In this document: positions 1 to 64,000 of the stretch, piece by piece
Position numbering within the stretch: the first letter of the stretch is position 1
Layout of the letters: every line of letters starts with the position of its first letter
Source of the DNA: Gulosibacter chungangensis
GTDB taxonomy: Bacteria; Actinomycetota; Actinomycetes; Actinomycetales; Microbacteriaceae
DNA length: 64,000 bases
Direction of reading: 5' to 3'
NCBI RefSeq assembly: GCF_008831155.1
Contig: NZ_WBKB01000002.1
Span: forward strand, 124,001 to 188,000
Position numbers and translations under genes: made by a program
The notes under the pieces: model-generated
Told to the model about the DNA's origin: nothing
Databases searched by the model: none
What the model saw: the letters and a program-made list of their open reading frames with translations, nothing else

Positions 1-894
1 CTCGCGGACCACTTCGAGAAGATCGAAGACATGTATGAGGCGGCCGACCGCATCCTTGGCCGGATCCCGAAGGTGACTCCGTCCTCCAAGGTGGTTGGCG
101 ACTTGGCGCTGCACCTGGTGGCCGTCGACGCCGACCCGAAGGAATTCGAGGAAAATCCGGAGCGATTCGACGTTCCGGACTCCGTGATCGGCTTCCTCGG
201 TGGCGAACTCGGAAATCTCCCGGGCGGCTGGCCGGAACCGTTCCGCACGAAGGCACTCGCTGGTAAGCAGGTGAACATTGAAGTCAAGCCACTGACATCT
301 GTGGAGCAGGAAGGCCTCGCCGGAGACTCCGCGGCACGTCGGCAGACGCTGAACCGCTTCCTCTTCCCGCAGCCGAGTGCAATCTACGAGGACATCAAGG
401 AACTCTTCGGAGACCTTTCGGTGCTCGATTCCATCGAATACCTCTACGGTCTTGAACAGGGTGAAGAGAAGCGAGTTCGGGTCGCCAAGGGCGTGGATAT
501 CTTCGTGACACTCGAAGCGATCGGCAAGCCCGACGAAGAGGGTAAGCGCACGGTGATGACCACGCTCAATGGTCAGCTGCGTCCGGTCCTGGTGCGTGAC
601 CGCAATGTGCAAGTGGACTCGGTCAGCCGTGAGAAGGCCGATTCGAGCAACCTCGGACACGTCGCAGCACCTTTCTCGGGCGTGGTGACGGTACGCATTG
701 AACCGGGAGCCAAGGTCTCGCAGGGTGATCAGGTCGCCACGATCGAGGCGATGAAGATGGAGGCATCCATCACCGCTCCGACCGCGGGTATCATCGAGCG
801 AGTGGTGCTCAACGCACCTGAGGAAGTCGACCACGGGGATCTGCTCGTGGTGATCCGTCCGGAAGAAGCGGGCGGGGCTGTCGTTAGCGAGTAA
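1..894 (+). CDS. pyc: Pyruvate carboxylase, C-terminal part (5' end outside window)
   Basis: The frame is open from the first base, so this is the 3' part (297 residues) of a longer gene. Pyruvate carboxylase makes oxaloacetate from pyruvate and bicarbonate with ATP and biotin, refilling the TCA cycle in the cytoplasm. What is visible is the end of the carboxyltransferase region followed by a biotinyl-carrier domain: a segment with PFSGVVTV, then the AMKMEA biotinylation motif with the modified lysine at about residue 252 of the fragment, and a lipoyl-like repeat ending shortly before the stop. The biotin domain at the very C-terminus fits single-chain pyruvate carboxylase. A carboxylase subunit of another biotin enzyme is less likely because of the preceding carboxyltransferase-like sequence. 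Confidence 0.9.
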   Translation, partial: LADHFEKIEDMYEAADRILGRIPKVTPSSKVVGDLALHLVAVDADPKEFEENPERFDVPDSVIGFLGGELGNLPGGWPEPFRTKALAGKQVNIEVKPLTSVEQEGLAGDSAARRQTLNRFLFPQPSAIYEDIKELFGDLSVLDSIEYLYGLEQGEEKRVRVAKGVDIFVTLEAIGKPDEEGKRTVMTTLNGQLRPVLVRDRNVQVDSVSREKADSSNLGHVAAPFSGVVTVRIEPGAKVSQGDQVATIEAMKMEASITAPTAGIIERVVLNAPEEVDHGDLLVVIRPEEAGGAVVSE

Positions 895-936
895 TGTGCT
901 CGCTGGTCATGGTCCTCGTCCACGAGAGTGAGGGCC

Positions 937-2367
937 ATGACCAGCAGTACCGCGCCGATTGAGGAATTCGACCTCATCATCATCGGGGCCGGATCTGGAA
1001 ACTCCATTCCAGCTCCGGAATTGAAGCACCTGAAGATTGCGATCGTCGATGATGGCCGCTGGTTTGGCGGAACCTGCCTCAACGCTGGGTGCATCCCAAC
1101 CAAAATGTTTGTCCGTCCGGCCGACCTCGTGCGCAATGTGCGCGAGGCCGGCCGGCTCGGCGTTTCCACGGCTGAAGTCAGCCTCGACTGGGCGGCGGTG
1201 CGAGACCGGGTCTTTGGCCGAATTGACCCGATCTCGCAAAGCGGTGAACAGTATCGTGCCTCGGGCGAAGCGAATATCTCGCTCGTTCGGGAGACTGTGC
1301 GCTTTACCGGCATGCATGAGCTGACCACCGCATCCGGTCGCGTACTGCGCGCCACGCAGATTGTCATCGGTGGTGGCTCGCGGCCCCGCGAACTCGAGGT
1401 ACTGCCCTTCGGTGAAACCGTATTCTCGAGCGATGATGCGATGCGCCTCGAGCACCTGCCGGAGCGGATTGCCGTCGTTGGCGGTGGCGTTGTTGCCGCA
1501 GAATTTTCCGCAATCTATTCGGGGTTCGGAGCGCACGTCACGCAGCTCAACCGATCCGAACTCTTCCGTGGCCTCGACCACGATATTGCCGAGACGTTCA
1601 CCGAGGTGGGGTCGCGGAACTGGCAGATCCGCGCCGGCATAGAAATCACCGAGGCAAAGCAGACAGCCGCGGGATGGACGCTAACGCTGTCCGATTCGAG
1701 CACACTCGAGGTGGATGCGGTCCTCGTGGCCGTGGGCCGTGTCCCCAATAGTGACCGCCTTGCGACCCCGGAGGTTGGCTTCGACCACGAAGAAGACGGT
1801 CGGCTGTCGGTGGATGCTTATCAGCAGGTCCTCAAGAATGGCAAGCCGGTCGGGGGAGTATTCGCGCTCGGGGATATCTCATCGCCCCACCAGCTCAAAC
1901 ATGTCGCGAACCACGATGCCCGGGTGGTGGCGAGAAACCTCCTCGCCGAGGCACGCATTGCCCGCGGTGAGGATGCACAGCTCACCGAGAATACGCTCGG
2001 CCCAGTCCCATACACGGTATTTAGCGCACCCGAGATCGCTGTGTTCGGAATGAGTCTTCCGGAAGCGCAGGCCGCCGGGTATAAGGCCATCGAAGTACGC
2101 CAGGACTACGGCGGCACGGCTTGGGGATGGGCGCTGGAAGACGAAGACAGCTTCTGCAAACTGGTCGTGGAACGCGGCAGCGGCGTAATCCTCGGGGCAC
2201 ACATCATTGGGCCCGACTCGCCGATCCTATTGCAACCCCTGCTGCAGGCCGCGAGCTTTGGACAATCCATACGCGGACTTGCTCGGGGACAGTACTGGCC
2301 GCATCCGGCCGCCACCGAAATTATTGAAAACGCCCTGCTGCAGGCCGAGGAGGAAATACAGAAGTGA
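937..2367 (+). CDS. mtr: Mycothione reductase (FAD-dependent disulfide oxidoreductase)
   Basis: Reduces mycothiol disulfide with NADPH and so keeps the actinobacterial low-molecular-weight thiol reduced in the cytoplasm. The N-terminus has the FAD-binding fold with the GAGSGNSI variant typical of mycothione reductases rather than GxGxxG of lipoamide dehydrogenases. The redox-active pair lies in [13 protein letters not shown] (Cys47 and Cys52). A central NAD(P) fold ([12 protein letters not shown]), a second FAD contact (VFALGDIS) and a C-terminal dimerisation domain with HPAATEI follow, so the enzyme is full length. The frame also allows a GTG at 928; I prefer the ATG at 937, which follows GTGAGG. 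The stop overlaps the start of the deformylase gene by 4 bp, so the two are probably translated together. Confidence 0.85.
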
Positions 2368-2855
2368 CCGTTCGCGAGATCCGCTACTACGGTGATCCTG
2401 TGCTGCGCACACCCGCCGACCCGATTACGAAGATCGATGACAACATCCGCACGCTGGTGCGAGATCTGCTCGAGACTACCGACATGGAAGGGCGAGCCGG
2501 AGTCGCGGCACCGCAAATCGGTGTCGGCCTGCAAGCATTCAGCTGGCACATCGATGGCAGGACCGGGTACATTCTGAACCCGGTCCTGGAAGAAGTCTCC
2601 GGAGAACCCGAAGAGATCGACGAGGGATGCCTATCGGTACCCGGATTGTGGTTCAAGACTCAGCGCTATCCCTTCGCACGGGTACGGGGCATTGACCTGG
2701 AAGGTAAGGAAGTGGTGCTGGAAGGCGAAGGGCTGATGGCACAGATGCTGCAACACGAAACCGACCACCTCAAGGGCACCGTCTACGTGGACACCCTCGC
2801 CAAAGATGAACGCCGTGCTGCGATGCGGCAGATCCGGGAATCGGACTGGTTCTAA
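2364..2855 (+). CDS. def: Peptide deformylase
   Basis: Removes the N-terminal formyl group from nascent proteins; a metalloenzyme of the cytoplasm. All three signature motifs are present: GVAAPQIG at residues 46-53, EGCLSVPG at 87-94 with the metal-ligand cysteine, and QHETDH at 130-135, the HExxH metal and catalytic site. The 163-residue length is usual. It begins with GTG inside the stop codon of the mycothione reductase gene (GTGA overlap), which implies translational coupling. A strong hairpin follows before the convergent acyl-CoA synthetase gene. Confidence 0.95.
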
Positions 2856-2908
2856 CGGCGGAGTAATCGCCTCAATGCCCAAGACGGCACGAACCACAGG
2901 CAAGAATC

Positions 2909-2952
2909 AAGCGGGGCGGGTTGAGAGGAATACCTCTCGACCCGCCCCGCTT
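2909..2952. terminator. Bidirectional terminator between convergent def and acyl-CoA synthetase gene
   Basis: A 20-bp GC-rich stem (left arm 2909-2928, right arm 2933-2952, one G-T pair) closes on the loop AATA. It sits midway between two convergent stop codons and can end transcription from either side. Confidence 0.8.
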
Positions 2953-2978
2953 ATTGCCTTGCAGTATGCCAGCGTTGG

Positions 2979-4835
2979 CTATTCCTTCGGCGAGCTACTG
3001 GTCCCCGCGTACATGCCGTCAATGACATCGGCGTAGCGTTCGAGCGCCACGTGTCGCTTCAGCGACAGCTTGGGGGTGAGCGTGCCATCTTCGACCGAGA
3101 AGACCGTGTCGAGAATTTCGAACTTACGAATCGACTCGGCACGAGATACCGACCGATTTGCTCGATCGATGAGGTTCTGGAGACGGTCACGAACCCGTGG
3201 GTGCTTGGCTGCCTCGGAGAGCGGCATCGACGCACTCAGACCCTGCAACTCAAGCCATTTCGGCAGCATTTCCGGGTCAAGGGTTATTAGCGCCGCAACG
3301 AAAGGACGCCCGTCACCCACCACCATGCACTCACCTACAATCGCGTCCGCCCGGATCTGATCCTCGAATATTCCGGGCGCCACGTTCTTGCCACCGGCGG
3401 TCACAATGATGTCCTTCTTGCGACCCGTGATGGTGATGTAACCCTCGCTATCGAGCTGTCCGATATCGCCGGTGTGGAACCAGCCGTCTTCGGTGAAGGC
3501 CTCCCGTGTCGCCTCTTCGTTTTTCCAATACTCGCGGAAGATATTGACACCCTTGGTGAGGATTTCACCGTCATCGTCGATGCGTACGGCGCACCCGGGC
3601 AGCGGTGGACCGACGGTGCCAATCTTGAACGCGCCCGGCAAATTCACCGAAATCGGTGCCGTAGTCTCGGTCAGCCCGTAGCCCTCGAGTACCTGCACGC
3701 CAAGAGCGCGGTAGAAATGACCGAGGAAGAGACCCAGTGGAGCGGAACCGGAGATAGCATGCGCCACGTTCCCGCCGAGCGTTTCGCGGAGCTTCGAGAA
3801 GACAAGTTTGTCGAAGAGCTTGTACTGGAGCTTGATACCGAGGGGGATTTTGCCCGTGTCACTCGCTTTGGACCAGGTCACGCCGACCTTCACCGCACGG
3901 CGGAAAATTTTCTCTTTGCCTCCGGCACTTGCCTTCTGGAGCGCCGAGTTATAGACCTTTTCGAATACGCGCGGCACTGCGAGTAAGAAAGTCGGTTTGA
4001 ACGAACCCAAGGAAGGGACCAACTGGGTGGTGTCATTCTGGTGTCCGATTCGAATCCCGGAGGCGACCCCAATCACCGAAATTAACCTGGCGAATACGTG
4101 GGCGAGGGTGACGAAGAGGAGCGTGGAAGCGCCCTCACGCGAGACAACCTCCGCTAGCGGTGGCTCAATGTTCCGCGAGAGTTCCACAAAATTGGCGTGG
4201 GTAAGGACGGTTCCTTTGGGGCGTCCCGTGGTGCCCGCGGTATAGATGAGCGTGGCAATATCATCGCCGTTTGCGCTGGAGCGAGCCGCTTCGAGTTGCT
4301 CGTCAGTAACGGCTTTGCCTTCCTCACGAAGGTGATCAAGAGCACCGTCATCGAGCAGCCACTGCCATCGCAATGGCGGTTTCTCGCCCTCAATATTTTC
4401 GTAACGCGCAGCCAATTCCGGAGTCTGTGTGATCAGACCCTCAGCGCCGGAATCCTGCAGGATCCACTGCAATTGTGAAGAGGAATTTGTTTCGTACACG
4501 GGCACCATCACGGCACCCGCGTACCAGAGCGCGAAATCGACGAGTGTCCACTCATAGCTGGTGGTGCAGATAAAGGCGATCTTGGTGCCCGGGGTAATAC
4601 CCGCGTTGATCAGGCCCTTGGCAATGTCGCGCACATCGGTGGCGAATTCGTAGGCGGTGATGTCGCGCCAACTGTCACCTTCCGGAACGGAAAACAGCGC
4701 CCGCTGCGGTGTGCGGGTCACTCGAGATTCGAGAAGGTCGGTGACATTGAGCTCAGGTGCGGGCTCGGCGACAGCGGGGGTGATCCACTCACGAACTGCT
4801 CCCGGGGAGAACGCGGTGGCTGGCGATTCAGTCAT
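2979..4835 (-). CDS. Long-chain fatty acid-CoA ligase (AMP-forming)
   Basis: Activates fatty acids to acyl-CoA via an acyl-adenylate. The ANL-superfamily P-loop motif YTAGTTGRPKG is near residue 200, GYGLTETT follows in the middle, and the hinge and C-terminal domain (DGWFHTGDIG, GRKKDIIVTAGGKN) are complete, matching FadD15-like AMP-binding synthetases of about 600 residues. The frame continues upstream to a TTG at 4886, but I choose ATG 4835 because GGAAGG lies 10 nt before it; ATGs at 4856 and 4853 are the alternatives. The upstream extension runs into a 31-bp tandem duplication, which argues against a start there. The gene is alone on the minus strand, next to a PlsC-type acyltransferase, so a role in lipid synthesis or remodelling is plausible. 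Confidence 0.88.
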   Translation of the reverse strand: MTESPATAFSPGAVREWITPAVAEPAPELNVTDLLESRVTRTPQRALFSVPEGDSWRDITAYEFATDVRDIAKGLINAGITPGTKIAFICTTSYEWTLVDFALWYAGAVMVPVYETNSSSQLQWILQDSGAEGLITQTPELAARYENIEGEKPPLRWQWLLDDGALDHLREEGKAVTDEQLEAARSSANGDDIATLIYTAGTTGRPKGTVLTHANFVELSRNIEPPLAEVVSREGASTLLFVTLAHVFARLISVIGVASGIRIGHQNDTTQLVPSLGSFKPTFLLAVPRVFEKVYNSALQKASAGGKEKIFRRAVKVGVTWSKASDTGKIPLGIKLQYKLFDKLVFSKLRETLGGNVAHAISGSAPLGLFLGHFYRALGVQVLEGYGLTETTAPISVNLPGAFKIGTVGPPLPGCAVRIDDDGEILTKGVNIFREYWKNEEATREAFTEDGWFHTGDIGQLDSEGYITITGRKKDIIVTAGGKNVAPGIFEDQIRADAIVGECMVVGDGRPFVAALITLDPEMLPKWLELQGLSASMPLSEAAKHPRVRDRLQNLIDRANRSVSRAESIRKFEILDTVFSVEDGTLTPKLSLKRHVALERYADVIDGMYAGTSSSPKE

Positions 4836-4869
4836 CGGTGCTTGGCCTTCCATCATCGGCGTGTATTCA

Positions 4870-4946
4870 CGCGGCGTCCTTGCCAATCGGAAATACGATT
4901 CGCGGCGTCCTTGCCAATCGGAAATACGATTCGCGGCGGCCTTGCC
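4870..4946. repeat. 31-bp tandem direct repeat, 2.5 copies, upstream of the acyl-CoA synthetase gene
   Basis: Copy one is 4870-4900 and copy two 4901-4931, identical in all 31 positions; a third partial copy of 15 nt (4932-4946) differs at one base. The unit starts CGCGGCGTCC and ends AATACGATT. It lies 35 bp upstream of the preferred start codon, in the promoter and leader region of this minus-strand gene. The unit is not a multiple of three, so a change in copy number would shift any longer N-terminal reading frame and move promoter elements. Confidence 0.95.
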
Positions 4947-5077
4947 GCTCTGTATAGCTACATCGTACTGGTCTAGCCTCGAAACAAGCGGTCAAGCGCA
5001 CAATTGTGGTCAACGTGTCACATTTCCTTGGAGCACGCCACACTGGGGCGGAATAGGGGTCAGCGGCAATCGGTGGG

Positions 5078-5083
5078 TATGAT
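5078..5083 (+). promoter_or_regulatory. Probable -10 box (TATGAT) of the acyltransferase gene
   Basis: TATGAT matches the sigma-70-type -10 consensus in five of six positions and lies 28 nt before the start codon. No convincing -35 is visible. The leader that would result contains the GGAGG ribosome-binding site. Confidence 0.5.
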
Positions 5084-5111
5084 GTGAGTCGCTCGACTGG
5101 AGGATCACCGC

Positions 5112-5804
5112 ATGTTTTATTGGCTGCTTAAGCACCTCGTTGCTGGCCCGATAGCCCGGCGCCTCTTCCCGACCGTCGTTGAGGGCGAAAAGAATATTCC
5201 GGATAAGGGTGCCGTAATCCTCGCATCCAACCACCTTTCGGTGATCGATTCGTTCCTACTGCCGTTGGTAATCAAACGGCGCGTCAACTTTCTGGCGAAG
5301 TCGGAATACTTCACCGGTAAGGGCATTAAGGGTGCGTTGACGCGGTTGTTTTTCACCTCCACGGGAATGATCCCGATGGATCGCTCGGGCGGCAAGGCCT
5401 CGGAAAGCTCGCTTCGCACCGGACTTGAGGTTCTGGAACGCAAGGGATGCTTGGGAATTTATCCCGAGGGTACGCGCAGCCCGGATGCTCGGCTCTACCG
5501 AGGCCGCACCGGCATTGCCCGGATGGTCCTGGAAGCGGAAACGAACGTGCTCGTCGTCCCGGTGGTCATGGTCGACACCGAGAAAATTATGCCGATTGGT
5601 GCCAAGCGGCCGAAGATTGGCACGCAGATCGGGATCAAGATTGGTGAACCGATTGACTTCTCGCGATATCGTGGGATGCACACGAATCGGTTCATCCTCC
5701 GTTCAGTCACGGACGAAATCATGTCTGAGATCGCCAACATGTCGGAACAGGTCTATGCCGATGTGTACGCATCCAAGCTTCGTAAGGCCATTCCCAGTAG
5801 CTAG
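5112..5804 (+). CDS. 1-acyl-sn-glycerol-3-phosphate acyltransferase family protein (PlsC type)
   Basis: Transfers an acyl chain to lysophosphatidic acid or a related acceptor in phospholipid synthesis at the membrane. The acyltransferase block I motif is NHLSVID (catalytic His41 and Asp46), and the substrate-binding block III is YPEGTRSPD near residue 115, followed by a block IV region with VPVVMV. The length of 230 residues fits the family. A clear GGAGG lies 8 nt upstream of the ATG. It is divergent from the acyl-CoA synthetase gene. The family also includes acyltransferases with other acceptors, so the exact substrate is not certain. Confidence 0.85.
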   Translation: MFYWLLKHLVAGPIARRLFPTVVEGEKNIPDKGAVILASNHLSVIDSFLLPLVIKRRVNFLAKSEYFTGKGIKGALTRLFFTSTGMIPMDRSGGKASESSLRTGLEVLERKGCLGIYPEGTRSPDARLYRGRTGIARMVLEAETNVLVVPVVMVDTEKIMPIGAKRPKIGTQIGIKIGEPIDFSRYRGMHTNRFILRSVTDEIMSEIANMSEQVYADVYASKLRKAIPSS

Positions 5805-5839
5805 GTTCCCTAGCAAACAGGCGAGGAATACACAATTCC

Positions 5840-5870
5840 GCTCTGGCGTTACTGCGAAGACCGCCAGAGC
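5840..5870 (+). promoter_or_regulatory. Hairpin in the leader of the DAHP synthase gene (terminator or attenuator)
   Basis: A perfect 9-bp stem (5840-5848 with 5862-5870, arms GCTCTGGCG and CGCCAGAGC) closes a 13-nt loop and is followed by ATTTT. It lies 36 bp after the acyltransferase stop and 54 bp before the DAHP synthase start. It may be the terminator of the upstream gene. Because no promoter is obvious between it and the next start, it could also attenuate expression of aromatic amino-acid synthesis. No leader peptide rich in Trp, Phe or Tyr is visible. Confidence 0.55.
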
Positions 5871-5924
5871 ATTTTGGCGTAGCAACAACACAACAAAACC
5901 AACCCGTAGAGAAATACGAGAAAT

Positions 5925-7325
5925 ATGACTATTACCCAGCAGCTCCAGCAACAGGTGAGTGCGGCAGCAGGTCTCGACAACTGGCGCGAACTTCCAATTC
6001 GCCAGCAGCCGACCTGGCCCGACCCTGAGGCTGCGAACTATGTGGTCAGTGAGTTGGGTAAGCGCCCGCCGCTCGTATTTGCCGGCGAAGTTGATCGCCT
6101 TCGTGACCGTCTCGCCCAGGCTGCCGCGGGGAACGCCTTCGTACTCCAAGGCGGCGACTGTGCCGAAACGTTCTCGGCTGCAACGGCGGACAAGATTCGC
6201 GGACGGGTATCCACGCTCCTGCAAATGGCGCTGGTGCTTACCTACGGTGCCTCGATGCCCGTCATCAAGATGGGCCGCATGGCGGGTCAGTTCGCCAAAC
6301 CGCGCTCGAAGGACACCGAGACTCGCGACGGCGTAACGCTGCCCGCATACCGCGGCGACATCGTTAACGACTTCGCGTTCACCGAGGAAGCCCGCACGCC
6401 GAATCCCCAACGGATGCTTGACGGCTACCACGTATCGGCATCCACACTGAACCTCATTCGGGCCTTCACGACCGGCGGCTTCGCGGACATGCGCGAGGTG
6501 CACTCTTGGAACCAAGGCTTTGCTTCGAACCCAGCGAACGCTCGGTACGACATGATGGCGCGAGAGATCGATCGCGCTCTCAAGTTCATGGCTGCAACGG
6601 GGGCTGACTTCGAAGCGCTTAAGGAAGTCGAGTTCTACATCGCCCACGAAGGTCTGCTGCTCGAATACGAACGTGCTCTGACGCGAATTGACTCGCGTAC
6701 CCAGCTGCCGTACGACACCTCGGCACACTTCATCTGGATTGGGGAGCGGACGCGGGACCTCGACGAAGCTCACATGGACTTCTTCTCGCGGGTGCGCAAC
6801 CCCATTGGGGTCAAGCTCGGGCCGACGACCGACGTTGACACCATGAAGCGCATCATCGACAAGCTCGACCCTGAGCGCGAGCCGGGTCGACTCACGTTCA
6901 TCACCCGCATGGGGGCCCAGAAGATCGGCGATGTGCTGCCGGGTCTGCTTGAGGCAATCAAGTCGGAGGACGCCACCCCGCTGTGGATCACCGACCCGAT
7001 GCACGGCAATGGTTTTACCACCGAGCGCGGCTTCAAGACTCGTCGATTCGACGATGTGATGGATGAGGTCAAGGGCTTCTTCGCCGCACACAAGGAGGCG
7101 GGTACGCATCCGGGCGGCATCCACATTGAGCTGACCGGTGACGACGTCACCGAGTGCCTCGGCGGCTCGGAAGAGATTGACGAGGCGGGACTCGAGACCC
7201 GCTACGAGTCGCTCTGTGACCCGCGCCTGAATCACATGCAGTCGCTGGAGCTCGCGTTCCTGGTTGCCGAACTTCTCCAAGAGTTCCCGAAGGCCACCAT
7301 CGTGGACGGCCAGGATAACTGGTAG
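5925..7325 (+). CDS. aroG: Class II 3-deoxy-7-phosphoheptulonate (DAHP) synthase
   Basis: Catalyses the first step of the shikimate pathway, joining phosphoenolpyruvate and erythrose 4-phosphate. The sequence is a plant/actinobacterial class II enzyme: it begins with WRELPIRQQPTWPD, has the metal-site cysteine in FVLQGGDCAE near residue 85, KMGRMAGQFAKPRS, and ends with the conserved region LVAELLQE. At 466 residues it is full length. The enzyme is commonly feedback-regulated by aromatic amino acids, sometimes in complex with chorismate mutase. It is convergent with the PknL-type kinase gene, the same arrangement that is known for Rv2178c and pknL in M. tuberculosis. Confidence 0.95.
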   Translation: MTITQQLQQQVSAAAGLDNWRELPIRQQPTWPDPEAANYVVSELGKRPPLVFAGEVDRLRDRLAQAAAGNAFVLQGGDCAETFSAATADKIRGRVSTLLQMALVLTYGASMPVIKMGRMAGQFAKPRSKDTETRDGVTLPAYRGDIVNDFAFTEEARTPNPQRMLDGYHVSASTLNLIRAFTTGGFADMREVHSWNQGFASNPANARYDMMAREIDRALKFMAATGADFEALKEVEFYIAHEGLLLEYERALTRIDSRTQLPYDTSAHFIWIGERTRDLDEAHMDFFSRVRNPIGVKLGPTTDVDTMKRIIDKLDPEREPGRLTFITRMGAQKIGDVLPGLLEAIKSEDATPLWITDPMHGNGFTTERGFKTRRFDDVMDEVKGFFAAHKEAGTHPGGIHIELTGDDVTECLGGSEEIDEAGLETRYESLCDPRLNHMQSLELAFLVAELLQEFPKATIVDGQDNW

Positions 7326-7337
7326 TCACACGTCCAA

Positions 7338-7388
7338 CACGAAACTGCCCCCGGCTACCGCAATCTGGTAGCCGGGGGCAGTTTCGTG
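7338..7388. terminator. Strong bidirectional hairpin between aroG and the kinase gene
   Basis: A perfect 22-bp stem (7338-7359 with 7367-7388) with a 7-nt loop starts 12 bp after the aroG stop. It lacks a T-run on the plus side, but the stability and the position between convergent genes make termination in both directions likely. Confidence 0.8.
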
Positions 7389-7453
7389 CCGCGCTGTTGC
7401 GGCGCGAATATTGCTTAGGTGAATCCCGCTAATCGGCCTAGTGCCAATCTGGC

Positions 7454-9475
7454 CTATGGCTTAGTCGTGGAGGTCGGCGGCACATCACAGTTAATGTTCA
7501 CGGCGGAGCCAAGCTCAGCCTCTTCACCCGCCGCTGGTGACTGCGTGGTCACCTTGCAGGTAGCGAGCTGGTCTTCAGTAACCCCGTGCACCACGCTAAA
7601 GCCGGCACCTTCGAGGGCTGACACCGCAGCGGCACCAGTACTGCCCTTAACATCTGGAACTTCAGCCATCTCTGGCCCGAGAGACGTGACAAGGTCAATT
7701 GTGTCGCCGGGACGTACCGGATCGGACGTGGCAGTTGCGCTGATAATGACGCCCTGAGGGACAGTCGACGAATATGCCGACCAGGCAAGATTTGCCACGA
7801 GGCCAGCATCCTCGAGCATATCGATCGCCACGGTTTGGCCATAGCCAGCAACCTGCGGTAGTGCACCCGCCGAGACCACCAAACGAATCGGTTCTTGCTC
7901 CGCCATCGTGACCGGCAGCGCTTCTCCGACTTCGTTCGTGCCGTAGAGGACGGTACCTTCCTCAGCATCCTCGTCGAACTGCAAAATATTGGTGTCCGCG
8001 TCGTAGGTGAAGCCCGCAGTTTCGATGGCCGCCGCCGCATCCTCGACCGAGAGTCCGCTGAGCGCAGGAACGGTAAGCACCTCGGGGCCAGAAGAAATCA
8101 CCAAGTCGATCACCGACTCGGGCGCGAGCCGGGTATCAGGACCGGGGCTCATGGAAATTACGGTGCCCACGGGGGCCTCAAGCGAGCTTTCTTCAGTAAC
8201 GTCGCCGACAAAGAACCCGCGGGCGGTAATTTGCGCCATGGCTTCCTGCTGGGATTCGCCAATCACCGCGGGTGCCGCGAGATATGAGCCCGGCCCGAAG
8301 CCTTGCCACCAGCCAATAAAGGCAGCGAACACGACGAGTACCGTGACCACCGCGGCCGCAATCAGCCCGGATCGACGCTTCTGCCGGTTGATTTTCTCTA
8401 ACCGCACCGCAGCGTGCGTGCTCGTGGCGGAGGTGGATTCCTCGTGCCGCATCGCCGTGAGTACCTCTGGGCCGAGCGCATCCGCAATCCGCGAGGGATC
8501 GGTCGGGGTCGTGAGGTTTTCCCAATCTGGGTCGGCAGTTTCGCTATGGGTTTGTGCGAAGAGTTGAGTGTTCGGGTCGGTGGCTACCGGAACGATGCGC
8601 GTCGCCGGGGGAGCGGTTGCGGTATCCGAGGCGACGATGTCGCGTTCGGCCTGCCGCAGCGCGGCCAACATGGCACCGGCATCCGCGGGGCGATCTTCTG
8701 GATCACGTTCGGTGGACCATACGACGAGGTCATCGAGTTCGCGGGGGAGATCAGGCTGCTTTTCACTCGGTGGAGGCACATTGTCGTTCGCGTGGCGATA
8801 GGCAATATTGACGGGCTCATCACCGCGGTACGGCTGCTCGCCAACGAGCATCTCGTACATCATGATCCCAGCGGAATAGATATCACTGCGCACATCCGCG
8901 GTGCCTTTAGTGACGAGTTCGGGCGCGAGGTAGGCGATGGTACCGAGGAGCACGGAGCCGGATGCGGTATTCGAAGTCGCAGCGCGGGCAAGACCGAAGT
9001 CGGAGAGCTTGATTCGGCCATCGTCCGCGAGGAGAACGTTCTCCGGCTTAATGTCGCGGTGGATGATGCCCTGCCGGTGCGCAACCTGAAGGCCCGCCAG
9101 CAGCGCATCCATAATGTCGATGGTTTGCTCCACAGTTAATCGATGGTGATCGTGGAGCAGGTCCCGCAGCGTGATGCCGGGCACATATTCCATGACGATA
9201 TAGGCAAGACCTTCATCCTCGCCCTGGTCATAGACATTCACAAGATTGGGATGCGCGAGGCGGGCAGCGGCTCTGGCCTCCCGGATGAATCGCTCGCGGA
9301 AGGCGTCATCCGCGGCGAGGTGATCGTGCATGATCTTGATGGCAACCCGACGCTCGAGACGCAGGTCAGTGGCGACGTAGACCGTGGCCATCCCACCGCG
9401 CGCGATAAGAGAGCGCACTTGATAGCGGCCGTCGATGAGACGTCCGATCAATGTGTCCGGGTTGGCAGGGCTCAC
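7454..9475 (-). CDS. pknL: Serine/threonine protein kinase with PASTA domains (PknL type)
   Basis: A membrane sensor kinase, probably controlling cell-wall growth. The N-terminal Hanks kinase domain is intact: glycine loop GGMATVY, lysine in VAIK (residue 47), catalytic loop HRDIKPEN (Asp141), DFG at 159 and APE in the activation segment. After a linker there is one transmembrane helix (GLIAAAVVTVLVVFAAF) and four extracellular PASTA-like repeats, which in related proteins bind peptidoglycan fragments. The frame extends to an ATG at 9559, but this would leave 6 bp to the divergent gene. I therefore place the start at GTG 9475, which fits the short N-terminus of homologues and leaves about 90 bp for two promoters. 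Gene order with aroG, the small regulator and a polyprenyl synthase supports PknL. Confidence 0.85.
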   Translation of the reverse strand: MSPANPDTLIGRLIDGRYQVRSLIARGGMATVYVATDLRLERRVAIKIMHDHLAADDAFRERFIREARAAARLAHPNLVNVYDQGEDEGLAYIVMEYVPGITLRDLLHDHHRLTVEQTIDIMDALLAGLQVAHRQGIIHRDIKPENVLLADDGRIKLSDFGLARAATSNTASGSVLLGTIAYLAPELVTKGTADVRSDIYSAGIMMYEMLVGEQPYRGDEPVNIAYRHANDNVPPPSEKQPDLPRELDDLVVWSTERDPEDRPADAGAMLAALRQAERDIVASDTATAPPATRIVPVATDPNTQLFAQTHSETADPDWENLTTPTDPSRIADALGPEVLTAMRHEESTSATSTHAAVRLEKINRQKRRSGLIAAAVVTVLVVFAAFIGWWQGFGPGSYLAAPAVIGESQQEAMAQITARGFFVGDVTEESSLEAPVGTVISMSPGPDTRLAPESVIDLVISSGPEVLTVPALSGLSVEDAAAAIETAGFTYDADTNILQFDEDAEEGTVLYGTNEVGEALPVTMAEQEPIRLVVSAGALPQVAGYGQTVAIDMLEDAGLVANLAWSAYSSTVPQGVIISATATSDPVRPGDTIDLVTSLGPEMAEVPDVKGSTGAAAVSALEGAGFSVVHGVTEDQLATCKVTTQSPAAGEEAELGSAVNINCDVPPTSTTKP

Positions 9476-9565
9476 GGATTGCAGGTTAGTCCTAACGTCG
9501 TTGAATATTCGATTGAAACTCCGAGCCGGTACGCAGGAAGCGCTGGGATCTGAGAACATTGAAAG

Positions 9566-9910
9566 GTGTCAACGCAATACTCAACCACTGAATGGTTCTC
9601 ACTACCCGAAGCGGCGAAGGAGCTTGGTGTTTCTTCGGGTCGTCTCCACCGGCTCCTGGAAGACCGATACCTTCTCGCAGTGAAGCATGAAGGAGCCCTT
9701 CGTGTTCCGAAGCTATTCATCAAGAATGGCGAACCCTTGGCCGGACTTCGCGGCACACTCACCCTGCTCTCTGACCACGGGGTCGTCGACCACGAGGCCA
9801 TGGAATGGTTGTTGAGTGAAGACGAAGTACTCGGGGTGACCCCGACTCAAGCCCTGCATGAAGGCCGCAAGTCGTCGGTCCGCCGCTCAGTACAACTCCT
9901 CGCGATTTAG
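9566..9910 (+). CDS. Small DNA-binding protein, Rv2175c family
   Basis: A 114-residue protein beginning with a winged-helix-like segment (WFSLPEAAKELGVSSGRLHRLLEDRYLLAV) in which the helix-turn-helix spans about residues 10-40. The C-terminal half (LRGTLTLLSDHGVVDHEAMEWLL) matches the Rv2175c family. In M. tuberculosis, Rv2175c is a substrate of PknL, and phosphorylation blocks its DNA binding. Here it is divergent from the PknL-type kinase gene, so a kinase-substrate pair is a reasonable inference. Several Ser/Thr residues near the N-terminus (STQYSTTE) could be phospho-acceptors. The start is GTG at 9566 with GAAAG just upstream. Confidence 0.75.
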   Translation: MSTQYSTTEWFSLPEAAKELGVSSGRLHRLLEDRYLLAVKHEGALRVPKLFIKNGEPLAGLRGTLTLLSDHGVVDHEAMEWLLSEDEVLGVTPTQALHEGRKSSVRRSVQLLAI

Positions 9911-9963
9911 GTCTCGCGCTGTAGTCACGAAGTCCGATTCTACTGGGGCCGCTTGCCGGAGTG

Positions 9964-11052
9964 CTACTGCTCTCGGCGGGCAGCCTCAGTGGCTAGCTTT
10001 CGGAAGTGTTCCCGCGTGGTGTCGTCGAGGTCGATGGCAGCCATTGCGGTGAGCGCCTCATCCAGCCACTGCTGAATCTGCGTTTCGACGGCGTCGAGTG
10101 CTCCGCAGTCGCGGATGGCCTGCTGCATACGAATAATTTCATCCGCATGCAGGTCCTGTGCGCCGAGTCGCTGCTCGAAGAATGCCGCAGTTGTAGCATC
10201 CGCACGCTGATCGACTTCGGCGATGATGAGCGTGCGCTTTCCCTCGCGCAGATCATCACCGGAAGGCTTCCCGGTCACACGCTCATCGCCAAAGACGCTG
10301 ATTACGTCGTCACGAAGCTGAAAGGCTAGCCCGAGAGGAAGGCCCATGGCGCGGATTTTTTCGACCAGGTCGTCATCGGCGCCAGCGAGCCGGGCGCCGA
10401 TGACCAGAGGTGCTTCGACGGAATAGCGGGCGGATTTTGACGTCGCAATCGCAATTGCTCGATCGGCGCGATCTTGCGGCGCGATCTGTTGCCAGGAGAG
10501 TTCCGCCGCAACGTCAAGGTACTGTCCGGCAGTAACTTCGGTGCGCATCCGCGAGAATTCAGCGATCGCCCTCTGCCCGCGGCTGGTGCGGACGCGTGAG
10601 GCCGCCTCCAAACGAAGATCATCGCTCCACATGAGGAGCAGGTCGCCCGCCAGGATCGCTGCAGATAGTCCGAAGTGGTCGGCATCCCCCACCCAGCCCT
10701 GCTTTTGGTGCAGCGCTTCGAAGGCTCGGTGTGTTGACAGCTGACCGCGGCGGGTATCGGACCGATCGAGAATGTCGTCATGCACGAGGGCAGCCGCGTG
10801 AAAGAGTTCGAGTGCCGTAGCGGCATCGACAACCGCACGGCCGAGCTCCGGATCGGGGGCGCTCGGCGACATCCGTGCGCCGGCCGCGAGGAATCGTGCG
10901 CGGGTGCGTTTTCCCCCCGCGGTAAATGTGATCAGTTGGTCCATCACCGGGCCGAGCTCAGGGCTGAGTGATTCGAGGACGGGGCGGCGCTCGGCGAACA
11001 GCGCATCAAGCCGAGCGGACACAGACTCTACGAGGGGCAGACTTTCAGGCAC
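9964..11052 (-). CDS. Polyprenyl diphosphate synthase (geranylgeranyl type)
   Basis: Condenses isopentenyl diphosphate with an allylic diphosphate to make a C15-C20 or longer prenyl diphosphate for quinones, carotenoids or lipids. The first aspartate-rich motif is DDILD at residues 92-96 with RRG just behind. The second, in FQLRDDVISVFGD near residue 245, shows the DDxxxxxxD-type spacing. At 362 residues it is slightly long because of the C-terminus. Position next to the PknL/Rv2175c pair parallels idsA2 (Rv2173) in mycobacteria; chain length cannot be told from sequence alone. The start is GTG at 11052; AAGG lies 7 nt upstream, but TATAAG lies only 8 nt upstream, so the message may also be leaderless. 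Confidence 0.87.
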   Translation of the reverse strand: MPESLPLVESVSARLDALFAERRPVLESLSPELGPVMDQLITFTAGGKRTRARFLAAGARMSPSAPDPELGRAVVDAATALELFHAAALVHDDILDRSDTRRGQLSTHRAFEALHQKQGWVGDADHFGLSAAILAGDLLLMWSDDLRLEAASRVRTSRGQRAIAEFSRMRTEVTAGQYLDVAAELSWQQIAPQDRADRAIAIATSKSARYSVEAPLVIGARLAGADDDLVEKIRAMGLPLGLAFQLRDDVISVFGDERVTGKPSGDDLREGKRTLIIAEVDQRADATTAAFFEQRLGAQDLHADEIIRMQQAIRDCGALDAVETQIQQWLDEALTAMAAIDLDDTTREHFRKLATEAARREQ

Positions 11053-11079
11053 TCCCTAACCTTATAAGGGTGTGAGGCC

Positions 11080-11085
11080 TACAAT
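11080..11085 (+). promoter_or_regulatory. -10 box (TACAAT) of the DUF3040 gene
   Basis: TACAAT lies 52 nt before the ATG of the DUF3040 gene. It is in the short divergent space shared with the polyprenyl synthase gene, whose own TATAAG lies at 11061-11066 on the minus strand. Confidence 0.5.
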
Positions 11086-11137
11086 AGAGAGTCAGGGTTA
11101 TAACCGCGGGATTTTTACCGCAGAGTGCGAGGGAATC

Positions 11138-11542
11138 ATGGCACTGTCGGAGCAAGAGCAACGTCTGTTGGAGGAGATGGAGCGCAGCCTCTATCAAAAC
11201 GACGCGGACGTGATGTCAACTACGCCCAAGGGCGGTCAAATGGCGTCAGCGAAGGCAATCACGATCATCGTGCTCTCGGTCGTAGTTGGTCTCGGCATTG
11301 TCGTCGCCGGGATCGCATCCTCGTACTGGTGGATTGGCCTAATCGGTTTTGTTGTCATGATCGCTGGTATCGTCTGGGCACTTCGCGGTGCGAATAACTC
11401 AGAGCTAGGTGAAGCCGCAGAATTCCCGTCCTCGGGCAGTGGACGCAACCCCGGTTCGAGCGCGAAGCCACGAAAGACTGGCGGTTCCTTTATGGACCGC
11501 GTCGAGGACCGCTGGGAGCGTCGTCAAGATGGCGACCTCTAA
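11138..11542 (+). CDS. DUF3040 domain membrane protein
   Basis: A 134-residue protein whose first residues, ALSEQEQRLLEEMERSLY, are the hallmark of the actinobacterial DUF3040 family. Two adjacent hydrophobic segments (roughly residues 35-58 and 60-78) form a membrane hairpin, followed by a polar, glycine/serine-rich and basic C-terminal tail. The function is unknown. Members of the family regularly sit just upstream of mraZ and the dcw cluster, as here. The frame is open further upstream, but ATG 11138 is chosen since it starts the conserved segment and is preceded by GAGGGA. Confidence 0.82.
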   Translation: MALSEQEQRLLEEMERSLYQNDADVMSTTPKGGQMASAKAITIIVLSVVVGLGIVVAGIASSYWWIGLIGFVVMIAGIVWALRGANNSELGEAAEFPSSGSGRNPGSSAKPRKTGGSFMDRVEDRWERRQDGDL

Positions 11543-11615
11543 CGGTTAGCAGGTGAGGGTGCAACAACTCGTCACGTAGACGCACCTCCACAACCCTCCC
11601 CGCATCCCTCCCGTT

Positions 11616-11657
11616 CGCCTTGGGGTCGATCAATCGATCGGCCCCAAGGCGTTTTTT
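11616..11657 (+). terminator. Intrinsic terminator after the DUF3040 gene
   Basis: A 16-bp stem with one G-T pair (11616-11631 with 11636-11651), loop AATC, followed by six T. It is a classical Rho-independent terminator and insulates the dcw cluster. Confidence 0.9.
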
Positions 11658-11809
11658 GTGCCGTTTATCGACTGATGAGCCCAAGGAACGGCCCAGGTGA
11701 GCGCAGTCGTGAAGTTTCCCTCCACATCCCTCCCCGTGCGTACTGCCCAGCATTCTCAATGGAATTGTCAGGAAGTTACCCGGTCAGGATGTCCTTTTTC
11801 GGTAGCGTG

Positions 11810-11853
11810 TGGGGTGATGTGGAGTAAAGTGGGGGCATGTGGGAGCCCTGGGA
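11810..11853 (+). promoter_or_regulatory. MraZ-box array upstream of mraZ
   Basis: Four TGGNN pentamers (TGGGG, TGGAG, TGGGG, TGGGA) begin at 11810, 11820, 11830 and 11840, an exact 10-bp period, with a fifth TGGGA at 11849. Arrays of TGGGN repeats spaced by 5 nt are the known operators of MraZ, which acts on its own cluster. All repeats are therefore on one face of the helix, as expected for the ring-shaped MraZ oligomer. The TAAAGT inside the array could serve as -10. Confidence 0.8.
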
Positions 11854-11874
11854 GACGAGAGGAGGGCGATCGCG

Positions 11875-12306
11875 ATGTTTCTCGGCACGTATTCGCCCAA
11901 ACTCGACGACAAGGGGCGACTGATCTTGCCGGCGAAATTTCGTGAAGATCTCGCGGAAGGCGTTGTGCTCACGCGAGGGCAGGACCGATGCGTCTACGTG
12001 TTCTCCAGCAGTGAATTTGAGGGTTTCCACGCGCAGATTCGCCAGGCGCCGGTCACGAGCAAACAGGCCCGTGACTATCTCCGACTGTTGCTCAGCGCCG
12101 CTCACGCTGAGACGCCTGACAAGCAGGGGCGGATCACGATTCCGCCACAACTGCGGAAATATGCGGGTCTTGATCGCGAACTCGCGGTCATTGGTGCGGG
12201 GACTCGCGCAGAAATTTGGGATGCAACCGCATGGGATGCATACGTGGAGGCCAATGAGGCGGCCTTCTCTGAGACCGCTGAGGAGGTGATTCCGGGATTG
12301 CTCTAG
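11875..12306 (+). CDS. mraZ: Transcriptional regulator MraZ
   Basis: A DNA-binding regulator with two AbrB-like swapped-hairpin repeats that controls the division and cell-wall cluster. It begins with [23 protein letters not shown], the first conserved repeat, and the second repeat is [13 protein letters not shown] near residue 85. The 143-residue length is usual. The frame is open upstream to 11839, but ATG 11875 starts the conserved sequence and is preceded by GAGGAGGGCG. It sits first in the dcw cluster, directly after its predicted binding-site array. Confidence 0.95.
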
Positions 12307-12450
12307 CTCCTGTTCTGAGACCCCAAGCCGTTTCTCGCTCTGAGGCACCTTCCCCGGCAGCAGATCGAACATCCTGCGGCAATTTCGACAGCAGGTCGGA
12401 ATGGCTCGGGCTCTGGGAACAGGAAGTGGGAAGAGAAATTCCCGAACATT

Positions 12451-13419
12451 ATGAATGACGCACAGAACTTCAATGAGATTCACACCCCGGTGCTGGTCGA
12501 CCGTGTGGTTGAGCTCGTGGCGCCAGCGCTGCAAGGTGAAAACGCGCTCTATGTGGATGGCACGTTGGGCATGGGCGGTCATGCCGAAGCGGTGCTGCGC
12601 GCCTGCCCCAACGCAAAACTGATCGGATTTGATCGGGATGCTGAAGCGATCGCCATTGCGCGTGAACGCTTGGCAGGTTTTGCTGACCGAGTGCAGACGG
12701 TGCACGCCGTCTACGACGAATTTGCGGACCGACTTGACGACCTCGGCGTAGCTGAAATTGATGCGGTCTTCTTCGACCTCGGGGTCTCATCCCTGCAGTT
12801 AGACGAGGCCGAGCGAGGCTTCTCTTATATGCAGGATGCCCCGCTCGATATGCGAATGAACCGAAGCGAGGGGATCACGGCGGCCGATCTCATCGCTGAA
12901 CTCTCGGAAGCAGAACTGCGGGAACTGTTCTATCGCTACGGTGATGAGAAGCTTGCGCCGCGCTACGCCCGTGCCATCGTGGCGGCCCGCGAGATCTCGG
13001 CGATCGAGACTACCGGTCAACTCGTCGACATCCTGCAGAAAGCGACTCCAGCGGCCAAGCGAAATGCGGGGCATCCGGCTAAACGTGTTTTCCAAGCGTT
13101 GCGCATCCGCGTCAACGGTGAGCTTGACGCACTCGAGTCCGCGTTGCCCCAGGCCTTAGACCGCACTCGGCTCGGTGGTCGAGTCGTGGTGGAGGCGTAT
13201 CAGTCGCTCGAAGACCGATTTGTGAAGCGGACGTTCAGCGAAGTTACGGAATCTTCGGCGCCGCGAGACCTGCCGTTTATCCCGGATGACATGCAGCCCG
13301 AATTCCGACTCCTGACAAGAGGCGCAGAACGTGCCACGGATGCTGAAGCCGAGCTCAACCCTCGTGCCAAGCCCGTGCGTTTGCGTGCGGTTGAGCGAAT
13401 CCGGAGCCGCAAGTCATGA
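12451..13419 (+). CDS. rsmH: 16S rRNA (cytosine-1402 N4)-methyltransferase
   Basis: Methylates N4 of C1402 in 16S rRNA using S-adenosylmethionine (old name MraW). Conserved features are HTPVLVDRVVELV at the N-terminus, the SAM-binding VDGTLGMGGHAEA near residue 35, FFDLGVSS, DMRMN, and the C-terminal GGRVVVEAYQSLEDRFVK. It is full length at 322 residues. The ATG at 12451 has no close ribosome-binding site; GGGAAGAG is 15-22 nt away, so initiation may be weak. Its stop overlaps the ftsL start (ATGA). A gap of 144 bp separates it from mraZ. Confidence 0.95.
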   Translation: MNDAQNFNEIHTPVLVDRVVELVAPALQGENALYVDGTLGMGGHAEAVLRACPNAKLIGFDRDAEAIAIARERLAGFADRVQTVHAVYDEFADRLDDLGVAEIDAVFFDLGVSSLQLDEAERGFSYMQDAPLDMRMNRSEGITAADLIAELSEAELRELFYRYGDEKLAPRYARAIVAAREISAIETTGQLVDILQKATPAAKRNAGHPAKRVFQALRIRVNGELDALESALPQALDRTRLGGRVVVEAYQSLEDRFVKRTFSEVTESSAPRDLPFIPDDMQPEFRLLTRGAERATDAEAELNPRAKPVRLRAVERIRSRKS

Positions 13420-13964
13420 GCGCAGCACCACAGTCAGTACCTCAGCGGCCGCTACGCTCCGATGGCAGCGGCGGGCCGCGGCTCAGGCTTGTCGAGGGGC
13501 TGCGGAATGCGACGAAGGTTTCTTCTCGCGGTATTTGGATTGCCGTCGCGATCGTGATCGTGGCCTTTGCCGTGCAGTTATTCCTCTCCACGATCATCGT
13601 GGAGGATGCGTACCGAACGAGTGAACTGGAACAGCAGCATCTTGAACTCGAGCGCGAGCACACGGCAGCGCTGGAGAAATCAGATGCTCAGGATTCGCCG
13701 CAATATCTGGCGGAGCAGGCTACGGAGCTCGGGATGGTTCCGGCCGGAAGTAGCGTGTTTCTCGACCTGGAAAGCCAGACAGTAGTGGAAGGCGATACTC
13801 AGGTAGCGCCCCGCGCAGAAGTCGACGCCAGTCTCGTGCCGAATGCAGTGTTGAACCCGGCTGACGAAGATGAGCAGACGGAGGAGAACGGTGAGTCAGG
13901 TGAGAAAAAGACCGAATCTGCCGTACCTTCAGAGTTCGAAATGCACTCGCCGAGCACCCGGTAA
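13416..13964 (+). CDS. ftsL: FtsL-like cell division protein
   Basis: A small bitopic membrane protein between rsmH and ftsI, the standard ftsL position. Residues 1-38 are cytoplasmic and basic, one transmembrane helix lies at about 40-62 (IWIAVAIVIVAFAVQLF), then comes a periplasmic coiled coil (SELEQQHLELEREHTAALEK) and the QYLAEQATELGMVPA motif seen in actinobacterial FtsL/SepFtsL-like proteins. The last 50 residues are acidic and probably disordered. FtsL joins FtsQ and FtsB in activating the FtsWI synthase. The start ATG overlaps the rsmH stop, so translation is coupled. Assignment rests on position and topology as the primary sequence is poorly conserved. Confidence 0.8.
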   Translation: MSAAPQSVPQRPLRSDGSGGPRLRLVEGLRNATKVSSRGIWIAVAIVIVAFAVQLFLSTIIVEDAYRTSELEQQHLELEREHTAALEKSDAQDSPQYLAEQATELGMVPAGSSVFLDLESQTVVEGDTQVAPRAEVDASLVPNAVLNPADEDEQTEENGESGEKKTESAVPSEFEMHSPSTR

Positions 13965-14028
13965 ATTTTCCTCGGTGAAGCAGTAATCGTGAGCGGGATG
14001 TGCATCCGTTCGCCGGAAGGGATCAGAC

Positions 14029-15810
14029 TTGGCCAAGCCTCGCAAAGCCAACGTGCGGGCCATCCTTCCTATGTTTGCGGTGGCCATTGTGGTTGTCGTG
14101 TTTATCGGTCGGTTGGTGAGCCTGCAGGTCCTCGACGCGGCCGCGATCAACTCGGAAGCTGACGGCCGCCGGGGCGTGGTGCAGACGCTCTGGGGGACTC
14201 GCGGGTCCATCGTTGACACCAACGGTGCGGTCCTGGCCTCCTCAGTGGATCGCTTTGACATCACCTTTGCGCCAGTGAACATGAGCGACTACCCGGTGAT
14301 CGATCCCGAAACCGACCAGGAAGTCACCGTCACGGTGGAAGAGTCACTGCAAAAAATTGCGGAAATCACCGATCAAGATCCGGCCGAGCTGCAGACCAGT
14401 GTGGATGCGATTATCGCCGGCGACCCGGAGTCACAGTTCGGCTATTTGGCCAGAATGGTGACGCTGGAGGAATTTCAGCAGGTTCGCGAGCTCCGCATCC
14501 CGTGGGTGTACGACGAACGGCACCCCGAGCGGGTGTATCCCAACGGGGCCGTTGGTGGAAGCATCACGGGGTTTCTTGGGAGCGATGGAACGCCGCTGGC
14601 GGGCTTGGAGCTCCAATATGACCAATGCTTGGCGGGCGCGAATGGTCAGGAAACCTATATTCGCTCGCGAGACAACGTGGCAATTCCAGGGTCGATCGTG
14701 ACGCTCACGGAACCGACCAACGGCGGTACTCTGCAGACCACGCTCGATCTCGATACCGATTACATGATGCGGCAAATCCTCGCGGAGAACGTCGAGGCGA
14801 TGGAAGCGAAATACGGCACCATCACCGTGGTCGAGGTTGAGACAGGCGAAATTCTCTCGGCAGCCGAGTACCCAGCGGTAGACCCCAACGATCCCTCGTC
14901 GGTGGATGCGGAGTATCGCGGCTCGCTCACCTTCACGGCGCCCTATGAGCCAGGCTCGATTATGAAGCCAATCACGGCGGCGTACACGTATGACAAAGGT
15001 GCCATCGACCCATTCGAGACCATCACGGTTCCGGATACCTGGCCGGGAAGCGAAGCGAACTTCAGTGACGACTCGCCTCATGATCCCGAAGAAATGAACC
15101 TCAACGGGGTCATGGCGCAATCATCCAACGTCGGAATCGTGCTGTACGGACAGCGGGTTGATGCGGCCAGCCGATACCAATATCTGCTCGACTTCGGTTT
15201 TGCGAATCAAACCGATGTGGGATTCATCGGTGAAGAGTCCGGCATCCTCTACGAGCCTGAGCAGTGGGACTCACACACCGCGCTGAGCATCATGTTTGGC
15301 CAGGGTATTTCGGTCACGGCGGCGCAGATGGCCAGTGCCTATCAAACGATTGCCAACGGTGGCACTTCGGAGTCACTCAAGCTCGTCAAGGGGTGCCTGC
15401 AGGAAGACGGAGAACTCACCGATGTTCCCGAGAGTTCTTCTAACCAGGTCATCTCTGCGGATGCCGCAGCGCTCACCCTGCAGGCCCTCGAGGCGACCGC
15501 CCAAGACAGCTGGCTCGCCGACGAGGTGGCGATTCCCGGGTATCGCGTGGGGATGAAAACGGGTACCGCTCAGGTGGTCAATCCGGAGACCGGTTTATAT
15601 GAAGAAAACAGCTACATCACCTCGATGGCGGGGGTCGCACCCATCGACGATCCGAAGTACGTCGTGATCGTCACGCTCGCCAACCCGGTTAAGATCACTA
15701 CTAGTGCTGCAACGGCCTCAGCCTGGCAACAGGCGATGTCGTACATGCTGACCTCGAATGATATTGCGCCCTCGCCAACACCATGGCCGCAGATCACGAT
15801 AGAACCGTAA
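14029..15810 (+). CDS. ftsI: Peptidoglycan D,D-transpeptidase FtsI (PBP3 class)
   Basis: Class B penicillin-binding protein that crosslinks septal peptidoglycan. After a short basic N-terminus there is one transmembrane helix (residues 12-30), a pedestal domain, and the transpeptidase domain with all three active-site motifs: SxxK as SIMK (Ser310, Lys313), SSN at 365-367 and KTGTAQ at 510. It starts with TTG at 14029, which has GAAGGG about 8 nt upstream. The N-terminal positively charged tail and 593-residue length are typical for actinobacteria. It follows ftsL and is followed 15 bp later by the Mur-ligase-like gene. Confidence 0.93.
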   Translation: MAKPRKANVRAILPMFAVAIVVVVFIGRLVSLQVLDAAAINSEADGRRGVVQTLWGTRGSIVDTNGAVLASSVDRFDITFAPVNMSDYPVIDPETDQEVTVTVEESLQKIAEITDQDPAELQTSVDAIIAGDPESQFGYLARMVTLEEFQQVRELRIPWVYDERHPERVYPNGAVGGSITGFLGSDGTPLAGLELQYDQCLAGANGQETYIRSRDNVAIPGSIVTLTEPTNGGTLQTTLDLDTDYMMRQILAENVEAMEAKYGTITVVEVETGEILSAAEYPAVDPNDPSSVDAEYRGSLTFTAPYEPGSIMKPITAAYTYDKGAIDPFETITVPDTWPGSEANFSDDSPHDPEEMNLNGVMAQSSNVGIVLYGQRVDAASRYQYLLDFGFANQTDVGFIGEESGILYEPEQWDSHTALSIMFGQGISVTAAQMASAYQTIANGGTSESLKLVKGCLQEDGELTDVPESSSNQVISADAAALTLQALEATAQDSWLADEVAIPGYRVGMKTGTAQVVNPETGLYEENSYITSMAGVAPIDDPKYVVIVTLANPVKITTSAATASAWQQAMSYMLTSNDIAPSPTPWPQITIEP

Positions 15811-15825
15811 CTCACGCAGGAAATC

Positions 15826-16941
15826 ATGCCCGAACCCAGTCTTCGCCCACACCATCCCAGGGCGCGCATCCTCTCCGAGATGTGCGCCGAGTTTGGCTTA
15901 GAGCCACACACCGATGACTTTGATACCGAACAGATCGAAGTCACGGGAGTGGTGAGCGACGCGGATCGGGTTGAATCCGGTGACATGTTCGTGGCGGACA
16001 TTGCCGCCGGACACAATCCCACCTCGCAGTTTGAGTTGGCGGTCGAACGCGGCGCCTCGAGCATCATGACTAATGCGCTTGGCGCCGAGCACGTGCAAGG
16101 AGACACAGTCCCCGTGCTGGTTGTTGAAGATCCGCGACTCGCACTCGGCCACATTGCGCGTTGGGTGTATCGAACTGATCCTGACTCGCCAAAACTCTTG
16201 GGCGTGACCGGTTCCCGAGGGAAAACCTCCGTGGTGTATCTCATCGACTACCTCCTGCAGACGCTGGGGGTCAAAACCGGAATGTCCACCAACCAGGAAC
16301 GTCATGTTGGTGACGAACGTCTCGATGCCCGGGGCGTAGCTGCGGATGCTGATGAGCTCCACGCGATGCTCGCGCGGATGCATGAAGTCGGTGTGCATGT
16401 AGCCAGCGCGGAGCTTTCGACTCAGGCTGTCATTAGGCATAACTTTGCTGGCCTTTATTTTGACGTCGCCGGCTTTTTGAATTTTGAAGCGACAGCGGAA
16501 CGGCCGGGAAGCCCTGATTCCAGCTTCGAAGCCCTCGTGGAGTTATTTTCGCCGGAACAGACCCGTCGCGGTGTGATCAACATCGACACCGAAGACGGTC
16601 AGCGATTGCTGGAAGAGACTCGCGTGCCAGTCAGCACAATTTCTATTCGAGAAGATGCTGGGGCAGACTGGTGGGTCTGCGCAGAACCGACCGAAACCGG
16701 CACACAGTTTTCAATGTACGGTCCCGATGACCGAGAACTCCACACGTGGACATCGCAAGAGGACCCCCACAGCGCCATCAACGCCGCAATGGCAATTCTG
16801 ATGATCGATGGTGCCGGGTGGGATGTGGAACAGATGCAGGATGCGCTTGGTCGCGTGGACGGGATCCAGCTGGAGCCGCGAAGCCGCGAAACATTAGACG
16901 CAGAAGCACGGGGCAGAATGAGACAGGACGACAACTTATGA
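15826..16941 (+). CDS. Truncated, catalytically degenerate MurE-like protein
   Basis: Occupies the murE position (ftsI-X-murF) and aligns by eye with MurE through domain 1 and the central ATP-binding domain, but it is 371 residues against about 500 and has no C-terminal ligase domain, so the DNPR-type amino-acid recognition region is absent. Central-domain residues are also changed: the P-loop is GSRGKTS (129-135) instead of GTNGKTT, the EVSSHAL motif is ELSTQAV with the His replaced by Gln200, the NLxxDHLD segment reads NFEATAER (219-226), and the carbamylated lysine site reads ALVELF (236 onward). It is still an intact frame with a start 16 bp after ftsI and an ATGA overlap with murF, so it is probably expressed. 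I infer a pseudoenzyme or regulatory/scaffold role; UDP-MurNAc tripeptide synthesis must be done by another MurE. Confidence 0.8.
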   Translation: MPEPSLRPHHPRARILSEMCAEFGLEPHTDDFDTEQIEVTGVVSDADRVESGDMFVADIAAGHNPTSQFELAVERGASSIMTNALGAEHVQGDTVPVLVVEDPRLALGHIARWVYRTDPDSPKLLGVTGSRGKTSVVYLIDYLLQTLGVKTGMSTNQERHVGDERLDARGVAADADELHAMLARMHEVGVHVASAELSTQAVIRHNFAGLYFDVAGFLNFEATAERPGSPDSSFEALVELFSPEQTRRGVINIDTEDGQRLLEETRVPVSTISIREDAGADWWVCAEPTETGTQFSMYGPDDRELHTWTSQEDPHSAINAAMAILMIDGAGWDVEQMQDALGRVDGIQLEPRSRETLDAEARGRMRQDDNL

Positions 16942-18356
16942 TTCCGATGACGCTACGCGAGATCGCCGAGCGGATTGACGGCAGACTCCTCCTGGCTGAA
17001 GGCACCGGCGAGGGCGACATTATTCGTGGTCTCAGCGACACCGACTCCCGCAAGATCGGGACGGGCGATATTTTCTTTGCCAAGCCGGGGGAAGTGACCG
17101 ACGGCCATCTCTATGCGCCCAAAGCCGTCGAAAACGGCGCCGCGCTCGCCGTGGTAGAGCGAGAACTTGAGTTGGGCATCCCACAAATCGTGGTTGACGA
17201 TGTCGTCGCTGCCTTGGGCCAGCTCGCGACCGAAGTCGTGGAACGAGTCCGGCAACACGGCCGGATGCGGGTAGTGGCGGTCACAGGATCAAACGGCAAG
17301 ACGACCACAAAGAACCTTCTGAAAGCAATATTTGAGCGGCACGGCAATGTCGTAGCTCCCATCGCATCCTTCAATAACGAAGTTGGTGCTCCGACCACTT
17401 TCCTGCAGGTCACTGAAGAGACCGACACGCTGATTGCCGAAATGGGCGCCAGCAAAGTCGGTGAAATTCGCTACCTCACGAATATGGCACGTCCGGACAT
17501 TGGCATTGTGCTGATGGTCGGACTCGCTCATGCGGGCGAATTCGGTGGCATCGAGATGATCGAGAAAGCCAAAGCCGAAATGGTCGAAGCTCTCGGCGAG
17601 GGTGGCGTTGCGGTGCTCAACGCGGATGACCCACGTGTTGTGAAGATGGCGCAGAAGGCTCCAGGCGAAGTGGTCTGGTTCGGACGTGGCGAAAGCGCGC
17701 AGATCAGAGCCACCGACGTTGAAGTCTCGCAGCAGGGGACCCGCTTCGTGTTGCACTCACCAAATCACGATCCAGTGTCGGTGGAATTCTCGGTGATCGG
17801 GGAACACCACGTGATGAACGCATTGGCCGCCACTGCCGCCGCACACGCTGCGGGCATCCCAATCACCGATGTGGTGGAGGTGCTGACCACGGTCACTCGC
17901 GCCGAGCGCTGGCGCATGGAGGTGCTTACGCGCGAGCCAATCACGGTGATTAATGACGCGTACAACGCCAACCCAAACTCGATGGCGGCTGCGTTGCGCA
18001 CGCTGGCACAGATCGCCAACCCCGGTCAGCGCACGGTCGCGGTGCTCGGGCAGATGTCGGAACTTGGCGATCAATCTGTGTTTGAACACGACAAACTTGG
18101 CGAATTGGCGGTGCGCCTGGGAGTTTCTCAAACCGTTGTAATCGGCCGTGACGCCCGGCCGCTGTACCTCGCCGCCGTGGCGCAGGGCAGCTGGGATAAT
18201 GAGGCGACCTTTGCCGAGGACGCAGATGAAGCGTTCGATTTTCTGCGCGGATATTTGCAGCCCGGTGACCTCGTACTCGTCAAGTCTTCCAATTCGGCTG
18301 GCTTGCGTATGCTTGGTGACCGACTCGGCGACTATGTGAAGGGAACCCTCGCTTGA
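16938..18356 (+). CDS. murF: UDP-N-acetylmuramoyl-tripeptide-D-alanyl-D-alanine ligase
   Basis: Adds D-Ala-D-Ala to the UDP-MurNAc-tripeptide in the cytoplasm. Three Mur domains are present: an N-terminal domain with [17 protein letters not shown], the ATP site [10 protein letters not shown] near residue 120 with SFNNEVGAP and [11 protein letters not shown], and the C-terminal domain with [12 protein letters not shown]. The 472-residue length is normal, in contrast to the truncated gene just upstream. Its ATG overlaps the preceding TGA, so its translation depends on that reading frame being kept open. An in-frame extension upstream to 16746 is only a shadow inside the previous gene. Confidence 0.95.
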
Positions 18357-19462
18357 TCGCAATTCTGATTGCCGGCGCGATCGGCATGTTGTTTACGCTT
18401 CTACTCACCCCCGTCTTCATCAAGATGTTCAACAGGCTCCGCTGGGGCCAGTACATTCGCGAGGATGGGCCGAAGGAGCACTACGCCAAGCGGGGTACGC
18501 CCACGATGGGCGGTATCGTCTTCGTGCTCGGCGCCACCATTGCCTATTTCTTGGCAGTGTGGCTCTCCGGTGAAGGACCAACAGCGGTTGGCTTGATCGT
18601 GCTCTTCATGATGCTTGGCCACGCCGTGATCGGCTTCATTGACGACTTCCTGAAGGTGCGTAAGCACCAATCGCTCGGTCTCGGTGGGTGGCAGAAAATC
18701 CTTGGCCAGGTAATCGTCTCCTCGATCTTTGCGCTCGTTGGCCTGCAGTTCACGAACGAGCAGGACATCCCACTCGTGTCGAGTGCCGTGTCCTTCATCC
18801 GTGACACCGACTTCAACTTCATGATGTTTGGTGCCCTGGCCGGCACCATCCTGGTCGTGATCTGGATTGTGCTGATCACCACGGCCACCTCGAACGCGGT
18901 CAACGTGACCGACGGTCTCGATGGGCTCGCCACCGGTGCATCCATTTTCGCGATCGGTTCGTTTGGCATTATCGGCTACTGGCAGTTCAACCAGGCCTGT
19001 GGCACGGACCGACTGAATTCTTCCGTGGTGCAAGCCTGCTATGAGGTGTACGCTCCGCTCGATATGGCGATCGTGGCCGCTGCGATTGTGGGTGCCCTCG
19101 TTGGCTTCCTCTGGTGGAACACCTCACCCGCACAGATTTTCATGGGAGACACCGGATCATTGGCACTCGGTGGCGCACTCGCCGCGTTCGCGATCCTCTC
19201 GCGTACGGAACTGCTGCTGCTCGTTATCGCTGGGCTGTTCGTGATCGACACCGGTTCGGTGATTGTCCAGCGCGCATACTTCAAGATCACCGGCGGCAAG
19301 CGCATCTTCCTGATGAGTCCAATTCACCACCACTATGAGCTCAAGGGCTGGGCTGAACAAACCGTCGTGGTTCGTTTCTGGACCGTTGGCGGGATCTTCG
19401 CCGTGATCGGTATTGCGATGTTTTACGCCGAGTGGTCGTTTATGAGTGGGGTGTTGACCTAA
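18353..19462 (+). CDS. mraY: Phospho-N-acetylmuramoyl-pentapeptide transferase
   Basis: Integral membrane enzyme that transfers phospho-MurNAc-pentapeptide to undecaprenyl phosphate, giving lipid I. It has about ten hydrophobic segments and the conserved cytoplasmic motifs [18 protein letters not shown] (Asp pair), [19 protein letters not shown] and [12 protein letters not shown]. Length is 369 residues. It starts with TTG inside the murF stop codon (TTGA), and its own TAA shares one base with the murD ATG. Confidence 0.96.
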
Positions 19463-20976
19463 TGTCGAATCGTTTGGATGCACTGACGAGTTGGCACAGC
19501 GACTGGCAGGGCCTGCGCGTCGCTGTTTTTGGCCTCGGCATGACCGGATTCTCTGTGGCCGATACCCTCGCCGAACTTGGTGCCGAGGTATTGCTGATTG
19601 CCGGAGCCCCGGATGAGGACCGGGAACGAATCCTTCAGGTACTCGGAGTGCCGGTCGTCATTGCAGCCTCGAAGGATGACGTACCCGAACAGCTGCGTGA
19701 ATTCGGGGCCGATCTTGTGGTCACCTCACCCGGCTACCCGCCGCACCATGCGTTGCTGCAGTGGGCGGATGCGCAGGGCATACCCGTGTGGGGCGACATT
19801 GAGCTCGCGTGGCGGTTGCGCGACAAGGTCGGGGCACCATCGAAGTGGCTGCTCGTAACGGGAACTAACGGCAAGACGACGACAACGCAGCTTGCCGCGC
19901 ACATGATCGCCGCCGGTGGAATTAAGGTGGCCCCGGCAGGAAATATCGGAATTCCGGTGCTCGATGCGGTGCGTGACCCAGAAGGCTTTGACGTCCTCGT
20001 GGTGGAGATCTCGAGCTATCAGCTCCACTACACCCACACCGTCGCACCGTGGGCCTCTGTGGTGCTCAATATCGCCCGGGATCACCTCGATTGGCACGGC
20101 TCATTTCAGGCTTATCGCGAGGCGAAAGGGCGAGCGTATGAGCGAACCCAGGTTGCTTGCATTTATAACCTCGGTGATCCGGAGACCGAGCGGCTCGTGG
20201 AAAACGCCGATGTTCAGGAAGGCGCACGAGCGATTGGATTCGGTACGGATGTGCCAGCCCGCAGCAATTTTGGTGTGGTCGATGGTGTGCTCGTGGACCG
20301 TGCGTTCCACGAAGATCGTGCCAATAGTGCCCTGGAGCTTGCCACCCTGGATGACCTGCGAAAGCGGCAACTCGCCTCGAAGCACCTCGTCGAAGACGTC
20401 CTCGCAGCGGCGGCACTAGCGAGGTCTTTGGATGTCTCGCCCGCTGACATTAACCGTGCAATTCTGAGCTTTACGCCCGACAATCACCGTAACCAGCTGG
20501 TACTGGACGCAAATGAAGTGCTTTGGGTTGACGACTCCAAAGCCACCAATGCTCATGCGGCGGATGCTTCGCTGCGGGCCTATCGCTCGGTCGTGTGGGT
20601 CCTCGGGGGCCTGCTGAAGGGCGTCAATATCGCCCCGCTGATTGCTTCGCATTCGGAGCGGATCAAGGCGGCTATCCTCATCGGCGTCGAGCGACTGGAA
20701 CTGCGAGAGGCGTTCGCACAACACGCGCCCGAGGTCCCCGTCATTGAGATTGATGTCGAGGACAATGATGCGGTAATGCCGTTCGTGGTTCGGGCGGCGA
20801 AGAAGTTTGCGTCCTCGGGCGACACAGTTTTGCTTGCTCCGGCAGCAGCGTCAATGGATCAATTCGAGAGCTACTCGGATCGCGGCGATAAATTCCAGCA
20901 AGCGGTCCGTGATGCGGCACAGGAGGGAGAGGATGCAGATTCAGAACTCCCAGACCAGCCGTCCAACAACGCCTGA
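19462..20976 (+). CDS. murD: UDP-N-acetylmuramoylalanine-D-glutamate ligase
   Basis: Adds D-glutamate to UDP-MurNAc-L-Ala. The N-terminal nucleotide-binding fold is VAVFGLGMTGFSVA, the ATP site TGTNGKTTTT, followed by the conserved EISSYQL, NIARDHLDWHGS and the C-terminal WVDDSKATNAHA and LLAPAAASMDQF. All catalytic positions that are lost in the murE-slot protein are present here. I choose ATG 19462, which overlaps the mraY stop (TAATG), rather than the open extension to 19432. The 3' end overlaps ftsW by 44 bp. Confidence 0.95.
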   Translation: MSNRLDALTSWHSDWQGLRVAVFGLGMTGFSVADTLAELGAEVLLIAGAPDEDRERILQVLGVPVVIAASKDDVPEQLREFGADLVVTSPGYPPHHALLQWADAQGIPVWGDIELAWRLRDKVGAPSKWLLVTGTNGKTTTTQLAAHMIAAGGIKVAPAGNIGIPVLDAVRDPEGFDVLVVEISSYQLHYTHTVAPWASVVLNIARDHLDWHGSFQAYREAKGRAYERTQVACIYNLGDPETERLVENADVQEGARAIGFGTDVPARSNFGVVDGVLVDRAFHEDRANSALELATLDDLRKRQLASKHLVEDVLAAAALARSLDVSPADINRAILSFTPDNHRNQLVLDANEVLWVDDSKATNAHAADASLRAYRSVVWVLGGLLKGVNIAPLIASHSERIKAAILIGVERLELREAFAQHAPEVPVIEIDVEDNDAVMPFVVRAAKKFASSGDTVLLAPAAASMDQFESYSDRGDKFQQAVRDAAQEGEDADSELPDQPSNNA

Positions 20977-22273
20977 GTCGAAGCAAACCTCAACCACCTC
21001 CGGGCGGGCGTTTCGGATCTCGCTGCCGAAAACCAATACCCCCGCGAGCCTGAATTCGACGCTGCTCCTCGCGGTAGTGGCGTTGCTTGTGGGCTTCGGG
21101 CTGATCATGGTGCTCTCGAGCTCGGCCGTGGAGGAATTTGCCGCGGGACGGTCCTTTTCCAGCAAGTTCCTGAAGCAATTATTGTTCGCAGTCATCGGTG
21201 TGCCGGTCATGTTGATCATTTCGCGCATGCCGCTTCGCTGGCTCATTGGCAATTTAGCCTGGGTCGCACTGGCCGTGGTTTTTTTACTGCAGGTGTTGGT
21301 ATTTACACCGCTCGGCGTAGAAATCAACGGAAACCGTTCCTGGCTGGACTTTGGCTTCACGACCGTACAGCCGGCAGAATTTGCAAAGCTGGCCCTGTGC
21401 ATGTGGCTGGCCATGATGGTGACAAGACTCGGCAATCGCCTTGAGGATTGGCGCAAGTTCATCATCCCGCTGGTGGTACCGGTCGCTGTAGTGGTCGGAC
21501 TCGCGCTTTTGGGAAAGGACCTCGGTACCGTGATGGTCCTCGGTGCGCTGGTCCTCGGTGCGCTGTGGTTCGGCGGGCTCAAGGGCAGGTACCTCACCGT
21601 CGGAACCCTGTTCGCCGTCGGTGGGGCCATCCTGATGGCGATCATTTCGCCTAACCGTGTCGCGCGCATCACGAGCTTCTTTACGGGCGACTGTGACTAC
21701 GAGGGCTTGTGCTGGCAGACCTCTCACGGATTCTTCGCGCTGGCGCGAGGTGGCATTCTTGGTGTGGGCTTGGGCAACTCAACGGCAAAGTGGTCCTGGC
21801 TTCCCGAAGCCGACAACGACTACATTTTTGCGATCATCGGGGAAGAATTCGGCCTCGTTGGTGGCGCCGCGGTGATCTTGATGTTCGCCGTGCTCGGGGT
21901 CATCCTGCTGCGCATTTGGCGGCAGACTGAGACTCGGGCTGGGCGAGTGATCGTCGGTGGGGTGTTCAGCTGGTTCATTTTCCAAGCGTTTGTCAACATT
22001 GCCGTGGTGATTGGCCTATTGCCCGTACTCGGTGTGCCATTACCGTTTCTCTCGTCGGGTGGATCAGCCCTTGTGACCACGCTCGCGGCCGTGGGACTTG
22101 TGCTCGCTGTGGCTCGCGATAACGCCGCGCGCGAGAGTGAGCGAGCCGAAGCGCGTCGCAATCAGACGGGTACGAAGTGGCCGAAGAATAAAAAATCGGC
22201 AAAGAATGCTGCGGCAGACGTCACCAACCCACCACGTGCATCATCGTCTTCGAGAAAGCGGGCAAAAGCATGA
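20933..22273 (+). CDS. ftsW: Cell division protein FtsW (SEDS glycosyltransferase)
   Basis: Polymerises lipid II into septal glycan strands together with FtsI. The protein has about ten transmembrane helices; conserved segments include FGLIMVLSSSAVE, NGNRSWLDFG, QPAEFAKLAL, GKDLGTVMVL, ARGGILGVGLGNS, PEADNDYIFAIIGEEFG and PFLSSGGSALV. A 45-residue polar N-terminus and a basic C-terminal tail (KNKKSAKNA) are cytoplasmic. The frame is open upstream to 20807 within murD, but ATG 20933 has the strong site AGGAGGGAGAGG directly before it. It overlaps murD by 44 bp and is coupled to murG by ATGA. Confidence 0.95.
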   Translation: MQIQNSQTSRPTTPESKQTSTTSGRAFRISLPKTNTPASLNSTLLLAVVALLVGFGLIMVLSSSAVEEFAAGRSFSSKFLKQLLFAVIGVPVMLIISRMPLRWLIGNLAWVALAVVFLLQVLVFTPLGVEINGNRSWLDFGFTTVQPAEFAKLALCMWLAMMVTRLGNRLEDWRKFIIPLVVPVAVVVGLALLGKDLGTVMVLGALVLGALWFGGLKGRYLTVGTLFAVGGAILMAIISPNRVARITSFFTGDCDYEGLCWQTSHGFFALARGGILGVGLGNSTAKWSWLPEADNDYIFAIIGEEFGLVGGAAVILMFAVLGVILLRIWRQTETRAGRVIVGGVFSWFIFQAFVNIAVVIGLLPVLGVPLPFLSSGGSALVTTLAAVGLVLAVARDNAARESERAEARRNQTGTKWPKNKKSAKNAAADVTNPPRASSSSRKRAKA

Positions 22274-23352
22274 CGACCTACCTCCTCGCAGGCGGCGGAA
22301 CTGCCGGACACGTCAATCCGCTGCTGGCGACCGCGGATGCGATTGTGGCCGAGCATCCGGACGCGGAAATCATCGTGCTGGGCACGCATGAGGGCCTCGA
22401 AACACGACTCGTTCCCGAGCGCGGCTATGAGCTCGTCACGATCGACAAAGTCGCTTTTCCGCGCAGCATCAACGCAGCGGCAGTGAAATTCCCGGTTAAG
22501 TTTCAGCGTGCCGTCAGACAGGTGCGTCGCTTGATTGCGGCTCGGGGTGTGGATGTGGTGATCGGGTACGGCGGATTCGCGTCGACACCCGCCTATGTCG
22601 CGGCCCGAAAGCGCGTACCGGTCATTGTCCACGAGGCGAACTCGGTGCCGGGACTGGCCAATAAGCTCGGAGCGCGTTGGGCGGCGGCGAGCGCGATCGT
22701 GTTTGCAAATACGCCGCTCGCAGGCGGCCAGGTGGTCGGAATGCCACTGCGCAAGGAAATCGCCAAACTTGATATACCGCAGGCCCGCAGGGAGGCTTAC
22801 GACTACTTCGGGCTCGATCCGGCGCGAAAAACGCTCGTGGTCACCGGCGGCTCGCAGGGCGCCAAGCGCATTAATGAAACCATCCGCGAGCTTGCGCCAC
22901 AAATTGTGGGGGAGCCACACGGTGAGAGTAGCTGGCAGATTTTGCACATCGTCGGTCGACTTTCACCGTTCGAGGATCCGGGCATCCCGCACTACCAAGT
23001 GATTGAATATTGCGATCGGATGGATCTCGCTCTCGCAGTGTCAGACTGCATCGTGTCGCGCGCCGGTTCGTCCACGGTTTCGGAGCTCGCTGCGCTCGGG
23101 CTACCCGCAATCTATGTCCCGTATGCGGTTGGTAATGGTGAGCAGGCGAAGAACATCGCATCCCTATTGGACGCCGACGCGGCGCTGATGGTTCACGACC
23201 GTGACTTCACCGCCGAGCACGCTGGGGCCACAATACTCTCGCTGCTTGCCGACGATGAGCGTCGTCGGCAGATTGGTGAGCGTGCGGCAAAGCTCGGCAT
23301 CCGTGATGCTGCGGAGCGTATTGTCACGCTCATTGACGGCGCCTTGAAATAG
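22270..23352 (+). CDS. murG: UDP-GlcNAc:lipid I N-acetylglucosaminyltransferase
   Basis: Peripheral membrane GT28 glycosyltransferase that makes lipid II. Signature motifs are GGGTAGHVNPLLA at residues 8-20, IGYGGFASTPAYVAA, HEANSVPGLANK, TGGSQGAKRINE and the nucleotide-sugar site with SRAGSSTVSELAALGLPAIYVPY. 360 residues, full length. The ATG overlaps the ftsW stop. A 172-bp gap to murC follows in which no structure stands out. Confidence 0.96.
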   Translation: MTTYLLAGGGTAGHVNPLLATADAIVAEHPDAEIIVLGTHEGLETRLVPERGYELVTIDKVAFPRSINAAAVKFPVKFQRAVRQVRRLIAARGVDVVIGYGGFASTPAYVAARKRVPVIVHEANSVPGLANKLGARWAAASAIVFANTPLAGGQVVGMPLRKEIAKLDIPQARREAYDYFGLDPARKTLVVTGGSQGAKRINETIRELAPQIVGEPHGESSWQILHIVGRLSPFEDPGIPHYQVIEYCDRMDLALAVSDCIVSRAGSSTVSELAALGLPAIYVPYAVGNGEQAKNIASLLDADAALMVHDRDFTAEHAGATILSLLADDERRRQIGERAAKLGIRDAAERIVTLIDGALK

Positions 23353-23524
23353 GTGCACCTACTAAGCTGAGACGCTGCAGAATCACCCTGCAAAGCGGTA
23401 ACGCGACAACGCCACACACGGCGACATCACAACACGGCGGCGCAATACCCAGGCGTCACGCGCACCAACAACCCCGACCGGAGCGGTCGAGCGAGAAATC
23501 GCATACAGAACGAGGAGCATCCAG

Positions 23525-24949
23525 TTGATTAGTCCTGACGCGAACGCCCAGATCCCCGACACGATCTCGAAAGCTCATTTCATCGGGATCGGTGGTTCGG
23601 GGATGAGCGGCATCGCACGCATGTTCCTCGGCCACGGACTTCGTGTGAGTGGCTCTGATCGCTCGGGTAACGCCGCCACCGAACAGCTCGCTGAACAGGG
23701 TGCCGATATCAAAATTGGCCATGCTGCCGAAAACCTCGCTGACGATGTAGACACGGTTGTGGTCACTTCTGCACTTTGGCCGGACAACCCGGAACTCGTC
23801 CTCGCAAAAGAACGAGGTCTGAATATCCTGCACCGGTCGCAGGCCCTGGTGTGGTTGTCCCGAGGCGCACGAGTGATCTCGGTTGCCGGGGCGCACGGTA
23901 AGACCACGTCAACCGGCATGATTGCAAGTGCGCTGCTGGAACTCGGAGCGGACCCTAGCTTTGTTAACGGGGGAGTGATCCAGTCACTCGGCACAAATGA
24001 ACACCTCGGTAAAGACCGCGAATTTCTCGTCGAAGCGGACGAGTCGGATGGTTCATTCCTGTTCTATGACACCGCAATCGCGCTGATCACCAACATCGAC
24101 AATGACCACCTCGACCACTATGGGACCGCGGAAGCCTTCGACGCCGCCTTCCGGGCCTTCGCCGATCGGGCATCCGAGGCGGTCATTATTTCGGCCGATG
24201 ACCCGCAAGCGGTCGAGCTCACCCCAACACTGACACACCGCAGAGTCACCACATTCGGTGAGGCAGCAAATGCCGATGTACGAGTCAGCGGTATCGAGCC
24301 GACCGGTACCGGTGTGCGCTTCACCGTGAGCGCTGGTGAAGAAAGCGCCAGCGGTGAGCTCAGTGTTCCCGGTCACCACAATGCTCTCAACGCAGCTGGT
24401 GCGGTGGCGGTGCTGTTGGAGCTCGGGTACTCGCTGGCAGCGTCGGTTTCGGCGCTGCGCGCGTTCGGTGGCACCAAGCGACGCTTTGATCTCCAGGGCG
24501 TGATCGCCGGGATCTCCGTCTACGACGATTACGCTCATCACCCCGCCGAAGTTGAAGCTGCACTGAGTGCGGCACGGACTGTTGTGGGGGAGGGTCGCCT
24601 CATCGCGGTGCACCAGCCGCACCTGTATTCCCGCACCCAAGCGATGAGCGATGTGTTCGCGGAAGTGTATGAACGGCTGGCTGATCACACCATCGTGCTC
24701 GACGTGGATGGGGCCCGAGAGGACCCGGTTCCAGGTGTCACCGGGGAATATGTCACCCGTGAATTCAAGAATCCCGACCTCGTGGAATACCAGCCAGAAT
24801 GGCCAAATGCGGCGGCAGCGGCAGCGGCTTGGGCGAAACCGGGTGACTTCATCATCACGCTCGGTTGCGGCAATGTCTATCGGATTGTGCCGCAGCTGCT
24901 CGAGGCGCTCGAGGAGGCCACCAAGACGGGTCCAAACGAGGACGCCTAA
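23525..24949 (+). CDS. murC: UDP-N-acetylmuramate-L-alanine ligase
   Basis: Starts the muramyl peptide by adding L-alanine to UDP-MurNAc. Motifs: [14 protein letters not shown] near residue 20, the ATP site [32 protein letters not shown], and [13 protein letters not shown] in the C-terminal domain. Length 474 residues, full. It starts with TTG 23525, preceded by GAGGAGCATCCAG as ribosome-binding site. Three bases separate its stop from the ftsQ start. Confidence 0.96.
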
Positions 24950-24952
24950 ATC

Positions 24953-25744
24953 GTGGGCAAGGAAGAACCGGAAGCGGAAGAGCGCGTCGGACTCTTCGCT
25001 GTTTGGCGGGCGAGCTTGACGCGCCGCCAGCTTGAGCGGAAGGAAGTTCGACGTTTCACCCGTGGTCGCAGACGCGCGCTCACCGCGTGGCTGATCACGG
25101 GCGGCACGGTTTTTTTCCTCGCTGTGTTTGTGGCAGTGGCAGTATTTTCACCGATCATGTCGGTGAGAGAAATTCGGGTGGAGGGCACAGAGAACCTGGA
25201 TGCAGAAGCGGTCGCCGAAGCTCTTGCCTCATTGGAAGGCAAGCCTCTGGCACAGCTGACCGCCGCGGACGTGGGAGCGCAACTGGAGCAGTTTGTGCTG
25301 GTGCAGAGCTATTCCGTGCAGCGACAACCGCCTTCGGAACTGGTGGTGCAGATCGTTGAGCGAATTCCCGTGGGTGTTACCGTGACAGATGATGAGGTCA
25401 CCGTGGTGGATGCCGCCGGTGTCTCGCTCTGGATGGATGCGGCGGCAGTTGATTCGCTGCCAACTATCACGGTGGCTGCAGGCCCCGACTCTGAAGCTTT
25501 TTCGGGTGCTGCAATGGTGTCCTTGGCGCTGCCGGTCGACCTGCGGATGCAAGTGGCAACCATTACCGCGAGTTCGGCAGAAGACGTGCAGCTGACGATG
25601 CGAGACGGCACACAAGTTCTGTGGGGAAGCGTTTCCGATACTCCCCGGAAGGCGGAGATCTTTGCGGCGTTAAAAGCCGCCACTGAAGATGAGGGCGTGA
25701 GCGTGTATGACGTCTCGAGCCCAGAGCATCCGGTAACGCGATAG
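24953..25744 (+). CDS. ftsQ: Cell division protein FtsQ
   Basis: Bitopic divisome protein linking early and late division proteins. A basic cytoplasmic N-terminus of about 45 residues leads into a transmembrane helix (WLITGGTVFFLAVFVAVAVF), followed by the POTRA domain (IREVRVEGTENLDAEAV-like: REIRVEGTENLDAEAVAEAL) and the FtsQ domain with VQIVERIPVGV and VDAAGVSLWMD. 263 residues with a GTG start 3 nt after murC. It is the last gene of the coupled murein block before ftsZ. Confidence 0.9.
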   Translation: MGKEEPEAEERVGLFAVWRASLTRRQLERKEVRRFTRGRRRALTAWLITGGTVFFLAVFVAVAVFSPIMSVREIRVEGTENLDAEAVAEALASLEGKPLAQLTAADVGAQLEQFVLVQSYSVQRQPPSELVVQIVERIPVGVTVTDDEVTVVDAAGVSLWMDAAAVDSLPTITVAAGPDSEAFSGAAMVSLALPVDLRMQVATITASSAEDVQLTMRDGTQVLWGSVSDTPRKAEIFAALKAATEDEGVSVYDVSSPEHPVTR

Positions 25745-25790
25745 GGCGACTCGGAATGGAGTTCGGACGCGGAGCAATGGGCCGGAAAGT

Positions 25791-25940
25791 TTCAACCCCA
25801 GGTTGAAGCGATCTTTCTGACTCGGGCAACACGCGCAGGGTCACAAGCCTGTTGGCGGCATTCCGCCATAACGTTGCCAACAGAACACCACCCGACCGAA
25901 GACTCTAACCTTAAACCGCAGCTTAAAGGTTTGCAAAACC
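25791..25940 (+). promoter_or_regulatory. Cluster of short inverted repeats upstream of ftsZ
   Basis: Three dyads lie in the 245-bp ftsQ-ftsZ gap: TTCAACC-cca-GGTTGAA at 25791-25807; AACCTTAA with TTAAAGGTT at 25907-25931 (one extra base in the right arm); and GGTTT-gca-AAACC at 25928-25940. The last two share sequence, so only one can form at a time. They may be operators or leader hairpins that set the FtsZ level. Confidence 0.45.
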
Positions 25941-25989
25941 CACAAGCGGGGAATCGGGAGAGTACCGACCACGACAAGGGGACTGTCAC

Positions 25990-27276
25990 GTGTCGAATAA
26001 CAGCTCACAAACCAACAACTACCTCGCCGTCATCAAAGTTGTCGGTGTCGGCGGTGGCGGTGTCAACGCCGTCAATCGAATGATCGAAATTGGCCTGCGT
26101 GGCGTCGAATTCATCGCGATCAACACCGACGCCCAGGCACTATTGATGTCGGATGCTGACGTCAAACTCGACGTCGGTCGCGAGCTCACGAAGGGCCTTG
26201 GGGCCGGCGCTGACCCCGAGATTGGTCGTCGCGCTGCCGAGGATCACGTAGAGGAGATCGAAGAGGCACTTGCGGGGGCCGACATGGTCTTTGTGACCGC
26301 CGGTGAAGGTGGCGGTACCGGTACGGGTGGTGCGCCCGTGGTGGCGAGAATTGCAAAATCCATCGGTGCGCTCACTATCGGTGTCGTGACCAAACCGTTT
26401 AGCTTTGAGGGCCGTCGCCGTATGGACCAAGCTGAGCAGGGCGTTGCTGCACTCAAGGAACAGGTCGACGCACTCATCGTTGTCCCCAACGACCGGTTGC
26501 TGGCCATTAGTGACCGCGGCATTTCCATGCTCGAAGCATTTGCGACCGCCGACCAGGTACTCCTCGCCGGTGTCCAGGGCATTACGGACCTCATTACCAA
26601 CCCCGGCGTGATTAACGTGGACTTCGCCGATGTGAAGTCGGTCATGCAGTCTGCGGGTTCGGCACTCATGGGGATCGGTACCTCGCGCGGCGCGGATCGT
26701 TCCGTGAAGGCCGCCGAGCTCGCCGTTGCCTCACCGCTGCTGGAATCCTCCATTGAGGGAGCGCACGGCGTGCTGATGTCGGTGCAGGGTGGCTCGAACC
26801 TCGGCATGTTTGAGGTTGCCGAAGCGGCACAGCTGGTTCGGGATGCGGTCCACGAGGGCGCGAACATTATCCTCGGTACCGCAGTCGATGACACACTCGG
26901 GGACGAAGTCCGCGTCACGGTGATCGCTGCGGGCTTCGACGGTGGATCGCCGAAGGCTCGCACCGATGAGGCTGATGCCAGCGTCACCCTGCAGGACACC
27001 CTCGGTGCCATGCTGCCGCGAAACAACGAACTGCCGACGGTAGAAGAGGCAACCTCGCGCAACCAGGCGGAACCCGCATCCGCGCCAGAAGAGGTCGCTG
27101 CGCCCGTTGCGCAGGAAGCCGAAAAGAAGGCATCTCCCGCAGAGGAGGCCCCTCCACGTTTGGGACAAAGCCCAGCCTGGTCGACGGCGGAAGCGCCGAC
27201 GATCACCCCGCGCAACGGTGAACCCCGCTACACCGATGAAGATGCAGATCTCGACATTCCTGAGTTCTTGCGATAG
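25990..27276 (+). CDS. ftsZ: Cell division GTPase FtsZ
   Basis: Tubulin-like GTPase that forms the Z-ring. The nucleotide-binding segments are [15 protein letters not shown] near residue 20 and the tubulin signature GGGTGTG at 107-113, with PNDRLL and the [11 protein letters not shown] catalytic T7 region ([11 protein letters not shown]). A variable acidic linker of about 90 residues leads to the conserved C-terminal peptide DLDIPEFLR, which binds SepF. GTG start at 25990. 428 residues, full length. Confidence 0.97.
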
Positions 27277-27306
27277 ATCGGCGGGATGTTCTTGAGTGAG
27301 GACAAC

Positions 27307-28014
27307 ATGAGCCAGGCGTATTCCGGGGGGGACCTCGCAATGCGCCTGGCTGCGGTTCGGCAAGAGATTGACGACGCCGTCCGCGCGGCGAACCGGCACC
27401 CTGATGAGATCACCCTGATTACGGTGACGAAGTACCACCCGGTGGCGTTGCTGGATGCCCTGTATGCGCTTGGCGTGCGTGACTTCGGCGAGAATCGTCA
27501 CCCGGAGTCGCGGAACAAAGCCGAGCACCTGCACGAGCGATATCCGGATGCGCGACTGCATTTCATTGGACAACTGCAGCGCAATAAGGCACGCCAGGTC
27601 GGCAGGTATGCGGACTGCATCCAATCCATCGATCGCATCGAATTGGTCGAGGCACTCGCCAAATTGGAGCGCGAACCGAATGCGCCACTCGAGGTTGCCA
27701 TGCAGCTGTCACTGGACGGCGATACCGCGCGTGGCGGTGTGCCGGTGGCCCAGGCAGAGGCCCTGGCGGAGGCGATTGCTGCGACACCCACGCTGCGCCT
27801 GTGCGGGGTGATGGCGGTGGCACCGCTTGAGGCCAATGCCGAGGAAGCATTCGCGTCCACTCGAGAAGCCTCTGAGCGAATCCGGAAGATTGTGCCCGAA
27901 GCCACCATGCTGTCGATGGGCATGAGCCACGACTTTCGTTCAGCAATTTCACAGGGTGCGACACACCTTCGAATTGGCACGGCAATCACCGGAAAACGCC
28001 CGGATCAGCCGTAA
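27307..28014 (+). CDS. YggS/PLPBP family pyridoxal-phosphate homeostasis protein
   Basis: A cytoplasmic PLP-binding TIM-barrel protein without known enzyme activity that balances vitamin B6 and amino-acid pools. The PLP lysine is in TLITVTKYHP (Lys42); other conserved segments are RDFGENR, HFIGQLQRNKA, SIDRIEL and the phosphate-binding LSMGMSHDF and LRIGTAITG. I choose ATG 27307, which follows GTGAGGAC, over ATG 27286 upstream. Position between ftsZ and sepF is conserved in actinobacteria and cyanobacteria, suggesting co-expression with the divisome. Confidence 0.9.
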   Translation: MSQAYSGGDLAMRLAAVRQEIDDAVRAANRHPDEITLITVTKYHPVALLDALYALGVRDFGENRHPESRNKAEHLHERYPDARLHFIGQLQRNKARQVGRYADCIQSIDRIELVEALAKLEREPNAPLEVAMQLSLDGDTARGGVPVAQAEALAEAIAATPTLRLCGVMAVAPLEANAEEAFASTREASERIRKIVPEATMLSMGMSHDFRSAISQGATHLRIGTAITGKRPDQP

Positions 28015-28053
28015 CGTAGGTTCACAGCACGCACACCAACAGGAGGCAGCAGA

Positions 28054-28581
28054 ATGGCCAATCCACTTCGCAACGCCATGGTTTACCTGGGGCTCGCCGA
28101 AGAGCAAGAGGAAACCCACGTCCCGTCGGAGTCACGCGAGCGCGAACGGCAACAAGTGATTCCAACGGAGAGTGTCGAACCGACTCCACGCGAGGAACGC
28201 CCAGCACCGGTGACCCCGATTAATCGAGCTGCGGCAGAACGTCCCGAGTCGACGCTCGTGAACAAGCCAAAACCAGTACCTACCCCCAGCGCAGTTGGAG
28301 CGATGAACGAAATCCTGACCGTCCACCCGAAGGCCTATGACAAGGACGCACAGCTCATCGCTGAGTCTTTCCGTGATGGCGTACCGGTGATTATGAACCT
28401 GTCGCAGATGACTGATGCAGATGCCCGTCGCATCATTGACTTCGCGTCGGGCCTGACCCAGGGTCTGCTCGGAAAAATTGAGCGAGTCACCAACCGCGTA
28501 TTCCTGCTCACGCCCGAACACGTCAATGTTCAGGGCGATGAAGCAAACCCGTCGAACGAGGATCCGACCTTCTTCGCATAG
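28054..28581 (+). CDS. sepF: SepF, FtsZ membrane anchor
   Basis: Begins with MANPLRNAMVYLGLAEEQEE, the N-terminal amphipathic membrane-targeting helix. A proline-rich acidic linker of about 65 residues follows and then the SepF core from about residue 85 (ILTVHPKAYDKDAQLIAESFRDGVPVIMNLSQM, with the FtsZ-binding surface and glycine-containing helix FASGLTQGLLGKIERV). In actinobacteria, which lack FtsA, SepF is the main anchor of FtsZ. The GGAGG ribosome-binding site is well placed. A strong terminator follows. Confidence 0.93.
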   Translation: MANPLRNAMVYLGLAEEQEETHVPSESRERERQQVIPTESVEPTPREERPAPVTPINRAAAERPESTLVNKPKPVPTPSAVGAMNEILTVHPKAYDKDAQLIAESFRDGVPVIMNLSQMTDADARRIIDFASGLTQGLLGKIERVTNRVFLLTPEHVNVQGDEANPSNEDPTFFA

Positions 28582-28624
28582 CCGCTGGTAGCTGCCGCTA
28601 ACGCGCGAGTTTTCACTGCGTGCT

Positions 28625-28666
28625 CACGCCATGCGCGTATCGACCGATACGCGCATGGCGTGATTT
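28625..28666 (+). terminator. Intrinsic terminator after sepF
   Basis: A perfect stem of 17 bp closing on GACC (arms 28625-28641 and 28646-28662) is followed by ATTTT. It ends the ftsZ-PLPBP-sepF transcript. Confidence 0.85.
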
Positions 28667-28765
28667 TGATTTCACAAGATCAGACTCTGGCTGGAAGAAT
28701 AGAGCTACACCCGTCTTCTCTTCGAGTTCGGAGATGAGGGCCACGACCCAGAAAGACCACTCACG

Positions 28766-29062
28766 TTGGCGATTATCGGACACGCGCTGCTTTTCCTGAT
28801 TAACCTGTACACACTCGTAATGTGGGGTCGACTCATTCTCGACTGGGCAATGGTGCTCGTGCCGAGCTTCCGACCCAAGGGGCCAATTCTGTTGCTGGCG
28901 GAGGTTGTCTACACCCTGACTGACCCACCGCTGAAATTTATTCGCCGATGGATCAAGCCGCTGCGAATCGGGCAGATTGCCCTCGACCTAGCGTGGATCG
29001 TGCTACTCATTAGCCTCACGGTGCTGTCTTGGATCGTAAGAATTATGTTCTTTTCCATCTAA
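28766..29062 (+). CDS. YggT family membrane protein
   Basis: 98 residues with two long hydrophobic segments (about 5-27 and 70-96) separated by a loop with VPSFRPKGPILLLAEVVYTLTDPPLKFIRRWIKPL; the TDPPL..RR segment marks the YggT family. The molecular role is not known, but the gene is conserved between sepF and divIVA and is thought to take part in division-site or membrane organisation. The start is TTG at 28766. Confidence 0.85.
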   Translation: MAIIGHALLFLINLYTLVMWGRLILDWAMVLVPSFRPKGPILLLAEVVYTLTDPPLKFIRRWIKPLRIGQIALDLAWIVLLISLTVLSWIVRIMFFSI

Positions 29063-29220
29063 GAGACCGCTTAACTGCGGCAACAATGTGACGTGCGGGG
29101 CAATTGTGCCGTAATGTGAACGGTACGTTGTTTCTAGGCACCGCCTAATTACTACGCCCTACACGGATTTCTCGCGATAGGGTTTGATCACTGACCGCAA
29201 GCCGCAAAGAAAGGGCCGCC

Positions 29221-29934
29221 ATGGCACTGACTCCGGAAGACGTTGTCAACAAGCGCTTTCAACAGACCAAGTTCCGGGAAGGCTATGACCAGGACGAGGT
29301 AGACGACTTCCTTGACGAGGTCGTAGAAGAACTTCGCCGCCTGACCTCCGAGAATGAGCAGCTCCGCGCTGAGAACGAGGAACTCCGTGCCGGTGCTGGC
29401 GCAGGCGCTGCTCCCGCTCCCGTCGCTGAACCGACCCCAGTGGTTCAGGAAGCCGCTCCAGTCGAACCTGTTGCTATTGCTCCTGCTCCGGCTGCTGTGC
29501 CGGAAGGTGGCGACGAAACGGAAAGCTCGCAGTCGCTCCTGGTGCTTGCCCGTCGTTTGCACGACGAGCACGTCGCAGAAGGTACTCGCAAGCGGGACCA
29601 GCTCGTTGCAGAGGCCGAGTCGCGCTCCTCGAAGCTCATCCAGGATGCCGAGAATGAGTCTCGTCGCCTGCAGGAAGAGTCCGAAGCCCGTGCACAGCAG
29701 ATCGTCACCGAGGCGGAGCAGCACGCGCAAAAGGTTGTCGGCGATGCAGAAACTCGCGAGCGCGAGATCACCACTTCGCTCGAGACTGCAAAGTCGAAGC
29801 TTGAGGAGCGAATTGAAGAGCTTCGACTCTTTGAGCGTGACTACCGCACCAACCTGCGCAGCTACATTGAGAGCCAGCTGAACGACCTCAACGCCGCAAA
29901 CAATGAGTTCGACAGCGCCGCGGGTGCTCAATAG
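29221..29934 (+). CDS. divIVA: DivIVA/Wag31 polar growth scaffold
   Basis: Coiled-coil protein that binds curved membrane at the poles and recruits the elongation machinery. The N-terminal lipid-binding domain is MALTPEDVVNKRFQQTKFREGYDQDEVDDFLDEV, then a first coiled coil (to about residue 60), an Ala/Pro-rich linker of 40 residues, and a long second coiled coil from about residue 100 to 225 rich in Glu, Ala and Arg. The 237-residue length is usual. A good GAAAGG site precedes the ATG. The linker is A/P-rich, as in mycobacterial Wag31. Confidence 0.95.
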   Translation: MALTPEDVVNKRFQQTKFREGYDQDEVDDFLDEVVEELRRLTSENEQLRAENEELRAGAGAGAAPAPVAEPTPVVQEAAPVEPVAIAPAPAAVPEGGDETESSQSLLVLARRLHDEHVAEGTRKRDQLVAEAESRSSKLIQDAENESRRLQEESEARAQQIVTEAEQHAQKVVGDAETREREITTSLETAKSKLEERIEELRLFERDYRTNLRSYIESQLNDLNAANNEFDSAAGAQ

Positions 29935-29940
29935 TCACGA

Positions 29941-30576
29941 GTGAGCACTTCAAGTAACCCTTCCCGACCGCGATCGTCTGTCCACTTGCCCACCGTGGCA
30001 ATGTTGACAACGATCGCGGTCGCGGTGTTTGCCGCTGATCAGCTGGTCAAGCAACTCGTCGTCAGCAATATGCGCGAGGGCGAGGTCATTGATGTCATTG
30101 ATGGCGTGTTGCAGTGGTATTTCGTCCGTAACTCCGGCGCCGCATTCTCAATGGCCTCCGGCCAAACCTGGCTGCTCACGATTGTCGCCCTCGCGGTCAT
30201 TGTGGCGGTGATCGTACTCTCGCGCAGGATTCATTCGGCACGCTGGGCGGCGGTATTCGGGCTCGTACTCGGGGGAGCGCTCGGTAACCTCTTCGATCGA
30301 CTCTTCCGTGAACCGGGCTTTTTTCGCGGTCACGTCGTTGATTACATTTCCACGCCATGGCTGATACCGGCGATCTATAACATTGCCGATATTGCGATCG
30401 TGGTGGGCATGATCTTCTTCGTGCTGTTGACGATCCTCGATGTGCGCCTCGACGGTACGCGGCCAAAACGAGTGAAGGAGACCGCGGGCGACGCTGATTC
30501 CGAGGGCGCAGTGGAGTCGAGTGAGGCAGAGTCGAGTGCGGCAGAGGATCCGACTGACCGGACGGAGTCCGCATGA
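29941..30576 (+). CDS. lspA: Lipoprotein signal peptidase (signal peptidase II)
   Basis: Membrane aspartyl protease that removes signal peptides of prolipoproteins; this window encodes at least two of these (the ABC binding protein and CtaC). Four transmembrane helices; the conserved motifs are [17 protein letters not shown], the first catalytic aspartate in [11 protein letters not shown] and the second in YNIADIAI. The last 45 residues form an acidic Glu/Ser-rich tail not needed for catalysis. GTG start, 6 nt after divIVA; coupled to the next gene by ATGA overlap. Confidence 0.94.
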
Positions 30577-31502
30577 CCGAGTCTCGAATGGTGCCCGTCC
30601 CGGATGGGCTCGATGGTCAGCGGGTGGATTCCGGAGTCTCCAAACTGCTCGGGTTGAGCCGATCAAAAGTCGCCCAGATCGCCGAGTCCGGCAATATCCT
30701 GCTCGACGGCCGAGCCGTCGGAAAATCTGATCAGCTGGTGGCCGGGGCCATGCTTGAAGTTTCGTGGGAAGCCGATCGACCGCTCGCCATCGAGCCGATT
30801 GAAGTTCCCGAATTGGAAATCGTGCACGATGAGCCGGCGTTCGTCGTGGTGATGAAGCCGGTCGGCGTGGCGGCGCATCCATCCGTGGGGTGGACCGGAC
30901 CCACGGTCCTCGGCGCACTTGCGGCAGCGGGGTTTCGAATCACCACCTCGGGTCCGCCGGAACGCCACGGCATTGTGCATCGTCTCGATGTGGGCACCTC
31001 GGGGCTCATGGTCGTGGCCAAAATGGAGCGCTCGTATTCGGTGCTCAAACAGGCGTTTCGTGATCGGACCGTGGAGAAGGTGTATCACGCGGTGGTGCAG
31101 GGGCTGCTTGACCCCTTGGAGGGCACTATTGATGCGCCCATCGGCCGCGCCCCCGGGGCAACGTGGAAGTTCGGGGTGGTTGCTGACGGCAAGCCGTCGA
31201 TCACGCACTATGAGACGCTGGAAGCTTTCCGGCGCGGTTCCCTGGTCGAGATTCACCTCGAGACGGGGCGTACGCATCAGATTCGCGTGCACATGTCGGC
31301 GCAGCATCACCCCTGCATGGGCGATCCGCTCTATGGCGCTGACCCCAAGCTTGCTGCCGCTCTCGGCCTCGAGCGCCAGTGGCTGCACGCGGTCGGACTC
31401 GGCTTTGCGCATCCATATTCTGGCGAATGGGTGCAGTTTGAGTCGGAGTATCCGGCCGATCTGCAACACGCCCTCGACACGCTCCGTACCGGCACACTGT
31501 AG
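30573..31502 (+). CDS. RluA/RluD family 23S rRNA pseudouridine synthase
   Basis: Converts uridines in rRNA to pseudouridine. An N-terminal S4-like RNA-binding domain (residues 15-65, [26 protein letters not shown]) precedes the catalytic domain with [15 protein letters not shown], which holds the catalytic aspartate, and the conserved [13 protein letters not shown] and GDPLYG. 309 residues. It is coupled to lspA, the usual neighbour in many bacteria. Whether it modifies the RluD positions of helix 69 is inferred from family only. Confidence 0.9.
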
Positions 31503-31575
31503 CCGATATCGCGCCGATTGGCGGCGTCGTGGTGGGTCGGTGCGGATTGCCGCTCACTACGATGGACTCGGCTAC

Positions 31576-31581
31576 TAGGCT
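31576..31581 (+). promoter_or_regulatory. Possible -10 box (TAGGCT) of dnaE
   Basis: TAGGCT lies 30 nt before the dnaE start and would give a short leader carrying GGAGG. The same hexamer is used before the M20 peptidase gene at 48891. Confidence 0.4.
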
Positions 31582-31611
31582 GGGTAGTTCATTTCGCTAT
31601 GGAGGAACATC

Positions 31612-34600
31612 TTGGGCTCGTCGGACTCATTCGTACATCTGCACAATCACACCGAGTACTCAATGCTCGATGGTGCGGCCAAGATCGAAGAACTCATCAA
31701 GACGGCTGCGGAAATGGGTATGCCGGCGGTTGCCACGACCGACCACGGCAATATGTTCTCCGCCTACGAGTTCTATAAGACGGCGAAGAAATACGACATC
31801 AAGCCGATCATCGGCACCGAAGCATATCTTGCTCCCGGCACACACCGCAGCGACAAGACTCGAGTGAAATGGGGAAACGGCGGCGGCGACGATGTCTCCG
31901 GTGGTGGTGCATACACGCACATGACCATGCTTGCCGAGACCACCGAGGGGATGCACAACCTCTTTCGGCTTTCGAGCTACGCCTCGATTGAGGGGCAGTA
32001 TTTCAAACCGCGAATGGACCGCGAACTCCTGCAGAACTATGGCAAAGGCGTCATTGCCACGACCGGCTGCCCGTCGGGGGAAATCCAGACCCGGCTGCGG
32101 CTTGGCCAATACGACCTTGCTATCCAAGCGGCATCCGAGTTTCAAGACATTTTCGGGAAAGAAAATTTCTATCTCGAACTGATGGACCACGGTATCTCGA
32201 TTGAACGTCGAGTCCGAGATGATCTGCTCAAGCTCGGTAAAGAGCTAAATATCCCGCACCTGGTGACCAACGACCTGCACTACACCCACAAAGAGGATGC
32301 GGTCCACCAGGAAGCCCTGTTGTGTGTGCAATCGGGCTCGACGCTGAACGACCCGAACCGCTTTAAATTTGACGGTGAGGGGTACTACCTCAAATCGGCA
32401 GAGCAGATGCGGCACGAGTTCCGTGACTTCAAGGAGGGCTGCGATAACACGCTGCTAATTGCCGAACGCTGTTCGGCCGAGTTCGATGAGAACGCGAACT
32501 ACATGCCCGTGTTTCCCGTACCCGAGGGGGAGACCGAGGCCACCTGGTTCAAGAAGGAAATCGAGCGGGGCCTCCACTACCGCTACGGCGATTCAATTCC
32601 GGACGATGTGCGTGAACGTGCCGACTACGAACTCGGGATCATCACCCAGATGGGATTCCCCGGCTACTTCCTCGTAGTCGCCGACTACATCGAATGGGCA
32701 AAGAACAACGGCATTCGAGTGGGGCCCGGTCGCGGTTCCGGTGCGGGATCGATGATCGCCTATGCACTTCGCATCACCGATCTCGACCCGATCGAACACG
32801 GCCTGATCTTCGAGCGCTTCCTGAACCCCGACCGCGTTTCGATGCCGGACTTCGACATCGACTTTGACGACCGTCGCCGCCTCGAAGTCGTGAAGTACGT
32901 CACCGAGAAATACGGTTCGGAACGAGTCGCCCAGATCGTGACCTACGGCACGATCAAGTCTAAGCAGGCGCTGAAGGATGCATCCCGGGTGCTTGGCTAC
33001 CCATTCTCGGTCGGTGACCAGCTCACCAAAGCGATGCCCGCCGCAGTCATGGGCAAGGACATCCCGCTCGCAGGCGTGTATGACCCCGACCACCCGCGCT
33101 ATAAAGAAGCCGGGGAAATGCGTACGGTCATTGACTCGAACCCCGATTTTCAAAAGGTGTTTGAGACAGCGCGCGGTATTGAAGGGCTGAAACGCCAGTG
33201 GGGTGTGCACGCCGCCGGTGTGATCATGTCTTCGGACCCGATCATCGACGTGATCCCGCTCATGAAGCGCGAGCAGGACGGTCAGATCGTCACTCAGTTC
33301 GACTATCCGGCCTGCGAATCGCTCGGCCTGATCAAAATGGACTTCCTGGGGTTGCGAAACCTCACGATCCTTTCGGATGCGCTCGAGAACATCGAGTCCA
33401 ACCAGGGGATCGAAATCGATCTCGAGCGCATGGAACTCAACGACCCGGAGACCTATCAGCTCTTGAGCCGTGGCGACACCCTGGGCGTGTTCCAGCTCGA
33501 TGGTGATGGTCTGCGGAGTCTGCTGCGGCTAATGAAGCCGGACAACTTCAATGACGTCTCGGCAACCATTGCGCTTTACCGCCCTGGCCCGATGGGCGCT
33601 AACTCGCACACGAACTATGCGATGCGCAAGAACGGCCAGCAGCCGATCACGCCGATTCATCCGGAACTGGAAGAGTCGCTGGACGAGATTCTTGCGGAAT
33701 CCTACGGGCTGATCATCTACCAGGAGCAGGTGATGGCGATCGCGCAGAAGGTCGCCGGGTACACGCTTGGTCAAGCCGACCTGCTGCGTCGGGCGATGGG
33801 CAAGAAAAAGAAGGCCGAACTGGACAAACAGTTCGACGCATTCAAATCCGGGATGAACACCAATGGCTTCTCGGACGCCGCGGTGCAAGCACTCTGGGAT
33901 ATCCTGCTGCCGTTCTCGGACTACGCATTCAACAAGGCCCACTCGGCCGCATACGGTGTGGTGTCCTACTGGACGGCCTACCTCAAGTGCCACTATGCGC
34001 CGGAGTACATGTCGGCACTGCTTACCTCGGTGGGTGACTCGCGTGACAAGCTCGCGGAATACCTCAATGAGTGCCGTCACATGCGCATCGCGGTGCTCCA
34101 GCCCGACGTCAATGAATCTACGCTGCGCTTCCGCGCGGTGGGGAAAGACATTCGTTTCGGCCTCGGGGCCGTGAGGAACGTAGGCGCGCAGGTCGTCGCC
34201 GACATTGTCGCGGAGCGTGAAGAAAATGGGCCGTTCAGCTCCTTCCACGACTTCCTCAAGCGCTGCTCGCTGAACGTACTGAACCGACGCACGATCGAGT
34301 CGCTCATTAAGGCCGGCGCGTTCGACTCGATGGGCTACACGCGCCGCGCGCTGGTAGAAATCCACGAGGATGCGATCGACGCGGCAGTCTCACGGAAACG
34401 TAATGAGGCCCACGGTCAGGTCGACTTGTTTGCCGGACTCATGGACTTTGAAGAGGAAGAGTCGGTCGTCCCCGAACGGCCCGAGTTCACCCGCCGTGAC
34501 AAACTCGCCTTCGAGCGCGACATGCTGGGCCTGTATGTCTCGGACCACCCGCTCAAGGGTCTCGAGGTAGAACTCTCGAAACTCGGTGCCATGCCGATTC

Positions 34601-35118
34601 TGAACCTGCTCGGCGATACGCATGTCAAGGATGGCGAAGAAGTCCAGATCGCGGGCCTTTTGACCACAGTGCAGCACCGCATTGCGCGAAACTCCGGGAA
34701 CCCCTACGCCATGGTGTCCATCGAGGACTTCGGCGGCGAGATTTCGGTGATGTTCCTCGGCAAGACCTACACGGAATACTCCACGGAGCTCGTCAGCGAC
34801 ACTATCGCGGTAATTCGCGGACGGGCGCAGCAGCGAGATGACGGGCTCAGTATCACTGCGAAGAGCATTACTATCCCGCACCTGACGGTTGGGGAAGACA
34901 AGCCGGTGACGTTGACGCTCGCGGATACCCTCGCCACCGAGTCGTTGATCGAGCAATTAGATGAGTTGCTACGGCGAAATTCGGGGGAATCGGAGGTTCG
35001 CCTGCGGTTAGAAACCGCGACGTCGATTCGGAAGTTTGAACTGCCCCACCGGGTCGAACCGGGATCGGCACTCTATTCGGAACTTGCGGCCCTACTTGGA
35101 CCTGGAAGTGTTGACTAA
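31612..35118 (+). CDS. dnaE: DNA polymerase III alpha subunit
   Basis: Replicative polymerase catalytic subunit. The N-terminal PHP domain starts with FVHLHNHTEYSMLDGAAK, and the palm has GPGRGSGAGS and PDFDIDFDD with the metal-binding aspartates. Fingers, a helix-hairpin-helix region, and near the C-terminus an OB-fold (VQIAGLLTTVQHRIARNSGNPYAMVSIEDFGG) follow. At 1168 residues it is full length and of the DnaE1 type. The PHP residues retain the metal-binding pattern typical of actinobacterial DnaE with built-in proofreading, which is inference. TTG start with GGAGGAAC 6 nt upstream. Confidence 0.96.
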   Translation: MGSSDSFVHLHNHTEYSMLDGAAKIEELIKTAAEMGMPAVATTDHGNMFSAYEFYKTAKKYDIKPIIGTEAYLAPGTHRSDKTRVKWGNGGGDDVSGGGAYTHMTMLAETTEGMHNLFRLSSYASIEGQYFKPRMDRELLQNYGKGVIATTGCPSGEIQTRLRLGQYDLAIQAASEFQDIFGKENFYLELMDHGISIERRVRDDLLKLGKELNIPHLVTNDLHYTHKEDAVHQEALLCVQSGSTLNDPNRFKFDGEGYYLKSAEQMRHEFRDFKEGCDNTLLIAERCSAEFDENANYMPVFPVPEGETEATWFKKEIERGLHYRYGDSIPDDVRERADYELGIITQMGFPGYFLVVADYIEWAKNNGIRVGPGRGSGAGSMIAYALRITDLDPIEHGLIFERFLNPDRVSMPDFDIDFDDRRRLEVVKYVTEKYGSERVAQIVTYGTIKSKQALKDASRVLGYPFSVGDQLTKAMPAAVMGKDIPLAGVYDPDHPRYKEAGEMRTVIDSNPDFQKVFETARGIEGLKRQWGVHAAGVIMSSDPIIDVIPLMKREQDGQIVTQFDYPACESLGLIKMDFLGLRNLTILSDALENIESNQGIEIDLERMELNDPETYQLLSRGDTLGVFQLDGDGLRSLLRLMKPDNFNDVSATIALYRPGPMGANSHTNYAMRKNGQQPITPIHPELEESLDEILAESYGLIIYQEQVMAIAQKVAGYTLGQADLLRRAMGKKKKAELDKQFDAFKSGMNTNGFSDAAVQALWDILLPFSDYAFNKAHSAAYGVVSYWTAYLKCHYAPEYMSALLTSVGDSRDKLAEYLNECRHMRIAVLQPDVNESTLRFRAVGKDIRFGLGAVRNVGAQVVADIVAEREENGPFSSFHDFLKRCSLNVLNRRTIESLIKAGAFDSMGYTRRALVEIHEDAIDAAVSRKRNEAHGQVDLFAGLMDFEEEESVVPERPEFTRRDKLAFERDMLGLYVSDHPLKGLEVELSKLGAMPILNLLGDTHVKDGEEVQIAGLLTTVQHRIARNSGNPYAMVSIEDFGGEISVMFLGKTYTEYSTELVSDTIAVIRGRAQQRDDGLSITAKSITIPHLTVGEDKPVTLTLADTLATESLIEQLDELLRRNSGESEVRLRLETATSIRKFELPHRVEPGSALYSELAALLGPGSVD

Positions 35119-35130
35119 CTCGATCCGCCG

Positions 35131-35145
35131 TAGACTGGATGCATC
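35131..35145 (+). promoter_or_regulatory. Putative near-leaderless promoter of hisD
   Basis: TAGACT at 35131-35136 lies 9 nt before ATG 35146 (12 before ATG 35149), which would place the transcription start about 3-6 nt before translation begins. No Shine-Dalgarno sequence is seen. TTGACT at 35111 is 14 nt upstream, too close for a canonical -35. Confidence 0.45.
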
Positions 35146-36465
35146 ATGATGCAGACTATTGATCTGCGCGGTCAGACGCTCTCCACGAGCCAGCTGCGCA
35201 CCGTTATCCCGCGACCAGAACTCGACGTTACGGAAGCCCTCGCCGGGGCAACCCAGCTCATCCAAGAGGTTCGCGAGCATGGCGAGGAGGCGCTGCTTGA
35301 ACAGGCCGAGCGATTCGATCGGGTTCGACCGAACGCGATTCCCGCCACGGGTGAAGCCATCGATGCTGCGGTAGAGGGACTCGATCCGGCCGTCCGCAGT
35401 GCGCTCGAGGAGATGATCCGTCGAGTCCGCCTCGCATCCGCGGGGCAGGTACCCGCCCCCGCGATAACTGAAGTTGCGAACGGCGCGATCATTGAGCAGC
35501 GCTGGGAACCGGTGGAACGCGTTGGGCTGTATGTCCCGGGCGGCAAGGCCGTGTACCCGTCAAGTGTGGTGATGAATGTCGTTTCGGCCCAGGTCGCCGG
35601 GGTGAAATCAATCGCCATCGCATCCCCACCGCAGGCCGACTATGGCGGTGCGATTCACCCGACGATTCTTGCCGCGGCGGGACTACTTGGTGTGACCGAG
35701 GTGTATGCGATGGGCGGTGCCGGTGCCATCGGTGCGTTCGCCTATGGTGTCGAAACGCTCGGCCTGGAACCGGTCAACGTCATCACCGGTCCGGGAAATG
35801 TCTGGGTTGCGGCGGCGAAGCGGGCTGTGACCTCGGTCGTTGGCATTGACGCTGAAGCTGGCCCAACCGAGGTATTGATCATCGCCGATGACAATGCCGA
35901 TCCGGAACTGATCGCCGCCGACCTGCTGGGCCAGGCAGAACACGATGAACTGGCCGCAGCCGTGTTGGTCACCGACAGTGCCGAACTCGCAGCTGCGGTA
36001 GAGCCCATCCTGGCACGGCGCACGAATGCCACCAAGCACTCGGAACGCGCGAGCACCTCGCTCCGGGGACAGCAGTCAGCAATCGTGCTGGTCGACAACC
36101 TCACCGAAGCGGCTCGGGTGTCGAACGCGTACGGACCGGAACACCTGCAGATCCAGACCGCTGATGACAACGGGGTACTCGAGCTGATTACGAGCGCCGG
36201 GGCCATTTTCGTGGGGCCGTATGCTCCCGTTCCGCTGGGCGATTACATCGCCGGTTCCAACCACGTGCTGCCGACCGGGGGCCAAGCAATTCACGCTTCG
36301 GGACTCGGCGCGCACACCTTCCTGCGGGCACAGCAGATCATCCGCTATGACCGGGAAGCACTCGATGAGGTGCGCGATCGGTTGCGCGTGATCGCAACGG
36401 ATGAAGACTTGCCCGCGCACGGTGAGTCCGTGGATGCGCGGTTCGGCGCAGGCCGCGACGCGTAG
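35146..36465 (+). CDS. hisD: Histidinol dehydrogenase
   Basis: Performs the last two oxidations of histidine synthesis, histidinol to histidine, with NAD and zinc. Conserved segments are [25 protein letters not shown], the [12 protein letters not shown] block, AGPTEVLI, the zinc ligands in LLGQAEHDE, and the C-terminal NHVLPTGG. Length 439, full. Other histidine genes are not in the window. Two ATG codons in tandem (35146 and 35149) are possible starts. Confidence 0.95.
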
Positions 36466-36473
36466 GGGAACGA

Positions 36474-36983
36474 ATGCACTGTCCATTTTGTCGTCATGAT
36501 GACTCGCGCGTGGTCGACTCTCGAACCACGGATGATGGTTTCGCGATTCGCCGTCGCCGCCAGTGTCCCAACTGCTCGAAGCGTTTTTCGACGCTTGAAA
36601 CCGCGAGCCTGAGCGTCATTAAGCGCGCTGGCGTGGCCGAGCCGTTCTCGCGGGACAAGATTGTCTCGGGCGTTCGCAAGGCCTGCCAGGGTCGTCCCGT
36701 CACCGACACGGACCTGGCGCAATTGGCGCAAAAGGTCGAGGAAACGATCCGTGCGGGTGGTTCCTCACAGGTGGAGGCGAATGACATCGGCCTCGCTATC
36801 CTACCGTTCTTGCGCAAGCTCGACGACGTCGCCTATCTGCGTTTCGCGAGCGTCTATCAGGGCTTCGCCTCGGCGGATGACTTTGAAGCGGCGATCCAAC
36901 AGCTGAAAACTGACGGCGTCACGCCAAAGTATGCGAATGAGGATGCTGACGGGGAGTCTGTCGTCGAACCATCCGGGCAATAG
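36474..36983 (+). CDS. nrdR: Transcriptional repressor NrdR
   Basis: Zinc-ribbon ATP-cone regulator of ribonucleotide reductase genes. The zinc ribbon has CPFC at residues 3-6 and CPNC near 31-34, with the basic RRRRQCPNC-like stretch, and the ATP-cone spans about residues 47-137 ([24 protein letters not shown]). Length 169 residues, slightly longer than usual through an acidic C-terminal tail. It lies 8 bp after hisD. Its targets, nrd genes, are not in this window and no paired NrdR box was recognised here. Confidence 0.94.
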
Positions 36984-37040
36984 GGCTGGCGCCTGACACA
37001 TAATTACGTGGATTTACCCATTAGGAAAAGGACTTCTCAC

Positions 37041-38141
37041 TTGCTTACCAGTCTCGCGCGGTGCGCCTATGGTGCTGTTTTCAACACCGTCTTTCGTCGA
37101 ATGGATGCGGAAAAGGCGCACGGGATCGGTGCCAAAGTGATCTCAACCATCGGCGAACTCGGTGTTGTGCAACGGCTTGCGTACCGCTACTGTCAGCCGG
37201 AGCGGTCGCTGCGGGTGCACGCTATGGGACTGGAATTTCCCTCACCCTTCGGTTTAGCAGCGGGTTTTGATAAGGATGCCGAGCTGATCGACGGGCTCAC
37301 CGCACTCGGTTTCGGGCACGTTGAAGTCGGTACGGTGACTCCGCGGGCACAACCCGGCAATCCCAAACCGCGAATGTATCGGCTCCCTGCTGACCGGGGG
37401 CTCATTAACCGGATGGGCTTCAATAACGGGGGCGCGACTGCCGCCGCGGAAAACATTGCCGCTCGCAAGACGCGCGATGCCATCGTGGGTGTCAACATCG
37501 GCAAGAACAAAGACACCGCCGCGGAAAATGCGGTCAATGACTATGTGACGGCCGCGCAGACGGTGCTTGACTACGCGGACTATCTCGTAATCAACGTATC
37601 GTCGCCGAATACGCCGGGCCTTCGTGGCCTACAAGAACTTGATGCGCTGGAACCCATTCTCCGGGAGACCAAAGCGGTGACCGGTGACACGCCCTTGCTC
37701 GTGAAAATTGCGCCGGACCTTGAAGAGGACGCGATACGGAAGATTTGCGGTCTGGCCGAGCAGGTTGGACTCGCCGGGGTGGTCGCAACCAACACCACGA
37801 TCGCGCGCTCGCCGCTGTCAACGAGTAAGCGCGTGGTTGAAGCCTACGGTGCGGGTGGACTTTCGGGAAAGCCCGTCGCCGATCGCTCCTTGGCCGTGCT
37901 CAAGGTGGTACGGGATGTGCTTCCCGAACACATGTGTGTCATTTCGGTTGGTGGGGTAACGAGCCACCACGATGTCCAAGACCGATTGGCTGCGGGAGCC
38001 ACCTTGGTCCAGGGCTACACGGCATTTCTGTATGAGGGACCGCTCTGGGCGGCGAGCATCAACCGCGGGCTCACCGCACCGAAGTACAACGGGAAAACAA
38101 GACTCGACGCGAAAGTCGCCAAGGCTGCCGCGAAGAAATAA
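37041..38141 (+). CDS. pyrD: Quinone-dependent dihydroorotate dehydrogenase (class 2)
   Basis: Oxidises dihydroorotate to orotate in pyrimidine synthesis and hands electrons to menaquinone at the membrane. The FMN barrel shows GLAAGFDKDAELI, RMGFNNGGA, VNVSSPNTPGLRGLQ (catalytic Ser of class 2), KIAPDLEE and GAGGLSGKPV. The N-terminal helical extension is what defines the membrane-bound class. The frame is open from a GTG at 37008, but I prefer TTG 37041 because AAGGAC lies 8 nt before it and nothing comparable precedes the GTG. Convergent with the DUF3043 gene. Confidence 0.92.
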   Translation: MLTSLARCAYGAVFNTVFRRMDAEKAHGIGAKVISTIGELGVVQRLAYRYCQPERSLRVHAMGLEFPSPFGLAAGFDKDAELIDGLTALGFGHVEVGTVTPRAQPGNPKPRMYRLPADRGLINRMGFNNGGATAAAENIAARKTRDAIVGVNIGKNKDTAAENAVNDYVTAAQTVLDYADYLVINVSSPNTPGLRGLQELDALEPILRETKAVTGDTPLLVKIAPDLEEDAIRKICGLAEQVGLAGVVATNTTIARSPLSTSKRVVEAYGAGGLSGKPVADRSLAVLKVVRDVLPEHMCVISVGGVTSHHDVQDRLAAGATLVQGYTAFLYEGPLWAASINRGLTAPKYNGKTRLDAKVAKAAAKK

Positions 38142-38155
38142 CAAGCTAGAGCCGT

Positions 38156-38206
38156 AACGCCAAGGACGGGTACCGAAGTAGACCTTCGGTACCCGTCCTT
38201 GGCGTT
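38156..38206. terminator. Bidirectional terminator between pyrD and the DUF3043 gene
   Basis: A perfect 23-bp stem (38156-38178 with 38184-38206) with the loop TAGAC fills the 75-bp space between two convergent stop codons. Confidence 0.88.
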
Positions 38207-38216
38207 GACGTAGTTG

Positions 38217-38813
38217 CTAGCGTCCGGTGAACTCGACCTTGGTGAAACGCTTAACCTGTGGCTTCGGCATCCGCAGAAAGCGCATCTGCATTGAGCGGCC
38301 AACCGACGCAAAATAGAAGCCCTTCTGAAGCTTTTCCGCGCCCAGGACCTCCGCGATCTTCTTGCGCACGAGGCGCCCATAAATGATGCCTTCGATAATG
38401 CACACCGCGAGATAAACCCAGATGAAGCCCATCGCCCAAAGCGCCGCGTTGGTTGACGGGAAGAACGTCGCAATGATGACGAGGAACATCATCGGAACGA
38501 GCGCCTCCCCGAGCGTGAAGTGCGAGTCGATGTAGTCACGCATGAAGCGCTTCTGCGGTCCGCGATCGGACTCCCGAAGGTATCGATCATCGCCACGGGC
38601 CATACCCGCGCGCGCTTCGGCTTGATTTGCACGCAGACGTTCCTGTGCCTGCCGCTTTGCTTCCTTACGGTCTTCGGGAACGAGCGGGCGGAAGTTTGCC
38701 GCCTGCGCTTCGCTGCGTTTGGGGGTTGGGCCCTTTTTGCCCTGGGCTTTGGAGGGTGACGCCTTCGACGACTCCGTCGGGGTTTCCTCGCTTGCCGGTT
38801 GCTGCTTGGCCAT
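38217..38813 (-). CDS. DUF3043 membrane protein
   Basis: 198 residues: a polar N-terminal third rich in Lys, Gln, Ser and Pro (GKKGPTPKRSEAQAANFRPLVP, a typical start of DUF3043), the charged segment DRKEAKRQAQERLRANQAEARAGMARGDDRYLRESDRGPQKRF, two transmembrane helices (about 110-128 and 134-155), and a basic C-terminus. The function is unknown; the family is restricted to actinobacteria. Start ATG 38813 is chosen because AAGGACAAC directly precedes it; the frame extends to 38891. From memory this gene often sits beside an M20 dipeptidase gene in relatives, but here the two are parted by the 9.7-kb operon. Confidence 0.82.
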   Translation of the reverse strand: MAKQQPASEETPTESSKASPSKAQGKKGPTPKRSEAQAANFRPLVPEDRKEAKRQAQERLRANQAEARAGMARGDDRYLRESDRGPQKRFMRDYIDSHFTLGEALVPMMFLVIIATFFPSTNAALWAMGFIWVYLAVCIIEGIIYGRLVRKKIAEVLGAEKLQKGFYFASVGRSMQMRFLRMPKPQVKRFTKVEFTGR

Positions 38814-39119
38814 GTTGTCCTTTGAACTGAAGATGGTGCGTTTCGCGGTCTTAGCTGCGTTAAACGCGTACTCCTCCATCTTAAGGGGCACGGCCCTGCC
38901 TCGTCATAATCCGAGGTCTCACACGGCACATCACTAACAAAGAACTCCCTGAAACACCAATTCTGTGACGCGAAATTCTTCGTGTGACGTTTCATGTCCG
39001 AAGGCGTCGAGTATGACGTAACAATCCAGCAGAATTCCCTTGAGATTCCTAGGATTCTAAGGCCTAAACGATTTATGACCGCCTGAATTGGTGCTGCACC
39101 ATTCGACCGAAGGAACCTG
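38814..39119. other. Divergent intergenic region with control elements of the import/oxidation operon
   Basis: 306 bp between the DUF3043 gene and the binding-protein gene. It holds a direct repeat TGTGACG at 38964-38970 and 38983-38989 (19-bp period), a possible promoter TTGAGA at 39040 with CTAAAC at 39064 (18-bp spacer), and an inverted repeat at 39089-39101. I see no gene and no riboswitch fold. Confidence 0.5.
39089..39101 (+). promoter_or_regulatory. Inverted repeat TGGTGC-T-GCACCA, possible operator
   Basis: Perfect 6-bp arms around one base, 18 bp before the ATG of the binding-protein gene and about 20 bp after the possible -10. It overlaps the expected 5' leader, a common site for a repressor. 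The sequence does not tell which regulator would bind. Confidence 0.4.
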
Positions 39120-40715
39120 ATGACTTCACGCTCGCGCTTTCTCGCCACCCTGGCGACTGCATCCGTAGCCGCCCTTGCTCTTGCCGGGTGCGCCGGCGGT
39201 GGCGGATCCCCGACGGGCACGAGTGGCGAGCCGGTGCACGGAGGCAGCCTCGCCTTCGGAATCCCCGACGACAACGGCTGCGTTGACCCGCAACAGGTCA
39301 GCAATAACGACAACATCAATATCGCCAAGCAAACGGTCGCCAGCCTGACGGCACAAAACCCAGAAACCGGAGAAATCGAGCCCTGGCTCGCGAGTGACTG
39401 GACGGTCAGCGATGACGCGACCGAGTTCACCTTCACCCTGCGTGATGACGCCACCTTCTCGGACGGTTCCCCGATTGACGCCGAGGCAGTCAAAGCGAAC
39501 TTCGAGAAGATCGTGGAACTCGGCACGGTAGCCCCGCTCGGCTCAAGCTACCTGCTCGGGCTCGACTCGATCACGGTGGTGGACCCGAGCACCGTCACAA
39601 TTAAGTTCGCGCAGCCCTCGGCCCAGTTTTTGCAGGCAACCTCAACCCACGCACTGGGTCTGATTTCGGTCGACTCGGTAGAACTCAGCCAGGAAGAACG
39701 ATGCGCGGGTGACTACATCGGCTCGGGCCCGTTCATCCTGGAAAGCTACACCCCGAATACCGGGGCTGAACTCTCCAGTCGGGAAGATTACGCCTGGGCA
39801 CCGGCATTCTCGGAGAACCAGGGTGCTCCCTACCTGGACACACTGAGTTTCACGGTCATCCCGGAATCCTCCACGCTGACCGGCGCACTGCAGTCGAACC
39901 AGATTCAGTCTTCGGCAAACATTGCCCCGCTCGATCAGACCGTCCTATCGGACGCCGGTTACTCGCTCGACAATCGTGCGAATCCCGGCATGGTCTACAC
40001 CTGGCAGCCGAATATAGAGCACCCGGTGTCGGGTGACGAGGCCGTGCGGCAAGCGATGCTGCGAGCAATTGACCGGCAGGCAATCGCCGACCTCCTCACC
40101 GAGTTCGATCGTCCCGCAACCTCGCTGCTCTCGGACTCCACACCGAACTACAGCGACCAGTCCGACTTGCTTGCGTACAACCCCGAGGAAGCAAAACAGA
40201 TCCTCGATGACGCCGGTTGGGTTGAAGGTAGCGACGGCATTCGGGAACGCGATGGCGAAAAGCTCTCCTTCACGATCCGCTATTGGCAGCCGACCACCGA
40301 CCAGCTGCAGCTGATGCAGCAGCAGCTGCGCGAGGTGGGCATCGACATGCAGATCGAGCAGACCACAGTTGCCGACATGTTCGCGACCATGAACGATGAG
40401 GGCAACACCGGCCAGTGGTCAAACCTGACCCGTGCCGACGCGGACGTCCTCACCTCGACCTTCGGCCCGAACGCGCTGTTCAACGCCCATCGAAACAACC
40501 CGGCCACGGATGAGCACCTCGCTGCACAGGCAACGCTGCTCGACCCGGAAGAGCGCCAGGTTGAGGTTGACGCAACAGTTCGCTCGATCCTAGAAAGCGC
40601 CGACGTAATCCCGGTATTCCAGCTTTCGACCACAATCGTGTCGGCTCCGAACACCCACGGCGTCGCCTTCGACGGCTCCACCCGCATCGACTTCCAGAAT
40701 GCCTGGACGGAGTAA
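39120..40715 (+). CDS. ABC transporter substrate-binding lipoprotein (oligopeptide/nickel family)
   Basis: Extracellular solute-binding protein of family 5 (DppA/OppA type). A lipoprotein signal peptide ends in LALAGC with Cys24 as the lipidated residue. The mature domain starts GGSLAFGIPDDNGCVDPQQ, and the family pattern EPWLASDWTVSDDATEFTFTLRDDATFSDGSPIDAEAVKANFE is clear near residue 90. 531 residues. First gene of a seven-gene operon; a good GAAGGAAC site precedes the ATG. The substrate is unknown: members bind peptides, nickel, opines, glutathione and other small molecules. The monooxygenase genes downstream suggest a compound that is oxidised after uptake rather than a peptide. Confidence 0.9.
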   Translation: MTSRSRFLATLATASVAALALAGCAGGGGSPTGTSGEPVHGGSLAFGIPDDNGCVDPQQVSNNDNINIAKQTVASLTAQNPETGEIEPWLASDWTVSDDATEFTFTLRDDATFSDGSPIDAEAVKANFEKIVELGTVAPLGSSYLLGLDSITVVDPSTVTIKFAQPSAQFLQATSTHALGLISVDSVELSQEERCAGDYIGSGPFILESYTPNTGAELSSREDYAWAPAFSENQGAPYLDTLSFTVIPESSTLTGALQSNQIQSSANIAPLDQTVLSDAGYSLDNRANPGMVYTWQPNIEHPVSGDEAVRQAMLRAIDRQAIADLLTEFDRPATSLLSDSTPNYSDQSDLLAYNPEEAKQILDDAGWVEGSDGIRERDGEKLSFTIRYWQPTTDQLQLMQQQLREVGIDMQIEQTTVADMFATMNDEGNTGQWSNLTRADADVLTSTFGPNALFNAHRNNPATDEHLAAQATLLDPEERQVEVDATVRSILESADVIPVFQLSTTIVSAPNTHGVAFDGSTRIDFQNAWTE

Positions 40716-40718
40716 CGC

Positions 40719-41663
40719 TTGGGCTTATACCTACTGCGTCGAATCGGCTTCGGAATCTTCGTAATCTGGGCCGCATTTACGATCGTCTACTTCATCCTCT
40801 ACCTGCTGCCCGGCGACCCGGTCGCCGCGGCAGTGGGTGCAGGGGGAGTGGGCTCTACGGAGCTCATTGAACAAAAACGCGAAGAACTCGGGTTTAACCG
40901 GCCCTGGTATGAACAGTACTTTTCGGCGCTGTTCGGCTTGATCGTGGGCGACTTCGGGGCAACATTTGCAACCGGCGAGCCCGCCATAGACCGCGTACTC
41001 GCGGCTCTGCCCAGCACCCTGCGCCTTGCTGGCCTTGGATTCGTATTCACCATCATCATCGGCATCGGTATGGCACTTCTTGCCACGCTTCCGCGCGCGA
41101 ACTGGGTTCGACAGTTCATCGGCGGGCTTCCGCCAATCGCCGTTGCCGTGCCGTCCTTCTGGCTCGGTATCGTGCTGCTGCAGGTGTTCTCCTTCGGACT
41201 GGGCTGGTTTCCTGCCTTTGACAACCACGACTTTGCCTCGCTGGTGCTCCCGGCGTTGACCCTCGGAATTTTCACCGGCTCCTACCTCGCCCAGGTACTG
41301 ACTTCGAGCCTGCGCTCGGAAATGAGTTCGGCCTACGTTGAACAGGTTCGCGCGAAAGGTGCTAGCCGTAACTACCTTGTATTCCGTCACGCCTTCCGCA
41401 ATGCATCTCTTCCCGGACTGAACATCGCGGGCGTACTCATCGGTGGGCTGCTTGGTGGCACCGTGGTGACCGAAAAAGTCTTCTCCCGAGACGGGCTTGG
41501 CAGAGTGCTCCTCGACGCCGTATCGGCTCAGGAAATCTCAATCGTGCTGGCAGTCGTTGTCCTCGCCGCAATTGCCTTTGTCGTGATCACACTCATCGTG
41601 GACTTTTTAACCCCCCTCATCGACCGACGAATTGTAGTCCGCGCGCAGCGCGCGAGCGCCTAG
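40719..41663 (+). CDS. ABC transporter permease (DppB type)
   Basis: Inner-membrane channel subunit of the importer. It begins with LLRRIGFGIFVIWAAFTIVYFILYLLPGDPV, the typical DppB N-terminus, has six hydrophobic segments, and near residue 215 the EAA-like loop VRAKGASRNYLVFRHAFRNASLPGLNIAG that docks on the ATPase. 314 residues. The start is TTG at 40719, 3 bp after the binding-protein stop, so the two are read from one message. Confidence 0.92.
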   Translation: MGLYLLRRIGFGIFVIWAAFTIVYFILYLLPGDPVAAAVGAGGVGSTELIEQKREELGFNRPWYEQYFSALFGLIVGDFGATFATGEPAIDRVLAALPSTLRLAGLGFVFTIIIGIGMALLATLPRANWVRQFIGGLPPIAVAVPSFWLGIVLLQVFSFGLGWFPAFDNHDFASLVLPALTLGIFTGSYLAQVLTSSLRSEMSSAYVEQVRAKGASRNYLVFRHAFRNASLPGLNIAGVLIGGLLGGTVVTEKVFSRDGLGRVLLDAVSAQEISIVLAVVVLAAIAFVVITLIVDFLTPLIDRRIVVRAQRASA

Positions 41664-41675
41664 GAAGGAGCGATT

Positions 41676-42581
41676 ATGACCGAAGCAATTGTTGTCAACG
41701 CTCAGACCGAGACGCCGAACACCTCGCCGGTGAAACCACCCAGCGCGAAGGGCTTTCGCGGTCCGAATCGTTGGCGCGCCATCGGCAGCAATATCGCTTT
41801 TGGCATTGCCTGTCTGATCATCGCGGTTGTCATTGCCTGGGCAATCTGGCCGGAGTTCTTTACCAAATACGGTCCGACCGAACCGATTCCTGGTGGCCGC
41901 CTGTTGCCGCCGTCTGCGGAGCATCCCTTCGGTACCGATAATCTCAGCCAAGATGTCTATTCGCGCATGGTGTTCGGAACCTACACCTCGGTCACCGCAG
42001 CGGCTCTCGCAGTACTCGGTGGATTTCTCGCGGGAAGCCTGATTGGCCTCCTCGCCGGTTATCTGCGCGGTTGGGTGGATGAGGTACTCATGCGGATTGT
42101 GGATGTGTTGCTGTCGATCCCTTCCATCCTGCTTTCGCTCGCCATCGTGGCTTCGCTCGGCTTCGGTATCGTGAATCTCGCTATTGCCGTTGGAATTACC
42201 TCCACCGCGGCCTTTGCCCGGGTGATGCGATCCTCGGTGCTTCGAGAAGCGGAAGCGGTCTATGTGGAAGCCGCACGGATGAGCGGTGCCCGCTGGCCAG
42301 CAGTGATCGGCCGCCACGTGCTTCCGAACTCCATTACCCCGGTGCTCGCCATGGCAGCCCTGGAGTTCGGTACCGCGCTGCTGGCGATCTCAGCGCTGAG
42401 TTATCTGGGCTTCGGTGCACCGGCCGACGTCCCCGAATGGGGGTCACAGGTCTCGCTGGGCCGTGACTACATTGCCACCGCAGGCTGGCTGACCACATTC
42501 CCCGGGCTCGTGATCGTTGCCGTGGTGCTCGCCGCCAATGTTATTTCGAACCGACTGAACCGAGGAGTGCGCCGCAAATGA
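41676..42581 (+). CDS. ABC transporter permease (DppC type)
   Basis: Second channel subunit, 301 residues. A polar 30-residue N-terminus, then six membrane helices; HPFGTDNLSQDVYSRMVFGTYTS is the conserved DppC segment near residue 87, and EAARMSGARWPAVIGRHVLPNSITPVLA is the ATPase-docking EAA loop. AAGGAG lies 5 nt upstream of the ATG. The stop overlaps the next start by 4 bp. Confidence 0.93.
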   Translation: MTEAIVVNAQTETPNTSPVKPPSAKGFRGPNRWRAIGSNIAFGIACLIIAVVIAWAIWPEFFTKYGPTEPIPGGRLLPPSAEHPFGTDNLSQDVYSRMVFGTYTSVTAAALAVLGGFLAGSLIGLLAGYLRGWVDEVLMRIVDVLLSIPSILLSLAIVASLGFGIVNLAIAVGITSTAAFARVMRSSVLREAEAVYVEAARMSGARWPAVIGRHVLPNSITPVLAMAALEFGTALLAISALSYLGFGAPADVPEWGSQVSLGRDYIATAGWLTTFPGLVIVAVVLAANVISNRLNRGVRRK

Positions 42582-44218
42582 GTGAAGACACTGCACTGCC
42601 GCTGCTCGAAGTCACGGATCTCCACGTGAACTATCTGGTGCGTGGCCAAGAAGTACCCGCCGTTCGTGGTGTCGACTTGACCCTGAACGCCGGTGAAATC
42701 GTCGCCATTGTGGGGGAGTCCGGTTCGGGTAAATCCACTGTGGCGAAGGCGATATTGCACCTGCTCGCCGAGAACGGACGCGTGCGTGCCGAACGCATGA
42801 GCTACGCCGGCCAGGATCTACGCACCCTGAGCCGCCGGGAATGGCGGAAGATCCGCGGCGCCGAGATCGCGCTCGTCCCGCAGGACCCGACCCTCTCGCT
42901 GGACCCACTCATGGCGGTGGGCACGCAGGTTGCGGAGACCATACGCATCCACAAGCAGGGAACGAAGCAAGAAGCCCAAGCCCGAGCAATTGAATTGCTT
43001 GCCAATGCTGGAATCCCCGATGCCGAGCACCGTGCCAAACAACTGCCATCCGAGTTCTCCGGTGGGATGCGCCAACGCGCACTGATCGCCTCAGCCCTCG
43101 CCGGTGGCCCCAAACTGCTTGTGGCAGATGAACCGACTTCGGCTCTGGACGTCACCGTGCAGCGACAAATCCTCGATCGTCTCGAACAGCTTCGCGATGA
43201 GCTGGGCATCGCCGTGCTGCTGATCACCCACGATCTCGGCGTGGCAGCAGACCGAGCAGACCGTGTCGTTGTGATGCAGCACGGAGAAGTCGTGGAATCG
43301 GGCGTCGCGGCCACCGTGCTCGCGAACCCCGAACACGACTACACCCGCCGACTGCTTGCGGCCGCTCCCGGGCTGGGAAACACCGCGGTCACGCAGCGCA
43401 CCCCCGAGCCGCAGGCAGAAGCGAAGACCGTATTGCGTCTGACGGACCTTCGCAAGGAGTTCTCGATTCGCGGCTCCACGGAAAGCGTGGTCGCCGTAGA
43501 CGGTGTTTCCCTGACGATTCGTCAAGGCGAAACTTTTGGACTTGTCGGTGAATCCGGTTCGGGCAAATCGACCACCGCGCGTGTGGCCCTGCACCTCGAG
43601 CGCGCAACTGCGGGCACCATCGAGTTTGCTGGTGAGGATGTGACCGAGATCCGTGGCGAAGCGCTGCGGCAACTCCGGCGTCGCTTCCAACTCGTGCACC
43701 AGAGCCCCTACGCATCCCTCGACCCGCGCATGCGCATCGGCGAGATTATTCGTGAACCCCTGCGCTCATTCAAGATCGGTTCCCGAAGCGAACAACTCGC
43801 GCGGGTGACGGAGCTCCTCGACGCGGTGGCTCTTCCCAAACACTATGCCGACCGGCGTCCGGATGAACTCTCCGGCGGTCAGCGCCAGCGCGTGGCCATC
43901 GCACGGGCACTCGCCACCGGACCCGAGTGCATTGTGCTCGACGAGGCGGTCTCAGCGCTCGACGTCTCCGTGCAGGCACAGGTACTGGAACTCCTCGCGC
44001 GGCTGCAGCGAGAAACCGGGGTGGCGTACCTCTTCATTAGCCATGATCTCGGCGTAGTTCGCGAGATCTCGCATCGCGTTGGCGTGCTTCGCCGCGGTGA
44101 ACTGGTTGAGACCGGACCCACCGACTCGGTACTCGCCCGTCCCGAACATCCCTACACCCAGGCCCTCATTGAGGCGATCCCGGGTGGTCGACTTCGACCT
44201 CAGGAGAATTACTCATGA
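42578..44218 (+). CDS. ABC transporter double ATPase (DppD-DppF fusion)
   Basis: A 546-residue protein with two complete ATP-binding domains in one chain. The first has Walker A GESGSGKST near residue 47, signature SGGMRQRA and Walker B LLVADEPTS; the second has GESGSGKST near 325, LSGGQRQRV and IVLDEAVS. The Walker B of the second domain ends in EAVS instead of EPTS, but the catalytic glutamate is kept. The fusion gives the 1:1 stoichiometry of DppD and DppF in one polypeptide. Coupled to both neighbours by ATGA overlaps. Confidence 0.93.
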   Translation: MSEDTALPLLEVTDLHVNYLVRGQEVPAVRGVDLTLNAGEIVAIVGESGSGKSTVAKAILHLLAENGRVRAERMSYAGQDLRTLSRREWRKIRGAEIALVPQDPTLSLDPLMAVGTQVAETIRIHKQGTKQEAQARAIELLANAGIPDAEHRAKQLPSEFSGGMRQRALIASALAGGPKLLVADEPTSALDVTVQRQILDRLEQLRDELGIAVLLITHDLGVAADRADRVVVMQHGEVVESGVAATVLANPEHDYTRRLLAAAPGLGNTAVTQRTPEPQAEAKTVLRLTDLRKEFSIRGSTESVVAVDGVSLTIRQGETFGLVGESGSGKSTTARVALHLERATAGTIEFAGEDVTEIRGEALRQLRRRFQLVHQSPYASLDPRMRIGEIIREPLRSFKIGSRSEQLARVTELLDAVALPKHYADRRPDELSGGQRQRVAIARALATGPECIVLDEAVSALDVSVQAQVLELLARLQRETGVAYLFISHDLGVVREISHRVGVLRRGELVETGPTDSVLARPEHPYTQALIEAIPGGRLRPQENYS

Positions 44219-45423
44219 CTAAGACCGCATTTGGACTGGCACTGGGCATCGACGGAGTCGGTTGGCACCCCGCCGCCGAGCGCACGGATGCCGCATCCCG
44301 CCCCGCTGATCCCAAGTTCTGGAGCCGCATCATCGGGCAAGCGGAAAACGCGGGGTTCGACCTGGCCACGTTCGAAGACCAGTTGGAGCTTCCTGCCGGC
44401 AGCGGCCACAGTGCACGCTTCGACTCCTTCTCCCTGGCGAGTTGGCTGGCACCGCAGACGAGCCGGATCGGTCTCGTACCTGCCGCAACAACCGCGACCC
44501 AGGAGCCTTTCCACATCGCGACCGCCACGCAGACCCTGGATTTTACTTCCTCGGGCCGGGCCGGGCTGCGACTGCGAATCGGTCTCTACCCGGAAGAGCT
44601 TCGGGCAGCCGGACGTAAACCCCTGTTCAAGAGCACCGAAGAGTTCCTGCAACTTGAGCCTGCCGAGCAACAGCGGAACTATTACGAGGGCTTCGAAGAA
44701 GGGTGGGAATTCGCGCAGATCGTGCGACTGCTGTGGGACTCTTGGCAGGACGATGCTGAGATCCGCGATGTCGCAACCGGGCGCTTCCTCGACGCCGAGC
44801 GCATCCATAACCCTGACTTCCAAGGGGACTACTTCTCGGTATTTGGTGCCTCCATCACCCCGCGGTCGCCACAGGGGCAGCCGCCAGTCTTCGCACTTGC
44901 GCACCAAGAAGTCCCATATGAATTCGCATCCGCAGCCGCTGACGTCGCATTCATCACACCCTTCGATGAAGCTGACCTGATCCGTCGCCGGGAAGGCGCG
45001 GAAGCAGCCGCCAAGCGAGTGGGCCGCGAGGGGACGCCACTGCAAATATGGCCAGATATCGCTGTCTCCGTCGGTGAAGAAGGCCAGAACCGACTCGATG
45101 AACTCAACGAGGTCCTCGGCGAAGAATTCGTAACCGACACCGGAATCTTCGCTGGCACCGCTGGAGAGCTGGTTGAACTCATCGTCTCCTGGCATGAACA
45201 GGGGCTTCACGGCGCGCGACTGCGCCCACTTAGCACCAGCGCCGACCTCGCAGTGCTCGCCGATGAGGTACTCCCGAAGCTGCACAGCGCGGGCATTGCA
45301 CCTGCGGACGCCACCGCAGCTACCCTCCGAGCACGACTTGGACTTCCGATCGCCGAGAACCGCTTCGTCGGCACCGCACCATTCACCGCAGATTTCCACG
45401 CCGCCAAGGAGACCCTCGCATGA
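44215..45423 (+). CDS. LLM-class flavin-dependent oxidoreductase
   Basis: A luciferase-like TIM-barrel protein of 402 residues. The N-terminus (GLALGIDGVGWHP), a flavin-contacting strand (ARFDSFSLASWLAPQTSRIGLVPAATTATQEPFHIATATQTLDFTSSGRAGLRL) and a helix that carries WEFAQIVRLLWDSWQDDAE are typical of reduced-FMN or F420 enzymes. The second half is more divergent than in NtaA/DmoA-type proteins. It needs reduced flavin, probably FMNH2, but no typical flavin reductase gene is in the operon. ATGA overlap on both sides. The substrate is unknown; I infer it works on the compound brought in by the ABC importer. Confidence 0.85.
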   Translation: MTKTAFGLALGIDGVGWHPAAERTDAASRPADPKFWSRIIGQAENAGFDLATFEDQLELPAGSGHSARFDSFSLASWLAPQTSRIGLVPAATTATQEPFHIATATQTLDFTSSGRAGLRLRIGLYPEELRAAGRKPLFKSTEEFLQLEPAEQQRNYYEGFEEGWEFAQIVRLLWDSWQDDAEIRDVATGRFLDAERIHNPDFQGDYFSVFGASITPRSPQGQPPVFALAHQEVPYEFASAAADVAFITPFDEADLIRRREGAEAAAKRVGREGTPLQIWPDIAVSVGEEGQNRLDELNEVLGEEFVTDTGIFAGTAGELVELIVSWHEQGLHGARLRPLSTSADLAVLADEVLPKLHSAGIAPADATAATLRARLGLPIAENRFVGTAPFTADFHAAKETLA

Positions 45424-46742
45424 CTCAGCACCGTCAAATTCACTTTGCTGCGCACTTCCCAGGCGTCAACCAACAGACCGTCTGGTCACATCCAGAAGCC
45501 GGTAGCCAAATCGAATTCGAATCCTTCCGCCGGTTTGCGCAAATCGCGGAGGCCGGTTTCATGGACTATGTCTTCCTCGCGGAAGGCCTGCGACTGCGTG
45601 AACAGAAAGGGAAGCTGCACGAGCTCGATGTTGCCGGACGCCCCAACACCGTGGGCGTGCTCTCCGCACTCGCCGCGGTGACCGAACACATCGGCTTGGT
45701 CGGTACGCTGTCCGCCACGTTCAACGAGCCCGCTGACATTGCTCGACAGCTGCAAACCCTCAACGTGCTTTCGAATGGTCGCGCCGGATGGAATGTGGTG
45801 ACCACCTCGAATGAGTTCACCGGGGCGAACTTCCGACGGGGCTTCTACCTCCCCCTCGAAGAGCGCTACCCGCGGGCACAGGCCATGGTTGATGCGGCGC
45901 GCCGAATTTGGGGCACCAAACCCGGCGATCGCGAGCACCTCGTCGCAGAACACGGGGGCCTCCTCGACTTTGAAACCACCGGCACTGTCCCGAGCGCGCC
46001 GGGTGAATATCCGGTCTTCGTCCAGGCCGGGATGTCCCCGCAGGGCCGTGACTTCGCTGTCACGAACTCGGACATTATTTTCTCGCACTACGGTGGCTTC
46101 GAAGCGGCACGCGCCTTCCGCGCGGATATTTCTGAGCGCCTGGCAGCGAAGGGCCGCGCCGCCGATGACCTCAAGGTGATGCCAGCGATGACAATCGTGC
46201 TGGGTGACACCGAGGTCGAGGCAAAAGAACGCGCACTCGAGATTCGTCGCGCGCAGGTGAGTCCGCAGACCGCCATTTCTTACGTTGAGCAGGTGTGGGG
46301 ACGAGATCTGTCCGACTACGACCCGGACGGACCGCTACCCACCGTCGAACCCATCGAGGCAAAGGCCGCCGAGGGCTGGGTAAACACCTACGACGACCGC
46401 TTCGAGCGCGTCGCGAAGTGGCGCGAGCTTGCCGAACGAGAGAACCTCTCGATTCGCGATATCGCCGTTCGTGAGTACACCCGCGACGAGTTTGTGGGAA
46501 CGCCCGAACAGGTCGCGGACACACTCATCCAGGCGGTCGACGGCCGCGCTGCTGACGGATTCACGCTTGTCGGACACCTGGTCCCCGAAGGACTCAAAGA
46601 CATCGTGGAGCGCGTCATCCCAATCCTGCAGGAACGCGGCGCCTACCGCACCGAATACCCGCAGAACGCCAATTTGCGCGAGCTCATGGACACCACGGCG
46701 GCACCCCTGGAACAACTCGAACCGGCCGGAACGTCAGCATGA
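45420..46742 (+). CDS. FMN-dependent monooxygenase, NtaA/SnaA/DszA/DmoA family
   Basis: A 440-residue luciferase-like monooxygenase. IHFAAHFPGVNQQTVWSHPEAGSQIEFESF at the start, LSATFNEPADIARQLQTLNVLSNGRAGWNVVTTSNEFTGANFR and YPVFVQAGMSPQGRDFAV are the family's flavin- and substrate-site segments. Characterised relatives split nitrilotriacetate, EDTA, dibenzothiophene sulfone or dimethyl sulfide using FMNH2 and O2. It follows the other LLM gene with a 4-bp overlap, and its own stop overlaps the FAD/NAD(P) gene. Pairs of such enzymes next to a DppA-type importer suggest use of an organosulfur or amino-polycarboxylate compound as a nutrient source. Confidence 0.88.
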   Translation: MTQHRQIHFAAHFPGVNQQTVWSHPEAGSQIEFESFRRFAQIAEAGFMDYVFLAEGLRLREQKGKLHELDVAGRPNTVGVLSALAAVTEHIGLVGTLSATFNEPADIARQLQTLNVLSNGRAGWNVVTTSNEFTGANFRRGFYLPLEERYPRAQAMVDAARRIWGTKPGDREHLVAEHGGLLDFETTGTVPSAPGEYPVFVQAGMSPQGRDFAVTNSDIIFSHYGGFEAARAFRADISERLAAKGRAADDLKVMPAMTIVLGDTEVEAKERALEIRRAQVSPQTAISYVEQVWGRDLSDYDPDGPLPTVEPIEAKAAEGWVNTYDDRFERVAKWRELAERENLSIRDIAVREYTRDEFVGTPEQVADTLIQAVDGRAADGFTLVGHLVPEGLKDIVERVIPILQERGAYRTEYPQNANLRELMDTTAAPLEQLEPAGTSA

Positions 46743-48823
46743 CGGGTTCAACGCGCCGTGCTGCCCGACTCGTCGACCACGACGGGCATCTCGCGACCCG
46801 CTGCATCACCTTCGTGGGCGCGGGACCGCGGACAGCGGGCGTTGTTGAGCGGCTTGTCGCCAGTCAGGCAGAGATTGATCAACGACCGCTGATTTTGCAC
46901 CTGATTGACCCCTATCCGCCGGGCGCCGGTCGGATTTGGCGGGATGACCAGTCGGGTCTGTTGACGCTGAACTCGATGGCCTGCGACGTCACGATGTTCA
47001 CGGACGAGTCCTGCACGATTGATGGTCCCGTCGTGAACGGACCCGACCTGGCGACGTGGGCAAAAGAAGTGCGCGAGGGGCGCATCCGTAATATCGACAT
47101 TGACCCGATTGCCGATCCGGAACTCGCGGAAGAACTGCAATCGCTCACCCCGACCAGCTTTCCCACTCGACGCTTGCATGAGCGTTATATGACCTGGTTC
47201 CTCGAGCAGGCCGTAGACAGGCTCAGCGAGGGGTCGAAGGTGATGTGGCACCGGGAAGAGGTCGTCCAAGTTGCCGATGACGCTTCTGGTGCACAGGTTG
47301 TCACGCTCTCGAATGGTGACCAGCTCACCACCGATCTGGTGATCTACTCCTTCGGTCACCTCGGGAGTGAAGTCACGGGTGAAGCACGCTACTTCAGCGA
47401 CTTTGCTGCCCTGAAAGGTTCGCTATATCTGCCACCTTCCTACACCGCCGATATTGACCTGGGTGGCTTTGAACCGGGCTCCGAGGTGATCGTCCGCGGC
47501 CTCGGACTCGTCGGGATTGACCTGATGGTGCTCCTCACCCTCGGTCGGGGTGGGAAATTCGTGCGCAATGACGACGGGGTACTCGAATACCGGCCCTCGG
47601 GACACGAACCGAAGCTGCTGTTCGGGTCACGACGGGGGGTTCCCTATCGCTCCAAGGTGTCATCCAGCCCACGGGGTGCGAAATACACCCCACGCTATTT
47701 TGATGCGGATGTCGCGAGGCAAGTCGCCGAATCAACTCCGGGACTGGACTTCAGCGACCATATTTATCCACTCATCCGACGCGAAGTGCTGCACGCGTAC
47801 TACCTCGAACTGTTCACCGGGTCACCGGATCGAGTCGCCATCGAGTGGGCGGAATTCCTGGTGGGACTCGATAGCCTCGACCTCGACGGTGATGAATATG
47901 CGGCGTTGACCGAGCGGGCTATTCCGGACCCGGCGGACCGTATGGACCTCGGTCACTTCGACCGTCCGCTCGCGGGTGTCCGCCTGGGATCGGCGGATGC
48001 GCTGCAACAGTGGATGCGGGAATACATCCTGCACAATCTCGAGCGCAGCACGAATCCGCGGTATTCCGAGATGCAAGCACTCTTTAATGGGCTGCTCTAC
48101 GCATACATGGCTGCATCCGAGATCGCGACATCGCCGAACTGGGATCCCACTTCATTCGCGCGCGAATACCAGCGACGCTGGTACAAGTTCTTCAGCTATA
48201 TTGCCTCCGGCCCGCCACCCGAACGGCTAGAACAGCTGCATGCGCTTTCCGAAGCGGGTGTCGTCGAGTTCCTTGGCGCCGGGGTGCTGGTCTCGGCGGA
48301 TAATGAGACCGGTGAATTTGTCGCGAAGAGCGCGACAATTCCCGGCGAGCGACGCACCCGCGCGCTCGTGGATGCGTGGCTGCCGGAAGCGAGTGTCGAA
48401 CACACCGACTCGCGAGTGCTGCGTGACCTATTGGAATCCGGTGCGGGGCGTGAACAAAGAGTTGCTTCGATCGGCAACGGTCTTGTCGAAGTTCGCATCT
48501 CAGACTCGCGCGTGATCCGCAAAGGCGGGGGAGTGCATCCTCGTCGTTTCGCGGTCGGCCCCGGCACGAGTCGGCCGAACGCGGGTGCCTTCTCGCGTCC
48601 GAATATCAACGCATTGGCATTCAGAGAATGGGACGCCCTAGCGAGAGCAATACTTACGGAACTGCGAAGTATTCGCGACGCTGCTGGTACTCCGGAGACC
48701 ACACCGGGAGGGCAGGAACGTACGTCCGAGGGGAGTACGGACACCAACGATCTCGAATCAGCGTTTGATTCCGCGGCATACTACAGTCCCGAAGGTGATG
48801 TAGAGGACCTCATTCCTCGCTGA
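46739..48823 (+). CDS. FAD/NAD(P)-binding protein, large
   Basis: 694 residues, last gene of the operon, overlapping the previous one by 4 bp. The N-terminal dinucleotide fold is ITFVGAGPRTAGVVERL, with HLIDPYPPGAGRIWRDDQSGLLTLNSMACDVTMF, a pattern of the FAD-NAD(P)-binding family (PF13454 type), and near residue 250 a second nucleotide-binding stretch (VIVRGLGLVGIDLMVLLTLGRGGKF). The C-terminal third (SRPNAGAFSRPNINALAFREWDALARAI) is conserved in related proteins of this kind. No function is assigned to the family. It could supply reduced flavin or be the third oxidising enzyme of the pathway; both are inferences. A stem-loop follows at 48844-48884. Confidence 0.72.
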   Translation: MTGSTRRAARLVDHDGHLATRCITFVGAGPRTAGVVERLVASQAEIDQRPLILHLIDPYPPGAGRIWRDDQSGLLTLNSMACDVTMFTDESCTIDGPVVNGPDLATWAKEVREGRIRNIDIDPIADPELAEELQSLTPTSFPTRRLHERYMTWFLEQAVDRLSEGSKVMWHREEVVQVADDASGAQVVTLSNGDQLTTDLVIYSFGHLGSEVTGEARYFSDFAALKGSLYLPPSYTADIDLGGFEPGSEVIVRGLGLVGIDLMVLLTLGRGGKFVRNDDGVLEYRPSGHEPKLLFGSRRGVPYRSKVSSSPRGAKYTPRYFDADVARQVAESTPGLDFSDHIYPLIRREVLHAYYLELFTGSPDRVAIEWAEFLVGLDSLDLDGDEYAALTERAIPDPADRMDLGHFDRPLAGVRLGSADALQQWMREYILHNLERSTNPRYSEMQALFNGLLYAYMAASEIATSPNWDPTSFAREYQRRWYKFFSYIASGPPPERLEQLHALSEAGVVEFLGAGVLVSADNETGEFVAKSATIPGERRTRALVDAWLPEASVEHTDSRVLRDLLESGAGREQRVASIGNGLVEVRISDSRVIRKGGGVHPRRFAVGPGTSRPNAGAFSRPNINALAFREWDALARAILTELRSIRDAAGTPETTPGGQERTSEGSTDTNDLESAFDSAAYYSPEGDVEDLIPR

Positions 48824-48843
48824 CCCGTGCCTGAACGGCGGGA

Positions 48844-48884
48844 GCATCCTGTGAGGAAGGACCGGGTTCGGTCTTGCAGGATGC
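48844..48884 (+). terminator. Stem-loop after the import/oxidation operon
   Basis: Outer arms GCATCCTG (48844-48851) and CAGGATGC (48877-48884) are perfectly paired, and inside are AGGACCG (48858-48864) with CGGTCTT (48869-48875). There is no T-run. The right arm ends 6 bp before the -10 box of the next gene. Confidence 0.5.
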
Positions 48885-48890
48885 CAGCCG

Positions 48891-48903
48891 TAGGCTAAGG
48901 CGC
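48891..48903 (+). promoter_or_regulatory. Putative leaderless promoter of the M20 peptidase gene
   Basis: TAGGCT at 48891-48896 is 7 nt before ATG 48904, the distance expected between a -10 box and the transcription start. The mRNA would then begin at or next to the start codon. Confidence 0.5.
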
Positions 48904-50298
48904 ATGAGTGAATCTGAGAACGTCTCGATTGGTGACCAGCTCCGCGACCGTGTCCAACTCGGTATGCCCGGTGTGGTCCGCCGATTGAGTGAGCTTGTGC
49001 GCATCCCCTCGGTGAGTTGGGATGACTTTGACCGGGCCGAGGTGCAGCGCAGTGCCGAAGCCGTGCGAGAGCTCTTTGCCGCCACCGAGCTTTTCGACGA
49101 AGTGACAATCCACCAGTATGAGGATGCAGACGGTCGACTCGGCCAGCCGGCCGTCCTCGCGCACCGCGATCCGCTGCCGGGGTATCCAACAGTGTTGCTG
49201 TACGCGCATCACGACGTCCAGCCTCCGGGGGATGCGGAGAAATGGCAGACACCGATCTTCGAACCCACCGTGATTGGCGATCGCCTCTACGGTCGCGGTG
49301 CGAGCGATGATAAAGCGGGCATTTTGGTGCACGTCGGCGCCCTGGAATCGTTGCGAGATGTCCTTGAAGCGCGACAGGAACCCTTCGGCATTGGCGTATC
49401 CATTCTGATTGAAGGCGAAGAAGAAAACGGATCCCGCAGTTTCTCGCGTTTCCTTGAGGAGCACCGCCGGGAACTTGAAGCCGACTACATCATCGTCGCC
49501 GATAGCGACAATGCGAGCCCCGAGACACCCTCACTGACCGTGGCATTGCGGGGCAACGTTACGTTTAACCTCACGGTCCGAACACTTCGCCATGCCTCGC
49601 ATTCGGGTATGTATGGCGGACTCGCACCGGACGCCATGCTTGCGACGATCCAACTTCTGAACACGCTGTGGGACGAGCAAGGCGCCACTGCCGTGGCCGG
49701 GCTCGAGAGCCATGAGGCAACCGTGCCGGATGCGGATGAAGCGCAATTGCTTGCGGAGGCCGGGGTGATTGGTGGGCAACTGGTCGGTCAGGGACCGCTG
49801 AACTCCCGGATGTGGTACCAACCAGCGATTACCGTGACGGGCATTGACGCACCCAACGTGGCTAATGCATCCAACACCCTCTTACCGGAAGTGCGTGTGC
49901 GTATCTCTGCTCGAGTAGCACCCGGGCAGCCCGCGCGGGAATTTGCGGATGCACTCTTGGCACACCTTCGCGCACACGCACCGTTTGGTGCCGAACTTGA
50001 AATCGACTCGCTTGATATCGGCGAACCTTTCCTCGTGGATGCGCAGGGTGAAGGTGTTGCCCGGATGCTCACGGCGCTTGGGGAAGCGTGGGACACGACT
50101 CCGGTCGAAGCCGGCATCGGCGGATCCATTCCGATGATCTCCGAATTGATGGCACGGTTTCCCGCCGCACAGGTACTCGTCACCGGCGTAGAAGATCCGG
50201 GAACCAAGGCGCATTCACCAAACGAATCACAGCATCTTGGGGTGCTCCGGCGTGCAATCGAGGCAGAAGCGAGATTTCTTGCGAGCCACCTCAAGTAG
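48904..50298 (+). CDS. M20 family metallopeptidase (dipeptidase)
   Basis: Zinc-dependent cytoplasmic dipeptidase/deacylase. Metal-site motifs are VLLYAHHDVQPPGD near residue 100 (HxD), YGRGASDDKAG, the catalytic EGEEENGS near 175, and ADSDNASPETPSLTVALRG; the dimerisation domain inserts with LRHASHSGMYGG, and the last metal ligand is in HSPNE near the C-terminus. 464 residues. The frame is open to a TTG at 48874, but ATG 48904 is favoured by the closely preceding -10 box. The gene is separated from the DUF3043 gene by the 9.7-kb operon. Confidence 0.9.
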   Translation: MSESENVSIGDQLRDRVQLGMPGVVRRLSELVRIPSVSWDDFDRAEVQRSAEAVRELFAATELFDEVTIHQYEDADGRLGQPAVLAHRDPLPGYPTVLLYAHHDVQPPGDAEKWQTPIFEPTVIGDRLYGRGASDDKAGILVHVGALESLRDVLEARQEPFGIGVSILIEGEEENGSRSFSRFLEEHRRELEADYIIVADSDNASPETPSLTVALRGNVTFNLTVRTLRHASHSGMYGGLAPDAMLATIQLLNTLWDEQGATAVAGLESHEATVPDADEAQLLAEAGVIGGQLVGQGPLNSRMWYQPAITVTGIDAPNVANASNTLLPEVRVRISARVAPGQPAREFADALLAHLRAHAPFGAELEIDSLDIGEPFLVDAQGEGVARMLTALGEAWDTTPVEAGIGGSIPMISELMARFPAAQVLVTGVEDPGTKAHSPNESQHLGVLRRAIEAEARFLASHLK

Positions 50299-50414
50299 TG
50301 AGGATCGCCCGATTGCAGCAGTCCGCTGCGGAAGAATTCGGCAATTGGTGGAATAATTTCCTGCGAGTCGGCGTTGAGGCGAAGACGACGCACGAACGTG
50401 TCGAGGACTGTTGA
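50298..50414 (+). CDS. Possible small protein, 38 residues
   Basis: A GTG that shares one base with the M20 stop (TAGTG) opens a frame of 38 residues with two adjacent tryptophans (EEFGNWWNNFLRVGVEA), ending 12 bp before the erpA ATG. The overlap would permit translational coupling. I recognise no family, and a frame this short may be chance. Confidence 0.25.
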   Translation: MRIARLQQSAAEEFGNWWNNFLRVGVEAKTTHERVEDC

Positions 50415-50426
50415 TGAGGAGGAACC

Positions 50427-50792
50427 ATGACGACTGCGCTGAACGGCATTACCGTCACTGAAAACAGCCACAATGTGACGCTTACCCAGGCTGCGGTGGA
50501 CAAGGTGAAGGCACTGCTGAACCAGGAGGGCCGCTATGATCTGCGCCTGCGCGTAGCAGTGCAGCCCGGTGGCTGTTCCGGTCTGATTTACCAGCTCTAT
50601 TTCGACGAGCGCGAGTTGGAAAACGACGCGAGCGTCGACTTCGACGGCGTCGAACTCATCATTGACGAGATGAGCATCCCGTATCTGGACGGTGCGTCGA
50701 TCGATTTTTCCGACACGATCGAAAAGCAGGGCTTCAACATTGACAATCCCAATGCCGGCGGGAGCTGTGCCTGCGGTGATTCGTTCCACTAA
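50427..50792 (+). CDS. erpA: Iron-sulfur cluster insertion protein ErpA (HesB/IscA type)
   Basis: A-type carrier that delivers Fe-S clusters to target proteins. 121 residues with the three conserved cysteines: one in QPGGCSGLIYQL near residue 48 and two in GGSCACGDSF at the C-terminus. GAGGAGGAACC gives an excellent ribosome-binding site. The Rieske protein and quinol oxidase genes downstream are possible clients. Followed by a GC-rich hairpin. Confidence 0.92.
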   Translation: MTTALNGITVTENSHNVTLTQAAVDKVKALLNQEGRYDLRLRVAVQPGGCSGLIYQLYFDERELENDASVDFDGVELIIDEMSIPYLDGASIDFSDTIEKQGFNIDNPNAGGSCACGDSFH

Positions 50793-50832
50793 AGCTATCG
50801 ATCCCCGTCCCTTCGCGGACGACAGTGGCGTC

Positions 50833-50872
50833 AGTGCGGCGCTCACATCCTGCTGGGTGTGGGCGCCGCACT
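50833..50872 (+). terminator. Hairpin terminator after erpA
   Basis: Perfect arms AGTGCGGCGC (50833-50842) and GCGCCGCACT (50863-50872), with additional pairing CACA/TGTG inside. It has only a short T-run (CTTTCC). Confidence 0.7.
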
Positions 50873-50938
50873 GCTTTCCGAAAGACCCCTTGCAGTCAGT
50901 GAACTATTTGGTGAAACACGCCACGCGGGCTTTGCCGA

Positions 50939-50970
50939 TTGACAAGCGAGTGTCGGAATAGGGCTACACT
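50939..50970 (+). promoter_or_regulatory. Probable promoter of the ctaC operon
   Basis: A consensus TTGACA (50939-50944) and TACACT (50965-50970) are present, 37 nt before the start codon of ctaC. The spacer of 20 nt is longer than the usual 17-18, so the pair may not act together or the promoter may need an activator. Confidence 0.45.
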
Positions 50971-51007
50971 GGGAATCGTCTGTATGCGTCTTCTCGAAAG
51001 GTCCAAC

Positions 51008-51928
51008 GTGCGGAAGAACCACCGTAAAAAGTGGACAGCGCTCTCGTTGAGCGGTGTCCTAGCGCTCGTGCTCTCTGGATGCACGGCTCAGGAACTCAAT
51101 GGCTACATGCCTGGCCTTCCGGGTACGACCGACGTCGGTGACATGACTGCTACCTTCTGGGTGAACTCCTGGGTAGTCCTGTTGGCAATCGGTTTCTTTG
51201 TCTGGGGCCTCATCATTTGGGCGACGGTTGTGTACCGCCGCCGGAAGAATGAGGTGGGTCTTCCCGTCCAGATGCGCTACCACATGCCGATTGAAATCCT
51301 CTTCACGGTTATCCCGGTTGTGCTGGTGGGTGGCTTCTTCGCCTTCACCGCACGCGACCAGGCCATCGTGGAGGACAACTGGGCTGCTGACGAGCTTGAC
51401 GTGCGCATTGAGGTGTACGGCAAGCAGTGGGCTTGGGACTTCAACTACCTCGAGGTTGAAGGCTCGCAGTACGACGGCGACGTCTACTACCAGGGTGTTC
51501 AGGCAGTCGAACTTCGTGACGCAGAGGGTAAGACGACCGGTGAAGTTGACTACGGTCAGCTCCCCACTCTCTATGTACCCGTGGGCGCGAACGTGACGCT
51601 CGACCTCAAGTCGCGCGACGTTGCTCACTCCTTCTGGGTTCCTGAATTCAACTACAAGGAAGACACCATCCCGGGCAAGACGAACGAATTCTCTTTCGTC
51701 GCCGAGCGCGAGGGCGTGTACATCGGCAAGTGCGCCGAGCTCTGTGGTGAATACCACTCGATGATGCTCTTCCAGGTCGAGGTTGTCTCGGAAGCCGAGT
51801 ACAACGACTACATCCAGTCGCTCCGTGACCAGGGCAACACGGGCGCACGCGGTGACGAATACAACCGCGAACTTGACAACCCGGGCACCAGCGTCCCGGT
51901 CATCCAGCATGAAGAAGAAGAGCACTAG
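51008..51928 (+). CDS. ctaC: Cytochrome c oxidase (aa3) subunit II
   Basis: CuA-bearing subunit that takes electrons from the diheme cytochrome QcrC. A lipoprotein signal peptide ends in LVLSGC (Cys25), then two transmembrane helices (residues about 45-70 and 90-112). The periplasmic cupredoxin domain has W-rich electron entry ([10 protein letters not shown]) and the CuA ligands in HSFWVPEF and [14 protein letters not shown] choose GTG 51008, preceded by GAAAGG, over ATG 50984. 306 residues. It heads the ctaC-ctaD-ctaF operon. Confidence 0.94.
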
Positions 51929-51939
51929 GGCAGGGTGAA

Positions 51940-53658
51940 ATGACTTCTACATTGAATAGACCTGCTGCCGCTGGCTCCGAGCCAGTCGCAGAGCAGGACC
52001 TATCGGTCAACAAGACCGGTAGGAAGGGCAATCTGATTTTGAAGATGCTCACCACCACCGACCACAAGATGATCGGGTACATGTACTTCGTATCCTCGGT
52101 CGTGTGGTTCTGCATCGGTGGTGTGATGGCACTGCTTATCCGTGCGCAGCTCTTTGAGCCGGGCATGGAGCTCATCGCCAACAAGGAGCAGTACAACCAG
52201 CTGTTCACGATGCACGGCACGATCATGCTGCTGATGTTCGCGACTCCGCTGTTCTCGGGCTTTGCGAACGTCATGGTTCCGCTGCAGATCGGTACCGCCG
52301 ATGTCGCGTTCCCGCGACTGAACGCATTCGCATACTGGCTGTACTCCTTCGGTGCCGTCATCGCGGTGATGGGCTTCCTGACTCCGGCAGGTGCGGCGTC
52401 CTTCGGTTGGACCGCATACACGCCCCTGTCGCTATCGACCTACTCACCGGGCGTCGGCGGTGACCTGTGGATCGCCGGACTGGCGATGACCGGTTACGCC
52501 ACCATCTTCGGTGCGGTGAACTTCATCACGACCACGATCACGATGCGTGCTCCGGGTATGACCATGTGGCGTATGCCGGTCTTCACCTGGAACATTCTGA
52601 TCACCTCGATCCTCGTCCTGTTCGCATTCCCGGTGCTCACCGTGGCCTGGTTCGCGCTGCTGATGGACCGCGTGCTGTTGACCCATATTTATGACGTGGA
52701 TGCTGGCGGTGCGATCCTCTACCAGCACCTGTTCTGGTTCTTCGGCCACCCAGAGGTGTATGTGATCGCGCTACCGTTCTTCGGTATCGTGTCCGAGATC
52801 TTCCCGGTGTTTAGCCGGAAGCCGATCTTTGGGTACAAGACGCTGGTTCTGGCCACGATTTCGATTGCCGCGTTGTCTGCTTCGGTCTGGGCTCACCACA
52901 TGTACGTGACCGGTTCGGTGCTGCTGCCCTTCTTCGCTTTGATGACCATGCTCATCGCCGTGCCAACCGGTGTGAAGATCTTCAACTGGCTCGGTACGAT
53001 GTGGCGCGGTTCGATCACCTTCGAGACACCGATGCTGTGGTCGCTGGGCTTCATCGTGAGCTTCCTCTTCGGTGGTCTGACCGGTGTCATCCTGGCTTCG
53101 CCGATGCTCGACTTCCAAGTCTCTGACACCTACTTCGTAGTTGCGCACTTCCACTACGTGATCTTCGGTACCGTGGTATTCGCCATGTTCGCTGGCTTCT
53201 ATTTCTGGTGGCCAAAGTGGACCGGCAAGATGCTCAACGAAAGCCTCGGTAAGTGGCACTTCTGGTTGCTGTTCATCGGCTTCCACCTGACGTTCCTCGT
53301 CCAGCACTGGCTGGGTGTCATGGGTATGCCGCGTCGTTACTACACGTACCAGCCGGAAGATAACTTCACGTGGATGAACCAGGTGTCGACCATCGGTGCA
53401 ATCATCCTCGCGGTATCGATGATTCCGTTCTTCTTGAACGTCTTCCTGACGCACACCCGTGGCAAGAAGGTGACCGTGAATGACCCGTGGGGCTACGGTG
53501 GCTCGCTCGAATGGGCGACCAGCTGCCCGCCGCCGCGTCACAACTTCACGTCGATCCCGCGCATCCGCTCGGAGCGTCCGGCATTCGACCTCAACCACCC
53601 GGAGTACTCGGCACCTGGCGCACACGATGAGCCGGTAGCTGTTGGCGGAAAGGCATAA
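51940..53658 (+). CDS. ctaD: Cytochrome c oxidase (aa3) subunit I
   Basis: Catalytic subunit reducing O2 at the heme a3-CuB centre. Twelve hydrophobic segments; the heme a ligand in [10 protein letters not shown], the CuB His and cross-linked Tyr in [12 protein letters not shown], the HH pair in VWAHHMYV and the second set in [15 protein letters not shown]. 572 residues. It follows ctaC by 11 bp. Together with QcrCAB it forms the bcc-aa3 supercomplex of actinobacteria. Confidence 0.97.
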
Positions 53659-53667
53659 CGACTTACC

Positions 53668-54084
53668 ATGCGTACAATTCGCAATATGCTCTGGGCGCTT
53701 ACCGCCTTCTATCTGATCATGACCGTCGCCTATGCGGTATGGACTTCGATTGATGGAAACCCGGAATGGGTTGGTATTGTCGCCTTCTTCCTGATGACGC
53801 TGTTCAGCGCCTTCATCGCGTTCTACATGGGCTTTGAGAACAAGCCCTTCGCGAAGAAGCAACTTCCGGAAGACCGTGAGGATGCTGAAATTGCCGACGC
53901 CGATGAAGACCTCGGATTCTTCATGCCGCACACCATGTGGCCGTTCATCACGGCTGCAGCGGTTGCTGGAGTCTTTTGGAGCATCGCTGTTGGCTGGTGG
54001 CCGATCTTCTGGTTCATTCCGTTCGCGGTTGTGGGCCTGCTCGGTTGGATGTTTGAAACCTACCGAGGCAAGTTCGGCCACTAG
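53668..54084 (+). CDS. ctaF: Cytochrome c oxidase subunit IV (actinobacterial)
   Basis: 138-residue small subunit typical of actinobacterial aa3 oxidase, with four hydrophobic segments. It starts MRTIRNMLWALTAFYLIMTVAYAVW, with EWVGIVAFFLMTLFSAFIAFYMGFE, and ends in a helix pair around GWWPIFWFIPFAVVGLLGWMFETYRGKFGH. It is 10 bp after ctaD. Only 56 bp lie between its stop and the next start, entirely occupied by the dyad at 54104-54158. Confidence 0.92.
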   Translation: MRTIRNMLWALTAFYLIMTVAYAVWTSIDGNPEWVGIVAFFLMTLFSAFIAFYMGFENKPFAKKQLPEDREDAEIADADEDLGFFMPHTMWPFITAAAVAGVFWSIAVGWWPIFWFIPFAVVGLLGWMFETYRGKFGH

Positions 54085-54103
54085 GGTTTAGCCACTGCCA
54101 AAG

Positions 54104-54158
54104 AGGAGCCTGTTGGGACTCGTCGCATATACTCTGCGACATGTCCGAACAGGCTCCT
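54104..54158 (+). terminator. 55-bp near-perfect dyad: cta terminator overlapping the promoter and start of the AlkZ-like gene
   Basis: Left arm 54104-54127, right arm 54135-54158, with a 7-nt loop TATACTC. The arms pair over 24 positions with three mismatched positions. The loop is the -10 box (TATACT, 54128-54133) of the next gene, and its ATG (54141) lies in the right arm. Transcripts from the cta operon would fold this into a hairpin, with three T behind it. Transcripts starting at 54141 would not contain the left arm. Confidence 0.8.
54128..54140 (+). promoter_or_regulatory. Leaderless promoter of the AlkZ-like gene
   Basis: TATACT, one change from the -10 consensus, is 7 nt before ATG 54141. 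No ribosome-binding site is present, in line with a leaderless message. The box is the loop of the surrounding dyad. Confidence 0.65.
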
Positions 54159-55265
54159 TTGGCGTTCCAAGACCTCGTGAGCCATCGGCTCCTATCCCAG
54201 GGACTCGTATCGCCCACTGCGTCGCAAACCCCGCTGCAGGCCGCCGAACGGCTCGCTTGCACGCAGGGACAACACCTGGGCGGAGTCATTGCTGCCCTGG
54301 CCCTACGAAGTGGCGGCAACCCCACAGATGTGGTCGCCGCCTTTGACTCTGCCCATATCGTCCGCGCGTATCCGATGCGTGGCACCGTGTTCGCCGTTCC
54401 CGCAGCCGATGTGCAGTGGATGAGTGCAATAGCCGGTACCCGGTCGGTCCGCGCGGCCACCCGCAGGCGCATCGAACTCGGACTCACTGATGAGTATCTC
54501 GGCAGGATCAAAGAAGCGATCCTCCGGTTACTGGCGGAAGCGCCCGAGGGCGCGCTTTCCCGCGGCGAATTGAGTGACGGCCTCGAACAGAGCGGAACCC
54601 TACTCAACGCGGCACAGCGATATCACGTGCTGTTCACGCTGATCGCCTCCGGAACGTTGGTCTATGGCCCGCTGCGGGGGCGCGAGCATCTTGTGGTGAG
54701 CGCTGCCGATTGGTTGCCGGCGTCAGGAACCCTCGAAGCTCGGTTTAACGGCGATGAGCTAGCTGCCACTGCTGAATGGCTGCGTCGCTATCTCGTCGGC
54801 CACGGGCCTGCCACACTGCGAGATTTTGCGTGGTGGACGAAGCTGCCGCTGGGGCAGGTTCGAAAGGCAATGAATACTTTCCTGGGTGGTGCGGAGCTGG
54901 AGCATTATGGACTGAACGCCGCAGGCGAGCCGCTGTGGGGCGCTGGCGGATTGACTCCGTATGTAGAACAGAACCACGCTGCAATCGCCGCTGCGAGGCT
55001 CCTGCCGCCGTTTGATGAGCTGCTGCTGGGATATCAGGACCGCAGCGCCATAGTCTCGGACGACCACCACCGCAAAATCGATACGGCTCGCAACGGTGTT
55101 TTTAAACCCGTGGTGTATGCCAACGGCAGGATCGTGGCTACCTGGGGGAGCGAAGGATCTGGAAAAAACCGGCGACTCGTGGTTCGGCCATTTGAGAAAC
55201 CCCTGTCCAAAGCTGCCATGCGGACGCTGGAACGCGCCTTTCTCAACTATCCGGAACGTCGCTAG
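54141..55265 (+). CDS. Winged-helix DNA-binding protein of the AlkZ/YcaQ-related family
   Basis: 374 residues. The architecture is the HTH_42 (winged helix DNA-binding) family, whose members include the AlkZ glycosylases that open DNA interstrand crosslinks. TQGQHLGGVIAALALRSGG near residue 35 resembles the catalytic Q-x-Q segment of that family. AYPMRGTVFAVPAADVQWM, LSRGELSDGLEQSG (winged helix, about residue 135) and LGYQDRSAIV with the C-terminal RIVATW are typical. I infer a role in DNA repair; a plain regulator is the alternative. It lies between the two respiratory gene groups without a functional link. Confidence 0.72.
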   Translation: MSEQAPLAFQDLVSHRLLSQGLVSPTASQTPLQAAERLACTQGQHLGGVIAALALRSGGNPTDVVAAFDSAHIVRAYPMRGTVFAVPAADVQWMSAIAGTRSVRAATRRRIELGLTDEYLGRIKEAILRLLAEAPEGALSRGELSDGLEQSGTLLNAAQRYHVLFTLIASGTLVYGPLRGREHLVVSAADWLPASGTLEARFNGDELAATAEWLRRYLVGHGPATLRDFAWWTKLPLGQVRKAMNTFLGGAELEHYGLNAAGEPLWGAGGLTPYVEQNHAAIAAARLLPPFDELLLGYQDRSAIVSDDHHRKIDTARNGVFKPVVYANGRIVATWGSEGSGKNRRLVVRPFEKPLSKAAMRTLERAFLNYPERR

Positions 55266-55316
55266 TTCGCTCGTCGCTAGCACGCGCAGTGAACGAGTTG
55301 ACGTAAAAGGGAAAAG

Positions 55317-55348
55317 AATGAGGGCTCCGATAAATCGGAGCCCTCATT
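55317..55348. terminator. Bidirectional terminator between the AlkZ-like gene and qcrB
   Basis: A perfect 15-bp stem (55317-55331 with 55334-55348). On the minus strand it is followed by CTTTTCCCTTTTA, so it is a good intrinsic terminator for the ctaE-qcrCAB operon; on the plus side there is no T-run. Confidence 0.85.
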
Positions 55349-55373
55349 CGATACTTAGGTTGTCGGTAGACCG

Positions 55374-56987
55374 CTAGTGCAGTTCACCGTGGCCGTGGTG
55401 CTTTGCAGCCTCCACTTCGGCCGGGGTAGCACCCTCGACGCGGTCAGCGAAGAACCAGCGCGACAGACGTGAGCGCAGCTTGCCCTTGGTCTTCCCCGTT
55501 TCAGGGTCGATGTATGGCTTGACCGGTGCAAACGTGTCGTAGTTGCTGAGCTCGAACTGCTCGGTCTCGGTAAGCGGCACGTGGATCTCCTGGAATTCAC
55601 CGTGCGGCAGGCGAATAACGCGACCAGATTCGTGACCGTGGAGCGCAACCGCGCGGTCCTGCTTCTGCAACGCAATGCACGCGCGGTGCACCACGAAGAA
55701 GACGATGAACGTACCCGGGATGAGCCAGAACTGCAGGAAGTGAATCACGTGCTCCATCGCGAGCTGGAAGTGCGTCGCAATAAGGTCCGAGGAAGCCGCT
55801 GCCCACATAGTTGCGTAGAAGCTGATCCAAGCAGCACCGAGTGCCGTGCGGAACGGGGCATTGCGCGGACGATCGAGCAGGTGGTGCTCGCGCTTATCAC
55901 CGGTGATCCACGATTCGAGGAACGGGTATACAAACAGGCCGATAACGAAGACACCCATGAGTGCGAACGGCACAAGGATCGCGAGTGAGAGCGTGAAGTT
56001 ACCCAGCGGTACCTCCCACCCTGGCGGGATAAGACGCAGGGCGCCGTCACCGAACCCGATGTACCAGTCAGGCTGCGTACCAGCCGAAACAGGGGAGGGG
56101 TCGAAGGGGCCGTAGTTCCAGACCGGGTTGATTTGGAAGAACGAAGCGATCGTGAAGATCAGACCCATGATGATGAACATGAAGCCGACTGCCTTACCTG
56201 CGAAGACAGGCAGCACAGGGTTTCCGACAACATTGTTCTCGGTCTTACCGGGCCCAGGCCACTGCGTGTGCTTGTGGACGACCATCAGCAGCAAGTGCAT
56301 CGCGAGGAACACGATCAGCAGCGCCGGCAGGATCATGATGTGCAGCGAGTACAGGCGGCCAACAATGTCGGTGCCAGGGAATTCGCCGCCGAACATGAGG
56401 AAGGAGATCCAGGTACCCACGAGCGGAATTGCCAGGATCATGCCGTCAACAATGCGAAGACCGTTACCCGAGAGCAGGTCATCGGGGAGCGAGTAGCCGG
56501 AGAAGCCCTCTAGCATCGCGATGATCCAAAGCACCAGACCGATAATCCAGTTCAGCTCGCGAGGCTTGCGGAAGGCGCCGGTGAAGAACACGCGGGCCAT
56601 GTGGAGCATGATCGATGCCACGAACAGCAGCGCTGCCCAGTGGTGGACCTGACGCATGAGCAGGCCCCCTCGAATATCAAAGGAGATATCGAGGGTTGAG
56701 GCCATGGCGCCGGACATGCCAATACCCTTCAACGGCACGTACTGGCCGTTGTAGGTGGTGTGGGTCATGGTCGGGTCAAAGAAGAACGTCAGGAACGTGC
56801 CCGAGAGCAAGATAGCGATGAAGCTATATAGCGCCACCTCACCCAACATGAATGACCAGTGGTCGGGGAAGATCTTACGGCCGAATTCCTTGACGGCCCC
56901 CGAGATGCTCGTGCGCTCATCGATCCAGACCGAGGCCTTGGCAATGGCGCTGTCTTCTGCGACAGGCGACTTATACGTTGTAGTCAT
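55374..56987 (-). CDS. qcrB: Cytochrome bc1 complex cytochrome b subunit
   Basis: Membrane subunit that oxidises menaquinol and bifurcates electrons through two b hemes. The N-terminal cytochrome b core has heme-ligand histidines in QVHHWAALLFVASIMLHMARVFF and HIMILPALLIVFLAMHLLLMVVHKHTQ, and the Qo site motif is PPGWE-like (LRLIPPGWEV) in place of PEWY. Actinobacterial QcrB also has an extra C-terminal cytoplasmic tail, present here with a His-rich end. I choose ATG 56987, preceded by GGGAG, since the open frame beyond runs into qcrA. It overlaps qcrA by 17 bp. Confidence 0.93.
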   Translation of the reverse strand: MTTTYKSPVAEDSAIAKASVWIDERTSISGAVKEFGRKIFPDHWSFMLGEVALYSFIAILLSGTFLTFFFDPTMTHTTYNGQYVPLKGIGMSGAMASTLDISFDIRGGLLMRQVHHWAALLFVASIMLHMARVFFTGAFRKPRELNWIIGLVLWIIAMLEGFSGYSLPDDLLSGNGLRIVDGMILAIPLVGTWISFLMFGGEFPGTDIVGRLYSLHIMILPALLIVFLAMHLLLMVVHKHTQWPGPGKTENNVVGNPVLPVFAGKAVGFMFIIMGLIFTIASFFQINPVWNYGPFDPSPVSAGTQPDWYIGFGDGALRLIPPGWEVPLGNFTLSLAILVPFALMGVFVIGLFVYPFLESWITGDKREHHLLDRPRNAPFRTALGAAWISFYATMWAAASSDLIATHFQLAMEHVIHFLQFWLIPGTFIVFFVVHRACIALQKQDRAVALHGHESGRVIRLPHGEFQEIHVPLTETEQFELSNYDTFAPVKPYIDPETGKTKGKLRSRLSRWFFADRVEGATPAEVEAAKHHGHGELH

Positions 56988-58053
56988 TACGACGCTCCCA
57001 GAAGGTCGGGCCAACAGGTTCGTGGAAGTCGCTCTGCGCAACAAGATAACCGTCATTGTCGACGGTGATCGGCAGCTGCGGCAGCGGGCGACCGGCCGGT
57101 CCGAAGATGACCTCACAGTGGTTGGTCACGTCGAACTGCGACTGGTGGCAGGGGCAAAGGAGGTGGTGAGTCTGCTGCTCGTAGAGTGCCACGGGGCAAC
57201 CCACGTGCGTGCAGACCTTCGAGTAGGCCACGATGCCGTGATAGGACCAACCCTCGCGCTCCGGACGCTCGTTGAGGCGGTCTTCCGGCAGACGCATGAG
57301 CAATACGACGGCCTTTGCCTTGGCGTTCAGCAGCTCGTCGTGACCGAGGTCATTAAGTCCTTCGGGGATGACGTGGAACGCAGAACCAACGGTGACGTCG
57401 GAAGCCTTGATGGGGGTGCCCGATGGATCGCGAACGAGGCGCACACCCTCATCCCACATGGTCTCGCTGAGGAGCTTGACCGGATGCTCGTTATTTCCGT
57501 TGTAGAGGTCACGCAGCAGCACAATGCCAGGCAGGGGGAGCGCTAGGACTGCAGTAATCAGCGAGTTGCGGAGCAGCTTGCGACGGCTGAACCCTGATTC
57601 TGCGTCCGCCTGAGCAAAGATTTCCCCGACGCGCTTCGCGGTCGCGGGGCTCGCGCCGGTCTTGTGGCGCGCCTCGGACATCTCCTCGTCCTTCATGAGG
57701 TACTTCGCCCAGGCAACCGTGCCGACACCCACGGCCAGCATTGCCAGTGCGATACCGATACCGATGAAGAAGTTATTCCCACGTACGGAAGTGATGTCCT
57801 CACGCGAGATCGGCCAAACGAAGTACGCGACAATCGCGAAGATCGAGGCGACCAATGAGACCCAGAACAGCGCGACGATCCAGCGCTGTGCGTTCTTTTC
57901 CTTATTCGGGTCGCTGTCGGTCACTCGGTGTCCGTGTTCCGGATGACCCGGGTCTTCGAAACTTTCTGCGGCGATAAGCGCCGTTCCGGAGTTCCCCGAG
58001 CGATCGGACGAATTGGCGGTACGGAGCTCCCCGCCGTGTTCGTCTTCAGCCAT
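56971..58053 (-). CDS. qcrA: Cytochrome bc1 complex Rieske iron-sulfur subunit
   Basis: Takes electrons from menaquinol with a high-potential 2Fe-2S cluster. The cluster ligands are in CTHVGCPVAL and CPCHQSQFD. As in other actinobacteria it has three transmembrane helices (about residues 55-78, 90-112 and 165-185) rather than one, and a long polar N-terminus. A twin-arginine-like FSRRKLLRNSLI precedes the third helix, consistent with Tat-assisted folding of the Rieske domain. 360 residues. Confidence 0.94.
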   Translation of the reverse strand: MAEDEHGGELRTANSSDRSGNSGTALIAAESFEDPGHPEHGHRVTDSDPNKEKNAQRWIVALFWVSLVASIFAIVAYFVWPISREDITSVRGNNFFIGIGIALAMLAVGVGTVAWAKYLMKDEEMSEARHKTGASPATAKRVGEIFAQADAESGFSRRKLLRNSLITAVLALPLPGIVLLRDLYNGNNEHPVKLLSETMWDEGVRLVRDPSGTPIKASDVTVGSAFHVIPEGLNDLGHDELLNAKAKAVVLLMRLPEDRLNERPEREGWSYHGIVAYSKVCTHVGCPVALYEQQTHHLLCPCHQSQFDVTNHCEVIFGPAGRPLPQLPITVDNDGYLVAQSDFHEPVGPTFWERRNDYNV

Positions 58054-58107
58054 GGTTGTCCCTTTCTGGGTTGAAATTCGGAGTTAAAATCTTGTGCTTA
58101 GGAAGAG

Positions 58108-58944
58108 TTAGTTCGGGCGGTTGGTGAGCCAAATCGCAAATGCGACTGAACCACCGATGCCGAATACCCAGATAAAGAGACCTTCAGCGACGGGGCCAAC
58201 ACCACCGAGGTTGTAGCCACCGACCATGTTGGTGTTGTCAGTCATCCACACGATTGCTGTGATGATGTCTGCCTTGTCCTGTGCAGTGAGGTTCGTGTCA
58301 CTGAACACAGGCATGTTCTGTGGGCCGGTCTGCATGGCTTCGTAGATGTGGACCGGATCCACAGTCTGCAGCTCGGGAGCGTACTTACCTTCGGTCAGCG
58401 CACCACCGGCGGCAGCAACGTTGTGGCACATGGCGCAGTTGATACGGAAGAGCTCGGCACCGTGCGCGGCATTGCCATCAGCCTGCGTGTACTTGGAGTC
58501 GGGAATCGCGGGGCCAGGGGCGAGTGATGCCACGTAGGCAGCCATCTGCAGCGTCTGTTCTTCGGTGAACTGGTTCTGCTTGGACGGCGCTTGCGGTGCG
58601 TTCTTCTGCATGGGCATACGACCGGTGCCAACCTGGAAGTGGACCGAGGCGGAACCGACACCGATCAAGCTCGGACCGTTGTCGGTACCGACGGCGTCCA
58701 TACCGTGACAGGTGGCGCAGTTTGCGCTGAACAGCGCCTCACCTTCGGCGATGGTCTCGGTGGCGGTCATGTCGACCTCCACGGTGTCTTCAGCAGCATT
58801 CGCAACCAGCGTGTCTACTGCTCCGTAAGCACCACCTGAAAGCAGGAGTCCGACGCCGAGTAGTGCGGCCGTTGCGAGCGGTGTCCGACGTGAGCGTTTG
58901 CGTGACTTCTTCGCAGACGACGGGGACTTCGTGGCAAGTGACAT
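58108..58944 (-). CDS. qcrC: Cytochrome bc1 complex diheme cytochrome c
   Basis: Carries electrons from the Rieske protein directly to CuA of CtaC, replacing a soluble cytochrome c. Two heme-binding sites, CATCHG near residue 76 and CAMCHN near 173, each with a following methionine region. N-terminal transmembrane helix (PLATAALLGVGLLLSGGAYGA) and a C-terminal anchor (GLFIWVFGIGGSVAFAIWLTN). 278 residues. Middle gene of ctaE-qcrC-qcrA-qcrB. Confidence 0.95.
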   Translation of the reverse strand: MSLATKSPSSAKKSRKRSRRTPLATAALLGVGLLLSGGAYGAVDTLVANAAEDTVEVDMTATETIAEGEALFSANCATCHGMDAVGTDNGPSLIGVGSASVHFQVGTGRMPMQKNAPQAPSKQNQFTEEQTLQMAAYVASLAPGPAIPDSKYTQADGNAAHGAELFRINCAMCHNVAAAGGALTEGKYAPELQTVDPVHIYEAMQTGPQNMPVFSDTNLTAQDKADIITAIVWMTDNTNMVGGYNLGGVGPVAEGLFIWVFGIGGSVAFAIWLTNRPN

Positions 58945-58978
58945 TGAAAAAACTCTCTCGACTGGGGCTAATGCGCCG

Positions 58979-59614
58979 TTAGGCGATGAACGGAAGGAGG
59001 TAGATGACGAAGAACAGGCCTACCCAGACCACGTCAACGAAGTGCCAGTAGTAGGAGATGGCCATCGCGCTCTGCATTTCGCGCTGCCCCATCTTCTTTA
59101 CCGCGTACAGACGAGCAATCACCACGAAGAAGGCAAGGATGCCGCCGAGCACGTGGAGGCCGTGGAAGCCAGTCGACATGAAGAACACGCTGGTGTAGGC
59201 GTTCAGGTTGAGGACATAGCCCTCGCTCACGAGGGTTGCGTACTCCCAGACCTGACCGCCCATGAAGATCGAGCCGAGCACTGCCGAGAGGTAGTACCAC
59301 TCAACCGTGCCCCAGCCCTTGCCCTTGATGCGGAAACGCTGGCCGCGTTCGGCAGCCATAACGCCAAGCTGGCAGGTCACCGAACTCGAGACCAGGATGA
59401 GCGTGTTAATGACGGCGAAGGGGATGTTCAAGACATCGTGGCCAGCAGCGAACTGCTCTGGCGCCATCGCGCGGAGCGTGAAGAAGATCGCGAACAGGCC
59501 CGCGAAGAACATCACTTCCGAGCCAAGCCACACGATGGTGCCAATGGCTACGGTGTTTGGACGGTGCACACGAGGTGCCGATGATGCAGGATTTAGGGAA
59601 GTCACAGTTCCCAT
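58979..59614 (-). CDS. ctaE: Cytochrome c oxidase (aa3) subunit III
   Basis: Membrane subunit without metal that stabilises the oxidase and proton uptake. Five hydrophobic segments; HRPNTVAIGTIVWLGSEVMFFAGLFAIFFTLRA near the start, FFMSTGFHGLHVLGGILAFF and SYYWHFVDVVWVGLF at the end are the family motifs. I choose ATG 59614 (211 residues), since the open frame to 59734 would reach into the trpD leader. First gene of the ctaE-qcrCAB operon, divergent from trpD over 128 bp, the same arrangement as in mycobacteria. Confidence 0.93.
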   Translation of the reverse strand: MGTVTSLNPASSAPRVHRPNTVAIGTIVWLGSEVMFFAGLFAIFFTLRAMAPEQFAAGHDVLNIPFAVINTLILVSSSVTCQLGVMAAERGQRFRIKGKGWGTVEWYYLSAVLGSIFMGGQVWEYATLVSEGYVLNLNAYTSVFFMSTGFHGLHVLGGILAFFVVIARLYAVKKMGQREMQSAMAISYYWHFVDVVWVGLFFVIYLLPFIA

Positions 59615-59727
59615 TATGACCGATTTCTCAGGTTCGCAAAGTTTGCGCACCCTGGCGAGTCTCGCTATCGAGAAATTATCGCGCCCGCATCCGAGAAGTC
59701 TCGTTCCACGGGGAGTTAATAGGTGGA

Positions 59728-59742
59728 TATACACTTCTTCCC
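59728..59742 (+). promoter_or_regulatory. Putative leaderless promoter of trpD
   Basis: TATACA/TACACT (59728-59735) ends 7-9 nt before ATG 59743 and no ribosome-binding site intervenes. The transcription start would fall on or next to the ATG. Confidence 0.5.
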
Positions 59743-60813
59743 ATGACGGATCTCCAGACGTGGCCCCAAATGCTCGAATCCCTGCTTGACGGCCTGAATC
59801 TCTCGGTTCGACAGGCTACCTGGGCGATGGAACAAGTCATGCAGGGCAAAGTATCCGAGGCCAAACTTGCGGCGTGGTTAATAGCGTTGCGCGCCAAGGG
59901 AGAAACGGTGGAGGAACTGGTCGGGTTTCGGGATGCCGTGCTCGCCCACGCGCTACCGATCGATATCACTCCGTGGGGCCTAGATATTGTCGGCACCGGT
60001 GGTGACATGATCGGTACGGTGAACGTCTCAACGATGTCGTCGTTTGTGATCGCGGCCGCGGGCGTGCCAGTGATTAAGCACGGCGGACGGGCCGCCTCTG
60101 CGAAGTCCGGTGCCTCAGACGTCCTCACAGCCCTGGGCGCCCATCACAGCTCGGCACCAGCGGCCCTGAAGCAGGTGTTTGAAGAGACCGGCATGACCTT
60201 CCTCTATGCCTCTTTGTTCCATCCCGGTTTTGCTCATGCTGGTGTCGTCCGCAAGGAGCTCGGCGTCTCGACGGTATTCAATTACCTTGGGCCGCTCACG
60301 AACCCGGCGCGCGCGGAGGCCTCTGCAGTCGGCGTCGCTAAGCATGAAGCGATCCCGCTTATTACCGGTGTGTTCCGCACACGTGGTGCGGCGGCGCTCG
60401 TCTTCCGCGGGGATGACGGGCTGGATGAGTTGACAGTGACCGGGTACTCCCACATTTGGGAAGTCGCTCGAGGTGACATTGCGGAGCATGACATCCACCC
60501 GCGAGATCTGGGTTTGGGGACCTATGATCTGGAGGAGCTCTTGGGTGGCACTCCGGAGGAGAACGCTGAGATCGCCCGCGAGACGCTTGCCGGGCGAGGA
60601 AGGAACGCGGTGCGTGACATTGTGCTCCTCAACTCTGCGGCTGGCATGGTTGCCTTTGACCTCGCCAAGGACCCTGATTCGGTCGAACGGCCCATCCGCG
60701 ACCGCCTCGTGGAGAAGATTTCGGTGGCTCGTGAGACGATCGAATCGGGCGCAGCCCTGAAACAAATTGATTGTTTTGTCGCGACGACGAATCGCTTGAA
60801 GTCAGCCGAATAA
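59743..60813 (+). CDS. trpD: Anthranilate phosphoribosyltransferase
   Basis: Second step of tryptophan synthesis, joining anthranilate and PRPP. Glycine-rich PRPP site DIVGTGGDMIGTVNVST near residue 83, KHGGRAASAKSGASDVLTALG, and the N-terminal helical domain with VMQGKVSEAKLAAWLIALRAKGET. LGPLTNPARAE completes the family pattern. 356 residues. It is apart from other trp genes here; the location beside ctaE/qcr is shared with mycobacteria. No attenuator is seen. Confidence 0.94.
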   Translation: MTDLQTWPQMLESLLDGLNLSVRQATWAMEQVMQGKVSEAKLAAWLIALRAKGETVEELVGFRDAVLAHALPIDITPWGLDIVGTGGDMIGTVNVSTMSSFVIAAAGVPVIKHGGRAASAKSGASDVLTALGAHHSSAPAALKQVFEETGMTFLYASLFHPGFAHAGVVRKELGVSTVFNYLGPLTNPARAEASAVGVAKHEAIPLITGVFRTRGAAALVFRGDDGLDELTVTGYSHIWEVARGDIAEHDIHPRDLGLGTYDLEELLGGTPEENAEIARETLAGRGRNAVRDIVLLNSAAGMVAFDLAKDPDSVERPIRDRLVEKISVARETIESGAALKQIDCFVATTNRLKSAE

Positions 60814-60853
60814 TCAACACTGCTCAGACGTAAAAAACGAGAGGGGAACCACT

Positions 60854-61114
60854 ATGTCCGAGGAAATCCGCAGCACCGTGACGTTGGTGAATGAGACCGG
60901 CCTGCACGCGCGCCCCGCAGCCGACTTTGTGAAGACCGCGAGTTCCTTTGACGCGCAAATCAAAGTGAACGGTGTGGATGCAAAGAGCCTGCTCGGAATT
61001 ATGGCAATGGGAGCCAAAAAGGGTACCGAGCTGGAACTCGTCGCCACGGGCGCACAGGCACAGGAAGCAATTGATGGCCTGGTTGCTCTCGTGGAGTCTG
61101 GCTTCTCCGAATAG
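60854..61114 (+). CDS. ptsH: Phosphocarrier protein HPr
   Basis: Small soluble protein of the sugar phosphotransferase system, carrying phosphate from EI to EIIA. NETGLHARPAADFV contains the active histidine (His18), and the regulatory-site serine is in DAKSLLGIMAMG (Ser45). 86 residues. GAGGGG lies upstream of the ATG. EI is not in this window. Confidence 0.93.
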   Translation: MSEEIRSTVTLVNETGLHARPAADFVKTASSFDAQIKVNGVDAKSLLGIMAMGAKKGTELELVATGAQAQEAIDGLVALVESGFSE

Positions 61115-61117
61115 GCA

Positions 61118-61129
61118 TACACTGCTGCA
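61118..61129 (+). promoter_or_regulatory. Putative leaderless promoter of the 169-residue membrane protein gene
   Basis: TACACT at 61118-61123 is 6 nt before ATG 61130. There is no ribosome-binding site in the short interval. Confidence 0.45.
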
Positions 61130-61639
61130 ATGGCCAAATCTCGAGATTCGGATGAATCCGAAACCCGCGTCCTGGCATTGGAATTTCGTACTCCGTTACG
61201 CCAGACAAGTCTCTCGATCATTGGCATTACGTTTGTGGCCTGGGTCGTTTCCTTCTTCCTGTTTGGATATGGAACCGACTTGGGCCGCACCCAAATCCAG
61301 GTTAGCGGCCTAGGCGACGTATTCTTCAGTTGGCTGCTGATTGCGGTGCTCGTTTGTGCGGGTTACGGGCTGGGCTATTTGCTGCTTCGTAAGCTCGCAC
61401 AAGGACAGCGTGCATATCAAGAGCGCGACGTTATTCGTCTGGTGCTCGCCGAATCCTTGGCGACCACCTGCGGCGGTTATGCCGTTGGATTCTTGCCGAT
61501 GACACTGATGGAGAATATGTTTGCGATGCTCGTGTGGTCGTTCGCAATCGGCTTTCTCTTTACCTTCGCAATTCTGATGCCGCGTTATGCCGCCGCGTGG
61601 AAGCGAGCTGTGGCCGAAGGCCGTCAATACTCTGGGTGA
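61130..61639 (+). CDS. Hypothetical membrane protein, four helices
   Basis: 169 residues that I do not recognise. The first 25 are polar, then hydrophobic segments at about 27-48, 64-84, 105-128 and 130-150 are separated by short loops with charged residues (RKLAQGQRAYQERD between the second and third). The C-terminus is basic. It lies 15 bp after ptsH, but carries its own putative promoter. No motif for an enzyme or transporter family is seen. Confidence 0.65.
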   Translation: MAKSRDSDESETRVLALEFRTPLRQTSLSIIGITFVAWVVSFFLFGYGTDLGRTQIQVSGLGDVFFSWLLIAVLVCAGYGLGYLLLRKLAQGQRAYQERDVIRLVLAESLATTCGGYAVGFLPMTLMENMFAMLVWSFAIGFLFTFAILMPRYAAAWKRAVAEGRQYSG

Positions 61640-61765
61640 GTCGGCAGCTTTAAATTAGCTCCCGCATTTCGTTTTTGGGCCAATAAACCATGAACAGCGG
61701 CTAGCCTGGCGTCAATGCGGTCTTCGCATTGCAACGCTGAGTTTCACCGTAAGGGGGAGGACATC

Positions 61766-62047
61766 ATGCAACTGAGCTGGATAAGTTGGATAATCATTGG
61801 TCTGATCGTCGGGCTGATAGCGCAGGCGATTACGAAGGATAAGCGAAAGCACCCGCTGTGGTTGACAGTAATTCTTGGCATCGTCGGCGGGATTGTTGGT
61901 GGCTGGATAGGCGGCTTCATTGTTGGGCCAGAAGCGCTTGAAGGCTTCTTCAATATCTGGGTGTGGCTCTTTGCGCTGGTGGGCGCCGTCATCGTCACCG
62001 CGATTTTCGAGGCAATCACCCGGGGTCGATCCAAATCATCGCGTTGA
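61766..62047 (+). CDS. GlsB/YeaQ/YmgE family small membrane protein
   Basis: 93 residues with three hydrophobic segments (WISWIIIGLIVGLIAQAI, PLWLTVILGIVGGIVGGWIGGFIVG, WVWLFALVGAVIVTAIFEAI) and the glycine-rich repeat typical of the transglycosylase-associated family. The family is linked to stress response in several bacteria; its mechanism is unknown. ATG 61766 is chosen because GGGGGAGG precedes it. A terminator follows. Confidence 0.8.
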   Translation: MQLSWISWIIIGLIVGLIAQAITKDKRKHPLWLTVILGIVGGIVGGWIGGFIVGPEALEGFFNIWVWLFALVGAVIVTAIFEAITRGRSKSSR

Positions 62048-62074
62048 TCGAGGCGGCTTGCCCGCTTCAGCTAG

Positions 62075-62109
62075 TCGGTCGGACCGTGTTGGTCCGGCCG
62101 ATTTCTTTT
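62075..62109 (+). terminator. Intrinsic terminator after the YeaQ-type gene
   Basis: 11-bp stem with one mismatch-type pair (TCGGTCGGACC 62075-62085 with GGTCCGGCCGA 62091-62101), loop GTGTT, followed by TTTCTTTT. Confidence 0.88.
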
Positions 62110-62223
62110 CCTGAAGGCTCTTGAAGCGTGGCAATGTGTTGTGGCTTGCTCAAAGCGTTAACAAAACTGACCGAGTCCACAGTAATGTAGGCGTCGAGAG
62201 TTGGCCGACAAAGGAGTTGTCAC

Positions 62224-63438
62224 ATGTCAGAGGCATTCATTATCGATGGAGTTCGCACGCCAGTGGGGCGCTATGGCGGCGCACTGGCATCCATCCGACC
62301 CGACGATCTGGCCGCACTTGTCATCGGCGAGGTGGTAAAGCGTTCCAAGATCAATCCTGCAGCTGTGGAAGAGGTCATCTTTGGCAACGCCAACGGTGCG
62401 GGCGAGGAAAATCGCAATGTGGCGAGGATGGCCTGGCTCCTTGCTGATTTGCCACGCGAGGTTCCGGGTTATACCGTGAACCGGCTTTGCGCATCCGGGA
62501 TGACCGCGATTATCAGCGCATCCCAAATGATCCGCTCCGGTGACGCGGACATTGTTGTCGTTGGCGGTGTCGAGTCAATGACCCGAGCTCCCTGGGTGGT
62601 CGAAAAGCCCGGGAAAGCTTGGGCGAAACCGGGGGAGTCCTATGACACCTCGATTGGTTGGCGCTTCCCAAATCCGCGCTTCGAGTCGGGTGAATTGTCT
62701 CGAGAAGGAAAAATGACCTACTCGATGCCCGAGACCGCCGAAGAGGTTGCTGAGCGGTTTGAGATTTCTCGGGAGGATGCAGACGCCTTTGCGGTGGAAT
62801 CTCACAAGAAGGCCTTCGCCGCGATAGCAGCCGGGCGTTTCGATCGGGAAATTGTTCCCGTAGATGTTGTTGGTCGCAAGGGCGCGATCACGGTAGTGGA
62901 CACCGATGAGGGGCCACGCGAGGGCACCACGATGGAGGTGCTGGCAAAGCTTCGTCCGGTGGTGAAACAGGGCGGTGTGGTTACGGCGGGTAATTCCTCT
63001 TCGCTTAACGATGGCGCCTCGGCGGTTGTGTTGGCATCCGAGGCGGCGATCAGCAAATACAACCTGGTGCCTCGCGCTCGAGTGGTGCGTGGCGCATCCG
63101 CCGGTGTTGATCCCGAAATCATGGGCATTGGTCCGGTACCGGCTACGCAGAAAGTTCTTGACCGCGCAGGGTGGTCGATTTCCGATCTGGGTGCGGTGGA
63201 GCTCAACGAAGCATTCGCAACCCAGTCACTGGCAACCATCCGCCAGCTTGGTCTCGACCACGAGATCGTAAACCGCAACGGTGGCGCGATCGCCCTCGGG
63301 CACCCGTTGGGTTCCTCCGGTTCACGGATCGCCATCACCCTGCTCAACCGGATGGAACAAGAGGGTGTCGATAAGGGGCTGGCCACAATGTGTGTGGGTG
63401 TCGGACAGGGCACCGCGATTCTGCTGGAGCGTGTGTAG
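62224..63438 (+). CDS. Acetyl-CoA C-acyltransferase (thiolase)
   Basis: Cleaves 3-ketoacyl-CoA to acetyl-CoA, or works in the opposite sense in acetoacetyl-CoA synthesis. The nucleophile is Cys89 in NRLCASGMTAI; the general-base region is NGGAIALGHPLGSSG and the second cysteine lies in MCVGVGQGTA near the end. 404 residues. The FIIDGVRTPVGRYGGAL start is shared by the PcaF/FadA-type thiolases. TAGTG overlap with the next gene, an enoyl-CoA hydratase, supports a degradative beta-oxidation role, possibly in aromatic or fatty acid breakdown. Confidence 0.93.
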   Translation: MSEAFIIDGVRTPVGRYGGALASIRPDDLAALVIGEVVKRSKINPAAVEEVIFGNANGAGEENRNVARMAWLLADLPREVPGYTVNRLCASGMTAIISASQMIRSGDADIVVVGGVESMTRAPWVVEKPGKAWAKPGESYDTSIGWRFPNPRFESGELSREGKMTYSMPETAEEVAERFEISREDADAFAVESHKKAFAAIAAGRFDREIVPVDVVGRKGAITVVDTDEGPREGTTMEVLAKLRPVVKQGGVVTAGNSSSLNDGASAVVLASEAAISKYNLVPRARVVRGASAGVDPEIMGIGPVPATQKVLDRAGWSISDLGAVELNEAFATQSLATIRQLGLDHEIVNRNGGAIALGHPLGSSGSRIAITLLNRMEQEGVDKGLATMCVGVGQGTAILLERV

Positions 63439-64000
63439 TGAGCGGACTCGACCGAGAATTTGCACGGCTACGTCTTACCGAGGCCGAAGATCGTGTGACT
63501 GTGACCCTTGACCATGCCCCGACTCGCAACGCGATCGATCAACAGATGGTCGATGAACTGCACGCGATTTGCGCGGAGCTCGAGCGGCAGCCGCGCATCC
63601 TGATCCTCACCGGAGCGAATGGGCTGTTTGTTTCGGGTGCGGATATCGCGCAGCTCAAAGAGCGGCGTCGCGATGACGCGCTGCTGGGCATCAATTCCGG
63701 CATTTTTGATCGCATTGCCAGACTGCCGATGCCGGTTATTGCTGCTCTCGAAGGCTATGCGCTTGGCGGTGGTGCAGAGTTGGCGTATGCGGCAGATTTT
63801 CGGATTGCGACACCCAACCTGAAGATCGGGAACCCCGAAACGGCGCTCGGAATCATGGCTGCGGCCGGGGCCACATGGCGACTTAAGGAACTCGTTGGTG
63901 AACCCCTTGCAAAAGAGATTTTGCTTGCGGGGCGGCAACTTACCGCACAAGAGGCTTTGGCCTGCCATCTCATTACGGAGATCCATGAGCCGGATGACCT
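63438..64000 (+). CDS. Enoyl-CoA hydratase/isomerase family protein, N-terminal part (runs off the window)
   Basis: GTG shares one base with the thiolase stop; the frame is open to the end of the window (187 residues seen). It has the crotonase fold pattern: VTVTLDHAPTRNAID, oxyanion-hole strand SGADIAQL, second oxyanion segment LEGYALGGGAELAYAADFRIAT and the catalytic-glutamate region IGNPETALGIMAAAGATWRL. Crotonases catalyse hydration of enoyl-CoA or related double-bond reactions. Coupled to the thiolase gene, so both act in the same pathway. The C-terminal end is unseen. Confidence 0.88.
   Translation, partial: MSGLDREFARLRLTEAEDRVTVTLDHAPTRNAIDQQMVDELHAICAELERQPRILILTGANGLFVSGADIAQLKERRRDDALLGINSGIFDRIARLPMPVIAALEGYALGGGAELAYAADFRIATPNLKIGNPETALGIMAAAGATWRLKELVGEPLAKEILLAGRQLTAQEALACHLITEIHEPDD

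Follow-up and report, generated by a model that had tools for sequence, protein, structure and literature searches.

What kind of protein occupies the murE slot of the dcw cluster in Gulosibacter chungangensis? In the window, by which we mean the whole 64,000-nucleotide stretch of DNA analysed here, an earlier note had described a 371-residue MurE-like protein without a C-terminal domain, encoded between ftsI and murF, and had proposed that it is inactive but maintained, with the active MurE encoded elsewhere. The gene arrangement is as it was described: the frame is intact, begins 15 bp after ftsI and overlaps murF by 4 bp (ATGA). The features discussed below are collected in Table 1.

Table 1. 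Features of the murE slot in the window and of related genes at other loci.
Feature	Location	Strand	Remark
ftsI	14029..15810	+	upstream neighbour
Ribosome-binding site CAGGAA	15817..15822	+	upstream of slot gene
Putative MurE-derived pseudoenzyme, 371 aa	15826..16941	+	murE slot of dcw cluster
N-terminal domain, residues 1-123	15826..16194	+	
Central Mur ligase domain, residues 124-350	16195..16875	+	predicted intact fold
Altered P-loop GSRGKTS, residues 129-135	16210..16230	+	
NFEATAER, residues 219-226	16480..16503	+	NLxxDHLD is lost here
Codon of Leu237	16534..16536	+	lysine of YFxAKxxLF in motif-complete relatives
Tail, residues 351-371	16876..16938	+	low prediction confidence; ligase C-domain would start here
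murF	16938..18356	+	full length, three Mur domains (Pfam)
copy2 of window genome	L012:6902-8467		
copy3, 504 aa, full-length MurE-like	L013:6835-8349 (C18)		beside ClpC-like gene
g6 degenerate open frames	L137:5373-6389, L141:1465-2688, L142:970-2079		between ftsI and murF
g66 MurF piece	L104 ~6100-6754, also L145, L146	reverse (L104)	

We compared the slot protein with the features of a functional MurE ligase. Mur_ligase_M was the only domain found by Pfam, and the best NCBIfam matches were MurE models, far under their cut-offs (for TIGR01085, 105 bits vs a cut-off of 257). The P-loop Asn, the DHLD segment and the carbamate lysine of MurE all have catalytic roles. In the slot protein the P-loop, GTNGKT(T/S) in ligases, retains GKT and has lost the Asn; the DHLD segment and the lysine are replaced, and the C-terminal domain with its HTP, (D)NPR and GHE motifs is absent. 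These losses, listed in the earlier note, were all confirmed, and all four of them do indicate inactivity: as a MurE, the protein is very probably dead. Gln200, which had also been read as a sign of inactivity, is not one, since Gln stands at this position (EVSAQ) in 33 of 36 motif-complete relatives. The predicted fold (mean pLDDT 90.9, from an input alignment rich in motif-complete MurEs) was best matched in the PDB by M. tuberculosis MurE, with a TM of 0.83, and PAP11 was among the best sequence and fold matches. The catalytic residues are lost and, according to this model, the fold is kept, as in a pseudoenzyme.

The window genome (3.24 Mb in 21 contigs, 99.7% complete) encodes two further full-length MurE-like proteins, both above the TIGR01085 cut-off; the earlier note had expected the active MurE to lie elsewhere. 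One of them, copy2, is about 521 aa long and lies beside nrdI-nrdE on another contig than the slot gene; the other is copy3 (the neighbour names, nrdI-nrdE and ClpC-like, were read from sequence). Copy3 has LTEDDLK where MurE has DNPR, is matched in 5 of 11 Gulosibacter genomes and may use another substrate. Relatives of the window genome were found with an alignment query of contigs, an earlier single-protein query having given no matches; they are G. macacae, G. sediminis, G. hominis, Gulosibacter sp. 10, the former Zimmermannella bifida, Z. faecalis and one MAG. The slot is occupied in 11 of 11 Gulosibacter genomes, at the same place in each. In nine the slot MurE is broken, that is, without the catalytic residues, and all nine encode full-length copy2. 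The other two, G001 and G010, have a motif-complete slot MurE and no copy2; no second MurE match was found in them at E 1e-5, and their nrdI-nrdE/aldo-keto reductase/DUF4349 place lacks copy2 and is otherwise the same. As far as genome content goes, this distribution is one of reciprocal loss. Copy2 adjoins nrdI-nrdE in all seven genomes checked (seven of the nine with copy2; not G006 and G008); near it, no aldo-keto reductase was found in G004 and no DUF4349 or PRC gene in G003. All ten sister-genus genomes have a slot gene that is motif-complete as far as its sequence goes, one of these genes being contig-cut; copy2 is present in seven, at another place in the two checked, and both copies are motif-complete in 7 of 10. 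Near the C-terminus, GGHGHR is found in 8 of 9 Gulosibacter and 7 of 7 sister-genus copy2 proteins, at a position usually occupied by GPGHE or GPGHQ in intact slot MurEs, and perhaps reflects a different third-residue specificity. The genus contains DAB or D-ornithine, according to PMC6113628.

The broken copies take several forms. Those of G000, G005, G009, G004 and G003 encode 361-371 aa, whereas the 476-487-aa products of G002, G006 and G007 still have a degenerate C-domain; the G008 gene is short and split over two contigs, with its length and part of the DHLD stretch unsequenced. There are no stops in the eight complete copies (the ninth, G008, is interrupted by the contig gap), and of these eight, each on one contig, five overlap or abut murF and three have 52-56 bp before it. 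Of the 16 slot starts compared, intact or broken, 15 are preceded by the sequence CAGGAA, the exception being G003; it is thus retained in 8 of 9 broken copies. The P-loop Asn is gone in all nine, GKT being retained in eight. The HGAxF loop and the LTTPE motif have a role in substrate binding; they are kept or nearly kept in G002, G004, G006, G007 and G008, and both are lost in the window's clade (G000, G005 and G009) and in G003. The G003 copy (G. hominis) is far decayed, having lost the P-loop and CAGGAA and evolving at 4.2 times the core rate.

The seven-gene species tree joins G001/G010 to G002/G006/G007 with support 100, and the tree of the slot gene, built with 6 of the 24 rows from other genera and no copy3, groups them likewise with support 98/94; alignment A1 holds the N part only of G008. 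G001/G010 being grouped with G002/G006/G007, the broken copies are not one clade. The two trees disagree elsewhere, as the gene tree unites G000/G005/G009 with G003/G004/G008 (98/97) and the species tree does not (87). There are two losses of catalysis on the gene tree and three on the species tree, where the relevant branch has support 87; an AU test against a single clade of broken copies gave p 0.042, marginal by itself. These results imply that catalysis was probably lost at least twice. That the intact gene reached G001/G010 only later is unlikely, given that both trees place it with G002/G006/G007, although the AU test is marginal. Trees and synteny together show the slot gene, as far as descent can be read from sequence, to be the dcw murE of its lineage.

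We then asked how the broken copies evolve. The reference set for conservation comprised 35 motif-complete MurEs belonging to the slot lineage: 2 from Gulosibacter, 9 from the sister genus and 24 from other genera. Location in the dcw cluster was checked for nine of them, and the contig-cut S161 was excluded. In this set, 87 columns of the N-terminal and central (N+M) domains are invariant (at least 97%). In the broken copies, 40 of these columns are kept in at least eight of nine and 15 in at most three; seven have been lost from every broken copy, namely the P-loop Asn, H229, H231, D233, D234, Y241 and the lysine (a stretch partly unsequenced in G008). For G002/G006/G007, 75% of the invariant cells are kept in N+M, compared with 39% in the C-domain.

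The pairs used for dN/dS were the closest within clades, picked by the analyst. Since the deletion at the DHLD site is common to G002/G006/G007 and the truncation to G000/G005/G009, the compared pairs diverged after the loss. Maximum likelihood (ML) estimates for N+M were 0.038 (G006-G007), 0.081 (G002-G007) and 0.032 (G000-G005), similar to those for murF (0.022, 0.048 and 0.032, respectively) and for N+M of copy2 (0.031 and 0.087 in the first two pairs). These codon estimates cover two of three clades, with synonymous sites near saturation in G000-G005; G000-G009, G005-G009 and copy2 N+M of G000-G005 were saturated, without a usable ML estimate. The C-domain gave 0.15 in both G006-G007 and G002-G007, which is below neutral too (2dlnL 40 and 23). 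By NG86, dN/dS for N, M and C was 0.075, 0.103 and 0.342 in G006-G007, and 0.262, 0.255 and 0.771 in G002-G007. A permutation test found the excess of C over N+M significant (p 0.0005) in each of the two broken pairs tested, G007 being in both; no C-domain excess was seen in two copy2 pairs or in the intact slot pair. Relative to the seven-gene core, N+M evolved 2.1-2.4 times as fast (4.2 times in G003-G004) and C 7-8.4 times, compared with 0.57-0.91 times for intact slots; broken copies evolve about three times faster than intact ones. These estimates show that, after the loss of catalysis, N+M appear to have stayed under protein-level selection close to that on working Mur ligases, and that the C-domain is apparently relaxed where present; elsewhere it is absent. 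By the usual marks, namely stops, frameshifts and neutral dN/dS, the broken copies would not be classed as pseudogenes, their dN/dS being far under 1; common descent and selection on the protein after catalysis was lost argue for a MurE-derived pseudoenzyme. The proposal of an inactive but maintained protein, with full-length MurEs elsewhere, thus holds apart from the Gln200 argument; the comparison with relatives suggested in the earlier note bore out open frames and constrained N-terminal and central domains, the C-domain being relaxed where present.

The best explanation of these observations as a whole, with a probability of roughly 0.55, is that copy2 took over catalysis and the slot protein was kept for a non-catalytic job. 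The Gulosibacter ancestor would have had two working MurEs, the dcw copy and copy2; in most lineages copy2 would have become the ligase and the dcw copy would have lost catalysis, its N-terminal and central domains retaining a task other than catalysis in the cytoplasmic part of the lipid II pathway. Going by sequence, this role is most likely structural or regulatory, and the slot protein would most likely be a docking or adaptor subunit that holds Mur enzymes together; our guess for its partner is a product of the same operon (MurF, MurG or FtsI) or copy2. We infer the step from constraint to docking as follows: with polarity and ligand sensing weakened (see below), protein contact remains, and the RPHHP-R-LSE segment of the N-terminal domain is conserved across the slot lineage and not in copy2. 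Several observations count against this explanation. The slot is empty in nine of ten other Microbacteriaceae genomes read (see below), the G003 copy is far decayed, copy2 of the sister genus lies at another place in the genomes checked, and broken copies evolve faster than intact ones, with a C-domain that is itself still below neutral. The whole slot gene has a dN/dS two to three times that of most neighbours (0.150 vs 0.04-0.06 in G006-G007, where ftsL has 0.159; 0.375 vs 0.15-0.26 in G002-G007, where ftsL has 0.45), and remnants in another genus, g6, have lost the N-domain instead, opposite to Gulosibacter. More tentatively, a dcw-encoded MurE could have an ancestral second, non-catalytic role in Mur enzyme assembly, which Gulosibacter separated from catalysis, leaving the scaffold domains in place; other dcw stumps, of murE in g6 and of murF in g66 (both described below), may be further cases.

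A useless gene would also keep an open frame if stops and frameshifts in it cut expression of the essential murF-mraY-murD-ftsW, through translation or transcription, in which case missense changes and in-frame deletions alone would survive. Every frame seen is indeed open, most broken copies touch murF, and the g6 remnants and the relaxed C-domain fit. However, such a filter predicts a dN/dS near 1 gene-wide, and N+M stand at 0.03-0.08 (ML) and 0.075-0.31 (NG86); since the slot gene's dS resembles that of its neighbours, these low values mean that the constraint acts on the protein. We therefore regard this explanation as unlikely. Coupling to murF as the only reason for keeping the gene, which the earlier note had entertained, is insufficient in Gulosibacter, given a constraint on N+M near that on motif-complete enzymes, and is weakened also by the three of eight broken copies that are spaced from murF. 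The least probable of the readings considered here is slow decay, in which redundant genes are gradually being lost, as in the g6 series that ends in an empty slot. The g6 remnants (in three of five genomes, with G015 empty) and the decayed look of G003 agree with it, but the shared indel and the shared truncation place the loss before the compared splits, and in G000-G005 N+M are still constrained with synonymous sites near saturation.

Two further readings give the slot protein a more specific task. It could form a heteromer with copy2, stabilising or regulating the full-length MurE; pseudoenzyme-enzyme pairs are known for other enzymes, and all nine genomes with a broken slot also carry copy2. 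The sister genus, however, retains both copies motif-complete in most of its genomes, and in the window genome copy2 is encoded on a separate contig; we give this pairing somewhat less weight than the polarity filter. Ligand sensing, for which the earlier note had pointed to UDP-MurNAc-dipeptide, is a shade less probable again. It agrees with the retention of GKT in eight broken copies and of HGAxF and LTTPE, at least nearly, in five, but the loss of both motifs from the window's clade and G003 weakens it, as N+M of G000-G005 are equally constrained.

The preferred reading, a protein kept for a non-catalytic job, has partial parallels in known systems. With MurE itself (TIGR01085; PDB 2WTZ, 1E8C) the slot protein shares gene position, descent and the fold of the N-terminal and central domains, and differs in falling below the family cut-off without the C-domain, DHLD, carbamate lysine or P-loop Asn. 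PAP11 is a MurE descendant that became a subunit of another machine, the plant plastid RNA polymerase, of which it is a peripheral component, and the MurE of Arabidopsis is described as having diverged in function from the bacterial enzyme (both from PMC12681378); unlike the slot protein, PAP11 is a plant plastid protein, is much longer and contacts the polymerase partly via its C-terminal domain. PMC6420597 describes association of MurE-MurF and MurG in Bordetella, where MurE and MurF form one assembly that binds MurG; this fusion (PDB 8F5D) is bifunctional and active, whereas the slot protein is separate and lacks the catalytic residues. MurT, of the MurT-GatD pair, is related to the Mur ligases and has another task in making peptidoglycan (PMC6736417), but it is catalytic and paired with GatD, and no MurT model is among the NCBIfam matches listed for the slot protein. 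In the open-licence literature we found no title on a bacterial MurE pseudoenzyme or on the Gulosibacter murE slot. The wider question is whether Mur ligases associate physically and, if they do, which tasks other than catalysis they have in such a complex. Separation-of-function mutants seem to have arisen here by evolution, with a broken but selected MurE and a full-length copy elsewhere, and as close relatives carry the opposite arrangement, a structural role of MurE is directly testable. A further consequence is that finding murE in a dcw cluster does not by itself identify the active ligase.

Across the Microbacteriaceae sampled, 140 of 149 genomes match the window protein at E 1e-15, and among the matches listed only the window's frame and that of G004 are shorter than 470 aa. 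We read the slot in ten genomes, namely the nine without a match and G015, which has a weak one. In nine of the ten (L130-L136, L138, L139) ftsI is directly followed by murF, so that any role of the slot protein is not general; a MurE-like gene lies outside the dcw cluster in all ten. In the tenth, G088, ftsI and murF are separated by an open frame of 339 aa, and similar ones occur in G140 and G164; these are the remnants of g6, the genus that also contains G015 and G165, the latter without a match. Their position and a weak similarity (19-32 bits to MurE queries) faintly suggest descent from murE; in NCBIfam the G088 frame gave faint MurF and MurC matches only. Mur ligase genes outside dcw are thus not rare in this family, and the slot can be cleared, with a piece sometimes retained.

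In both genomes examined of genus g66, the place of murF is taken by an open frame of about 220 aa that corresponds to a C-terminal piece of MurF (dN/dS 0.15). A longer MurF-like match is found elsewhere in the genome, which makes this a possible murF parallel to the broken slot MurE. In G023 (L128) the dcw order is rearranged to ftsI, murF, mraY, MurE-like, murD.
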